From Arctopsyche grandis (Eukaryota > Arthropoda > Insecta > Trichoptera > Hydropsychidae): a stretch of 64,000 bases of DNA. The stretch lies in the NCBI RefSeq assembly GCF_051622035.1, contig NC_135359.1, forward strand, positions 15,499,501-15,563,500. The letters run 5' to 3'. Shown piece by piece: positions 1-64,000 of the stretch (position 1 is the stretch's first letter; the number at the start of each line of letters is the position of its first letter). The position numbers and the translations under genes were made by a program. Under the pieces are notes generated by a model, which saw only the letters and a program-made list of their open reading frames with translations, was not told the DNA's origin and did not search any database.

Positions 1-1858
1 TTTGGCTAGGACATATATGTACATATTTTGGTATTTCTTATAGATCCATACATAGATATATGTATGTATGTAGACTTACTGGCAATATCTATGTATGTAT
101 GTAGGTAGTAAGTAAAGTTATTCAGTAAGTATTATAATGCTTAAAACAATTATCGGAACTTGAACTTATGCACATATGTATTTGGTAAATAAACAACCTT
201 TTAGTTGGTATATTGTTATGTTGTATTGTGTTGAAAAAGCATTCTAAATAATCGTTCAGTTCAAGTAAAAAGGTATTATAAATATTTTCATTCCGAATTT
301 CGTATTACTTATACCTCTTTCTAATATTTATTTATGTATTTACTAAATTTAATTCATTAATATATGTATGGTTTTTTTGTATTCTCATATTTTTTTGTAT
401 GTACATACGTATATTAAATCACGCATATTCTCTTTATACAATTAAGATCGACAGTAGGTACGGGTGCATAGTTTCACCGCTCACACCTTACATATTTACA
501 TACATACATATGTCTGATTTGGTATGGTAATTTTAAATAAAGAGTATTTGTCTAGTTATGCTAATCATATCGGCGAAAAAAGCCAATATTCAAGTTCCAT
601 AAAGATGATAACAAAAAAAAAGAACAAAAAGTGAAATTTTTTATTTGCATTGATGTTTCGCAAAACGAATTTAAAAGTAACATTTGAGCCACAACAAAAC
701 TAAATAAATAGGCTATTAATTATCGATCATCGTCATTTCTATGCACAGGATAATATAATATTGCGTAATGTATGAGTAATATTAGACTAATGACTAAGTA
801 AGTGGCTTCGATCATTGCTTCGAGTTGATCGCCTTTTTTGTTTGAAAAAGAGCTAACTACTCTTTTCCGCATACATTATTAGATCGCATCAACTACATGT
901 TCCAAAATTTAATTTTTTTATCACGTTCATCGATTCGCAATTTACAATCTATTACAGAGCGAAATATGAGTCTAAGAAGAAAACACTTTCAATGATTTTT
1001 ATTTGCATATCTGATCTACATACAGATGTTACTGTATTTGAAAAATCTATTCAGGCTTAGTGAAATCGTGGCAAAATTACACTATAGCGATTTTTCGTGA
1101 CATAATTTTTCAGCGTGACATTTTCGTCGGGAGGTACATATGTATGAAAGTAAGTGTGTAACAATCGGATAGCACTAAAGTAATGACAGAGCAATAAGTC
1201 ACATTACAAAATTGCGACGTAAGGTGTCAAAAGCATGAGTGTATCTAATTCAAAACGTTTAAATTGTGCAATGCGAATTCACAGCCTGATCGGAATCAGC
1301 TGTCGATTACTCACCTATGTACATATGTACGTATGTATGTTACAATACATGCAAATAGGGACATGTCGTCTGGTGAACGAAATAAACATTTCACGGACTT
1401 CCGCGTACATCTCTCGTGTTCTCACGTTTGTTGTATAGCAATGCGCCAGAAGTAAATGCCTGAACTCGTACAGCAGTTGACGACCTTTGAGGATCGTCGT
1501 AAAAATGGGTTCGTAACCTTTTGGGTACACCGCAGCGATTCAATATGAAAATTCCACTTTCACTTGCATATAAACGAATGTATACCTATTAGGAATGGAG
1601 AAGATTCCTTTAATTCAAAAAAAATAAATAATAAACAATGAAAAAAAAACATTCCTTTGTTTTATCGTTTATAAAAATCACATTCTAAAAATGTTTTCGT
1701 TAAGTAGCATGCTCAATTAGTCGAAACAATTTCACTGAATATACATAAAAAAAACGTCAAATTCAAAAATAATTAATAAATGCGATTTGCTAATTTGGTG
1801 GAAAACAGCGTTTTTCTTTTACTTACTGTATTCTTTCAGAGTTTTTTTAATATATATA
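1..1858. other. Intergenic, no gene seen
   Basis: AT-rich DNA with scattered short palindromic microsatellites of the TACATATGTATG type. Short open frames around 1235-1530 occur on both strands, overlap one another and show no recognisable motif or splice logic, so they are not called. No RNA gene or transposon end was recognised here. Confidence 0.6.
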
Positions 1859-2390
1859 CAGGGGTGTGGAGTCGGAATATTTCAAGTGGAGCTGGAGTCA
1901 GTGTCGGAGTCTACCAAATCAACCAAATCAGACTCCTTTTTTTTATGTTATTTTTAATTAATAGTATTACGATATGTGTCAACTAGAGTCTAAATTTATA
2001 GAAGTAAATCGATCAATAAATTGAAATTTTACAATTTTAATAAATAAAATCGTCGAATTGCTTATATTTTGATGTGTTCTGGCCAAATACGATGTTACTT
2101 TTTATTCTCATTTTTTATTAAATTGATTTATTTGTTTATTGAATTCATACACATATACTATGAATATACTTAATTTTTATTTATACCTATTTTATTACCA
2201 ATAATTCAATAAATTGGGTAACATATCAATTTTTGGTGATTTTTTAAATTCCTTTAATTATTTTTATTCTGAAAATCGCTATTATTTTACTAGTAATAAT
2301 GTCAAATAATATAAAAATACGTTGGCAAGAAAATTACATTTTACTTAGTTGAAGTCGGAGTCGAATTATCGAGTTGAATCGGAGTCGGTA
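1859..2390 (+). repeat. hAT-like repeat, left end, GTGGAGTCGG type
   Basis: The segment starts with CAGGGGTGTGGAGTCGG. CAGGG followed by a GTGGAGTCGGAGTCGG-like stretch is a typical hAT-type MITE terminus. Degenerate GGAGTCGG motifs recur to about 2390. No matching right terminus (CCGACTCCACRCCCCTG) was found and no 8-bp target duplication can be defined, so this is probably a decayed or right-truncated copy. Related pieces lie near 32125-32243 and 51650-51770. Confidence 0.5.
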
Positions 2391-4622
2391 ATTATCACTT
2401 TTTTTCGTATTCAAACTCAATAAGCCCAAATTAATCTACTCATTGATTATACCACTTTGATACACGGAAATTTTTAGTCAGAAAATGAACATTAATTTTT
2501 ATTAACATTTCTTTTATTAGAAGAAGAGTTCGAAATTACAATGAAAAAACCTAGATACGAGTAATTTTAAAATATTACTAAAGTTATCTTTACGTTTCGG
2601 GTATAAGCACAGGATTACCTGAATATAACTTGCTTTAGATTTTTGACTTTAAAGAGTCTTCAGTTTAAATAGTATGTATGTACATATGTATAAAATGTAT
2701 TATTAACATTTATAAGAATAGTAAATAGGTTTTTCAACTTTTTTCCTATTATTGTGTATACTGTTAGTTCTATTGATCATGCCAATTTGTTCATGAACAT
2801 ACTAGTCCGTTCATACGCGAATTATTGGTGTTTGTTTAAGTGATAACAGTCAAAAATCATCTTCAAATAGACTCAACCCATGTCGTATGAAACTTTTAGC
2901 TGTCAAAACCTTGGAGATGTCAAATAAGTATTTAAAAGGGAAATTTCACATTACAACGTTGCTAGAATTCCCGTTTCTGCAATATATTATATCTTTATAA
3001 CATTGCAACAACAATAATAAATGAAATAATACTATAAATACTAACGAGAAAAATAGTGTGTAAAATATAAAATGGTCGCTGAAACAGTAGCTATTATAAT
3101 AGACCCAAAATATATCGTGAACATACATTTTAATTTATGAACAAAATAAAAAGCATTTAAAAATCAATATCAAAAATATTACTTGAACACAAAAACTTTT
3201 AACAATACGTTGTTCAAATTTCATATTGCTGTTAACATTAGCATTGTATTCGATGCCGGAATTGAACCCGGAGACTCAAATCGATTCTTCCTGGTTGTAA
3301 GAACCGGATTTGCGACGTTCACACAGTCTCTCTCGTACTCATCTGAACAATTATCTCAACCATGTCTATTGCAAACAATCTTACCAACTATAAGAAGAAT
3401 TCCACGGTTCAAAAGTTAATGACGTTGTGCACGCGTAATGAGTCTATTAGTGACATTCTACGAATGTGTATTTCAAAATAAACGTCATAAAATAGATTCG
3501 GCAATATACATACACATGTGCATACGTATAAAATTTAATATTCCAGTTACACGTGCTTTTTTAATGCATAAAATCACGATTTTCTTCGTGTGAACAGGTA
3601 CAGAGCACTAAAAACTGTGTCACAATCGTGAATCGATAAACGCGCTATGTTTTAGTATCAGATAAACGTTTCAATGGCAAAATTCAAAATTTTCAACGAT
3701 TTTGTATGTTGCATACATTTTTTTTCTTAATATTTGAAACTTGAACAGTCAAGTTATTTCATTTCGGAATTTTAATGTCAAAACAAATCTCGTATGTGAT
3801 TCAACTGCACATATCTACTGAATTTCATACAACCGATCATTGCGAAACATTTTCGCATGCAATTCTTGCGCTGTACTGCTGCTGAGAAGGATCATGAGTG
3901 TACACATACATTCATACATACTCAGGTACACACAGGTACCATCATCTCGAGATACACCCGTCTGCAGACATAATCAATAAGAGTTTCTCTTTTACGTAAC
4001 GGCGGATGAAGATGAACCAGCAACGACCGTGGAGCAGGCTTTCCTATAACACCACCTCCGCGAACATCAATTCAAATTTATAGTGTCGAAAAAAAATTGA
4101 CAAAGGTCAAAACAAGCAAAGGATGAACTTGGTAACATTTGAAACCGTATAAAAATACATGTTTGATAGTTTTATCCTCAATAGAATGTCGTTTATACTA
4201 ATCTCACAAAAACAAATCAATATTACACCCGGCAATTTCAATGCAAATTGCAATGTAGAGATGTTATATGCAACCTTTTTAATATGAGTACGCTGATGTA
4301 TTTTAAAGGGAACGGACAATTATTTTTGAAGTCAGGCCTCATTCATTTTTCTCTAATAACATACAATTATGTTATATTTCTTAATATATTTTTTTTTTCT
4401 GCAAAATTTGAGAATTCATTACAAGACTAATAATATCCACGATAAAGAAACTTTTTTTTTTTGCTGTAAATTACTTCTTAGAGTTTTTTTATACCGGGTC
4501 AAAATGATACGAGTGCACTCAGACGGTGTCCGTTACTCAGACCGACTCGGACATTGCCACGTTAAACCTTCTCAGACCGTGTGCATACTGCAATGTATGT
4601 ACATATATTAACTTTATCGCTT
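2391..4622. other. Intergenic, no gene seen
   Basis: AT-rich DNA with no supported gene. A minus-strand GGGTTCAATTCCGG near 3258-3271 resembles a tRNA B box but lacks a convincing A box or acceptor stem. It may be a SINE remnant and is listed among the rejected items. Confidence 0.55.
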
Positions 4623-4792
4623 GATATTGAAGCTATTTTCGATATATTTTCACCGGGTCCTTTGGTATATCACAGCCACAGTTTTTGGTGCCCTTGGCAA
4701 ATATCAATAGATATTTGCCAAGGGCACCAAAAACTGTGGCTGTGATATACCAAAGGACCCGGTGAAAATATATCGAAAATAGCTTCAATATC
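4623..4792. repeat. Perfect inverted repeat: 83-bp arms, 4-nt loop
   Basis: The arms 4623-4705 and 4710-4792 are exact reverse complements over all 83 bases, separated by only AATA (4706-4709). An RNA crossing it on either strand would form a single uninterrupted 83-bp hairpin. No target-site duplication or known transposon terminus flanks it (left flank TTTATCGCTT, right flank GTATAATATT). It could be a very recent inverted duplication, a mini-foldback element, or a long-hairpin RNA locus. Perfect identity means it is young or maintained by conversion. Confidence 0.9.
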
Positions 4793-7104
4793 GTATAATA
4801 TTATTCAATATTCAATGGCGCCTCTTTATTACTGTTTTTTTACTGTATGCATAAAAACGGACAGGATGTATGTATGTGAGAGTGCATCGACAAGTATGGA
4901 GATGAAAAAAATGTTATATCGATTCCGGTTCCGGTTCCAGTTTCGATTCCGATTTCGGTTCTGATTCTGAATCCCGTCTTCTGTTCCGATTCCAGATTCC
5001 TGTTTCAGTCCTAATTTCGATTAATTATTATTTTTATTATTATTAATTATTAATTATTATTATACCTTATTATTGTAACTTCAATTTAAATCATGTATCA
5101 ACTAGTTTCCAACTCGTTGAAATTTTAACGGGCACAACACTAGTAAATTATATAGTATCAGAAATAGTAAAATAAAAAAAATATAACATAAAAATATATT
5201 TATTAAAATATAAAAATGAACAATCAAAATAAAAATATAAGAACCAAATTTAGTAAATACCACATATTGCCAATGTCGCAAAAGCTAACTATCACATTAT
5301 AAAAATTATCAATACACTTATACCCAGTGGTGGAGAGCTTAAAAATAAATGTCAGAGCACTGAACTTATCTCTCTCCCCCCCCCCTTAATTTTTTTTTTG
5401 ATTTGGCCAGTTTTGATTTTTTAAAACATTTTTATTTTTTTAAATGTTTTATGAAAGTAAAAATAAATTTATAATATAAAGGTGTATTTCCTTTTTAATT
5501 TATTTGTTATTTGTACAATGTTAGTAAAACAATGCGCCACAGGCTAAATTTTTTTTTCAAACACGTAACTTTATCAGTTTTTTTTTAATTTTGAGGATTA
5601 AAACAACGTTACCAATTAAAAAGTGTTTCTGAAAGTGATAGCTAGGTAAAAAAAATTATAATACTCTTTTATTATAGGAAACGTGAAACCAGAGCAAAAA
5701 ATTGGCAATCCTGTTTTATTTCCTCGCAAAATTCAAGCTTACAGCATCTCGAATTTGCTTATTTGTGTATTAAATGCTGCAAATTTGGCCATAGATGTCT
5801 CTATGATTGTTAATCGATGTTTTTAATTGACTTTGAATATATTTTACTGTCGTGTAAAAATAAAATAAATGTGTGGTATACATGTATAAATAAAATAAAA
5901 ATACAGCTGGCACAGGTGCGAAGATTGGTCTCATGTAAAAAGTGTTTGTTTGGTCTCCCTGCTATGCCCACTCTAGTCATTAGTTATTTTTTCGGAAATG
6001 AAACTCGGGTGTAACCAAAATTCTTCTAAATCAAAAATTCCCACACATTTCACTCGGAATCGAGCATTGTAACGATGCGTGGGTCAAATCAATAAAAATT
6101 GTCGAGAAAGGATGAGTAACCACCATATGTATAATTGGATGTTTAATGTCGAATGTTGCGTAAAAATCATAATGAATGGCAGATAATAAGGCAGTATAGT
6201 TATTTTGACAGATTGGCTCGAATTGAAATTTCACAACATTACACACGAACATACATAAATATAGGAACGTGTCGTCAGAATAGGCTAACTCCAATAAAGC
6301 GTAACACGTTAGTTGGGTGAATGTCTTCGTTACAGTTAAATGTTGTTTCATATAAATCAGTACATCATTATGTATTAAAAATAGGCCCGATGAAGGCCCC
6401 AAGCATGTACATCTCGCTATGGAACTCGAGCATAAGACAAGGACAAGAGAACGTTCTGCAATACATAGATGGACCCTCAAATGGTCATTATGGCGTTAAA
6501 CTATTTAATCGATAACGTAAACATCCGTTTTTTAATTAGACTGATTTTTTTGTCGTAAATTGGTATCTTTGTACGAGGATCCGCAATCAAAGGTCAAGGT
6601 AAAAAATGAATCTACCAGTTCTATGTAAGTATAATTTGCAGGGCTCACAAATATCAATTTCACGCATATAGTGGGTGTTGTATATTTGGCTGTAATTAGC
6701 ATATCGTTAAAAATACGCGGTAGAATAATAAAAATTGTTGCATGTAAAGTTCACGGATGTTACTGTCCATCGTTGTTTTTTTTTTCTTTCGTTACGAGAT
6801 GACTCCGTTGTTATTCACCTGAAACTTTCAAAAATGTCATGGCCATGCGTACAACTATTTGCCGAGTATTATGGGAACTGTTTTTATGGTTTATTTGTGA
6901 GTAGCCTGTGGGGTATTCGAATCGCCAACACAATTGATGTGATTCATAATGTGTTGGATCATTTCAACATGTACGAAACATGATTTAACGTCACCCATTT
7001 GATGAATACATGGGTGTGCTTAAAAAAAAATTTACGTGAAATTAAAATTTGATAGTCAACAAGCTTCCATAGGAACCATTTAATATGTAAGTGTGGTCGA
7101 ATAT
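4793..7104. other. Intergenic with simple repeats and a SINE relic
   Basis: 4918-5015 is a degenerate GATTCCGGTTCC-like simple repeat. Around 5690-5875 there are fragments shared with the SINE family described at 23647 (a TTGGCAATCCTG-like core piece, a CATAGATGTCTCTATGATT-like block and an AAAATAAAATAAA tail). The longest open frame (6031-6480, minus) has no recognisable domain. No gene is supported. Confidence 0.5.
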
Positions 7105-7570
7105 ATTGTATGTTACGGTCGAAGTGTATTTTCAGTTCTAATATATTCCAACTAGCGTTTTATGTTGTTCATATTCGAAAGCAATTCAACTAGTAAATTA
7201 TATCTCTACAAGAGTAAATACACTTTTGATAATGTGCGACAGTTGTAATATAACAGCTGAGTTTTGACAGCTCTGATGCTATTACGAATGCTTTAGAATT
7301 CAATAATGCGTTAATATTTTCTAGGTATTTACCAATAAAGGTAATGAGTACCGTATTACCGTATAGCTCTAAGAATGTGTTCCAAACAAAAATGTGATTT
7401 TCCAACTCAATTTACTAATGGAGTGGCGTTTTCATGAAAAGCTAACCTTTCCATCTAACTTGGTACCAATTTATAGTTGAATTGTATTTTCGACTGTTAC
7501 ATATATTGATCAGTTGTAATGTAATTCGCCATATGGTCAAAATACATATACATATGTATATATATATATA
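7105..7570. repeat. Dispersed repeat, copy 1
   Basis: Blocks such as GAAGTGTATTTTCAGTT, ATATATTCCAACTAG and TTGGTACCAA recur, some in inverted orientation, here and at 8600-8900. In the second region palindromic combinations are obvious. The family is not recognised; it is probably a decayed inverted-repeat MITE. Limits are approximate. Confidence 0.4.
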
Positions 7571-7605
7571 TATAATATTGTAATGTGGATGCTCTCCCGA
7601 ATACT

Positions 7606-7930
7606 CACCCCACACGTATTATTGCTAGCATATGTCTATTTGAAACACGTCTTTACAAATCTCAACATTCTTCTATTTTTCTACTAATGATAATTTTATT
7701 GTCAACCCCACAAAGGTCTTTATTGCCAACGTATGTTTCTATCCAGATTTGAAGTTATTATTGTCTTAACCCCACGCATATTATTGCAACAATGTGTCTA
7801 TTCGAAACACACGTATTAACAATTCTCAATGTTTTTCTATATCTTAGAGTAGTGATAATTGTCAACCCTACATCGTTCTTTATTGCAAACGCATGTTTCT
7901 TTTCAGATCTAAAATTACTAGATATTGTTT
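7606..7930 (+). repeat. Diverged tandem duplication, about 165-bp unit
   Basis: Two adjacent diverged copies (about 7606-7769 and 7770-7930) share the order: CCCCACRCRTATTATTGC, a GAAACAC block, ATTCTCAA followed by TTTTTCTAT, GTCAACCC, TCTTTATTGC, ATGTTTCT and a terminal TTGTYTTAA. This is a two-copy direct repeat and not a satellite array. Confidence 0.6.
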
Positions 7931-7950
7931 TAACTCCACTTTTAACCTTT

Positions 7951-8125
7951 GGGCTGGGCCGCACCGTGCGACTTGCGAGCGACTTGGTTGAGGGCGACCA
8001 GACCAATGCATTCAGGTAGATGGGACATGCCACACCCGTCAACTTGTTTGTCGCACACATTTCCATACATTTTTTCGTGTCCCGCAACTAGTCGGCTGAC
8101 AAAGTTGCACGGTGCTGCCCAGCCC
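7951..8125 (+). mobile_element. Harbinger-like MITE, copy 1
   Basis: The 175-bp element has imperfect terminal inverted repeats: GGGCTGGGCCGCACCGTGC at the left, with its near complement GCACGGTGCTGCCCAGCCC at the right. It is flanked by the 3-bp direct repeat TTT (7948-7950 and 8126-8128). A second copy in inverted orientation at 23233-23397 is flanked by TTA. A 3-bp TTA-like duplication fits PIF/Harbinger. No transposase is encoded. Short open frames on both strands come from the element's inverted structure. Confidence 0.7.
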
Positions 8126-8374
8126 TTTGCCATGCTCTTACGACTACGATTTATTGACTTCTCCCCTAGCATAATTATTACTTCGCCCCTTTAATTCACA
8201 CATATGTAAAGACTTAAGTTTTATTACTTCTTCTCCCAGATTTTTATTAAAATACTTTGTTTCAAAGTTAAACTCTAGCTATATTCGGATTTAGACATAT
8301 GTTTCACTGTTCTCTGATTGGTTGATTTCACCCAGCAGATTTGATATATACAATCACCAGCCCTTTGTTAAGGC

Positions 8375-8482
8375 ACTTGCGATTTAACTGTCTTACTAGT
8401 AACTTGCGATTTAACTGTCTTACTAGTAACTTGCGATTTAACTGTTTTACTAGTAACTTGTGGTAGCACTTCGAGACTAGTA
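8375..8482 (+). repeat. 27-bp minisatellite
   Basis: A 27-bp unit starting ACTTGCGATTTAACTG and ending ACTAGTA is repeated at 8375-8401, 8402-8428 and 8429-8455. A diverged fourth unit lies at 8456-8482 and a degenerate start of a fifth follows. Units 1 and 2 are identical; unit 3 has a single C-to-T change. Confidence 0.85.
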
Positions 8483-8599
8483 ACTTGTAATACAAACTTG
8501 TACATTAATCTCGTTTATACTTACTGCTATTTAAAATAATATAATCATTTGACAAAATCTGTGACTATAATATTCTTATACCATCTCCTACTCGTCCCC

Positions 8600-8900
8600 G
8601 AAACAATATATTACAACTGAAAATACACTTCAGTTGTAACTAAAGATCATCTAACCTGGTACCAACTTATAGTAGAACTGTATTTTCAGTTGTAATATAT
8701 TTTGATCAGATGGAATGCAATTCGTCATATGAATCAACTAACGTGGGTTAGACAGAATATATTCCAACTAGTCAAAATATATTACAACTGAAAATACACT
8801 TCAACTATAACGGTAGTTGGTACCAGCATAGTTGGAATGTATTTCAACTAGTCAAAATAAATATATTATCAGTGGAAGATATACTACAACTGTAACATAT
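8600..8900. repeat. Dispersed repeat, copy 2
   Basis: Contains repeated and inverted occurrences of TTACAACTGAAAATACACTT and AACTAGTCAAAATA, plus GGTACCA boxes, all shared with 7105-7570. Family not recognised. Confidence 0.4.
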
Positions 8901-11650
8901 ACATATTTATATGAAACATGGAGCTAAATCGTATTTTAATTACAGTTTTCAATATATGCATATCGACAAGTAATCGTTATGGCTTCGAATGTTCTTAATG
9001 TTACGCAGTTCGACTTACTAACCCAAATATTTCTTGTAGTTTTTGCACTCTCATCATATTCATTTTCTTTTTATTTATATGCATGTTTTTAAAAATTCAT
9101 ACATATCTCCATAATGGATATAAATATATGTAATATATTCATGATATAAAATTAGAATAAAATTTAAAAAACATATATACATACATATGTAACTTCAGTG
9201 AAGATGTTTTATAATATTTAGAGAGATCAACGAAAAGTAAGGCGCAAAGCTCAACTAATTTTTAATAACATTTGAAATTATCATTCTTATTATTTACATA
9301 TTGTATGTATGTGAAAAAAAATTAAACTTTCGTTTATCTTAATTAAAATACTAGAAAGAAGTGATTGATAAATATAGTTGTTATTTTTTTAGTTCAACAA
9401 AAAACTACTACTACAATAACAAAACTTCGAAAGATCAATTGCCGTCTTACCGGTCTTAGAAAGACAGCTTGCGCAAAGCATTGAAGATATGCAATTTCGA
9501 AACAAATCGATCTGAAATTCTTCCACCAAATCACAATACGTCGTTAAAGGTCAAATTTGTAACGTTGTCTATGTACATACTATTTCAAAGAAACGCTTTA
9601 CTGACAAAACTACAATACAAACAATAAGAATTTTTTGTAACAGTAAATTTAATTTGCATAAACTTACAGATAGTAAAATTTTCATCAATAGCAAAACAAA
9701 GGGTATTCATTTTTTTTTTTAAATAATTACATTTAATGTTTATATTTATTTATAGGTAATTAAACCGTAATGAAGATGGGATTGGATTGCGAGCTACATT
9801 AAATTAAACTTGTGTAATTATCCCGCCTTAAACAAAATTAAGTTTGTAAAATCATATTAATGTAAAAGTTCATTAACTTTGCACGACAACGTGTAAAAAC
9901 AACTGTAACAAAAATTGCATTGTGAAAACGGCATTTCATCACGTCATTACAATGAAATGATGATGATGATGATGATGTCTCGATTCGAGAGAATCCATTT
10001 ATGTACATACATTGCTGTAAAATTATTAATTACTATGTAATTCTAAAATGCTCTCAGACACACTCCTAATACAAAACAGATTTGGCGCTGATCATTTTAC
10101 CCAAACTTCATATGATCATTAATAACGTTTAGAATGTTCTGGCTACTTATTTTTTAATGAAAATAACTGAATGGAGCATACTCCGGATCGCAGACAAATA
10201 ACAACCGTTTACGCAAGGTATGTATGTATTTAACATCTGATTGTTCTTTCGCCTTCGAATCGCACAATAGTTTCGATACTACGAGTATGTTACAACCTAA
10301 ATACTTTTTACAATTTCAGTATTTCAATATCAAAACAAAGTAAAAGCACGCTAAATTTTAGTCGGTATTGGAATTATAGGTATTTATAATAGTCGGTAGA
10401 AGAGGAAGTATTTTAAAATATGTTTTTATAGTATCGTTGTAGAACTAAGAGATTGCGAACAATTAGAGAGGCTCGTAGACCTGGATGTGCAGAATACGAC
10501 CTCGACAAGATCACGATCCCAAACCCAGAGATGCTTCTTTGTGAACGATTTAGCATGCACGAATTTGCGTGTGTAAATTGCATTTGCTTATTCAATTGCA
10601 CGAAATTACTTTTCGCCATTACAGCACCATTTTCCTATACTGGAGTTACTATCTCTGAATCTAATGCACACACAAACGTTCGTTTCAAAACCCTTAAAGC
10701 GCTTTTTTAATACACTCATCAACAAAATTATGCACATTCCGAGATCAAGGGTCAGCATCCGATTAAAAAAGGGGCGTGAAAGATTTTCTCGCTCATTAAA
10801 TATTATATTATGTATATTTATATGAATATTTTTTACAGTTTTTTCAACGTTTGCGTGTCCGCTTGCATGTATGTTTGAAAACGATTAGCAATTAAATGTC
10901 AGAAAATATAGAAACGTTGAAATGCCATTACTAAGTTGGACCCAGCTTTTTTGTAGTTTAAAGGTACAAAGGTGATTTGAAAAATGTTCACACGACTACT
11001 TCTAGCATGCGATTCAAACCGGCATGATAAAATTAGTATATATTATTAGGTCTTAAATCATTGTAAAATTTCAATAATTGTATGCTATCTAAGAAGAAAA
11101 TACGTCTGGAAAATTTGAGGAATTATTTAAGCAAATGATACCCAAATATGTATTATTTCAATGCTATAAAATTCATTATGCATTTGAAAATCCTCTATGG
11201 AAATGTTCCGAAATGGTAAGCTAAGGGCTCAAGTTTTTCCAGGTCGTTTCCAGCAGCATACCGTTGGTAAACTGCGCCATTATATTATAATAATCTTCTC
11301 CGCGAATGGCTGTTGGGTAACTCGACCCGTGAGAACTTCACTAGTGACGCCATCACCTATAAAACAGTCGAGCTCTTTCGAAATGCTTCCACGTACATGC
11401 ATACATATTTACTTCGGTGGATCTCCTCTTCTTATCGACAATGTTCAACCTTTTTTCTATTACAATTTATTTTAACCTTTTTTATTAATATTATAGAATT
11501 CTAATACATCCTTTATTCTCGATTTTACTTAGTATATTATAATTCGATGAGCTTGTTGAAACATTTCAATGTTTTAAGTGATCTTTAGTAAAATTTTCAC
11601 ACACATATCTTAGATATGCAATATCTTCCTTCATTATTATGTTATAGATC
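8901..11650. other. Intergenic, no gene seen
   Basis: Includes an (ATG)n microsatellite at 9957-9977. A segment near 10711-10740 (ACTCATCAACAAAATTATGC) resembles decayed Tc1/mariner-type termini. TATAAAA at 11358-11364 sits in a stretch that starts TGTTGGGTAACTCGACCCG and could be part of an old LTR, but no second boundary was found. No coding gene is supported. Confidence 0.45.
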
Positions 11651-12210
11651 AGTGGCGTAGCGTGAATTCCTGGTGCCCCCGCGCAAAATATTTTAAGGCG
11701 CCCCCTCCCCCCCCCCCCCATATATTCATATTATTTACTTAAAATAGCAAATAACTTTCCAAATTAATAATTTATACCTTTTTTACGTATCGAAGTGCAT
11801 TAATAGTTTAATCTGGACGACCAACAAGCAGTGCACAGCGAAAAATGTATAAATTTTATTGGTTTTAATCATATAATTTTGTTTTATTGTTTAAACATTG
11901 AAAAAATATATCCATGAATAAGAGAATTCTCAGCAAATAGGTTGAAGTGGCACTGACGTTCAAAAGATGGAAAAAGACGGCAGTCTTCTAGCCCTATTGG
12001 CATAGATCAATTACACAATGAGGATAAATGCAAAATATGTATAATTATGTATGTACATACATATAGTACAAATAGGTTGAAAAATAAAAAGAAGTTTTTA
12101 AAAAAGTTATTTCAAAAAAATTACGGAACAAATTAAAAAAAATCAGTGAAAAAGGCGCACTTTGTGGCGCCCCCCCCCCCCCCCCCCGCATTGCGGGGTC
12201 TGCGGGCTCG
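11651..12210 (+). mobile_element. hAT-like non-autonomous element, right end lost
   Basis: The left end is CAGTGGCGTAGCGTG, the classic CAGTGGCGTAGC terminus of a widespread hAT family, followed by GGTGCCCCCGC and a long poly-C run. A second GGCGCC plus poly-C run and GCATTGCGGGG lie near 12168-12200, as expected close to the right end. The terminal GCTACGCCACTG is missing: the sequence instead runs into a duplicated GCGGGCTCGGTA and then the next element. No transposase frame. Confidence 0.6.
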
Positions 12211-12225
12211 GTAGTATGCGGGCTC

Positions 12226-12525
12226 GGTAAACGGTACTATGTATATATAATATATATGAGTGGCATGCGGTAAAATTATCTCTCTTTTTTTTTTGTCATA
12301 CAGCCTTGTTTAATGTGCGCGCGCAGATACGGGAGGAAAAGCCTGTTCCTCTTGTTCCTCTTGTATCCTGCTCGCGTAAATTAAGTTAGTATGTACCGTT
12401 TACCATGCATCCTTTTTTATCTTTCGACTTAAGATCTTTCGATTTAAGATCTTTCGATTTTCGATCTTTGCCTTCCGATATTTGCGTTTTCGGGCGTTTC
12501 ACTTTCGGTCCCGCGAGGGAGACCG
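12226..12525 (-). mobile_element. Mutator-like MITE, half copy
   Basis: Matches the inner loop and right arm of the element at 59630-60235: GGTAAACGGTACTATG, a GTCATACAGCCTTG block, the GCGCGCGCAG and GCTCGCGTAAATTAAG blocks, and the terminal GGGAGACCG ending at 12525. The left arm is absent and the copy abuts the hAT-like element at 11651-12210, so it is disrupted. No left target duplication can be assigned. Confidence 0.7.
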
Positions 12526-12534
12526 GATAAATAC

Positions 12535-13075
12535 ATATATGTACATATGTACGTACATAAGTAACTTGGTGACATTGTATGACAATCACAATAATCTTGG
12601 TGACAATCACAATAATCGACTGAAACAATATGATGTTATCAACATTATATCAACTGATAATAAATATAACATAATATTTCTCAATTTAGTTTGAATGATA
12701 AAAGCCATGTTCACCTTTCAAGCACTTGCATTCGCCAAATGTTCTCAAATAATTCTCTAAACATATGTATGTACATACGCTTTAGATAATAAAATGATAT
12801 ACACACAGTAGATAATAAAACCATATTTTAGAACTTTTAATATCAATAATCCTGTATATATTTTGACTGTATTGTATCATAATTTAAAAAAAAAATTATG
12901 ATAAATTTTTAAGTTTTAAGGACTTAATATATTATTTAAATAAATAGAAATTGTTAATATTATATTTAGCTTTTAATTTTATTTTATTCTTCAAAATCAC
13001 AATCAGAGTTTTTTTTTTTGAAAATTTAATTTTGTTCAATTAATTTTGTATCCGTGTTGAGAAATTACCTTAAAG
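12535..13075. other. Intergenic, no gene seen
   Basis: Very AT-rich DNA with CAATAATC repeats near 12587-12616. No gene or element recognised. Confidence 0.55.
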
Positions 13076-13235
13076 CAGTTTTTTTTTAAAAAAAAAGGTG
13101 CCGGAACTCACTTCTTGTCAATTTTTTTTATTATAAACAATTATATTATATAGAATATTCGTTTGAAGCATAAAAATTCCGAGAAAAAAGGCGCCGGAAC
13201 GCCGTTCCACCGCGTTACATGGGAAAAAAGCCCTG
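13076..13235 (-). mobile_element. hAT MITE with near-perfect 8-bp duplication
   Basis: The 160-bp element's right end, read on the minus strand, is CAGGGCTTTTTTCCC followed by GGAACGGCGTTCCGGCGCC. The left end is CAG plus a T run with GGTGCCGGAACTC. Flanks are CCTTAAAG (13068-13075) and CCTTTAAG (13236-13243), an 8-bp duplication with one mismatch, as expected for hAT. It lies about 440 bp upstream of the SCPx start codon. Confidence 0.75.
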
Positions 13236-13675
13236 CCTTTAAGTAATATTCATTCTGAATGTAATTATAATTTTTAATTCAAAATTAAGTTTAAAAAAGA
13301 ATCAAATCTAGATTTAAACTTTTTCTATTTTTTACCCCTCATTAATTCAGTTCTAATTATTTTAATCTATTATAAATATAAATAAGTTTTAAGTATTAAC
13401 TACAAGCCATTTTGATTATAATTGACACACACTTTTTTCGAAATTATGATAAATCTCCTGAATTTTACCAAAGGTTTTTCAAACAATTAATTGTATTATT
13501 TTGCATAAATATATATTTTTTGTATTTCGGATTAGCGAGTGCATAGGTTACAAATAATTGAGTTGGTAGCACTGGCTCATTGACAGGTGTCAAAGTCCAC
13601 TCTCGAACAAAGTAACGGTACAATCATTAGCGGTAGTCACAGTTGAGCAATAGTGAAGGTAACACCACCGGCAAA

Positions 13676-15907
13676 ATGAGTGGCAGCAAGGCAAGAGTTT
13701 TCGTAATCGGGGTGGGAATGACGAAATTCGAGAAACCAGGATCTCGAGACTGGGACTATCCTGATATGGGAGAAGAAGCTGCCAGAGCAGCTTTAGCTGA
13801 TGCGTCATTGTCATACTCTTCCGTACAACAAGCTACTGTTGGTTACGTCTATGGAGACTCCACCTGTGGACAAAGATGCCTGTACCAGCTCGGTATGACT
13901 GCCATTCCTGTGTTCAATGTCAACAACAACTGCTCCACTGGAGCCTCTGCCCTATTCCTAGCTAAACAGATTATACAGTCCGGCAACGCTGACTGCGTAC
14001 TTGCCCTCGGATTCGAGAAAATGGAAAAAGGCTCACTTTCATCCAAATTCATGGACCGCACCAATCCCCTCGACAAGCACGTCGAGAAGATGATCGATAA
14101 CGCCGGCATAGACGGCTCTCCCATAGCCGCCCAACTCTTCGGCAATGCCGGCAAAGAGCATATGAAGCAATACGGTACTACTGAAGCCCACTTCGCCAAA
14201 ATCGCCCAAAAGAATCACAAACATTCCGCCAACAACCCCAAATCCCAATTCAGAGACGTCTACACCTTGGAACAAATCTTAAAGTCTCCACGAGTCTTTG
14301 GCCCACTTACAAAATTACAATGCTGTCCAACTAGCGAAGGTGCCGCTGCCGCTATTGTAGTAAGCGAAGCATTCGTACTTAAACACGGATTACAATCCCG
14401 CGCCGTTGAAATAATGGGAATGGAAATGGCAACAGATCCCGCTTCGTCTCTTTCAGACAGCTCTATCAAAGTAGTAGGATCCGATATGACAGCTTTGGCT
14501 ACGAGGCGTCTCCTTCAAAACACCGGAATTACCATTGATCAAGTGAACGTGATCGAATTGCATGATTGCTTCTCCGCAAACGAACTCATTACATACGAAG
14601 CTTTGGGATTGTGTCCAGAAGGACAAGCTGGCAAATTCATCGATGCGGGTGACAATACGTACGGAGGTAAATTCGTTGTAAATCCTAGCGGTGGTCTCAT
14701 TTCTAAGGGTCACCCACTCGGTGCTACTGGATTGGCTCAATGTGCCGAGTTGGTTTGGCAAGTGAGGGGCGAAGCTGGACCCAGACAGGTTAATTAATCA
14801 AAACATTCTATTTGTATTCATAAATTCATAAATTTATAAATTCAAATCGCCATTATGAAAATTAATACAAAATACATTCGACATATGTACATATTCTCAA
14901 TTCTACTACTACTAAATAATTTGCTCATTTTGCATTTAATAAACATTGAATGACTCAATATAAACGAACAATAAACAGTTTAATCTGACATACATACTGT
15001 ACAAAAAAATTGGAATTATCTTGGTTTGAAACTATTTTTGAACCATAAGACATAAGACACTTGATAACCAAAATATAAAAAATATAATACAAAAAATATT
15101 TATATTAAAACTGCAAAAAACAATTAACGTAGGAATGTTTTTCATTACATCAATCAAATTTTATCTTTCAATCTTATTTTCATTATTAAAAGAAGATTAA
15201 ATCGTTTTTATATCTACTTAAATTCACTTTTTGTTCAATATTTTCAGATAATTATTTGCAAGATAATAAGATGAGAACAAAAACTTAATTTCAATCCTAA
15301 ATACACTTTGAAGTTTGATCTTGTGCCTTATCATGACTTTTTAAAATATGTTTTATATTACACGAGTATGAATTTTTTTGAATCTAAGATACTATTGTAT
15401 TTTTTTCAGGTACCGGGGGCTCGTATTGGACTGCAACACAATTTGGGATTGGGAGGAGCAGTTGTGGTGGCCCTTTACAAAATGGGATTCCCAGCAGTTG
15501 CACGTAACAAACTATCGACTTCATCAACGGAAGGCTTCAAAGTTCATAAATATATGATAGTCCTAGAACAAGTAATGCAAGAAGATCAAGAGAATCTAAT
15601 AGAGAAAGTAAGAGGTATATATGGATTCAGAGTAAGGAATGGACCCGGAGGTGCCGAAGCCTACTGGGTAATAAACGCTAAAACTGGAAAAGGCAGTATC
15701 AAAATAAACGGAACTGAAAAGCCCGAAGTCACATTTACAGTAAATGATGACGACGTCGTTGAATTAATCTCTGGAAAATTGAACCCACAGAAAGCATTCT
15801 TCCAGGGTAAAATTAAAGTCCAAGGTAACATGGGTTTGGCATTGAAATTGACTGAACTGTTAAATATTGCCGGACATAGAATAGCTGAAATACGTTCCAA
15901 ACTATAA
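13676..15907 (+). CDS. ScpX: Sterol carrier protein X (3-ketoacyl-CoA thiolase fused to SCP2)
   Basis: Exons 13676-14788 and 15410-15907 flank a 621-bp phase-0 intron (donor GTTAAT, acceptor TTTTTTCAG), giving 536 residues, the normal SCPx length. Residues 1-400 are thiolase-like: nucleophile Cys86 in [16 protein letters not shown] around His296, and KGHPLGATG around His346. Residues about 408-536 are the SCP2 sterol/lipid-binding domain. The C terminus is SKL, a type 1 peroxisomal targeting signal. SCPx enzymes thiolytically cleave branched-chain 3-oxoacyl-CoAs in peroxisomes, and in insects SCPx/SCP2 takes part in cholesterol uptake and traffic. I chose ATG 13676 (AAAATGAG) because only a TTG lies upstream in frame and the family begins just before VIGVGMTKF. 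Upstream non-coding exons cannot be excluded. An AATAAA follows 88 nt after the stop. It is convergent with the Snoo-like gene. Confidence 0.95.
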
Positions 15908-15994
15908 GCAAAAGTACACGTACCCAAGATAGGGTTGTTGGTTGAGTATATTAAAAAAGATTATAACTTTTATATATTTTTAAAAATATCATTT

Positions 15995-16000
15995 AATAAA
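15995..16000 (+). terminator. Poly(A) signal of the SCPx gene
   Basis: AATAAA lies 88 nt downstream of the SCPx stop codon. A second AATAAA near 16386 could give a longer 3' UTR. Confidence 0.55.
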
Positions 16001-18025
16001 AAGATATATCTTTAAACTTATGTATGTATTGTTAAAAAGTTTTATATTTATCGTTTAAGCAAATTTATAAAAATATGTAATTTAGAATGTAAGTAGGGGA
16101 TTGGTTTTTTCATATTTCACACATTGCAATATTAGAAGCTGAGATAAGCAAACCTTAAATTTCAGATAGATTCCAACTACTTATTAAATAGAATTTTTTC
16201 TATTGTATTAATACTCGTAGATCAAACACTGTTTTAAATGTTTTGAAATCAACAAATTCGGAACAAGTCATTACTGTATTCTCATTTTTGATTTACGGTG
16301 TCGGTTTGAAGATTCCTTAGACGTACATAAACGGATGATGGTATAGATTTGCACATGCATTGTGTATTTTATAATTATTTAAAAGAATAAAGATTATATC
16401 CATAAAAATATTGCAGTTTTTTTTTTTGGTATATTCCGTTGAATCGGGAATCAAAATAAAACACAAAATTAAAGGCATTATGTTGGCATGTATTATATAA
16501 TAACATATGGATGGGTAGTTTCTTGTAAAACTGGTTATTGAATAAAAATTACTTGTTCAAAATTATGTATTGCATAAATACATTAATCATCTGATATAAT
16601 AAACCTAAGGTATAATTTATGACAGTATTATATATATTTGTATATATATATATGTATTTATAACATTTTTACATTTTGAATGCAATAATTACAGATAAAC
16701 ACACTCACACCTTGAGATCACATGAGTACTTTTTAACAGCCTACTAGTGGGTTTGGGCACTATATTCAACACCATAACAAAAATTCGGCATAGCCATCAC
16801 AAAACTTAAGAGCATCATATAGGGAAAAATATATTAGATTTTTATGCTTTAGCAAATATTTTCTTGAATATCAATGTAATAATAATGAAAGTTCTAAATA
16901 TTTACATAAATACAAATTACTTCAGTAATGGAAGACTGACAAAATGAATAAGAGCAAAATAAAAATAAATATTAGATCTATGTATGTATGTGTAATATAT
17001 TGAAAGAAGATTTCATGATAAATTAATATATAGGTAGGTAGATTATAGAAACAATTTGGCTTTAATATACATATGTATGTATGTAGATACATTGAAATTG
17101 AAAGTGAGTTGAAAAATGACCTGCCTTTGACCAATACGAAGCTATGTTCGCCCTTGACCCCCACTACTGCTACTGCATACACTCTTCCTTAAATATAAAA
17201 CTATATTTATAGAAAACTTATTGTTAAGTCTACTGTTAATTGTATTACACCAATGTTACCCAATGCTGCTGAAAGTTACAGCACCCTTAATTTTTGTACT
17301 TTCATATTGATTAAAATATTTTTTGAAAAATTATAAACAATTGATATAAATTTTTAACAAATAATCTGAGAAAAAATCAACAATTAACGTCACATATATA
17401 AATATATATGTATGTTTGTATATTATATATGTATATATATATAATTCTGTTAACAATTTCACCAAGTAAAAAATAATAAAATATGGATCTTAAAACATAG
17501 ACGTGATTATTAAAGACTTTTGTACATTGATTCAAATAGCATGACTACCAGGGATACTTTTTTTACAATAGTACATGAAATCACTCTAGTGATAACTATG
17601 TTTTTAACATAAGTACTATTTTTTGTGAGCAATAAATAACCTTTAGTGACTGTATTATTGGCAGAAAACACTCACATAACCTTGTGGAATACTCACTAAC
17701 AATTTTATTGCATAGCTATCCACAGTAATAATAATTGTAATATCGAAAATGCTTGGCTGATTTTGTAATGATTTACTAATATAATATCATTAAGGCTTAT
17801 TTATATTATAAATAATTTTACAAAGTTTATGAATAGTCTTCTTTCCTCTACATACAATTAGGTGGGTTTTGATATTCCTAATAATAAAGGAATATGATTA
17901 AAAATCACTTTCAAATGTAAGTAATCCGAGCATTAATAAAAATGAGGATGAATGTTGTTACAACTGGCCAGATTAATTACATTAACACAGCCTAATTCGT
18001 GTTCTTACATTACACAGTAATTTCG
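16001..18025. other. Spacer between convergent genes
   Basis: About 2 kb of AT-rich DNA separate the stop codons of SCPx (+) and the Snoo-like gene (-). It must hold both 3' UTRs. TATATATGTATGTA microsatellites occur near 16630-16660, 17070-17090 and 17397-17440. The small open frame 16922-17182 (-) has no recognisable feature. Confidence 0.5.
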
Positions 18026-18031
18026 TTTATT
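18026..18031 (-). terminator. Poly(A) signal of the Snoo-like gene
   Basis: AATAAA on the minus strand lies about 40 nt after the stop codon. It is the nearest candidate; more distal ones are possible in this AT-rich DNA. Confidence 0.4.
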
Positions 18032-18071
18032 ACCTTTAAGACAATGCATTAACTCGCACTATTATTGACGG

Positions 18072-19103
18072 TCACTGACACTCCCATTTAATACTATCCG
18101 TGTCATCATTCTCACAACCCTGTTGAGACTCTAAAGGTATTTCACATTCATCTATTTGGTCAGAGTTTGTATTTTTAATGTCAACTACTGATATAGATTG
18201 AACCTGTTCTGACGATTCTTTATCTATCCTATCACTAGAAGAAGGTTCGCTTTCATTTAACACCTCTATTTGTCTTTCAACTGTATCAACAGGTAAACAA
18301 ATGTCTATTTTTTTATTTACAACACTTACATCTTGATTCGAAATCGATTTTTCCACTTTTATCTCTTCTTCACTAACTGACTGTTCGGACCTCGATGTCA
18401 ATGCTTGCTTTTCTTTTAATAACTCCATTTCTATATACAGTGTGGCTATTAATGCATCCTTCTCCTGAATCACCGCTGCTTGCTTTTCAATTAAACTATC
18501 TTTCTTTCTTAATTCTTCCAATAGCCTACTATTTTCCTTATGACTGTTAAATTCATCTTCTTTAATACTTTCCATTTGTTGAATTATTTTATTTTCTTTT
18601 ACGCGGTAAGATTTCCGGATATGAGGTTGGCTATCTTTTGCAGGAGAAGCATCCAAAGAGGGATCAACTAATAAATCCTTGACATCCTCTTCGTCAGTGT
18701 CAGTAGACAGTTCACAATCTGGCGGGGGTGCACTTGTGGGAACGTCTGGACCAGGAGGTGGAGAAGTAGACGAAGTTATTTCATCTGAACTAGGTGGCGT
18801 TGGTGGGTGCTGGGGCTTTAATGCAACGTTGGGTTGGAATGTTCTCTCAAACCTAGATGTATCTTTGAGATGTACAACTTTTTCAGGATGTTGCAATAAA
18901 GGTGGTTCCCGAGACAAAAACGGACGTTTATTAGGCCAAGGCCTAAATGCAGATAGGGCTCTATTATACTGATCATACAACGCTGCTGCTTGAAATTGAA
19001 TGTATGGTTCCATAGCATACACATATGTATAAAAATCTTCCATCTTAGGCTTCTTCAATGGCACATCCAATGGCTCTAATTTACAAACTGGATCTGTTAC
19101 AAC
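18072..19103 (-). CDS. Snoo: Ski/Sno-family corepressor, 3' coding exon (coiled coil)
   Basis: The acceptor (minus-strand TTGTTTTCAG) precedes GTTGTAACA at 19103 and reads VVTDPVCKLEPLDVP onward for 343 residues to TGA at 18072-18074. The phase-0 start matches the phase-0 donor at 36094, so the exon splices directly to the Ski/Sno/Dac exon, giving about 636 residues if no small exon is skipped. Order: a KKPKMEDFY/AFRPWPNKR segment, a Pro/Ser-rich acidic stretch, then a heptad-rich coiled coil (about residues 165-235 of this exon, ENKIIQQ to LLKEKQ). A C-terminal coiled coil is the known Ski/Sno dimerisation region. The frame extends upstream of 19103 only as intron. Linkage to the 5' exon is inferred from strand, phase, family architecture and absence of any other partner here. 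Confidence 0.85.
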   Translation of the reverse strand, partial: VVTDPVCKLEPLDVPLKKPKMEDFYTYVYAMEPYIQFQAAALYDQYNRALSAFRPWPNKRPFLSREPPLLQHPEKVVHLKDTSRFERTFQPNVALKPQHPPTPPSSDEITSSTSPPPGPDVPTSAPPPDCELSTDTDEEDVKDLLVDPSLDASPAKDSQPHIRKSYRVKENKIIQQMESIKEDEFNSHKENSRLLEELRKKDSLIEKQAAVIQEKDALIATLYIEMELLKEKQALTSRSEQSVSEEEIKVEKSISNQDVSVVNKKIDICLPVDTVERQIEVLNESEPSSSDRIDKESSEQVQSISVVDIKNTNSDQIDECEIPLESQQGCENDDTDSIKWECQ

Positions 19104-21788
19104 CTGAAAACAACAAAAAAACATTCGAATTAATAAAAAATACGATTGATCAAAACATTTCATATCTAAGAACATATTTATATTCCCATACATCAGATAA
19201 ATAAAGCTTCACATTCATGATCTTATTTACTAATTAGATGAGACAAGTTAACGGAGACTTCCAGAATGAAAATGAAAAATTACAGGTTTTCCTTAATAGT
19301 AACTAAACAGAGGTAGTCTGAAAGGTGATAATCATACCACAACTGAACGTCAAATCGATTGCGTCACATATCTCATAAAATGGGTCAACAGGTCACACTG
19401 TCTATCTCGATGCACATATTCAATTAAAATAAATAACTAAATATAGCAACTATCGCGTGATGCTTTTAAGAAACGGGATATTATTCCTCAGAAAGAAAAC
19501 AATTGAAGTAAAAATTTGTTGTCAACTCAACGTATCATATCCTCACTTAAGAAAATGGACTGCATGAAAAGGATGACACGGTTAACGTATCCTTTTTCAC
19601 CGTACTCATTTGTAAAGATTGAGATACACACATTCACAACAAAGCAATATCATTGAGGTCAGATTACAAAACGATTTAATTTGATTCCACTTAGCTTCTC
19701 ATCAATGCATACTATTGATACATTTTACAAATACGTGTTGCATAACAAACTGATAAATATTAAGATAACCAACCCACTCCTTGTGTTTGTATTTATATTT
19801 CAAGACCTCAAATTTTTGTGAATAAAGAATTCCGCCTCGGGTTCGAAGAGCTAATCCTGCATATTTAAACAGCAAAATGCCATTAATCTGTGAATTTGTG
19901 ATAAATACATTCGACAAAAAACATGTAAATAAATACGTCTTTGCAAGATTTCATCTCCAATCATTGAAAATCAAACCTAATGAAGCTTGAATGTCAAAAA
20001 AATTCATTTGCTGATGCGAAGATTATAATTGCATAATTTTTTACATAAATAAATATGGGCAAATATTCTAAAACTTCATAAAATTAAATTTACTTCGAAC
20101 TATAAATTATTGACCTTGATAAAAATATACATAATAGCAGTTTCAGTTTCAACGGATGTGCTCAAGTCATTTTTATTTTCAAACACCTACACAAAGAATA
20201 GAATAATATGAAATACGATTCTATTTCAATACAATGTAAGTGTCAAAAGGCAGTATTTAGAAAGATAAATATCAAATGAGAAAACGTATTGTATTTACAA
20301 ACGTATTATAACTTTGAAATGTATGATTTATGCTTTAAACTAGATTGTTTACATTATAAAATGGATAACCTACAGTGTGTAATAACCCCTACATACTAGT
20401 CAATGTTACTATCGATCGCCAAAAGGCAAACCATGTGATTTACATACATTGAAACGTCATACTATTTTACTACATTCAAATAAGCATGTCACAAGTTCAA
20501 TTTCAAAGATACAATATACAAAGTTTTAAGCTTGACGAGTCGCAAACTTTGGCGAGTTAACACCATCGGGGTGAGCTAAGAGTAGTCAAAAGTAAAAACC
20601 AACTATTACAAATTGATATAGATAATATAAATAATATAATATTTACAATCATTTTATTGAGTTTGTAAAATCCTACAGAATATATACGCTCTGTATGTCG
20701 TTTATAGAGAAGTAACGATAAATTATAGAACTCAGGCATTGCATTATGCAGTCAGATAAATGAATAAGCAATATGGTAGAACGGAGACACATCTGAAAGA
20801 GCAATCGGAGACATATTATCAAAATGCAAATTAGAAAAAGAAAATCTGATGTGATTATTATTCAAGTGGTTCATGACGGAACACTATTATGTGCAGTATC
20901 GATTAAATTTGTACACTATGGCAAAAGCAATCCAACCCAGATAATATTATTTTGACTTCTTGATTATTTTGTTTATAAAGTAAAAATAAATTCATAAAAC
21001 TTGTGAACAAGCAATGGCACCAAAATAAGACAAGTACCGTAATAGCCCAAATATAACGTAACTTATATATTTGAAGTAGGATTGGAAGAAAAAATCAAAA
21101 AAACAAAACTTTTCCTCATCCCATAAAATTTTATCCTCATTTCCAATCTACATATTTACAGAGATTGAGGGAAATATTAAATTTATTAAAACCTTTTTCA
21201 ATACACATGTCAATAATCGTTTTTCAAACAGTCATGATCCATTCCCCTAAGACTGAAATTGTAGTTTCTTTTATCTTGTAGGTATCAGTGATGATTTCTT
21301 ACTGAGAATCAATTGTTTAACTCTTTTCGCAAATTGTCTTTTGAATGGTTTATTAATAATTATGTGGCAGGGAGAAACAGAAGTTAGTTTAGCTTTGCAC
21401 TAAACCTCAAATGTAACGTGAATGCTTTTTGCAGTGTTTTAATGTATAAACCGGGGCTATGGAATGGAAACCGGAGATGTAGTCATGGGCTTTTTAGCTG
21501 GAGTCAGAAATTTTTTGCTTTTAAATCGCATTGATTATTTTCATTAATAATGTATACTAATAATCAATTACTAACTATGATAGACCCAACAATATCTATG
21601 AATATACAGATCTGAGACATATTTCAATCTTTGTCATTTTCTCATGCAAGTCAAATTGAAGAGTTCTAATATTTGACAAATCTGCTACGCCAAATGCATC
21701 AATTTTGATATTTCATAAGTTTCACAGCCGTTTTAGGAAATTCATATTCTGAATACACTTTAACTAAATCTGCCACCGGGAATATTAG

Positions 21789-21960
21789 ATGCCCTCTTCC
21801 CCCAAAAGATCATCATCATTCACAGCCACTCACTCACTTTTTTCTGATTTCATCCATCCATCTTCCCTGTGGCCTTCCTTGTACCATTTTACATTCTCTC
21901 GGGTACCATTCGAGCACTTCTTTCGTCCATCCATCGTCCTTTTTTCTATTATTGCCATTT
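21789..21960 (-). mobile_element. RTE-type LINE 3' relic
   Basis: On the minus strand the translation contains a KEVLEWYPRE-like then GRPQGRWMDEI segment. This is the conserved C-terminal tail of RTE-type (craniofacial development protein 2-like) LINE polyproteins. It is a short 5'-truncated relic. TCATCATCATT on the plus strand corresponds to the (TGA)n-like 3' tail usual for RTE elements. Confidence 0.6.
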
Positions 21961-23232
21961 CAACTGCTTTACTCCACAATCACATCAACTACTATGTCAT
22001 ACTTCTAACATTGTTGTACCAGTGTTTTCAACTCATGTTTTGTGTATAATAAGTATATGTAATGATGGTATTTGGTATTTATGTATGTACAAAAGTTTGA
22101 TTATAGGTGTCACCTTGAGTAACCTGTAGTGGCAACTATGGTCGGGGTTAATATATAGTGGATAATTAAATAAAGAAATAAATACGTATGAACTTTTTTG
22201 CTGTCAATATTTTGTAAAAATATTGAAATACTGTATGTTTATTTTTTTAGTAAATAAATATTCCGTTTTTTATCTCTCCTCGTTATGCCAAGCATACAGT
22301 GTTCCATACTTCGTTTAGTGCACTGGACCTTATGCAGCATTCTAGTAAATAAAGGCGCAGACACACAGATAAGTACACGACACATACTTTTTTTTAGATA
22401 GTTAAACGCTAGCACGCCTGATCTATGCTATGGCACCCAGGCCAAAAATCCTTGTATTGACATCGATTTGTCAGTGATTCCCAAATTTGAAGAAATGTAC
22501 TAGAGAATTCCTCGCTGTGTGAGACATGATTTTTCACCACAGGAGGCCAAGAACAAGCCCGTGCCGTACGATTCAATAACCAATTTTCATTGTAATCATT
22601 CTCTCCTTTTCTTACTTCTTTGACACTTATATTTTAGAGTGTGCATCAGAATTTTGACAATATTTCGTAAAACTACTTTACATATATTCGTTCATTGTGT
22701 TATTTGAAGAATGCTAAAAAATATTTAAATTTAAATAAATAATAAAATTATGCGTGAGAATCTTTCACCGATTGAGTTGACAAAAGTATACTTCTAATAG
22801 CGAAAATATACTTTCACTGAAGAAAATACAGAATCACTGTAACAAGCAGAGCCGACGGGAGGGGAGGGGAGAGCCGGGGTAAAGTGCCAGGGCCCAGACT
22901 ACTCAGAAGCCCCGTGAAAGACCGATATTGATATTTTATATTATTCTATGTACATATAAATAAGCGTATTTATTTAATGCTAAATGTTTACTATTTTTCG
23001 ATTCACGCATTATTTGTGTCCGTGTGAAATCGCACCTGTGATATCATACTTTCTTATTCAATTATTTTAAAAACAGCAACTAACACAGATATTTTTTACT
23101 TTATCTATGTATGTACGTAGTAACAATAGATGAAGTTTCGATTCGAACTCGGAATCGATCACTGATCACGCTTTCATGATCTAGAAAAAATGTGTGTGCC
23201 TGTGTATTTTGGGGATTTTTTGTACATCGTTA

Positions 23233-23397
23233 GGGCCGGGCCGCACCGTGCAACCTTGTCAGCCGACTAGTTGCGCGACACGAAAAAATGTATGGAAATG
23301 TGTGCGACAAACAAGTTGACGGGTGTGTCATGTCCCGTCTACCTGCATGCATTGGTCTGGTCGCCCTCAATCAAGTCGCTCGCAAGTCGCAAGGCCC
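23233..23397 (-). mobile_element. Harbinger-like MITE, copy 2
   Basis: The 165-bp inverted copy of the element at 7951-8125 has the same internal blocks (GACACGAAAAAATGTATGG, GACAAACAAGTTGACGGGTG) in opposite orientation. It is flanked by a perfect TTA duplication (23230-23232 and 23398-23400). A small deletion has removed part of its right terminal repeat. Confidence 0.75.
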
Positions 23398-23646
23398 TTA
23401 GTCCTATAGAACTGAAACTTAGTATCGGTGACTGAAATTCTTATCGACACGGCGTAATTTTTTTTCGAATTTTTTCGAATTCTTCGAATAGTTCTAATAT
23501 ATTTTTTGCAAATTAAAAATATATTAAGATATTTTTTTTTAATTTATCATAGAGTCCGGGATTCTTCTCGGCGACTCTGGCAACGAGTATTCATAAAAAA
23601 TATGATTTAACACATTCAGCCCGGCGCATGATTTCATACAGCATAA

Positions 23647-24164
23647 GCCAGCAGTTTGGCTTAGTGATAGCGTATATATTTAGCATCACTGAGGTCATAG
23701 GTTCGAGTCCTCGCCACTGCTGGTTAGATTTGGGGGTTTTGTGACTCCAAATCGATCGTTTCTCTATCAGAGTTTGCCAATTTTATCTGATCATTGCTGA
23801 AACGGTTCCTGAAAATTGGTATTAAATCTAATCCTGTTGTCACAAAAATCTGCCTGTGTATAATTTGTATTAATTATACACAGTAATCTGAAATCTATAG
23901 ATATCTCTATCGACATCTCTATAATTTCGTATTTATTGTATGTATAAAAATTGTATACAAAAAAAAAAATCTAAAAATAATCCATAGATGTCACTATGAT
24001 TATTATTTCTGATTAATTGTTATATTCTATATATTCTGATTGTATATGTATGTATTACTGTATTTCTGATTGTTTATGTATTTCATTAACGTACACCCGT
24101 CGCATTGGAACAAATCTGTAATGGCGAGTGTGTATAGATTTGTGACAATAAAATAAAATAAAAT
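23647..24164 (+). mobile_element. tRNA-derived SINE, best-preserved head
   Basis: The head folds like a tRNA: CCAGCAGT (23648-23655) can pair with ACTGCTGG, with an A-box-like TGGCTTAGTGATAGCG and a perfect B box GGTTCGAGTCC. The body contains the family core (TGACTCCAAATCGATCG, CAGAGTTTGCCAATTTT, GAAACGGTTCC) and the copy ends in an (AAAAT)n tail. These internal boxes would be the RNA polymerase III promoter. Family members: 25523-25966 (+), 42553-42917 (+), 47186-47570 (-). The 3' half (from about 23843) differs from the other copies. Confidence 0.8.
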
Positions 24165-24659
24165 TTGCCCATGTGGCGGCACTGTCACGCGTATCGACAC
24201 GTGACGGCATTAAATCACTTTATATAATGAGTTGTCCCTAAATCTTTAGAATTTTATAGGAATTTTAGTGTTGGGTTGCTCAATGAAGTGGAACCGTAAA
24301 ATAATAGTATGCTATAACACTATCCGCGTGGCCATCGGTGGTACACGCCGGGTTGAACGTGTTAAATAAGCTCTGCAGTGCAGACATATTTTAAAATTAA
24401 CACAATAGAAAAAATATAAAACAAAAGAAAAAAACAAATTTAATTTTTCTTTTAAATCGGAATCAGATTGTGGTAAAACGTCCAAGCAGAGTCGTGTTAT
24501 TATTTTTTGTGACGACTCCACACCCCCGAATCGAAAACATTAAAACCAAACAAAACACACAACCAGCACACAGATGTCACTGAGCGTGGAAAAACAGTCG
24601 CACATGAAAATTTCCAGCGGAAAAACATACCAGACAGATCACACTGCGCAATTTCATCC

Positions 24660-25190
24660 CGACAACATTTAACCACGTCACACACACATACACACACGCA
24701 CGCACGCACGCACAGACAGAACATTTCGATGGAACCGCATTGTTATCATCTCGGACAGACTTTGGCAGATGCGAACGTGTGTGCGCATGCATATACACAA
24801 ACACACAAATACCCACATTTGTGTGTGTATGTTACGTAAACGACGACGGGCGCCATTCAGAGAGCCGCCACGACAACGCGAACGCGAATCGATAGCGACG
24901 CGCACACACACGCGCGACAACACACACGCGACAACACACTTCTCCATACCCACAATTTTGACAAACGACGACCGAGCAACACGCCATGCAATGCCACCGA
25001 GTAAACAAGAGGTAACACCCGACACCACGCACACATTAACTCGAATCTACGCGTGCATGCATGCATGTATGTATGTATGTATGCATGCACGTGCCAATTG
25101 GTCTGTGAATGTTTGTGTCACTTCTTTCACGGTCGCTTGCAACGTGGAGACAAGGCTGAATGTACGTACGTACGTACGTACCTTCGTACT
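24660..25190. repeat. CA/CG-rich low-complexity tract
   Basis: Contains (CA)n, (CGCA)n, CGCGACAACACA repeats, (ATGT/ATGC)n near 25060-25088 and (GTAC)n near 25161-25181. GC and CpG content is clearly above the surroundings. Overlapping open frames on both strands are rich in Cys/Val or Thr/His runs, as expected from simple repeats. It could be an intronic promoter region, but nothing visible proves that. Confidence 0.55.
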
Positions 25191-25522
25191 GCATTTTGAC
25201 GTAGCATTGCAGTGAAATGTTATTGTAATAATAGAAGGGCCCGTACGAATAAATAAATTGTGTCAATATTACGCGGTACGTCTCCATAACTACGCTACAA
25301 CGCACGGAATACAATCAGATCAATTTACTTGATACTTATTAAAATGTATCCCGTGTTTTTGAATGCATCGTGCAATTTTTAAAGATGCTTGCCCATCTTG
25401 CGAGTAATATAAACAAACAGAGAAGTTTTTATCGGACATACATACGTCGAGCACCAAGCATACGACTGATGCTAAAATTATTTAGGAATGTCTGTGGACA
25501 ATCGTCGCTTGACAACAATATA

Positions 25523-25966
25523 GCCAGCAGCATAGCTCGGACGTTAAGCTTCTGCTTACCGTCAAGAAGGTGCCGGGTTCTATCCCTGAATGAAAATGAA
25601 TTTTTCAGAGTATGCTGTTGGTCAGACCTGGATTTGTGACTCCAAGTTGATCGTTACCTATCAGAGTTTGCCAATTTTCTCTGATTTCATTGTTGAAACG
25701 GTTCCCGGAAAAAAAATTGGCTAAAAATCCTTCCTACCTACTATGTCACCACTATTTGAAATTTGATGGATGTACAATAAAAATGTATGTACAATTCATA
25801 GACGTCTCGTTAATTTGCGAGTTTTTTCAGTGTCTCGCAATTCAACGACTTATAATTAAAAAAAATGCTGCATTTGTATTTGTAATTGGCCAGGAAGGCG
25901 CATTGGGATTTTCCTGTAAGGCCTTCCTGGTATATATGTAAAATAAAATAAAATAAAATAAAATAA
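25523..25966 (+). mobile_element. tRNA-derived SINE, copy 2
   Basis: Starts GCCAGCAG, has a degenerate A box (TAGCTCGGACGTTAAG) and B box (GGTTCTATCCC), the family core (CTATCAGAGTTTGCCAATTT, TTGTTGAAACGGTTCCCGG) and an (AAAAT)n tail of about five units. Its body is closely shared with the minus-strand copy at 47186-47570. Confidence 0.8.
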
Positions 25967-26369
25967 CGCCTAAAGCCACTTCTACTATTATAACTAGAGG
26001 TAGGATAGTCACAGTGCTATCCATTGTTCGGCAAACCTTTAACAATGCATTTACAACCTTTGAACAATACACGGCCCCCACAGGCTCCGGTGACTAATTA
26101 TAACATTTCTCTGTAGCATTGCGTATGTTCGTGAGGATGCATACTGGCGGTGACCGCGACACAACTTGTAATAAATTACATACATTTATTATTTTTTTTA
26201 AATAATAATAGCAATATTATGACCAATGTGTCCTGACAGGTTGCCCCAATGCGTCACACCAGTCTTACAAAAAAAGAAAATAACAACAATAAAAATTACC
26301 AATCAAGGCTAAGATATTACGATTACCCAGTGAAAATGTAACTGGTTATGATTTCACTGAAACGTCAAA

Positions 26370-28110
26370 TTTTATTTTTGTTTCCCGCAACCCGTTTGAC
26401 GTTTGATTTGCTGGGCGAACGCCGATTCTGTCGTGCGAGCTATTTTAGAGATGTTATTTTGACATTAAATTTCGTTTTGACATTTGTCGTGTAATTTATT
26501 TTACAGCCGTGCCAAAAATATTACCTCATTTTTATTATTTACCTACTGCCAAGATGATTGGAATGAAATATGTACATATGTGTATATGCATACATATATA
26601 ATTGAAAGCGAGAATGACGTTTAACCCTTTGAATGCTGAACAACGCCGATCGGCGTTTCGCCAACAAGTTATACGCCGATAGGCGTTGTTTTTTGAGTAT
26701 GTAAAAAATAAACAAGAATACTACCTGCTAATACTTTCCAGGTAGCATAGAAAAACATGCATCGAACATGGGTCGTATAATCAGTGTCAATGTTTATAAA
26801 GACACAGGAATACACCGGAATTTCCGAATTTATAATCATAGCAGAATTTCTCGATGGAAATCCCTAACTGCCCAGTATTTTAGATTGTGGCTTGGCATTT
26901 ATATTGTGAGAATTTTAACAACAATGAAGAATATGGAACTAGTTTTGGAAAAATACATTCATTAATAGACTTATTTTGTTTATTTTATATTGTTGCAAGA
27001 TATATAAGAAAGTCTAAACACACCTATAAAAAAACTAGAAATCCTCGGCGGTAGTTATCTAGGGTTTGTTTAGATTAGCTACAATTTTTATACACGCTTT
27101 CTGTTTAATTTCTAAATAATTCTAGTTGGAAATGTTGGCGAAATTTTCAGCGTGGCGGGCTTTCAACAGAAAAGAGGTCAGCATTTCATTTCGCGGCTGT
27201 TGGCAATAGGGAGAGAAATAAGTGATTTCCATTGGTCGTGTTCTGACCAATAAGAATCTCGTTTACATTTTCATAACAAAGCTTTTCGACAAATTGGAAT
27301 GGAACTTTTAGAGTTTACCTACTGTCAATATGACTCGAATGAAATATGTGTAGTTTACTAAAACGAGAATAATTATCTGTAACAATATTGTATTAATTTT
27401 CTCATCGTTGGCAATGGAAATAAGATTATGCGATTTCTATTGATAAACTACATAAGATATTTTAAAAAATAAGAATCGTGTACATATAGATTTTCATAAC
27501 AAAGCTTTTCGACCAATAGGAATCGATTTTTTCTTATTTACCTACTGCCAAAATGATTGGAACGAAATATTTGTAGGGAGAAAAAATACGCGATTAGTCA
27601 GCCAGGTGGGGAAGAACCATTTTTTGTGGACAAAAACAAACTGACCGCCGATCTCTGGTTATAACTGTTCCAAGTATGTAACCTGTAATGTTAACTAGGT
27701 GCGGCGAGCAGGCGCATCTGATAGCCAGCTGTCATCACGCCGATCTGACAGTTGACTCTCATGATTTCGTTACTTCTTAAATTCTTCTAGCATTACGTCG
27801 GAGACATTTGCTTACTTTAATTAGAGCTAACCTCCGAAAAAGAGGAAGTGATTCTCAATCAGCTCACAAATAATGCGCCACGGACACAGTCAGTGAAAAT
27901 TATAAAAAAACTTTATCAAATTCTTGTAAAAAATACCAAATTCCAAATGGTCGTATAGAATGCTCCGACCAATAGGAACTGAATACATATTGTGAGGTTC
28001 ACTTATGGAGGTTAAATATAAAACTTTTCATGTAATAAGAATCGAGATTTTAATTTGCCTACTGCAAATACTACTGAAATGAAATAAACAGTCAGCCCCG
28101 GGATTTAAAG
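26370..28110. repeat. Cluster of diverged ACCAATAGGAAT repeats
   Basis: Several diverged copies of a roughly 150-200-bp unit lie at about 26370-26600, 27180-27360, 27400-27590 and 27900-28110, with one more at 31400-31550. Each has some of: GAGAAAAATA, a CTATTGGTCG / CGACCAATAGGAAT inverted pair, and a terminal TTACCTACTGCCAAAATGAT-like block followed by GGAATGAAATA. The inverted pairs suggest an old palindromic MITE. Family not recognised. Confidence 0.5.
26621..27188 (+). mobile_element. piggyBac-like MITE, copy A, right end lost
   Basis: TTAA (26621-26624) is followed by CCCTTTGAATGCTGAAC, then two imperfect CGCCGATCGGCG palindromes (26640-26690). The distal part (from about 27010) matches 46297-46490, where the right end CACTTAAAGGG-TTAA is preserved. 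In this copy the sequence stops matching at CAGCATTT (about 27188) and joins a different repeat, so the right terminus is deleted. TTAA plus CCCTTTG termini fit piggyBac. The open frame 26768-26965 shows no transposase motif. Confidence 0.65.
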
Positions 28111-29289
28111 AAGTAATTTGTTGTTTGATTAATCTGTCGATTTTACTTTAACGAAAAGTACTACGAAAAATTCTAAGAGGAATTTATTTATTTCATTTCT
28201 GAGAACCTTTTGTTAACCAAAATAGACAAGCTCAATAACGGGATCAAAGAGTTCAGAAAAAATAAATTTAAGCGACAGTATAAAGCTAAAAAAAAAACGT
28301 TGGTACCAATATTTAACAATGTTTTGAAAACTTGAAAGACAGTAGTATTTATACTCGTTTGTGAATATTTCAACCCAATCGCACGATCGTATTGTATTGT
28401 ATGTAAATAAACATCATATCAGTTGGCAAACAAGTTGCTCGTCTCTGAAAATCTACTCAAACCAAAATAAATTGGTAGAAACGAGTCTTTCGTAGCCAGA
28501 GATTTAACTATAAACATGTCTATCGACAAATTTCTACATCAATGGGCAGTATTGCGTCAAAATTGTGCAAATGTATGACATTTTGTCTGTTAAATAATAA
28601 TATAAACCCTATAACAGAACACAAACGAAACTATGATTAATTCCAATGATACGTACATTACACATGCATACAACGATGAAATAAACTAATCTTTGTAAAA
28701 TAGCATCTGTGGTATTGTCATTTCCGCGAGATAGACTAGGCTAGGATGTGCGCAGTTCTACATTTGAACACAAAGGGCGAATCCACTTCGTTCCCAATAA
28801 TTTTTCGATAAGCACGATGGGTTAGAACGAGAGCGTGCACTGAAATCACTAAAGCTACGTAGCGTAGTGAAAAATATGTTGTCAGAAATAGTATCCAGGG
28901 TCGCATGTAAACTGTGTGATTCATCGCCTTGATAAATTGATCAATTCAGACATTCCGAAACACTGAAAAACAACATGTGTACGTAAAATTTAAGCGATCC
29001 ACGAAACGGTTCCGCCATCGAAAAATACATATGCATATAAAACATTCACATTAGAAATAAAGTCGTATCTTCATGTCATAATAAATTCTAACGATCTTGT
29101 TATTTCGACAAGTTTTTTCCTACATATTTTCAAATGTGGATTTATCGATATCTGTCGAAACTCCAGGGGTGAGGTTTGCGAAGGGACGCGACTGCACAGA
29201 TTTGGCGTACCAGCATTTTTTTTCATGTGCAAAACTATCTAAAAAACAACATACCGCGTACCTCTGTGAGTCTTTACTTTAAATATGTA

Positions 29290-29475
29290 TCGTATACACC
29301 CATTCACCATTCATTGCAGGATGAAGACCTCTTCAACATGCTTCCATTCGTCTGTTTTGTGCAACTTTCATCCATATTACCCCAAAGATTTTTTTTATAA
29401 TTTCATCCAACCATCTCACTTGAAGCCTTCGTTGCACCCTTTTAAATTATTTCAGGTACCATTCTAACACATCTT
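29290..29475 (-). mobile_element. RTE-type LINE 3' relic
   Basis: On the minus strand, with stops, the translation reads DVLEWYLK, then RWLDEIIKK, then WMKVAQNRRM, then a GLHPAMNGEW-like end. This is the same RTE C terminus as at 21789 and contains the block (GTTGCACAAAACAGACGAAT) that is tandemly repeated at 34518-35840. Confidence 0.65.
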
Positions 29476-29944
29476 TCGTTATTTATATAACCAAAAAATA
29501 ATGGGACAATTCCTATGAGTGCCAAATATTGACTGGGCAAAGTAAATACTTACTCCTGACTAATTCTACATAATATAAAAGAACCATTTTTTTAACAAAC
29601 ACTACTCATACATTCTAGTTTAAATTTTTGGCAATTTGACATTATATTTCTCGGAATTGTCTAAACACGTTTCTATGATCAAACATATTATATATTTTTT
29701 TTATTACATCGTTTCATCTTACTGCTGACCTTTAATTTACTCCTGTAACATAATACATTTTTTAATTTAATTAACATTGCCCGTTGCAATTTCTAAATCA
29801 TAATACAACATTCAATGCGGTTTGCATATAAAAAAAAACCATCTTCCACTTAATTCGAAGGACGCCCGGTCAATTTCCACAGAAAAAAGTGCATAGCATT
29901 ATATAATAAAAACATCTTACGCACTTGACTTCTTTTTATTAACA

Positions 29945-30200
29945 ACTAGTATTTTTACCCGGCTTCGTCCGGTATTTGTAATATAAATCGCTCAAATATG
30001 GCCAATCTAATCGTAAACATTTTATTAAATTTATTTGAATAGTTTTATTTTAATTTAATTTATTTGGATATTCATTTGTTAGATGACGTCACGGATTTAC
30101 GAACCAACAATACAGTACAATATAATTACAAAGTCTCTTTCGAAATTATATATTAGATATGCTAAAATTTCAGGTCCGGTAAACAGCATTAATTACATTC
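29945..30200 (+). repeat. Dispersed repeat with CCCGGCTTCG start
   Basis: Begins ACTAGTATTTTTACCCGGC and TTCGTCCGGTATTTGTAATA and ends near AAAGTCTCTTTCGAAATTAT. Highly similar to 52485-52690. Such CCCGGCTTCG-CGGT termini are common in arthropod repeats, but I cannot assign a superfamily. Confidence 0.55.
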
Positions 30201-32124
30201 AATAAGAAGAGGTATGTAATTATAGGCATTTAAACAATTGAAATCTGACAGGCGATAAGTGAGAAGAGTCTAAACAAACGCTGGATAAACGTCAGGCACT
30301 TTTCTTGGGAGAGTTTTACACAATATTTTTGCACCATCGTAATGGCGGAGGATCCATTTGCTTATATTGATGACCAAAATGAGCAATATGGCAAAGTATC
30401 AAAACGATCGAATAAGAGGCAAAATTTTCCCTGAATTATAATTGCAAGTGAAACATAAAAGAGGTTTGTAAAAATAGCCACTTCCCAAGTGCGTAAGAGC
30501 AAAGCGTATTTCAAACTGTAGAACGTAACACAATGATAAGGTATGCCAAACAAGTTTATCTCGACCTTATTTGTTTCAGTGGTGCTCAATAAGCCAGAGC
30601 ATCGACCCAAACACAGAGAGTATTATCGAAGAGCGTTATCGTAGTTTCTCAAAGGTCATGAAATGTACACACATATTATACACATGTCCAAAGAAGGGGA
30701 AGTTGCAACATAAGGTTGAATTCACAACTTCTACAGTCTACACACATGTGCAATTTACGATCCAATAAATATCAGGAAACAATTACGATCGCCATATATG
30801 TAAATACCGAAAAAGATGCATTGAAACGCCACTGTAGCAGCCGGATGCTACGTATACATAAACGAAACGGTAGAAATTTAAATAATAAACAAGAAGGGGT
30901 TTCTTATTCGACCACGGAATTTTCACGAAACTCTGGGAAGTGCCCCGCTTCAATATTGATCCGAGCGATACTGTTAATATTAAAGTTGGCAAGGTCCAAA
31001 AATGTCTGACCGAAGATTTGTACTTGTAAGTAATCGAACGAAAATTATATGCAAAAGGATGCACGTCCGCGGCAATGTGCAAGCGTTGCTAAAATGCAAT
31101 ATGCATGTCATGCAGAGCCAACTGCAGCCAACGACCGGTTCTTCCCCTCAACACAACCAACGAGCATCCGCAACTATTGACGACATATATTCTCTCCTGA
31201 AATAAGTACATTGAACTTTATACATATTTAATTTTTCAAATAATACGTCGGGTATAAGAGTCTAAAAAATAATGCGGCAGTTTTAGGCATGACGGAAAGT
31301 CCTTAAAAATTTTATGTATTATTTGTTTGATTTGATATCATCCATGACAACACTTTTTTTCTTCGATGGCAAACCCACCCACTTATTTAACATTGCTAGA
31401 TATATATGTACATATATTTCATTTCGTGGCTATTAGCCGAAAATAAGGAGAAAAATAGGCGATTCCTATTGGTTGCATAAATTGTTCTGACCAATAGGAA
31501 TTCAGATTAAGAATTTGCTGCTGCAAACGCTATTGGAATGAAATATATGAGCGTGTGGATCTGCTTTTGAAGCAGTACGAATTTTTCGCAGGTCTGTGTG
31601 TACTCCATTTCCAACATTTTCCTGCAATACAAGTCATACGACTGACTCTGATTTAAAAAAAAATTAAACAAAAATAGACTTTTTGCTTTAGAATGTGTAA
31701 CATTTCGAGGTACAAAAATACAATCGTAATTTCGCCAACGATTGCGACGAATAGGCTAATTTTCGAATATTTCTGAAGTACTGATACAAATTGGTGCATA
31801 GTGAACTGATATAAATTCTAATTATTTTTTCTTTTAATATGTTTTAATAGTAATAGTTGAATTATGTAATGCATATTTAGATTTACATTAATTGTTAAAA
31901 AAAAAACCCCCTAAAATTCTCATTCCTTCACTTTTATTAGGATTTTAGGTATTTATTTTTTTCTAATATCAGTAATGAGATTGTCTTTTGACAAAAATAA
32001 AAGCACTGCTTCTCAGATTAGATACATACATACATTGGGTGAATCACTCTCATAGCAAACATGAACCCAATGATCATTAGTAATTCAATATTCACATACA
32101 AAAAAAATGTAAAAAAGTAAAATC

Positions 32125-32243
32125 AAATAAATGCGAAATCAGAGTCCGAGTCGATCGAATTTTTAGCGACTCCGTCTCTGGCTTCGGCAAAAAGCCACAA
32201 CTCCACGTCTCCGATATCCGATACCCCACAGCCCTAATATTTA
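32125..32243 (-). repeat. hAT-like GACTCCG fragment
   Basis: Carries AGAGTCCGAGTCG, GCGACTCCGTCTC and a right end CCCCACAGCCCTA resembling a mutated CCGACTCCACAGCCCTG terminus. It is a short decayed relative of 1859-2390 and 51650-51770. Confidence 0.45.
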
Positions 32244-34517
32244 GAGCTACAAAAACCGATATCAAATTCAATTGAGCATTTGAGCGTTTTGTATTGAGAC
32301 GTTTTACACAAAATTTAGACTGAAATTGATGAAAATCCATGAAAAATTATCTTTCGCCGCATTCAGAAGAGCATAGATTTGCCCCACGATTATTAAAAAT
32401 GTAAATATTGTTCGATATCAAATATCTGGAATGCTATAACATAAACGCGCGTACACGATCGTTCTGAATGTCGCCTAAAATAAAATTAGTCGAAATTCTT
32501 GCGACGTTGCCAAAATATAATATTTATGCTGGATTCCTAGGAGAGCGATCACAAATTTTACAGTATTGATAAAATATTCGGATCAATACTTACTAAATAT
32601 TGATAAAATATTCAAACAATACTAAAATTGAAGGTTGAGTTATTATAAGCAATATAATTGAATTAAAACAATCAATGAATTATCTGAATTAAATCGGTTA
32701 CACACTAAAGATTGTACGAACGAAAAATATAATAACAAATATTAAACTAAACTACATTTCAATGGGACAAACATGTCTCACATGTATTTTTATCTCACTG
32801 CGGTGTACATAAATACATGCATATCATATACATATATATTTTAAGCCGAAAGTCCAAGATTTGTTTACTCGTTTATTTACCAAACGACTAAAATATCAAC
32901 TCTGTATATGTAGATTAGCGACTCTACTGTCACGTCACGCTATTTTTATATTTCTTTTCATCAACCAACTATGCAATAAATAACACCAGTTAGGGATATG
33001 CCGTTATAACTACGTTGAATATAGAATTGTTTGCGTGCCATATTGCAATTGTGCAAAAGGTCATGAGAAAAACGGATTTTTGAAAAAAATATGGGGTATT
33101 ATATAAATTCGCCGACAAAGATTACCAACAACAATCGGTTCAAAGGTGCACTATTTTTATTTTATTTTACATGTTTGCAAATAGGTGACTCGGTTCTGAA
33201 GGGGTCAATGTCGCACTTGATTTATGACTATGATAAGACATATTTGCAGTAAAAGAATTTCCAGAATAATATTTACGATTTTATTTCTATTTGAACATTA
33301 CATGCCTTGCAAGCAAATTATACCTTGGAATTATAATTTTTTGATACATACATATGTATGCGTATTAAAATTCACATTCACTGACTTGACTACGTACGTT
33401 GACCGCATCGTTCATACACCGATGATGGTCGGTAACCTTTTGGCATTGTGAAAAAAAATAAAATGAGGCATGATATACGAGTTCGCGGTATCATTTTTAA
33501 AAATTTAAAACAATTAGAAATTCAATTTAAAACTTGTTAAATATAAACGAGCCAAAACAAAAAAAAAAGGTTTTTATTCCGAAAACAATGAGCATAACAG
33601 AGAACACGTAGAAGGAATATCGAAGCCTTTAGAATTGACCTCGCTTTCATATCGACCTCCTTTAATGATTTTGATGGAATTTTCCCTAAAAAGTCAGCTT
33701 GGAATTTCCGAAAATATTTTATTTACCTCAAACTAACAAAGAAACCACAACCATAAAACGAAAATGATTAAATTCTTATGAGAGATCCTATTTTTCATCT
33801 ACTAGTAAGAAAAGGGAATGAGTATCCTTCGATAAAGACATGTTTTATTTCAGAAGTAAGCATTGAGAACCAAATTTTTTTTTTAATATTCGAGGTCTCC
33901 TAGTAATTAAAATGAAAATATATGATCATTGAATCAGTGAATGATAATTAGCGTTGAAAAATTACTACATTTATATTTAAATTCAGTATCTTTTCATTAT
34001 ATTTGTATATGTATGTATATTGATAAAGATGTTTTTATCTGGAACAAAAAACAAATAAACATTTCCCGAAAATCGATTCCCCCTGTAGATTAAATGAAAT
34101 AAAGGGAAATTATTATTAAATCTATTAAAATATTGTGAGCCTAAGCTTATATACATAAATATGTATGTATGTGTTCATATCAGTATCCGTGTATGAAATA
34201 GGAAGTGTATAAAGTGACACATTTATGATATCCGGAACTTGTAAATACTATTTTTTGTATGTATATAAATGTATATGTACTATTAAATGTAATATTAAAT
34301 AGATAACAGATTCCCTTAACAGACGTCATTGCTTAAATCGCATAATTATTATTGTACTAGGATCCAAATTTCGTGAAAATCTGTAACTTCATGAATCTAC
34401 ATATAGACTGCTACCTACAAATAATCTATAAAATCTATGTACTGCAGCCATAAACGTCGTTCTGCTCAGTATAATAAAATAAAAGAAAATTTATGGAAAA
34501 TAAATCTAGAAAAGTTA

Positions 34518-35840
34518 AAAGCTTTGCACCAGGGCTCACACTTTCAATGATACGCCACTGTAACCCAGAGGATAAAAAATAATGCAAAGGCCCACTGACA
34601 AGAGAGATATGTATGTAAGAGTTGCACAAAAGAAACTAATGGAAGCGTGTTGAGGGGGGGCTTTCATTCAACAGTTGATGGTGAATGGTTGTAAATGATG
34701 ATAGTAAAAAAAATAGGGGAGGGGGTAATTTTGAATCTGCAACAAGGCTCACACTGTTGTTGATGACTGAATGACTGTGAATACAAATTTAAGAGGGGAG
34801 GGGGGGTATTTTCAAACTTTGCACTAGGGTTTACATTGTTGATGATTTGCACAAGGGAAATGTTTGAGAGTTGCACAAAACAGACGAATAAAACTTGTCG
34901 AGGCTTTCATGCAGCAGTCAATGCCTATAAATACAAATTTAAAAGGGGGGGGGGGCGGCTAATTTTCAAGCTTAGCACCACGGTTTACATTGCTGATGAT
35001 ATGCCACTGTATCCGAGGATACAAAGGTGCAAAAAATCCACGAGAGAAATGTGTGGTTTCACAAAACAAACTGACAAAAAATAATTCACTATTGTCAATT
35101 ACAGCTGTTCTACAAAGTAAGAGAGCAAAAAAAAGGTAAACAGTGGATGGTGAGTGAACGAGAAAACAAATGTATTCGGGTGGGAGGGGTGAATTTGAAG
35201 CTTGCAACAGGATTTTCACTGTTGATGATACGTCACTGTAACGTGCAAAAATAAGGCCACAAGGAAGATGTGTGAGAGTTGCACAAAGCAGTCAAATGAA
35301 AGCTTGTTGAAGAGGCTTTCATCTAGTAGTGAACGGCTGTAAATACAAATTTAAATGGGGGGGGGGGGTAATTTTGAAGCTATGTAACAGCGCTTACACT
35401 GTTCATAAGTCACGATATATTTAAAAAAAACCGAGTAGTGCAAATAAGGCCATAAGGGAAATGTATAAATAGCACCAAACAGACAAACGGAAGCCTGTCG
35501 AGGCTTTCATCCAGCAGTGAACAGTCGTAAATATAAATTTAAATTGGGGTTGGGTGATTTTTAAGCTTTGCAACATGGTTCACACTGTTGATGATACACT
35601 GTAACTGAAAAACGTAAAACAATGCAAATAAGGCCACAAGGCACTAAACAGATGTAAATAAAAACTTAAATATAGGGGGGGGGGGGTGATTTTGAAGCTT
35701 TGCAACAGCGCTCAGGCGTAAGGCGACAAGGAAGATTTGTAAGAGTTGCACAAAACAGCCAAATGAAAGCTTGTCGTAGAGGTTTTCATCCAGCAGTGAA
35801 CGACTTTAAAGGGGAAGAGGGGGGGGGGAGGCGGATGTGT
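34518..35840 (+). repeat. Tandem array derived from an RTE LINE 3' end
   Basis: Degenerate units of about 170-250 bp carry, in order, GTTGCACAAAACAGAC (or variants near 34621, 34871, 35049, 35278, 35470, 35640, 35743), AAAGCTTGTCGAGGC then TTTCATCCAGCAGTGAACG, GTAAATACAAATTTAAA, a run of 7-12 G, TTTTGAAGCTTTGCAAC and TGTTGATGATACGCCACTG. The coding-like part reads VAQNxQMKACRGFHPAVN, the same C-terminal tail seen in the RTE relics at 29290 and 41640. So the unit is an amplified RTE 3' end with its UTR, lying within 1.6 kb of the Snoo splice donor. Confidence 0.8.
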
Positions 35841-35963
35841 GATTTGGAAGCTTTGCAACACTGTCGACGATACGCCACCGGATACGACAGTACAATCGAT
35901 TTGTTTTGTTTACTCGCACGACATTCTCCGGGTCAAGGAGGAGCGCAGGAGGCGGGTGCGAAG

Positions 35964-35994
35964 GGTGGGGTGGGGTGGGGTGGGGTGGGGTGAG
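35964..35994 (+). repeat. (GGGGT)n, G-quadruplex-capable tract
   Basis: Five consecutive GGGGT units give at least four G runs with one-base loops on the plus strand, about 100 bp inside the Snoo intron. The transcript would be C-rich, so any quadruplex would form in template-strand DNA. Confidence 0.75.
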
Positions 35995-36094
35995 GCGAGG
36001 AATGCGGCCCGCGCGCAAATATAAGCAGGTCAATGTCCCAGCTGGCGCTGGAAATAAGTGGCGGCGGCGGGGCTCGAGCGGTTGCGTAACTCAC

Positions 36095-36973
36095 CTTGCG
36101 CTTGGGGGTGACGGGGGTGTCGGGGTGACGGGGCGCTGGGGCTTCCGAGTGGGCGGAGGCGGGCTGGAGCGGGAAGTCTCGCCGATAGCGGCGCTGCAGG
36201 TCGTCCAGCACGGCGGAGAGGCGATCGCGATCGGGCTGGTCTTCGGCGACCAGCAAATAGGCGCGCCAGTTGTCAGCGTCGAAGCCCCAGTGGCAGGTGC
36301 GGTGCTCGAGGTCGCGGTGCGCGTGACAGACGAAGCGCTGGGGGGAGAAGAGGCCGCGACACTCGGAGCACTGGATGCAGGGCGCGCGCCCCTCGGTGTA
36401 GAGCGCGGGCACGCACACGCCGCTGCACACGCCGAAGCACTCGTGGTAGACGCGGAAGCGCAGGGCGGCAGGCGGGGGCGGCGCGGGCGGGGGCGGCGCG
36501 GCGCGGTGCAGGAGCGCCCCGCAGAGCCGCTGCGCGTTGGTCTTCGTGATGAGGCCGCAGGAGGGCGCACTGCGCGGCAGCACTCCCGTCGCCTTGAGCT
36601 CGTGCAGCTGCTCGGCCGTGCAGCGCGAGCAGTAGATCTGCAGCTCGTCGCAGATGCGGTTGATCTGCTCGAGCGAGAAGTCGGTGAGCACGCTGGTGAG
36701 GATCTGCGGCAGGCACAGCCTCTTCTCGCCGCCGACGAGGAAGCAGGAGATGGGCTCGCCCTCGAGCAGCGTCTCGCCCCGCTCGCCGCGGCCTCGGTCG
36801 GGCGCCGACAGCAGGGGCGCGCAGGGTGACAGCGGCGCGGGGGGCGCCGGGGGCGGCTGCGTGGGCGGCGGGGAGTCCGTGGCCAGCGCCGGGCCCGGTC
36901 CGTGCAGGCTGCGGGTGGCGCTGTGTTGGTAGCTCTTGAGCACCGTTTCCAGGTGCGGCGTGACGGCGTCCAT
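36095..36973 (-). CDS. Snoo: Ski/Sno-family corepressor, 5' coding exon (Ski/Sno/Dac and SMAD4-binding domains)
   Basis: From ATG 36973 the exon encodes 293 residues and ends at AAGCGCAAG before donor GTGAGTT (phase 0). Residues 67-157 are the Ski/Sno/Dac homology domain: LLEGEPISCFLVGGEKRLCLP, DELQIYCSRC and SAPSCGLITKTNAQRL are near-invariant family motifs. Residues about 171-263 are the SAND-like SMAD4-binding domain, with zinc-ligand-type Cys/His in PCIQCSEC and FVCHAHRDLEHRTCHW. Between and before are Pro/Ala-rich linkers. Family members are nuclear corepressors that bind SMAD4 and restrain TGF-beta/BMP-type signalling; the Drosophila gene is Snoo. Very high GC gives long spurious frames on both strands (for example 36091-37293 and 35906-36829); only this frame carries the domains. 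A 5' UTR exon further upstream is possible. Confidence 0.93.
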
Positions 36974-37569
36974 GTCCGCGGGGGGAGGCGGGCGGCGGGG
37001 CGACGGCCTAGGGGCGAAGGGCGGGCGCGCGCTCGTCGCCCGCCTCGCCCTTCTCGATCGCCATGCCCGTGCCCGAGTCCGTCACTCGAGACTACTCGAC
37101 CGCGATTATTCCGCGGCCGTCCGCCGACTCCGACTGGACGCAGACGCCGCCCCTCCCGCGCCGCCGCCTGCCGCCCCCCCTCCGAGCACTCTGCAACTGT
37201 GGGACGCGCCGCGCCGCTCGCTCCAACTCTACGCGACCGATTTACATTCATACATATGTATGCACGAAGGAAAAGTTCTCTCCACTCGTTCACCCGTACG
37301 GAATTCGAAAATTACCTCTCGTATTCACTTTTGAATTAAACGCCGATTTCATACGGGACTGACTCGCCTCTCATTTAAAACCACTTTAACCCTTTGCCCG
37401 CGTCACCAAATTTAGCGAACATGCCCTGTACGCGGCTGCTTTTTTGCGGATTTTGTTATCGCGTTTTCGACTATAAATATAGGTGGTAATATTTTATAAA
37501 TTATTTATTTATTTGGAAAATTTACAGTTTATTAAGTTACATAGATTGATAGTAAAAAAACATAATTAT

Positions 37570-37952
37570 TGTTACGTACGCCGTGGATTGAGCGAATTGT
37601 ACTTAGACCAACGGATATCTGTTATCGGTTAACTAAATGCATGCACTTACATCCAAAGATTATATCTGGACTCTAAGTGCATTTAGGCTAAACAATGACC
37701 GTTATTAGTTATTTCTCAGAATCGCTACGGGAATACCCAATGTCTTGGAAATACATATCCGAATACGTGACTATACAACAGGTAAACAGATTAGGCGTCC
37801 TGAGAGATCTACCCTTTATAAGGCGGTACGTAGGCGATATAATTCATTCTGGACTTAGCAGTAACACTGCGTGTATCTCCTTAATCATCAATAAATGCTG
37901 TGAAACGACTGTTGGCCTTTTACTTGGATCCTCCACCCACCCCTACGCAACA
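37570..37952 (+). mobile_element. Solo LTR, plus orientation
   Basis: The 383-bp sequence starts TGTTACGTACG and ends ACGCAACA (TG...CA) and is flanked by the 4-bp duplication TTAT (37566-37569 and 37953-37956). Internal signals fit an LTR in the plus direction: TATAAG at 37817-37822 and AATAAA at 37890-37895. No internal retroelement sequence or second LTR is present, so it arose by LTR-LTR recombination. The 4-bp duplication suggests a Gypsy-type element. Confidence 0.8.
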
Positions 37953-37989
37953 TTATGTTAAGTAAACCATTAATAATTTTCACATATAG

Positions 37990-38655
37990 GTAAAAAAAAG
38001 AAAAGCTCAAACATTTAAAATAAGAAACAAAAATGATAATAGAGTAAGATAGTTAGAGAAAACAAAAAGAAAAAAATAGAAATAACAGTATAATAAAAAT
38101 ATCAAAATAATATGATAAAAATTATGAAATAATAAAAATAATATAATATATAACAAAAAACAAAAAGACAAAATAAATACATCAAAATAAAAATTCATAA
38201 TCACAATCGTAAATTTTCAATAAAATTAATCATCGAAAAACAAATTTACAATAATCACTCTAGCTTGTATAGCATTAATATTAAATAAGTCAAACATAGC
38301 AATTGTTAAAATTAGTGTGTTGACGGTGGAGCTTGCACGCCAGATGAATGAGCTTCTTCCATAATTAGAAAAAGTATTAGGTATGTAAAGGAGCTCATTA
38401 CATCTAGTCATTCTATATGGCACACGCTATGATAGTCTGCTCAATAATTGAGGACAGTCGATCGAGCCGTTAAGGATGTTCAAAATTGTTGAGATGTCAG
38501 CTATCTCCCTTCTTTTGACAAGTGGAAGTAGATGCTGATACCTACAAGCATCTTCATAGGAAGTATAGGATAATCCAAAATGGCTACTGATGTACCTCAA
38601 TAATCTCTTCTGAATGCGCTCCAATCTGTCTCTTTCTATTCTATTCTAGCCTATA
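37990..38655 (-). pseudogene. LINE fragment, reverse transcriptase C-terminal region
   Basis: On the minus strand, 38226-38650 encodes RDRLERIQKRLLRYI, then YQHLLPLVKRREIAD, then a single in-frame TAG (38424-38426), then RVPYRMTRCNELLYIP and NYGRSSFIWRASS. This is the post-RT thumb and tail region typical of jockey/CR1-type LINE ORF2. Downstream (37990-38225) is a T-rich 3' UTR in minus orientation. The 5' part is truncated at about 38655. Non-functional. Confidence 0.75.
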
Positions 38656-38854
38656 TTGAATTTTTTTGGCTACTGCCATCTATTGAATTTGGTCAAGTAT
38701 ACATTTAGTAATATTTTCAACCAAGTTATAAAATTTTAATACAATAGACGTCTCTTATACAGGTTGGAACTTCCAAGACATCTATGCGTGTCTCACGCGC
38801 TGAGGGCATGTTCGCTAGGACATGTATAGTAGTCGTACGTGGTGGAAAGGTTAA

Positions 38855-40561
38855 GGGGGTATTCTAGTCTAGAGGCATGAATTTTAGGTATTTTTTCAGG
38901 TGCAGTAAAAAAAGCAATTATTTTACCAAATATTTATTCATTTTGAAGAATACATAGAAAAAAAATCAAAGGGTCTCAAAAAAATGGTGCGCCCTGGTTT
39001 TGATTTTTAAATGCTTTTTATTATTTCGAAATTATGTTCACAATACATCTTATATCTATTTTAATAGCTACTGATCTACTGATCATTTTCTATTTTACAA
39101 TTTAATTTAATTTGGTTAGTAATTACAGTATTATATTATTCTAATGTTAATCTAAAGCATAATAGGAAAAAGAGCTCAAAAACCTATTTACAATCCTTAT
39201 AAATGTTCATAATACATCTAATACATAGTATTAATTAAAGACTCTCTTAAGTCGATGATCTAAAGCAGATTGTGTTTAGGTAATCTGTTTTTATACCTGA
39301 AGGGTATAGACATTTTGTTGTAATCACCGAGACTCTTCACAAGTGTGTTAGTATGGTTATTGGTGATTCTGTCATAGAATCTACTGGTTAGTTTGTTAGT
39401 AATGTCTGTAACAAACGGAATTTTATCAATGGCATGCAGTTTTTTCAGGTTAGTATATATGGGTGTATTATAAATTATTTTTAGGGATTTATTTTGTATT
39501 ACTTGGAGCTTGGAAAGGTTAGTATTCGAGGCGTTATTCCATACAGGTGAAGCATAGGTTAATAATGGTAATATGAGCGCGCGATAAATTTTATTTTATT
39601 TAGCGTTGATAAAGAACTATGGCGATTAAATATTGGATATATTGAGGATATACCCCGCATCGCTTTGCATTTCGCTGCCTCAATGTAAGGTGCCCATCTC
39701 ATTCTTTTATCGAACGTAACTCCTAAATATTTTATTACTGACTGCCATTTCAGACTTTCTCCAGAGGGGATTTTCAGATCTGAACTTGGCTTATGCTTTC
39801 TAACACTAAAGAATATGGCGTCTGTTTTGGTTTGATTAATTTGAATTTTCCACTTGGTGAAGTGTTCAGTAATTGTTTTAATTGCAAATTCAAGATTTTT
39901 AAGAATAGTGTCTGGTTTTCTGCTACTTGTGAAGCAAGCGGTATCATCTGCATATAGGGCTATGTGACAGTTTTTTGGAATAGGTATGTCATTAATATAT
40001 ATGGAGAACAAGAGTGGGCCAAGCAAGCTCCCCTGCGGAACGCCAGTTGCGCCCTGGTTGACACGATTCCAACCCTCCTAGTATTCCAAAATCAAAAAAG
40101 CAAATTAATTCTTAATCCAAACAAATGCTGCTATGGCATGAACTACGGAAAAGTCAAACAAAAATTTTTTCGCAAAATAGCGGCTGTTTGAAATAAAAAG
40201 TCTATTTTTTACCGGTTTTTTTAACCTCTTTAAAAATAGTAAAAATTAGAATTTTGTCATAGTTCTAGTTCATGCGATAGAGAAATGTATAGAGAAGGCT
40301 CGCACCAAATTTCAAGTAAATTGGTCCAGTAGAAGTTGAGATATCAACCGTCTCGATAAAAGTAGTTTCGAGAAAAACGCGTTTAAAGTTTCGGGTTAAC
40401 TTACGTGCCGGTCAGATGCCACGTCACTAAAGCAGCTATATCTCCGAAAATAATTTGAATTTTGAAAAATCCTCTTAAGGACATATTCTTAAAGGTTTAA
40501 GCTTTGAAAATATGAAAGAAAAAAAATCGATTTCTTCAAATTTCTAGACTAGAATACCCCC
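38855..40561 (+). mobile_element. TTAA-flanked MITE split by a LINE
   Basis: Perfect 19-bp terminal inverted repeats GGGGGTATTCTAGTCTAGA (38855-38873, and its complement at 40543-40561) are flanked by TTAA on both sides (38851-38854, 40562-40565). Removing the 1048-bp LINE and one 12-bp duplication leaves about 647 bp with no transposase. TTAA specificity suggests piggyBac or Sola3-type mobilisation, though the G-rich terminus differs from the CCCTTTG type nearby. Confidence 0.85.
39000..40047 (-). pseudogene. 5'-truncated jockey-type LINE with 12-bp target duplication
   Basis: The minus strand encodes reverse transcriptase from the TGVPQGSLLGPLLF motif through the catalytic YADDTA (within 39559-40026) and on to the thumb and C-terminal tail (LLTYASPVWNN, SKLQVIQNK). 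A frameshift near 39575 (extra GC in GCGCGC) breaks the frame and truncation removes everything upstream of the TGVPQG motif. Flanks are TGCGCCCTGGTT at 38988-38999 and 40048-40059, a perfect 12-bp duplication typical of target-primed integration. The short A-rich 3' tail lies at the low-coordinate end. Confidence 0.88.
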
Positions 40562-40565
40562 TTAA

Positions 40566-41630
40566 TTCATACCTATCCAGCACGACCCGTTGTCCAGCAA
40601 TATAGAACTAGAACAACCGCACATCACTGTTCTTTAAAAAAACCGCAATTTCCTACCACTACAAACATACATAACTAGTCTTCGGCGGTGGCGTTTCCAT
40701 TTCCCAGGAAAGAGGGTTGATTATTGTCCTAAAAATTTAAAGAGCAAAAAATAATGGTGACCTATAGTGAACCCACTTTTTTCCAAATTGAAACTGACGG
40801 TGGTCCCAAATAAATAAAAATTTAAGGGGGAAAAAAAGAAAAACAAATTTCTTTTAAAAAAAGAGAACAAAAAAGCATGGTTGACAATAGTGAACCTTTT
40901 TTGCAAAAAAAGCATCATCCCATCGCTGATCATCGCTTATAAACGTGATAAAGTGAAAAATTAACAAAATTAATTCATAATATTACGGAAAAAAAATTTT
41001 TTTGACTTAATTATACGTATTATAAAGCGATCAACATCGCACTATTGATTCCAATACTTAATTATGCCACAGAAATACCAGAGTTATGAATATGAGAATA
41101 TGAGCCAAAATTTGCATAATTTTTTTTACGCTCATATCTCGTAAACGAAAAGAAATCGATAAAAATCATTGTAATATTCGAACTTGGTAAGTCAAATTTA
41201 GTATAGATTGATAAGTTTCCGCTCCAGTAATTAAAATCGTGATTTTTTTTTTGCTCAGTGTTTTACTTAAAACGAATATTAAAAAATCGTGGTCGAACGT
41301 TTATGAAAATAAAGAATCTATTCCAATATTTATAAACAGGCCCTTTTAAAAGAAGTTGCGACTGTCTGTGTGCGAACCTGTCAATGCTTACCCCCCCGTT
41401 TCAATTCATTCATTAATTTTCTTAAATGCTGAAGACTACTGAAGATCGTTTCATCGAAGAAAAAATTCATTCAGTAGGTGCATTTGTTCAATATTCGACT
41501 TATTTGCCTATATTTTGTATATAGACATTGACACCGAAGGCTTCAATCAGTATATTACATTTATTATAATATATGTATAAATATTGAAAGGTGGACAAGA
41601 AAAGTTCCGAAGTGGTGAACATAAGGGCGT
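40566..41630. other. Intergenic, no gene seen
   Basis: AT-rich. Repeated short blocks (a GGTTGA / GTGAACC type near 40720-40900) but no recognisable gene or element. Confidence 0.5.
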
Positions 41631-41639
41631 AGGGCCGTA

Positions 41640-41760
41640 GAATGGATTAGTGTTGCACAAAGCAAAGACGAATGGAATCGTGTTTGAAAGGCTTCATCCA
41701 GCAGTGGATGGTGAATTCCTGCAACTGACGAAATAAATTTGATGGGAAGTCACTCCACTA
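41640..41760 (+). mobile_element. RTE-type LINE 3' relic
   Basis: GTTGCACAAAGCAAAGACGA, then ATGGAATCGTG, then GGCTTCATCCAGCAGTGGATGG encode the RTE C-terminal VAQSKDEWNRV-type tail (with a frame disturbance). Same source as the tandem array at 34518-35840 but a single copy. Confidence 0.6.
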
Positions 41761-41797
41761 CGGTAGAGTTGGAGTGATTTCCTATCAAATTTTATTT
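41731..41797. repeat. Imperfect short hairpin
   Basis: The left arm AAATAAATTTGATGGGAAGT then CACTCCA pairs with the right arm TGGAGTGATTTCC then TATCAAATTTTATTT over about 28 positions with few mismatches and a loop of about 10 nt. The size resembles a precursor microRNA, but the sequence overlaps the end of an RTE relic and could be chance or a MITE remnant. Confidence 0.4.
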
Positions 41798-42552
41798 AAC
41801 GTAATATTTTCAGGGCAATTATAGACAAAATTAGCACAAAATTCATTATGTCTATTTAATTGATACCGTTCTCACTTTCCTTGCTTTGCGGTCTGGAAAG
41901 CCAATGAAAAATTACAGCACACAATACTTCGTAAAAATATTTGGAACGGTGAACTTGATTACGTTTAAATCATGTATGCATAAAAAAATCACTTTTTTCT
42001 TATCATAATTATTGATAATGGTACTTCAAACGGGTGATAAAAAAATTGTTGTTTTTTTTCGATGACTCGATACATCAAGTGGATGATGTCATGTTTTATT
42101 CATCAAAATTTCTGCTATTTTATTTTATTGCAATTAGTATTTTACTATTATCTTTACAAAAGGAAACACCATTTTTGTTATTTTATCAGCAAATACTGCA
42201 TAATACGATTATCAATTTCAAAACCTGTATGTACCTGGAAAAGGGTCAAAGGGTTACACAGATAGGAACAAAAATGGGGGAAAAAACGGGATGTCATTGG
42301 TTGGTAGTCAATCATTTCAACGATTATTCAGATACCATGATTGGAGCACAAATATCCAAATCCGACCAGCAACACCTCATAAATACTTCGAATCTCAGTC
42401 GAGGGATCTCTCAGTCGCTAGTAGCACACGTTGACCACTGAGAATACGAGTCCACTCAGATTGAGTCAGTTATATGAACGAACGTGGTTGACACGTAATC
42501 GCCACTCGGAATATTTTAAAATAACGAATCTGGTACTTGAAGGTATAGATCA

Positions 42553-42917
42553 ACCAGCAGCGTAGATCAATGATTCATTCAATTGTGTGGTCACGGGTTC
42601 AAACCCTGACTGTGCTGCTGGCCAGACCTAAGAACAGAATAAGTAACTCCAAGGTCGATTGTTTATCTGAAACAGTTCCAACAAATTAGCAACCTTATCC
42701 TGCAAATTTGTCCATGGATGTCTCAAATTCGATATTGAACCGTACAGACAGATTTAAAATACTAATAACTATGATAGCGATACAAATTGAGCGCAAATGT
42801 ATGGAAACTTGCACAAGACAAATGTTCTAATTCCGGTTGTCGGATTTTGTTCAAATTTTTTTTAATACTTAAAATCACTATCAGTATTATAAATACTGGT
42901 AAAATAAAATAAAATAA
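42553..42917 (+). mobile_element. tRNA-derived SINE, copy 4
   Basis: Starts ACCAGCAGCGTAG, has a B box GGTTCAAACCC and a CAGTGCTGCTGG-like acceptor partner (here GTGCTGCTGG), the core AAGTAACTCCAAGGTCGATTG and GAAACAGTTCC, and an (AAAAT)n tail (42899-42917). More diverged than copies 1 and 2. Confidence 0.7.
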
Positions 42918-43078
42918 TGAAATATTGTTTTCAAAAAAATACTACTTCCGGTTTACGAATTCTGACCAAAATGCTATCAGCTCTAAGTTAGTACATAAAG
43001 AATACAAATATAAATTTTCAGCTTAATACGTTCAAGGGTGTGGACAGAATAGTGGGCACAACATTTTTGACCTTTCTA

Positions 43079-45499
43079 ATGCTGCGTACGGACCAAACCA
43101 ACGAAGATTTTGGTCCAACGTTTTAACCAGCAGGATAAACCAGTAGCGTACAAAATATCGAAATAAAAATTAAATTTAAAAATTGAAATTTAATATCAAA
43201 ATTAAAACTATTATTATTATATTAAAATTAAATTCAAATTTCAAAATAAAATTATAATCAGTATATTAAAATTAAAATAAAATATTGGAAGTTAAAACAG
43301 AACATGCCCAATTTAAATAAATTTCCGAGATTGACCTAAAATTAGATCATCAACAATCACATACAGGTAATCCTCGACTTTTGTTTGTCGAAGATGTTTT
43401 AACTTACGAAGATACGCACTAAGATCGAAAAAGAAAATCAAAGAATTATTATTTTTACTTCCCCGTAATGCGCAGTTACTGAGAATATCTCATTTATAAG
43501 TATGGGTGACCGAGCGATGGTCCCAACCCGGTACGTTGTCGGTTTATCAAACGAAATTTTTTTAGTCTTCAATTGTTTCTCTCGTCGAAATAAATCAATT
43601 AATTAAATCATTTCAGAGGTAAATTTTATCGGATAATGTCTTCAATTGTTTCTCTCGTCGAAATAAATCAAATAATTAAATCCATCTCAGAGGTAAAATT
43701 TATCGGATAATGTGTGATTATTAATTTTATTTCGACGAAAGAAAAAAAAACCCTTTGACAAATCACCGACAGTTTTTTTGATTAATGTCTCATCGGCGGC
43801 GGAAACAGTAGTATATCGTGACGACTTTTAATAAGAAATAACAACAAGGTTTTTTTCGCTCGTTATCAGAGAAATTATAATATTTCTCTGGTTGTAATGC
43901 GTATCGTCGTAATTCAAAACATTTATGCCCGTTGGGCGCAACACACATACAAACATACACATGTAAACTATTGGTCGATGAGTGGGGCGATGCCATTGGC
44001 CGTTACATACGGCTTATTCATTCGGCGAGGACATTTTGGCGCGAACGAGAGATCAGGTGATTAGCGCTCGTAAGCCATCGGTTCACGAGCGCCACCCACC
44101 TAATCTCTACGTTACAATTTTTTTTTCGCTGCGCTAGAGGTGGGAATCTTCGGAAGACAGCCTATTTTTTTACATATGATAGACACAATAATCTTTATAA
44201 TGTTATATTTTTTAAATATTTTTATCTGAACCAAAAGTAGTACTTTTACTCTAGAGAATCGCGGTTTTTTATGTTTTTCTTAGAAACCGTCTGATTTATT
44301 CAACTGAAATTTCATATCTAAAAGTTTAAGCTTAATACCAAGTTATTTATAAAATTTGGTAAGCAACCGTCAACCGGAAGTGGCAGTTTACTCTTGTTCG
44401 ATTTTTGTTCCACTATTTTTTTCGACCTCTTAAACACGTGTGCTCGTCACGAAAAAATTCAAGTATAATTCTTGTATTAATGTGATGAAAATAAAAAAAA
44501 AATCATTAAATTTTATAAGCTGGAAGTGAGATTTTTTTCTCTTATGGTCCGTACGCCAAAACAACCACGATTTTGGGCCAACTTTTAAAAGTACAGTAGC
44601 GTACAAAATATCGAAATAAAAATTAAATTTTAAAATTGAAATTAAATATCAAAATCAAGCTAAAGAGCGAGATTGAGCTAAAATTAGATCATCGTTGATG
44701 TTTTGAATTACAACAATGTTTTGAATTACGACGATACCGCATTTAAAACCAGAGAAATACTATAATTTCTCTGCTTACGAGCGAAAAAAAAATATTTTTA
44801 AAGTCGTCACGAGATGTTACTGTATTTCTACCGTCGAAGATCGATAAAAAAAAACAATTCATAAAAAAACGCGGTGTCGGATGTCGGTGATTTGTCAAAG
44901 GGTTTTTTTTCTTTCGTCGAAATAAAATTAATAATCACACATTATCCGATAAAATTTACCTCTGAAATGATTTAATTAATTGATTTATTTCGACGAGAGA
45001 AACAATTGAAGACTAAAAAAATTTCGTTTGATAAACCGACAACGTGTCGGGTTGGGACCATCACTCGGTCATCCATACTAACACATGATATATTCTCAAT
45101 AACTGCGCATTACGGGGAAGTAAAAATAATAATTCTTTGATTTTTTTTTCGATCTTAGTGCGTATCTACGTAAGTCAAAACATCTTCGACAAACAAAAGT
45201 CGAGGATTACCTGTATGTGATTGTTGATGATCTAATTTTAGGTCAATCTCGAAAATTTATTTAAATTGGGCATGTTCTGTTTTAACTTTCAATATTTTAA
45301 TTTAAATTTAATATATTGATTATAATTTTATTTTGATATTTGAATTTAATTTTAATATAATAATAATATTTTTAATTTTGATATTTGATTTCAATTTTTA
45401 AATTTAATTTTTATTTCGATATTTTGTACGCTACTGGTTTTATCCTGCTGGTTAAAACGTTGGACCAAAATCGTCGTTGGTTTGGTTCGTACGCAGCAT
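43079..45499. mobile_element. Large foldback element, inverted pair of units
   Basis: Ends ATGCTGCGTACGGACCAAAC (43079) and its complement TTTGGTTCGTACGCAGCAT (45499). The arms about 43079-43770 and 44880-45499 are long imperfect inverted repeats. An additional left terminus ATGGTCCGTACG at 44543 defines one complete unit of about 957 bp (44543-45499), and 43079-44100 is an inverted partial copy. Shared blocks include GTAGCGTACAAAATATCG, TAATCCTCGAC plus TTTTGTTTGTCGAAG, CCCCGTAATGCGCAGTTAC and ATTATCCGATAAA. No transposase frame. Related to 47740-49266. Confidence 0.7.
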
Positions 45500-45699
45500 A
45501 ACAAGAATTGTCTGACCTCCAACACTGTCAAAACATTTGTGAGACTGAGCTATTTTATAAAATATCAACATAGCACGGATTCTAGCTCAGCATTGAAAGT
45601 GTTAAAGCAGCCATCCAGTTAATCTGTGGTTCAATCTGTCTGGCGCTTTTCGATCGTTTGCACCAAACCCGTATAAATATGGAGCCTGGAAACCAACAC

Positions 45700-46140
45700 T
45701 ATAATTCACAATGACCTAAACATTGACTACCTTGACAAACACGTACACAAACTTGCCGTGAACTACTTCAAGTCTCTCGGCAAGATAGACAACCCTCTGA
45801 TAAATTCCCTCAGTGAGACCAAACTCACGATCAATCAAAGGCCCATCGACATCTTGAAGATGGGTATAGGCTAAACTAGGATAGATAGAATTAATCTGTA
45901 AATATACATTTATGACAACAATAACCATAAGTTAAGTTAACCAAACCACTAACATAATACTATAGCCTCTAAATATAAAACTAACCATACTAACCGTAAC
46001 AGTATCCCATAGTTAATGCACTAACCTATGCTTAGTGTTCTAGCCATCCAAATCAGTAATGCGAGCAGCCGCCAGCCCGCACCACAACATCACCGCGAAT
46101 CGGATCCCAGATAATTCGCTAGATCGATAGGCATGGAGTA
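45700..46140 (+). pseudogene. Jockey-type LINE C-terminal relic
   Basis: The plus strand reads LNIDYLDKHVHKLAVNYF, then a SLGKIDNPLINSLSE-type segment and then stops: the conserved extreme C terminus of jockey-clade ORF2 proteins. It is followed by a 3'-UTR-like stretch to about 46140. Strongly 5'-truncated. The upstream side abuts the foldback element. Confidence 0.55.
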
Positions 46141-46296
46141 AACTCCATGGAACTATCTCTAAAATATTATCCACTACTACCTGGAAACCATTCCGACCTG
46201 GAGCGCCGACGAGAGCACACGAATAAACACGTTCTACAACCCTCCTGTGTCTTTCTATCCGATTCTGGAAGCCCCCTCTTCACGTCCACGCAACAA

Positions 46297-46490
46297 TATA
46301 TTAGAGCTAAACACACCTTTACACAACTCGAAATCCTCAGCGCCAGTTATCTCGGGTTTGTTTGGATTAGTTACAATTTTTATACCTGCTTTCTGTTGGA
46401 TTTCTAAATAATTCTAATTGGAAATGTTTGAGAAATTTTCAGCGTAGCGGGGGTTTTCAACAGAAAAGAGGTCAGCACTTAAAGGGTTAA
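46297..46490 (+). mobile_element. piggyBac-like MITE, copy B, right end
   Basis: Matches 27010-27188 (CTAAACACACC, TTTCTAAATAATTCTA, TTTTCAGCGTAGCGGG, CAACAGAAAAGAGGTCAGCA) and preserves the right terminus CACTTAAAGGG followed by TTAA (46487-46490). It is complementary to the left end of copy A (CCCTTTGAATGCTGA). The left part is missing. Confidence 0.65.
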
Positions 46491-46589
46491 AAATGATTAT
46501 GATTTTTTTTACAATTCTGCTGTGCACAAGAAGATTCCCTCTAAATTAATGCTACTTGAATTTCGAGCAATTGTGCAATTGTGCAATTG

Positions 46590-47045
46590 ATCGTGGAAGT
46601 AGGGAGGCGGGGTGCGGTGTGCGGGTGCGAGAGTTGCGGAGGTTGAGAAGCCGTGGCGCAGACGGATGGCGCGGCTGGCGCGGGTCTAGCCGGCGGCGGC
46701 GGCGGCGAGGCGGGGAGAGAGGGCGGCGAGCGGGGGGCGGCCGGCTGGCGTGACGACCTTCCCGTCAAAATAGCCAACGCAGACCCCCCACTGCCGCCAC
46801 CACACCACTACACCACCACACCACCACACTACCACACCATCACACCACACACCATCACTACTTCCACTTCCACTTCCACTTCCACCCCCACCACTCACTC
46901 ACACCATCGACTCGAGCCCCTCTCCCCTCTCCCTTCCCCCTTCTTCGCCCGCCTCCCCGTCCGTCTCCCCACCGTCGCACTTTTGCTTTCGTGCAAATCG
47001 CAACGGAGCTCGCCGCGAATGTCGTCACGGCGCGCCATTTGGCGC
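46590..47045. promoter_or_regulatory. Isolated GC/CpG-rich island
   Basis: About 450 bp of GC-rich, CpG-rich DNA in AT-rich surroundings, containing CCACCACACCA and CACTTC simple repeats and, at its right edge, CACGGCGCGCCATTTGGCGC (an E2F-site-like TTTGGCGC). Only overlapping low-complexity frames exist. It lies about 9.6 kb upstream of the Snoo ATG on the same transcriptional axis, so an upstream Snoo promoter or non-coding first exon (minus strand, with a GTGAGT donor candidate near 46893) is a reasonable hypothesis. It could also belong to an unrelated transcript. Confidence 0.4.
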
Positions 47046-47185
47046 TTAAACGATTCACTTCAAACCTGCATACATGCACAACATATGTATTAAGGCTTCC
47101 AATCCCGGGATCCCGTTGTTTTCTGGTACCGTGAATCCCGGTGCTGAAACTAGTCTGAATACCGGGATTACGGTGCTGGCAAAAT

Positions 47186-47570
47186 TTATTTTTTTATTTT
47201 TTTATTTTTTATTTTACATATATACCAGGAAGGCCTTACAGGTAAATCACAATGCGCCTTCCTGGCCAATTACAAATACAAATGCAGCATTTTTTTATTA
47301 TAAGTCGTTGAATTGCGAGACACTGAAAAAACTCGCAAATTAACGAGACATCTATGAATTGTACATAAATTTTTATTGTACATCCATCAAATTTCAAATA
47401 GTGGTGACACAGTAGGTAGGAAGGATTTTTAGCCAATTTTTTTTTCCGGGAACCGTTTCAACAATGAAATCAGAGAAAATTGGCAAACTCTGATAGGAAA
47501 CGATCAACCTGGAGTCACAAATCCAGGTCCGACCAACAGCATACTCTGAAAAATTCATTTTCATTCAGGG
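47186..47570 (-). mobile_element. tRNA-derived SINE, copy 3, head lost
   Basis: Minus-strand copy very similar to 25560-25966: the (AAAAT)n tail appears as ATTTT repeats at 47186-47216, the CCAGGAAGGCCTTACAGG block and the core (GGGAACCGTTTCAACAATG, AAATTGGCAAACTCTGATAG) follow. It stops at about 47570 before the B box, so the Pol III promoter is missing. Confidence 0.78.
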
Positions 47571-47739
47571 AAAAAATAATATAGAATTTAAAAAATAGTA
47601 TACAAAAAAACATGAAACAACATTATATAAAGAACAATGGTGGGATGCGCTATGACAGTCATCGTCCATTTGTTTTCTCTGACTCGTTTTGACGCCGGCT
47701 TGCCGTTCCCACGAAATGGTATCAACGGCGGCCTGTATT

Positions 47740-47849
47740 GTGTATTTAATTTCAATTTTTAAATTTAATTTTTATTTCGATATTTTGTACGCTACTGGTT
47801 TAAAAAGTTGGCCCAGAGACCGTTCGTTGGTTTGGTTCGTACGCACCAT
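47740..47849. mobile_element. Foldback-family right-end fragment
   Basis: A 110-bp terminus ending GGTTTGGTTCGTACGCACCAT, with GATATTTTGTACGCTACTGG inside. It is separated by a single T from the next copy's inverted left end, so the two form a large perfect-looking palindrome around 47800-47900. Confidence 0.65.
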
Positions 47850-47850
47850 T

Positions 47851-49266
47851 ATGGTGCGTACGCACCAAGCCAACGAACGGCCCACAGGCCAACTTTAAAA
47901 ACCAGTAGCGTACAAAATATCGAAATAAAAATTAAATTTAAAAATTGAAATTAAATATCAAAATTAAAACTATTATTATTATTGAAGAGTATTCAAAGGT
48001 AAGTGGAGTCAGGTCGAGGTACAAGAAAACACGCAGGCAGGTTCCAGTTCTTTATTGCTGCTCGTCCGGTGGAGGTCAGGATCCGAATGCCACCGTTCGA
48101 GAGCGCACCATACTTATAAATATTCAGCGCTCAGCGCATGCACGTTATGACCCGTATAGTCATTGGTCAAGGAGTCGGGTGTAGCCATTGGCCGCAACGC
48201 CCGACTCCACCATTGGTCGGCGTCACCATGACGTCACCGGTCTACGGGGCGTCTCTCTATGTAACGTTACATTATATTAAAATTAAATTCAAGTATCAAA
48301 ATAAAATTATAATCATTTTATTAAAATTAAAATTAAATATTGAAAGTTAAAACAGAACATGCACAATTTATTACACACATACAGGTAATCCTCGACTTTT
48401 GTTTGTCGAAGATGTTTTGACTTACGTAGATACGCACTAAGATCGAAAAAAAAAATCAAAGAATTATTATTTTTACTTCCCCGTAATGCGCAGTTACTGA
48501 GAATATATCATGTATTAGTATGGGTGATCCAACGATTTTTGCTAACCCGGGGTGTTGTCGGTCACATCAAACGGATTTTTTTATTCTTCAATTGTTTCTC
48601 TCGTCGAAATAAATCAAGTAATTAAATCATTTCAGAGGTAAAATTTATCGGATAATGTGTGATTATTAATTTTATTTCGACGAAAGAAAAAAAACCCTTT
48701 GACAAATCACCGACATCCGACACCGCGTTTTTTTATGAATTGTTTTTTTTTTATCGATCATCCAAGTGGAAATACAGTAACATCTCGTGACGACTTTAAA
48801 AATATTTTTTTTCGCTCGTACGCAGAGAAATTATAATATTTCTCTAGTTTTAAATGCGGTATCGTCGTAATTCAAAATATTGTTGTAATTCAAAACATCA
48901 ACGATGATCTAATTTTAGCTCAATCTCGCTCTTTAGCTTGATTTTGATATTTAATTTCAATTTTAAAATTTAATTTTTATTTCGATATTTTGTACGCTAC
49001 TGCTGGTTAAAAAGTTGACCCAAAATCGTCGTTGGTTTAGTCCGTAAGCACCATTATGGTTAACTTTCAATATTTAATTTTAATTTTAATATAATGATTA
49101 TAATTTTATTTCGATACTTGAATTTAATTTTAATATAATAATAATAGTTTTAATTTTGATATTTAATTTCAATTTTTAAATTTAATTTTTATTTCAATAT
49201 TTTGTACGCTACTGGTCTTAAAAGTTGGCCTGTGGGCCGTTCGTTGGCTTGGTGCGTACGCACCAT
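47851..49266. mobile_element. Foldback element with a solo LTR inside
   Basis: Starts ATGGTGCGTACGCACCAAGC and ends with the exact complement (ATGGTGCGTACGCACCAAGC on the minus strand at 49266); the terminal inverted repeat continues through CAACGAACGGCCCACAGGCC. A second inner right terminus (CGTAAGCACCAT) at about 49053 marks a unit boundary as in the 43079-45499 copy. Interrupted by a solo LTR at 47983-48271. No transposase. Confidence 0.75.
47983..48271 (-). mobile_element. Solo LTR, minus orientation
   Basis: A 289-bp insertion in the foldback element. Read on the minus strand it starts TGTAACGTTACATAG and ends ATACTCTTCA (TG...CA), with TATAAG at 48113-48118 and AATAAA at 48051-48056. 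The flanking duplication is TTAT (47979-47982 and 48272-48275). The empty site is visible at 43203-43235, where the same host sequence runs uninterrupted. Confidence 0.85.
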
Positions 49267-49276
49267 TAGACAATTA

Positions 49277-49646
49277 CACTGTTCGACAAATGACGACTTT
49301 TTTTTTTGGTTCAGAGACGAGATATAACTTTTCTTATAGATCTATGCCCAGTGAACACGAATTTGGTAATAAAAAGTGTTGATTGGCTCGAAATTCGGAG
49401 TTATATGTGTTTTTTAAATCGCGCGATTTTTCTATATCTTCGGTCGATTTTATCGGTCTTATTCGGTCGATTTTTAAAAATCTGTTGATTTCCTGTTCAA
49501 AATTCATATTGGAATATATATTCGGGTATTTTATCTTTCATTTGTAGTACTTTTCAGCTTTCAAATCTCTCTAAGTAGTTGTCAGTTCAAATCAAAAGTC
49601 AAAATTACGTATTTTCACTTTTAACCATTTTTCGTGTCGAACAGTG
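49277..49646 (+). mobile_element. MITE with CACTGTTCGACA termini
   Basis: Perfect 12-bp terminal inverted repeats CACTGTTCGACA (49277-49288) and TGTCGAACAGTG (49635-49646), 370 bp long, flanked by TTA (49274-49276 and 49647-49649). The 3-bp TTA duplication suggests a Harbinger-like mechanism, but the terminus is not one I recognise. No transposase. Confidence 0.72.
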
Positions 49647-49819
49647 TTATTATATACGATGCCGTACAATTATGTATATGGTTCGGCGATTATTCCGCAA
49701 AAAGCAACGAAAACTCGGGTGCCAGATATTCCGTATTCGCGATTTTTGTGGCAACGATTGTCGTGCGCGCGATCACAATTTACGCAATAATCCGTCTATC
49801 TGATTAAAAACATCTATGA

Positions 49820-51480
49820 TATTGTACCTACATATATATTCCCAAAATTTTTGACATCATCCTTCACCGTTTGATTCTTGCGCAGTTTAAAAGATTATTG
49901 TGTGATGAGCAACATGGTTTTACACCCTGTCGTTCCACTACCACTAATCTCGCCTGCTTCACACATTTGATCATGTCTAAAGTTGACGTTGGTCAGCAAG
50001 TTGATGTAGCCTACTTTGACTTTCGTAAAGCCTTTGATCAAGTCAATAATGACGCTCTTTTGATCAGGTTAGCTGAAGTGGGTTTTTCAACGCGTCTTCT
50101 TAAACTCTTTGCTTCTTATCTTAGTGATAGGAAGCAATTTGTTAGATATGGTCTTTATGAATCTCCTTCATTTTTTACTCGATCTGGTGTTACTCAGGGG
50201 TCCACTTTAGGCCCATTACTATTTACAATTCTTATTAATAACCTCCCTAGAGTTTTATGTAATGCATCATGTCTCTTGTTTGCTGACGACGTTAAATTAT
50301 TTTTTGCTGTCAAGGATGAGAGGCAAGCCTCTCTCCTTCAAGCTGATATTAACGCTGTCTTGGAGTTCAGTTCTAGTTTAGGCCTTGAACTTAATTTAAA
50401 CAAATGTGCAATTATGAGCTATGGACGTGCACATTCACTCTATTGTCACGGATATTCCATTAGATCCGTCTTGTTGAAGCGTGTGGAATCTATTGTCGAT
50501 TTGGGTATCACTTTTGATCCTCAGCTCACCTTTCACAACCATATCAAAAAAGTCGCTGACGTTTCCTTTCGTCGACTTGGATTTGTTTTGAGATATGCAA
50601 GATTATTCTCCAATCCTTTGTCTTCTCGCTTGCTTTTCAATTCGCTTGTGAGAAGTAAGCTAGAGTATAATGCGATTGTGTGGAATCCGCATGAAGCAAA
50701 TTACTCTCTGATGATTGAGAAAGTGCAAAAAGCATTTCTTCGTTTCCTATATAGGAAAGAATATGGGTATTACCCATATCTCTACCCCACTCCTTTCCTT
50801 TTGGGCATGCTTGGGTATAATTCCCTTGAACTTCGGAGAAACTTCTCATTAATTCGTTTCGTTCTCCTGCTCTTACGTGGTAATGCGTCATGCCCGTTGT
50901 TGCTGGAGCAGTTGGGGCTTTATGTCCCTAATCACTATGTGCGTGGTAGACATCATCATTTGCTGGCTGTACCTCCTGCCCGCACAGTTCTTTTTCGAAT
51001 GGCTCCTATTCCAAGAGCTATCCGACTTCTTAATGAAATCGTTGCTGCCGAGACTGAATGTGATATTTTCCACCTTAGTGAGCGTAAATTGTCGGAAATT
51101 ACTCTAACCCATTTATCTGGTAGTCTGCGCTCATCATTGTTTTCATGATTGATTGTGATTTATGAGTGAAATTTTGATTAACTCTCTTCCATTTGGGCCT
51201 TACAGGGATGTTTTGTATTTGTAGTTGTTTCTTACATATTTATTGAAACTGGCTGTAGGTGCAAGGCATTCCTTATGCTATATTTTATTTGATATTTTTA
51301 CTTTATCTGTTATTATTAAATGCTATTTTTTATGTATGTATGGATGTATTTATGTTTATGTTTAATTGTTATTTTGTTTTTTTTCTTTTTTGTGTTATAT
51401 TTTTTGACCATTGTGGCGCTTTAGGAATTCCTGTTATGCCACAATGGTCTGTTTAAAATAAATAAATAATAAATAAATAA
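49820..51480 (+). mobile_element. 5'-truncated LINE with open reverse transcriptase
   Basis: In-frame homology begins at about 49820 (IPKIFDIILHRLI-type segment), the reading frame stays open to 51148, a T-rich 3' UTR follows, and the element ends in an (AAATA)n tail at about 51456-51480. The 5' half (endonuclease and ORF1) is absent. Target duplication not defined. Confidence 0.75.
49871..51148 (+). pseudogene. LINE reverse transcriptase, jockey/CR1-like, truncated but open
   Basis: Uninterrupted frame of about 425 residues. Visible RT motifs in order: CDEQHGFTPCRSTTTNL, VAYFDFRKAFDQVNNDALL (fingers/palm A), SGVTQGSTLGPLLFTILIN, FADDVKLFF (catalytic Asp-Asp), GLELNLNKCAIMSY, LGITFDPQLTFHNHIK, then the thumb region VRSKLEYNAIVWNP and a C-terminal tail. 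Position 49871 is TTG and not a real start; the frame is entered from truncated upstream sequence. With no endonuclease it cannot act autonomously, but the lack of stops over 1.3 kb suggests recent insertion. It resembles, but is not the same family as, the LINE at 39000-40047. Confidence 0.85.
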
Positions 51481-51649
51481 ATATTGACGTAGTTTTGCAG
51501 AATGCGAAAAAATTTTAATAACTAATATCAAAAACTTTTTTGACCGAAACACGTTAGAAAATCAGTTTAAATTTTGAAAATAATTTAAGATTTTATATAA
51601 AATTTATTATATTTCAATTTATTAGTGGATTTACTTCAATAAAATTGGA

Positions 51650-51770
51650 GATTCTAATTGAAACGATGTCTGCCCATGGTAGTCAACGACGTCCGAATAC
51701 GGATTCAGCATTAGAAGAAGAAGCAGTTGGAGTCGGTTAATTTTTTTACGACTCCGACTCCACAGCCCTG
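51650..51770 (-). repeat. hAT-like element end, GTGGAGTCGG type
   Basis: Contains GCAGTTGGAGTCGG and ends with CGACTCCGACTCCACAGCCC then TG at 51770, the complement of the terminus at 1859. The other end is not identifiable. Confidence 0.5.
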
Positions 51771-52484
51771 ATACTTAGCCAAACAAATACACGGTAGCAA
51801 AGTGTTACTAAAGTGACAGTATGCAACCAATAATTACGTTACATTGAACAATACACTGAATTCGAAGACACTCCCTTCGACAACAACAACTACACTAAAT
51901 TTGAGAATAACAGGGTTAGTTTTCACAGCGATTGAAATTTTTAGCGTTCATTGCAGTGTCAAAACTATAAATATAACATGGGGGGGGGGGGGCATGTTTT
52001 GTGACCTTTCGAAAACTTCACACCTAATTAATAACCTTCGACTAAAAACTGTCGGTACTTGTTTAGTAGCGGGGCTCGCGCCTCACGATCAAACACCAAT
52101 TATGTATTACACTTCGCTGCGACATCGCATTTCGCACTCGCTTAAACGCCATGTTTTGACGCGTTGTTAACAGATAGTATATAAATACAGTATAATTTTC
52201 AAATTTATTCCTACCTCATAGCGGAAACGAAAATATGTCTCGAATGGGTCATGTGACATGTCTATCAAGCTTTGTTCGCCAGATATAAGTTTTCAGGTTC
52301 GTTCCTTGTCTCCACTTATTTACCCATTTGATAGGACTCCCAGTTCGTTTTATCTGTCGGATTTTTTTGAAATTTTAATAACTTAATAAAAAGATCAAAT
52401 ATTTTTTGTCTGAAGGAAATCGCATAATTAGTTGATAAATTGAAACAGTGAATCAAAATATCTGACTTTTAACTATAACATACT
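51771..52484. other. Intergenic, no gene seen
   Basis: AT-rich with a poly-G run at about 51980-51992. The 108-residue frame 51844-52170 shows no recognisable domain. No element ends recognised. Confidence 0.5.
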
Positions 52485-52870
52485 AGTGGTTTTGCCCGGC
52501 TTCGCTCGGTATTTGTAATATAAACCGCTTAAACATGACTAATCTAATAGTAAACATTTTATTAAATTTATTTGAATAGTTTTATTTTATATAAATTTAT
52601 TTGAATATTCATTTGTTTTTTTTTTATTAAATTGACTGTCAAGAACCAACAATCATATATACTAAGTCTCTTTCGAAATTATATGTATAGCAGAATCCGT
52701 GGGCCCCCCCGGCGCCTTCAACCCCGGAGACTTTGAATCATTTGAATCGATAAAAATCGAATCGGCGCCTATAAATCGAAAAAAAAAATGTGTTGTCTAC
52801 GAATTAACCAACCAAGGTTACATATATGCTAAGTCTCTTTCAAAATTATATATTAGATTATACGAACTAA
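52485..52870 (+). repeat. Dispersed repeat with CCCGGCTTCG start, copy 2
   Basis: Starts ACTAGTGGTTTTGCCCGGC then TTCGCTCGGTATTTGTAATA; closely follows 29945-30200 through TAAACATTTTATTAAATTT and AAGTCTCTTTCGAAATTAT (52660-52682). The tail block AAGTCTCTTTCAAAATTATA is repeated near 52831-52852. Confidence 0.55.
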
Positions 52871-53214
52871 TATATTTTAACTATTACATTTACATACATA
52901 TGTATATAAAATTGTAATAATATGATTCTGATATCTGGATGAATATTTCGATTACTCAAAATGGTAATTAATCAGCAGTCAATAAGTTGGAGGTTGATTA
53001 CCATATTATGCATACATATAATATTTATATCTGACCAATCCAAAACATGTACTCGGGTTCATTGACGCAAACAAACAAGTCATCTATTTACATACGTACA
53101 TACTGCATTGTATTGTTTTTTGATATCTTCGTTTACTTACATTAAAATAAATTAATTTGGTAATCTACCAATTGATATTTTCTGTACTTTAAGAGGGCTG
53201 GACACCAGCCCTCT

Positions 53215-53218
<4 letters not shown>

Positions 53219-53306
<88 letters not shown>
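53219..53306 (+). repeat. (AT)n microsatellite
   Basis: An essentially pure AT dinucleotide run of nearly 90 bp, inside the TTAA-flanked element and 37 bp from the BEL/Pao 3' LTR. Confidence 0.9.
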
Positions 53307-53307
<1 letters not shown>

Positions 53308-53342
53308 ATATATATTGTCGCATTCACTCAATATATACATAT

Positions 53343-53984
53343 TGTACAGACTCCAGGGATGTTCAACTCGAGAGCACCCCGGAAGTCGGTTTTGTAGAAG
53401 CTCGTGGTAAGCGTGGGCGGGGCTGGTTTCCTCAAGGTGCCTTCCTTCGTCGTCGGTGGTCTGGTCTCTGCTGATGTCGGCTGCTCTGCTATGTCCCTTT
53501 CTCCTTCGTAATGTGCGTGGGATGCGTGATGTGGAAAAAGGGGGGAAATTGTATAATAATAAAAACAGGTTATAATTCTGTTTGTATGGTGACTGTATTT
53601 TATATATATATGTATATACAGAGATCAAGCAGAGGGGGGGGGGGGGAGTCCGTCGTGAAATTAGCGCGCACGTGTTCGAGAGGTTATGATAACCTCACTC
53701 CTCACGTGACTACGTGATCTGACTTCGACGAAGAAAGACCAGGATTTCCTCACTTCTCACCGGACGTATACTGAAGCTGTACTTCCAGTATCGTCTGCCG
53801 ATCCAGGCTGAGCTGATCGGGACTCGGTGGTGGGAACAAACTCGGTAGCGAACAGAGATGTTCACTCGACCGAAGCGGAAAACGAATAGGAGGCGGGGAC
53901 GCGCGCTCGACGCCGATCTCCCTCCAAAACGGCTCCTTTGGTCGTAACGCCACGAAAGCTGACCATGAAGACTTGGTCGGAACA
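53343..53984 (-). repeat. BEL/Pao 3' LTR
   Basis: 642 bp, TG...CA. Contains a 13-G run and, on the minus strand, a TATATAAAATACAG box (about 53590-53606) likely used as promoter in the 5' copy. Next to the purine tract of the internal region. Confidence 0.95.
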
Positions 53985-54429
53985 TACTCCCCCCGTTGGA
54001 AGTCAGAGGATCGAATTCCAAAACAAACAAGAATTAATGGTGCACAAGCGACTAATGAAATACACAAAAACCAAGCAAATAAGCAAAAAAATAACAACAA
54101 AATAAAAAACAACACAACAAAATAACCCAGTCAGCAAACAAAATAACATTAGTCCACCGTCAGTTTCCCGTCCTACATAAGCAGCTGACTAAGCCGGCAA
54201 GAAACAAACAAAAAATAGACAAACAAACAACCAAAACACCAACAAATAACCAACACCAATGCTAGGTAACAATATTGTTCAACCGTTATATGTCCCAATC
54301 TATCCTGATAGCTCCATTACAAAGCACCAATCAAACCAACAAGAGAAGCATAAAAGAAAAGCAACTCAAAAACTTAAGTTAAAACACATAAACTGAATCC
54401 ACAACACAGATACAAACAACGCGCCAACT

Positions 54430-56730
54430 TTAATGTGGGACGTTATGAACGTTCGCCACACCGTTGCACAAATTCACTGAGTGCTGCTCGACTGGCAGTC
54501 GAGCTACTCGCCGGACTGCTCGCTTGGTGTTGCTGATGGAGGAGTAGTAGGACCTACTCCTGTGCCCCTGTCTGCCAGGGGCCGCTGCTGCATGTGCTGG
54601 TGTGGTAGCACCCTCGCTCCGGGTTGATCGACCAGATCCTCCTGCTGTTGCGCAACTAGTGGTGCGCCAACTAGGAACTGGCCAGGAGTTATGGGAGCTG
54701 GGTTGGGAAGGTCGAAAGATGTGAGGGTTAAAGGGCGCGGGTACATTGCGCTTCGGCAAGCGGAATCTTCGTTCCGCGTAAATACGCGATTCGTCCAGGG
54801 GACGCGTAACTGTCTTGACTGGACGTCTCGCGCCAAAACAAGATAACGGATCACGACCCGTTGTGTGATGGCAATTCCGAGAATCGCTTGAAACTGTGGG
54901 CGCTTCTAGAGAGCCGCCCAATATCCAGCCGAAAGCTGTATTCATCATCGCGATGCGTCCTCCTCTGTCACCGCGTGACTTGGAGGGAACTAAAATGGTA
55001 CGTTTGCCATTGCGTAACATCGCATGATAGGCGTCGCTGCCTATCACCATATCCACTGTACCGGGAATATCGAATGACGGATCGGCAAGGGGGAGATGAA
55101 GCGGCAAATGGCTCCGAATCTCGGACACGTTGCGCGATGGAAGTTGATTCGCGATCTCGGGCATGATTGCGCAATCGAGATCAACACTGGAGCCCTGATT
55201 GGGGATGCGCGGTAGAATTCGAATTACCGCGCCACTAGTAATGGACGTCCTATTTGAACCTATTCCTACCAGGTTGACGTCCATCCTTTTCGACTTTAAG
55301 GCGAGTCGCCTTCTTAAGTCTTCAGAGATGAGGTTGAGTTCGGAGCCGTTATCTAACAATGCTCGAACCTTGTGCGAACGCCCATCTCCGCCGCGAACTT
55401 GTACTTCCACGGTGGATAATAGGACAGTTCGGGCGTGAGAAGGCGATACGCGTCTCACCGAGTGTAAAACCAACGATGATTTTACGGGTTTGGCGTTCTC
55501 TGATTTCTTGGGGCTCCGATAATGTTTGGCCTTATTTGAAGGCGAAGTTTGGTATGGAGTTGAGTCATGTAACATGGTGTGATGGGCATGACCGCATTTG
55601 AAGCATCTCTGCTTTGTTTGGCACGCGTGAACTATGTGCCCTGGCCTCAAGCAGTTGAGACATAGTCGACGTTTTATGGCGTTCGACCTACGCTCATCAC
55701 CGCTCATTTGGCGGAATGATGGACAGGCTAGCAGAGAATGACTTCCGCTGCAACTGATGCAGGAGGGGCGTTCCCTCCTCACATGCAGAACTGCTGCCTT
55801 CGGATTCGTAATGGTTCTTGGTCGAGGATTCGACTCGCCTTTTAAGACGAAGTCGGCATTTGCCATCGATTGGCACTGGCACGTTAGAAAATGCATTATT
55901 TTGCTAAACGTGCAGTCTTCATACTTGGGAGTCTGAAGCTCCCATTGCAGAAGTGTACTCCGGTCGAGTTTTCTGGTGATAAACATCACCAGAATCTCGT
56001 TCCAGGTCTCGACCCGGACGCCCAAGTTAACGAGCGCACGTACATGCATGTTGGCATCATCTATGAGACGACGCAGACTGACGTGATTGTTGCTCACGAC
56101 TGGCTCGGCTTCAAGCAATGCCTGAAGGTGATACTGAACAACAATTTTTTTGTTGTTATAGCGTTGATCCAAAATGGACCACGCGCTCGTAAATGAATCT
56201 GAAGCTAATTCCAAGCCGTCAACTAAACGTTGGGGCTCTCCTTTTAGGCTTCCTAGTAAGTATTGGAACCGGGCGATTTGCGAACTCTCGCCGGCCATAG
56301 CGGCCAAGAAGCGTTGTGAAAAAAGCGGCCAATTTTGGACGTTGCCTTCGAAGGTGGGCAACTCCAAACGGGGCAATTTTATTGCCGAATTTGATTGCGG
56401 TACAGGTGACATTGTGAGGTTAGCGCCATCTAACGGTGAAGCGCTCAATTGCGGCTCACGCAAATTGATTGCTTCGGTGCATCGCACGAAGGCGGCCATA
56501 TGCTCCCTATCAAATAGGTCCACGACGGATTCGGAGGCCTGCGCCTCTTCTTGGTCCAGCTCGTTTATCTGAGCTTGGATCGCTTCGAATTCAGACAGTA
56601 ATGGTCTGATTGTTTCGAGCCTGATTCTGAGCTCGAAGATGCTCAGATCGTCCCCCAATTGATTCGCGTTTCTCGTTAACCGAGCGCGAATTCTTTTCCG
56701 CGTATTTTTAAGCGTACTCAAAGACGCCAT
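54430..56730 (-). CDS. BEL/Pao gag-protease polyprotein, truncated pol
   Basis: 766 residues from ATG 56730. Order: an N-terminal helical region; DUF1759-type gag core (about residues 118-290, LPRLELPTFEGNVQNWPLF onward); a Cys/His zinc-knuckle region (CISCSGSH, CLNCLRPGHIVHAC and CFKCGHAHHTMLH motifs, about 320-385); a retropepsin-like protease with active-site LLDNGSELN (about 460) and VIGSDAYH. The last ~120 residues are Ser/Arg-rich and read the wrong frame of integrase-end DNA: in another minus frame (54504-54854) the BEL-typical PITPGQFLVG motif appears. This places a deletion junction upstream of that motif, removing reverse transcriptase, RNase H and most of integrase. The gag-protease part is intact and free of stops. 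Confidence 0.9.
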   Translation of the reverse strand: MASLSTLKNTRKRIRARLTRNANQLGDDLSIFELRIRLETIRPLLSEFEAIQAQINELDQEEAQASESVVDLFDREHMAAFVRCTEAINLREPQLSASPLDGANLTMSPVPQSNSAIKLPRLELPTFEGNVQNWPLFSQRFLAAMAGESSQIARFQYLLGSLKGEPQRLVDGLELASDSFTSAWSILDQRYNNKKIVVQYHLQALLEAEPVVSNNHVSLRRLIDDANMHVRALVNLGVRVETWNEILVMFITRKLDRSTLLQWELQTPKYEDCTFSKIMHFLTCQCQSMANADFVLKGESNPRPRTITNPKAAVLHVRRERPSCISCSGSHSLLACPSFRQMSGDERRSNAIKRRLCLNCLRPGHIVHACQTKQRCFKCGHAHHTMLHDSTPYQTSPSNKAKHYRSPKKSENAKPVKSSLVLHSVRRVSPSHARTVLLSTVEVQVRGGDGRSHKVRALLDNGSELNLISEDLRRRLALKSKRMDVNLVGIGSNRTSITSGAVIRILPRIPNQGSSVDLDCAIMPEIANQLPSRNVSEIRSHLPLHLPLADPSFDIPGTVDMVIGSDAYHAMLRNGKRTILVPSKSRGDRGGRIAMMNTAFGWILGGSLEAPTVSSDSRNCHHTTGRDPLSCFGARRPVKTVTRPLDESRIYAERRFRLPKRNVPAPFNPHIFRPSQPSSHNSWPVPSWRTTSCATAGGSGRSTRSEGATTPAHAAAAPGRQGHRSRSYYSSISNTKRAVRRVARLPVEQHSVNLCNGVANVHNVPH

Positions 56731-56905
56731 TATTGAAATGCGACGAAATCAAACAAAGGAAAAAATGGACGCGGGAAAAAACAAAATGGACGTTGACGAC
56801 CAAAAAAAATAGCAACAACAACAGAAAAATGCTAATTACGACCAACCTGGATTCGACGACGTTGGAAGACCAGCTCTGAAGACATACGGAATCGAAGGAC
56901 CAAAA

Positions 56906-57546
56906 TGTACAGACTCCAGGGATGTTCAACTCGAGAGCACCCCGGAAGTCGGTTTTGTAGAAGCTCGTGGTAAGCGTGGGCGGGGCTGGTTTCCTCAAGG
57001 TGCCTTCCTTCGTCGTCGGTGGTCTGGTCTCTGCTGATGTCGGCTGCTCTGCTATGTCCCTTTCTCCTTCGTAATGTGCGTGGGATGCGTGATGTGGAAA
57101 AAGGGGGGAAATTGTATAATAATAAAAACAGGTTATAATTCTGTTTGTATGGTGACTGTATTTTATATATATATGTATATACAGAGATCAAGCAGAGGGG
57201 GGGGGGGGAGTCCGTCGTGAAATTAGCGCGCACGTGTTCGAGAGGTTATGATAACCTCACTCCTCACGTGACTACGTGATCTGACTTCGACGAAGAAAGA
57301 CCAGGATTTCCTCACTTCTCACCGGACGTATACTGAAGCTGTACTTCCAGTATCGTCTGCCGATCCAGGCTGAGCTGATCGGGACTCGGTGGTGGGAACA
57401 AACTCGGTAGCGAACAGAGATGTTCACTCGACCGAAGCGGAAAACGAATAGGAGGCGGGGACGCGCGCTCGACGCCGATCTCCCTCCAAAACGGCTCCTT
57501 TGGTCGTAACGCCACGAAAGCTGACCATGAAGACTTGGTCGGAACA
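56906..57546 (-). repeat. BEL/Pao 5' LTR
   Basis: 641 bp, near-identical to 53343-53984. The internal edge is followed on the minus strand by TTTTGGTCCTTCGATTCC, where TGG three bases in could be the primer-binding site; I do not assign the tRNA. Confidence 0.95.
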
Positions 57547-58210
57547 CATATATCGAAGAAAGGAACGGCAACAAAATTAAGGTTTCGGGTTTACAGCCCT
57601 CTTAATGGACATAATTATATTATTTGGTGATAATTTTTTTACATTAATATTATAAATAAACTAAACCAGATGAATATTAACACATTAGACAATTTTTATT
57701 GAAAAAAGAATTTGTAATTCCAAGAAAGAAGAATTTGTAATTGATGAGTTTAATTTTTAATCTAATAAGACTCTAACATGATTCTAGTGTGACTGAAAAA
57801 GTGAATTAAAAATTCAGAAGTTTTTGTGTTATGAAGAACAATTGACCATTTTGTGTAATGAAGACCAATATTTAAAAAATAAAAGACCAATTATCTTCCC
57901 AAATTAAAATAATAATTTTATAAAATACCTACCTGTCTTATGCATATTCATATATTGTGATCTGTAATTATTACTTTTTTAGGATTCACTTTATTTATGT
58001 AAACTATAAAATGTACTAATTTTGTTTGCTTGTCAATCTTGTCTATATGGCAACACTTGTAATCTGTCTGCTTGCCTTGGGCTACACTTAGAGAAAGGTT
58101 TATTTTCTAAATGTTGTCTATATTATTATTGAGTTTATAAAAGTTGATTATAAATTTTAATGTATATTTAAGTTCCAGATCTTAATCTATCAGTAATATT
58201 TATAAGAAAA

Positions 58211-58999
58211 ATGGCTCTATCTGTTAACCTGAATGGACGTTGTTTTTGTGTAATAACTGGAGCATCTCAAGGAATTGGACGTTCAATTGCCATAGAATGT
58301 GCTCATAAAATGGGACCTGCTTCTCTTATGGTGCTGATAGCCAGAAATAAAGACGGTTTGCAGATGACAAAATCATTAATTAACAGTCCTAGCGTAAAGG
58401 TTGTTACAAAATCTATTAATCTGTCAACTGCTACCGTGAACGATTTAGAAAGTGCATTAATAGAATCTTTATCAAATACTGATATAAAATATTTTGATAC
58501 CAATATTATCATTCACAATGCTGGATCCATTGGTGATGTGACTGTCCCGGCTGATCAATTAAACGATTTGAAAATGTGGCAAGAATATTATAATTTGAAT
58601 GTTTTCAATATTGCATCCTTAAATTGTACTTTTTTAAAAATTTGCAGTGATTATGAAGACCGTACTTTGGTTGTTAATATTACTTCGTTGTGTTGTATGA
58701 AACCTTTTGCAGGATTAGCTTTGTATTGCAGTGGAAAAGCTGCCAGAGAAATGTATTTCAAGGTTCTCGCCGAAGAACATCCTAAACTCAAAGTTTTAAA
58801 TTATTCACCGGGACCGGTTCAGACAGATATGGTTCAACATATCATCGATAATGCTACTAATGATTCTTTAAAAGATTCTTTCGTATCGATGCAAAATGAA
58901 AAACAATTACTTCAGCCAGGTCAAACTGCCAAAAAATGTGTCGATGTAATCTGCGCTGGGAACTATAAATCCGGGGATCATATTGATTATTTTGACTGA
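58211..58999 (+). CDS. Sptr: Sepiapterin reductase (short-chain dehydrogenase)
   Basis: An intronless frame of 262 residues, the usual length. It catalyses the NADPH-dependent final reduction of 6-pyruvoyl-tetrahydropterin to tetrahydrobiopterin, cofactor for aromatic amino acid hydroxylases and nitric oxide synthase, and feeds insect pterin pigments; cytosolic. Visible: Rossmann glycine motif TGASQGIG (16-23), LIARN after beta-2 (NADPH-type), HNAG (102-105), catalytic Ser159, Tyr172 and Lys176 (YCSGK), SPGPVQTDM (199-207), and the C-terminal GDHIDYFD, matching the sepiapterin reductase tail whose Asp anchors the pterin. That tail favours sepiapterin reductase over a generic SDR. The start has good context (AAAAATGG), with a TCAGT initiator-like element about 20 nt upstream. 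The nearest TATAAA (58149) is a weak candidate. Confidence 0.93.
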   Translation: MALSVNLNGRCFCVITGASQGIGRSIAIECAHKMGPASLMVLIARNKDGLQMTKSLINSPSVKVVTKSINLSTATVNDLESALIESLSNTDIKYFDTNIIIHNAGSIGDVTVPADQLNDLKMWQEYYNLNVFNIASLNCTFLKICSDYEDRTLVVNITSLCCMKPFAGLALYCSGKAAREMYFKVLAEEHPKLKVLNYSPGPVQTDMVQHIIDNATNDSLKDSFVSMQNEKQLLQPGQTAKKCVDVICAGNYKSGDHIDYFD

Positions 59000-59620
59000 T
59001 TATTTATAGTGGAAAATTGTATCTCATGAGGATTATATCCAGATTTTATTTTTTTACATTGACATTAAAATATAATATATATCTTTTTTATTAATTTACA
59101 TGTATACGCTGCTTTTTATATTTTTTTAGTACCATTAAACTGTTATTACCATTAAACATATATTCGTGCCAATTTTCATTTAATACCTTTTTTTTCCTTT
59201 AAATACATATACAAATACATGCATATTTATTTATTTGTGTTTATATAGTTTTATATAAAAACGATGTTGAATATTTTTTATGCAATGTATAAAAATAGGA
59301 TTCAATGGTAACTTGTTTTTCAGTGACTTTTCTTATGAAGTAACAACTGGTTACCAAAAATTAGGAAAAATATAAGAATTGTGGCATTTTAATATATTTT
59401 AAAATGTATGTCGTTGTCATGTGACACTGTTTTTTGTATATTATAAATATAAACTGTTGAAAAAATAAATTGAATACATTATTTACATAAAAGCGGGAAA
59501 TATACGTCCTACCAAATAAATTTTGTTTTTTATTTATATTTTACTTGTTTGGTTTTTTTACAACAGAAGCGGTGACCAAATATTGGAAAACAATTTATTT
59601 TGTCTGTACCCCGATGATAT
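59000..59620. other. Sptr 3' flank, no other gene
   Basis: AT-rich. Must contain the Sptr 3' UTR, but poly(A) signals are ambiguous (AATAAA near 59465). No open frame of interest. Confidence 0.5.
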
Positions 59621-59629
59621 GTAAATTTG

Positions 59630-60235
59630 GGGTCTACCTCACGGGACCGAAAGTGAAACGCCCGTAAACGCAAATATCGGAAGGCAAAGATCGAAAATCG
59701 AAAGATCTTAAGTCAAAAGATAAATAAAAAGGGTCTCTCCCCCCGTCATATATACTTACTTAATTTGCGCGAGCAGGATACAACAGGAACAGGCTTTTCC
59801 TCTCGTATCTGCGCGCGCACATTAAACAAGGCTGTATGACAAAAAGAGATAATTTCACCGCATGCCACTTATATATATTATATATACATAGTACCGTTTA
59901 CCCAGTGCCGGTTTTAGGGGGGGGCTGGGTCGAGCGGCACCCGAGGGCACCAAATAAGTTAGGGCGCCACACGATGCGTGAAAGGTGCTCTAAAATTTAA
60001 AATTAGAGTGCCAAAAGCCATACAAAATTTTAGATTAGAGCGCTAAAGGCGAAATTTTTTTCTAAGGGAGCTTAGAAAAAAATGCCCGAGAGTGCCATTG
60101 GGTGTAAGGCCGGCACTGCGTTTACCATGCACCCTTTTTTTTGATCTTTCGACTTAAGATCTTTCGATTTTCGATCTTTGCCTTCCGATATTTGCGTTTT
60201 CGGGCGTTTCACTTTCAGTCCCGTGAGGGAGACCG
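59630..60235. mobile_element. Mutator-like MITE with perfect 9-bp duplication
   Basis: Terminal sequence GGGTCTACCTCACGGG at the left and CCCGTGAGGGAGACCG at the right, continuing as long inverted arms (GTGAAACGCCCG, GCAAATATCGGAAGGCAAAG, AAAGATCTTAAGTC). The flanking duplication GTAAATTTG is perfect (59621-59629, 60236-60244). Long terminal inverted repeats plus a 9-bp duplication are the signature of Mutator-like elements. 606 bp including the nested hAT MITE. No transposase. Confidence 0.88.
59903..60118 (+). mobile_element. hAT MITE nested in the Mutator-like MITE
   Basis: 216 bp, terminal inverted repeats CAGTGCCGG (both ends exact for 9 bp, then diverging), flanked by the perfect 8-bp duplication CGTTTACC (59895-59902, 60119-60126), as expected for hAT. 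The interior has G-rich and GGCACC/GGCGCC blocks related to the element at 11651-12210. Confidence 0.9.
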
Positions 60236-60707
60236 GTAAATTTGGTGCTTTGAAAGAAAATTATTTATATAACTCAAGTAGGTAGCCATTAATATTTATA
60301 GTTTTAGTGTCGTGTCGAATGAATGACATTTAGAACTTTAGAGATTTAATGGTAAATGGCCGTAAAAGTATCTGCTTGGTTTCACTTTGACAGTTCGACT
60401 GTCAACTGATTGAATAAATGATTTTTCTTCTTCGAGTGCATTACAAAACATTTTAAACTTATATTACTGAGTATGCTACAAGTCAAAATTTATAATTGAT
60501 TTTTCGGAAAATTCAATTTGCGATTTCCAGCTTTTTTTTTAAGAAAAGGTACCGTGTTATGAAGTTTTTTTTAAGTATAAAATCACTTGACCTCACAGTT
60601 AATTTGATGATTATTATAGAAATGAACTTTGTTGTACATTTTATTACTAGAAATTAAATTTTGCTTGCATTTTTCTTCAAAATAGTTTGTCATTTGAAAA
60701 CATCCAA

Positions 60708-61066
60708 ATGAGTGAAAACTCTGGAAGGCTTTTTATATTCTTAATGGATTTGGCTTGGCGATGTAGAATTTCTCTACCGGCATTGTTAACATGTTCAATG
60801 GCATTACTGGGTCAAGCATGTGTTTTACACATCAATATCAGCACCAGAACTATACGTGAACAACAATTTGAGGTGAGATAAAATAGTCCACAAGCTTAAT
60901 TTTTATCGATATTCTAAAAACAATTACAATATACAATATCAATATAGTAATTGTATTATAAATTATTTGTGTGTCAATAAATATTTGCTACATATTTATA
61001 TAAAATATTTCGTCACAGGGTGATTCTTCTGGCGATTCTTCAGAATCTGATGCATCGAGCTTTTAA
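60708..61066 (+). CDS. Candidate small single-pass membrane protein, two exons
   Basis: Exon 1 60708-60872 and exon 2 61019-61066 join in phase 0 (donor GAG/GTGAGA, acceptor TTTCGTCACAG), giving 70 residues. Residues about 1-14 start MSENSGRLFIFLMDL; a hydrophobic segment about 19-40 (ISLPALLTCSMALLGQACVL) fits one membrane span; the C terminus encoded by exon 2 is acidic and Ser-rich (GDSSGDSSESDASSF). The strong splice consensus, matching phase and clean stop support a real gene. The length and absence of a family I recognise argue for caution. The start could lie further upstream via another exon; the open frame begins at a TTG (60687). Function unknown. Confidence 0.55.
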
Positions 61067-61840
61067 AATTTTGTTATTATCTAATCAATTTGGTAATGGA
61101 AACAATTTGCAACACATAATGCCAAAATATGCATTGGATATAATATTATAATTAGTCATAAAACATGTAAATATGTAAAATCGTTAAAAAATTAAATGAA
61201 TACGATAAATTTTTCTATATGTGTACACGTTTTACTCTTTTGATTTACTAATTGTTGTTAAGCATACAATAACATGAATGTCTCTGAAAACAATGTTTTA
61301 AACAAATATCCAACATATTTTGAATTAATATATGTATTGTAATATGCACTTAGTTAGGTATAAAAGTTTTTGGCCCAAGGATATTAAACAGATAATACAA
61401 TCAAACAAAAATTTTCAATTTTCAATATAAGCACCTATTTGATATATTTTTATAATCACCAGTCAATTTTTCTATACATTTTTTTTAAATTAGTCTTAAA
61501 TTGCAGATTTTTTCCCCACATAATGTGGTTTCAATTTTGAAAATAAAATAAATTGTCATTAAGACTTTCAAAAGATGGTGGCTAGAAACTTTTGGATCTT
61601 ACTACATATACGGAAATATAATTTAGTTGCCGAACACATACCTAAATCACATTCACTGTGATGCGTGCTAAATAAAGATATCTAAACGCAATGTGAAACA
61701 TAATTTGAAATAGTTTTTTCATTATACATATTTATATCATTCAAAAATCTTCGGGAATTACTGCTTCATACATATTTATTTTCAAAAATTCCATTATTAA
61801 TGTTCAATATTTCAAATATATATATGTATATATATATATT
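61067..61840. other. Intergenic, no gene seen
   Basis: AT-rich flank of the small gene. Contains AATAAA-type sequences (for example near 61545 and 61671) but no further coding sequence recognised. Confidence 0.5.
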
Positions 61841-62228
61841 CGGTCTCCGTGACGGGCCTGAATGTGAAACGCCCGAAAACGCAAATATCGGAAGGCAAAG
61901 ATCGAAAATCGAAAGATCTTAAGTCGAAAGATCAAAAAAAAGGGTGCATGGTAAACGGTACATACTCTCGTATATACTCACTTAATTTGCGCGAGCAGGA
62001 TAGAACAGGAACAAGAGGAACAGGCTTTTCCTCCCGTATTAATGTGCGCGCACAGAATATGGTAGGAAAAGCCTGTTCCTCTTGTTCCTGTTGTATCCTG
62101 CTCGCGCAAATTAAGTGAGTATGTACCGTTTACCATGCACCCTTTTTTTTGATCTTTCGATTTTCGATCTTTGCCTTCCGATATTTGCGATTTCGGGCGT
62201 ATCACATTCGGGCCCCTGAGGTAGACCC
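61841..62228. mobile_element. Mutator-like MITE, near-complete palindrome
   Basis: 388 bp, starts CGGTCTCCGTGACGGGCC and ends GGGCCCCTGAGGTAGACCC. The two arms (about 61841-62030 and 62040-62228) are inverted copies, so overlapping frames on opposite strands encode near-identical peptides. Perfect 9-bp duplication ATATATATT (61832-61840, 62229-62237). Same family as 59630-60235 and 12226-12525 but lacking the long loop. Confidence 0.88.
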
Positions 62229-62279
62229 ATATATATTATGTATGACATTATAATGTATGTATATACAACAGCATAAAAT

Positions 62280-63217
62280 GGGGACGCGACAATTGGTGCA
62301 AGTCCAAAAGGATCAACGACAAAATGTACCCGAAAATTAGTGCACTGACAAAATGTACCCGCGACAAAATGTTCACGCGACAAAATGTCCACGGAAATAA
62401 TGTTCAATCGACAAAATGTTCAAAAATCCTAAAATAACCTATTTTAGTGTAAAAAGTAACTTTTTATTGTATAATATTTATCGATGTATATGGTATCTTG
62501 TACTGGTACTTTTTTTCGTATACACCGCGGGCGTTATTAAATTAGTATAAATGACAGGTGTTCTCAACCGTATCCAATATTTACTTATTTAAATTGAAAA
62601 AAAAAAACTTTCTAAGCGTATGAACTGCAGATTACATTGAATTAGTTTTTATGGCAGGGCTTCTCAACCGTCTCCAAAATTTTCTTTATTTCAAATGAAT
62701 AATTTACTGCCTGCCATATAAACTAATTCAATGTAATCTGCAGTTCATACGCTTAGAAAGTTTTTTTTTTCAATTTAAATAAGTAAATATTGGATACGGC
62801 TAAGAACCCCTAACATTTAAATTAATTCAATGACATCTTAAAATGATATTCAATGAGTCACAATGACATTCGCTTAAAATGTAATTGTTCAATTTAAATA
62901 AGAATATGTTGGTACGGTTGAGAACACCTGTAATTTATACTAATTTAATAACATCCGCGATCTATACGATAAAAAGTACCATTTACATCGATAAATATAA
63001 TACAATAAAAAGTTACTTTTTCCATTAAAAATTTAGGATTTTTGAACATTTTGTCGATTGAACATTATTTCCGTGGACATTTTGTCGCGTGAACATTTTG
63101 TCGCGGGTACATTTTGTCGCGTGAACATTTTGTCGCGGGTACATTTTGTCAGTGCACTAATTTTCGGGTACATTTTGTCGTTGAACCTTTTGGACTTGCA
63201 CCAATTGTCGTGTAACC
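62280..63217. mobile_element. Long-inverted-repeat element with TTTTGTCG arrays
   Basis: 938 bp. The arms about 62280-62450 and 63020-63217 are inverted repeats built from repeated GACAAAATGTWCMCG units (left) and CATTTTGTCGCG units (right), with termini GGGGACGCGACAATTGG and CCAATTGTCGTGTAACC. Flanks GCATAAAAT (62271-62279) and GCATAAAAC (63218-63226) match 8 of 9, as for a Mutator-like insertion. The centre (about 62535-62810) is itself a near-perfect palindrome sharing AAGCGTATGAACTGCAG and TTCTCAACCGT blocks. No transposase. Confidence 0.8.
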
Positions 63218-63226
63218 GCATAAAAC

Positions 63227-64000
63227 ATGTGTTAACTACCAATCGCTAGATGCTGACTGTTCAAATAACATTGTAGGTCATTATAACTAGCTAATGCCTA
63301 TTTAAATTGCGTATCATGGATTATCATATTGATTTTTTAGTAATTCTCTCAAGTCTTTGTTTGGCTTCTCGTTAAACAGCACATATGTGTGTACACGTAA
63401 ATTCGCTGGTTCATAAAATTAATTTACATATTCGAAATTTATTTCATTGTTAATGATTATTGTATGTATTATGGTTTATTTTATATATCTGTATCCGATT
63501 TCCATATTTATGTCTGACTATGTAGGTAATTATTTACACAAATGAGTATTGTTAATTTGATTAATGACTGATAAATTTATTTTTTTATTTTTACACTTAC
63601 TAAGCCAATTTTTGTATGTGAAATGCTTTGTAGGTGTGTGTAAGCTATAGCTTAGAAGTGCATACAATGTCATAAAAACTAGAACGTCTGTTAAAATAAA
63701 ATGCAATGTTGGATTGTTTTAATTTGTGCAATTAATGAATACATTATATATTTTCAAATAGATTACTCGTAAAATACTTTGTATAGTTACCTTTGAGAAG
63801 GTTCTATTTCACCACGACAGTGGTGTAATCATTTCGTAATTTATTTTAAATTAATTTCTACCCAATTTTTGACTTTATTTTTAATATCTGCAACATAAAC
63901 TTTTTTCATGCATGTGTTATTATATTTTGATTTAATATTTTTTTGTTATACACACCTTTAAAGAATAAGTATTATGATTTAAAAATAATTTGGCTATTTA
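63227..64000. other. Intergenic, no gene seen
   Basis: AT-rich, no open frame of interest, no element ends recognised. Confidence 0.55.

Follow-up and report, generated by a model that had tools for sequence, protein, structure and literature searches.

A perfect 83-base-arm hairpin in the Arctopsyche grandis genome, probably the scar of a single template-switch or fold-back copying error in repeat-derived DNA

Fold-back inverted duplications are usually large terminal duplications. Fold-back priming has been proposed for inverted duplications at double-strand breaks (PMC10622511), and template switching is described by Monttinen and Loytynoja as creating inverted repeats, with perfect stems formed in one event (PMC8794818). 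For great apes, 1503 template-switch events are reported, the reversed segment having a median length of 12 and a maximum of 128 bases (PMC7954356). Here we describe a perfect hairpin in a 64,000-nucleotide stretch of the Arctopsyche grandis assembly (C5:15499501-15563500, hereafter the window). It resembles the template-switch mutations of these reports (PMC8794818, PMC7954356) in that a neighbouring stretch appears to have been reverse-copied once, so that sequence was gained and a perfect inverted repeat formed; its 83 bases lie in the far tail of the great-ape lengths, and it carries a 13-base filler as well. Compared with a fold-back inverted duplication, synthesis here would have rejoined the original sequence after 83 bases. 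The Drosophila hpRNA loci described in PMC10317233 are likewise inverted repeats with arms that resemble a possible target, transposable elements included, but they are defined there by Dicer-2-dependent RNAs of about 21 nt and a primary transcript, whereas the hairpin here was identified by its sequence and has arms made of two repeats. With MITEs it shares the inverted-repeat structure of repetitive DNA, although we found no hairpin family with shared ends and the arms straddle two families. Most probably, the hairpin is a scar left in non-coding DNA of repeat origin by a single copying error, a template switch or a fold-back, with synthesis returning to the second repeat close to its point of departure.

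An earlier note, made from the letters of the window, had pointed to a perfect hairpin with 83-bp arms and a 4-nt loop. This hairpin is real: every one of the 83 bases of the left arm finds its complement, in inverted orientation, in the right arm around AATA (Table 1). RNA folding of 4600-4815 yields -154.5 kcal/mol, against a mean of -39.9 for shuffled sequences (sd 4.23, z -27), and none of 200 shuffles matches it; an origin of the hairpin by chance is excluded. Among perfect hairpins in the window with loops below 60 bases it is the longest, the next-longest having AT-microsatellite arms of at most 45 bases. The same note had found no flanking duplication, and the sequences bordering the arms, TTTATCGCTT on the left and GTATAATATT on the right, indeed hold no direct repeat. 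An imperfect direct repeat with 9 of 10 bases matching (AATATCAAT at 4700-4708 and AATATTCAAT at 4807-4816) has one copy inside arm and loop, and is read as part of the second repeat, family B, itself. No stop-to-stop open reading frame (ORF) of at least 110 aa runs over the hairpin; the nearest ORF, at 6031-6495 on the minus strand, is without a Pfam match.

Table 1. Features of the hairpin locus, in window coordinates
Feature	Position	Strand	Basis or remark
Family A, 5' part; its last 53 bases form the outer left arm	4557..about 4675	+	Genome search and alignment of fetched loci
Left arm, read as the original (source); spans the A-B junction	4623..4705	+	Perfect complement of 4710-4792; collinear with A upstream and B inside
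Family B, first part (positions 0-27), including loop bases AAT	4681..4708 (B from about 4678)	+	L062, L060, 27-mer search
Loop AATA	4706..4709		AAT still reads as family B
Right arm, read as inverted copy of 4623-4705, inside B	4710..4792	-	Same three A-copy-distinguishing bases as the left arm (left-arm positions 4644, 4658, 4664)
8-base repeat TTCAATAT	4784-4791 (right-arm end) and 4804-4811 (B resumption)		Candidate microhomology of the return jump
13-base filler GTATAATATTATT between right arm and resumed B	4793..4805		Without a B hit at E up to 0.01
Family B, apparently resuming (about positions 19-74)	4807..4857	+	Forced local alignments; L063 best among the matches listed
Third dispersed repeat, interrupting B	4851..5165 (borders approximate, the far one inferred)		Genome search of 4793-5000
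Family B again (positions about 55-220), AT-rich	5172..5320	+	L065 86% over 70 bases; L063 89% over 57; others weaker or shorter

The arms consist of parts of two dispersed repeats, for which we coined the labels family A (outer arm) and family B (inner arm). A search of the assembly (475.67 Mb, 189 contigs) with 4600-4815 returned 72 matches including the locus itself (40 scored of 49 candidates). The other matches cover the left part of the query, to about 4675, at 80-91% identity, and reach up to 93% where the same A stretch is read via the right arm; left- and right-arm matches coincide at the places that have both, so each such place holds one copy. In the 20 family A loci that were fetched (L009-L028), every match starts upstream of the arm, at 4557-4608. 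Sixteen of them (L016 included) remain alike far beyond CACAG, to go by their matches to L016; L009, L015, L026 and L028, together with the window, have no shared continuation beyond it. With eight of the 20 loci as queries, family A was not found to resume beyond B anywhere in the window, their matches being confined to the left arm with flank, to the right arm and to a 35-base stretch at 15071-15101. Upstream of the left arm the A sequence goes on, and downstream of the right arm none was found, which is why we read the left arm as the original. No terminal inverted repeat common to the 20 A loci appears among the first four matches listed per locus, and several of these loci, L009, L013, L023 and L026 among them, have other inverted repeats elsewhere.

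The inner arm and part of the loop belong to family B. Window positions 4681-4708 are identical to L062 at 28 of 28 bases, and the identity runs through 4708, so that three loop bases belong to B; 4708-4734 agree with L060 at 27 of 27. Apart from the two arms, a 24-base probe allowing 3 mismatches hit C3:24509091, where the exact match extends over 27 bases. The 27-mer GTTTTTGGTGCCCTTGGCAAATATCTA has 105 genome matches at up to 3 mismatches (58 forward and 47 reverse, the two arms of the window included), while its reversed control has none. We read 21 family B loci, namely 20 of these matches plus L060; after ATATC all 21 continue with AA or TAA, the majority with a variant of TTTGGCGCCCC.

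In the searches made, the two families meet at this locus only. The stretch holding junction and loop, 4664-4751, has itself as its sole genome match; none of the 20 A loci contains a match to the B motif, and the 21 B loci contain a single 18-base match to A (E 0.004; L060 2289-2306), which does not lie beside B. Across the 41 loci (20 A, 21 B) the A or B part of the arm is present once per locus, and its inverted partner in none. The view that no known repeat explains the hairpin therefore stands for 4664-4751 and fails for the outer and inner parts of the arms, which come from two dispersed repeats. In 4623-4675, three window positions (4644, 4658 and 4664) depart from the majority base of the 20 A copies, the other copies having 1-10 differences from the majority over these 53 bases. 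Of the 20 A loci, 1 (L023), 0 and 1 (L028) have the window's base at these respective positions, and none has two of them. As the arms are identical, both carry these three A-rare bases as well as the A-B junction, which indicates that the left arm served, in place, as the template for the right. On this evidence, an event in place is the best reading.

The same observations bear on a transposon reading, in which the hairpin would be a transposon with long terminal inverted repeats (a MITE or a fold-back element), or one repeat inserted twice in opposite orientations. The dispersed-repeat matches of both arms would suit it, but the arms are parts of two families with a junction found only at this locus, the A-rare bases are common to both, and the partner arm is missing from 20 of 20 A and 21 of 21 B loci. 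Copies of a MITE with shared terminal inverted repeats were not found (4664-4751 matches only itself, and none of the 41 loci has the arm part on both strands), nor was a target-site duplication outside the inverted repeats (TTTATCGCTT against GTATAATATT). The earlier suggestion that this is not an ordinary MITE is borne out, a search for further copies of the hairpin, sharing ends and flanked by target duplications, having found none, even though the arm sequence itself is repetitive. We rejected the MITE and the twin insertion, which we consider extremely improbable, because the arms straddle two families and the junction is seen only here. Inversions inside retroelements commonly arise by twin priming. 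Such a 5' inversion during a putative retrotransposition of B has practically no probability here, as the inverted stretch includes A and the A-B junction, A lies beside B in none of the B loci read, and B stands in direct orientation on both sides; we rejected it because A lies within the inverted stretch.

On the right side, B is interrupted after 4708 and seems to continue from about 4807; the right arm together with the 13-base filler thus reads as an insertion in B. We scripted three joins of the flanks against the 21 B loci. First, joining 4705 to 4806 lets 13 of the 21 loci align through (L063 best, 80 bases, 77.5%, E 3.8e-12), the remaining eight giving no through-alignment. Second, joining 4701 to 4808 carries 17 through and leaves four without. 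Lastly, with the filler kept (4705 to 4793), no alignment extends as far as the B stretch beyond; that with L071 stops 6 bases after the join. The right stretch alone, in a plain search at E up to 0.01, is recognised by one of the 21 B loci (L063, 4816-4857, 78%, E 0.003). As a control for the forced local alignments, we scored 5046 slices from elsewhere in the window; the best score is attained by 18 of them and the mean of the ten best scores by 6. The apparent resumption of B beyond the right arm is thus well supported but weaker, the stretch there being modestly B-like in these alignments. The 8-base repeat TTCAATAT could have guided the return jump; a comparable repeat is present at 156 of 9115 control points (1.7%), which makes this microhomology suggestive only. 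Around it, 4784-4803 and 4796-4815 form an 85% palindrome.

Further downstream, the third repeat has 42 matches besides itself, 41 of which start at 4833-4869 or 4915-4921, and it carries a degenerate 12-base tandem stretch, TCGATTCCGGTT, at 4919-4961. In the B stretch beyond it (5172-5320), L076 and L074 match at 68-71% with the low-complexity filter on.

Taken as a test of template switching, the locus gives three results. The inverted copy is adjacent to its source and identical to it (83/83, 4-base loop). The copy comes from this very locus, the junction being seen only here and the distinguishing bases in 1, 0 and 1 of 20 A loci. The original appears to resume after the copy, with B positions 0-27 before it and about 19-74 after it (6-18 of 5046 control slices score as well, and the right stretch alone finds 1 of 21 B loci). 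We postulate that B at first adjoined, or lay inside, an old copy of A. The strand through A into B would have been copied as far as the B sequence ...GGCAAATATCAAT (AAATATCAAT), whereupon the new strand would have folded back on itself or switched to the complementary strand, and the preceding 83 bases would have been copied in reverse, across the A-B junction, to 4623. Synthesis would then have gone back to the original template, at the departure point or a few bases upstream, and the outcome would be a perfect inverted copy plus the 13-base filler inserted within B. From the relatives of B we infer a state before the insertion, in which B would have read about GGCAAATATC running straight into GGCGCC; we likewise infer that a polymerase switched templates, whether at a fork or in break repair, and where exactly it jumped. 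A single clean switch leaves the filler unexplained, and it may represent a second small slip. A very similar scar would result if a broken end were repaired by fold-back.

A fold-back read folded into the contig would also give a perfect palindrome, and fold-back artefacts do occur in long reads (PMC12870357). Such a read would, however, be expected to mirror the sequence back to the start of the read rather than to rejoin B after 83 bases and a filler, and we regard an assembly or read artefact as highly improbable.

The identity of the arms had previously been taken to imply a very recent event, gene conversion or selection on the structure. Zero differences over 83 pairs place the divergence below 3.5% (95% upper bound). 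The germline mutation rate of insects is near 3e-9 per site per generation, and at this rate the bound allows up to roughly 6 million generations without selection or conversion. A very recent event is consequently not forced, and perfect identity is weak evidence for selection. Selection on the structure is unsupported, since 83 identical bases need neither selection nor conversion, and there is no need to assume a function for the hairpin. That an old palindrome had its arms homogenised by gene conversion is very unlikely: it would account for the perfect arms, and template switching reportedly converts inverted repeats from near-perfect to perfect (PMC7954356), but it is not required for 83 identical bases and the locus has no sign of great age.

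A reading that would give the hairpin a function is that of an hpRNA gene, which would be transcribed and have its 83-bp duplex cut by Dicer-2 into 21-22-nt siRNAs silencing A and B, the arms being kept alike by selection or conversion. The fold is very stable, and hpRNAs with arms homologous to a transposable element are known in Drosophila simulans (PMC10317233). Of the 63 21-mers of the arm, one is found exactly in 4 of the 20 A loci and five are found exactly in 2-3 of the 21 B loci; yet these six are the only ones with an exact match to any of the 41 repeat loci read, no Rfam family reaches its gathering threshold within the window, and identity over 83 bases is possible without selection. 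We hold an hpRNA gene to be very improbable. A newborn hairpin RNA gene, in which one copying error had fused two repeat fragments into a perfect stem with putative 21-nt products acting on both families, would be a very unlikely outcome of the same event. As a copying scar the locus has an interest of its own, because the borders of two repeat families allow source, copy and interrupted sequence to be told apart. It would illustrate in detail how a long perfect stem, from which microRNA or siRNA genes can be made, can form in one step without selection; new microRNAs have reportedly arisen from template switching. The implication is one of caution, as perfect identity of arms should not be read as evidence of function.

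Other palindromes were noted in the course of the analysis. In L009 (C13:18435700-18437000), from GTATATCACAG of family A onward, the sequence forms a palindrome of its own, GTATATCACAGTATAC-T-GTATACTGTGATATAC, with 16-base arms and a single T between them, situated where the window copy leaves family A; this departure point may be a hot spot of small template switching. For a base rate we sampled 20 stretches of 10 kb (200 kb; 264 kb with the window), setting aside 2913 low-complexity matches. Three perfect hairpins with arms of at least 60 bases and loops up to 300 were present in the 264 kb: one in L050 (arms of 146, loop 0), that of the window (83, loop 4) and one in L046 (65, loop 55), which are too few for a rate. 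The L050 palindrome (L050:1780-2071, in C3:16000001-16010000), with no loop between its 146-base arms, is the sole one of its kind in the 20 stretches. About half of it is AT repeat, with an AT core, an outer part that looks non-repetitive and an AT repeat just outside on the right. Together with the small palindrome of L009, it suggests that perfect fold-back scars may not be rare in this genome.

Imperfect palindromic elements with arms that share AATTTGCGCGAGCAGGATA lie at 61832-62236 of the window, at L041:9320-9723 and at L040:3332-3488, and apparently constitute one hairpin-type repeat family. As for coding content, five of the seven window ORFs searched against Pfam have a match (thiolase, Ski/Sno with a c-SKI Smad-binding domain, reverse transcriptase, DUF1759 and short-chain dehydrogenase). 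The ORF with DUF1759, which we take to be a domain of BEL/Pao-type retroelements, encodes 772 aa on the minus strand at 54430-56748.
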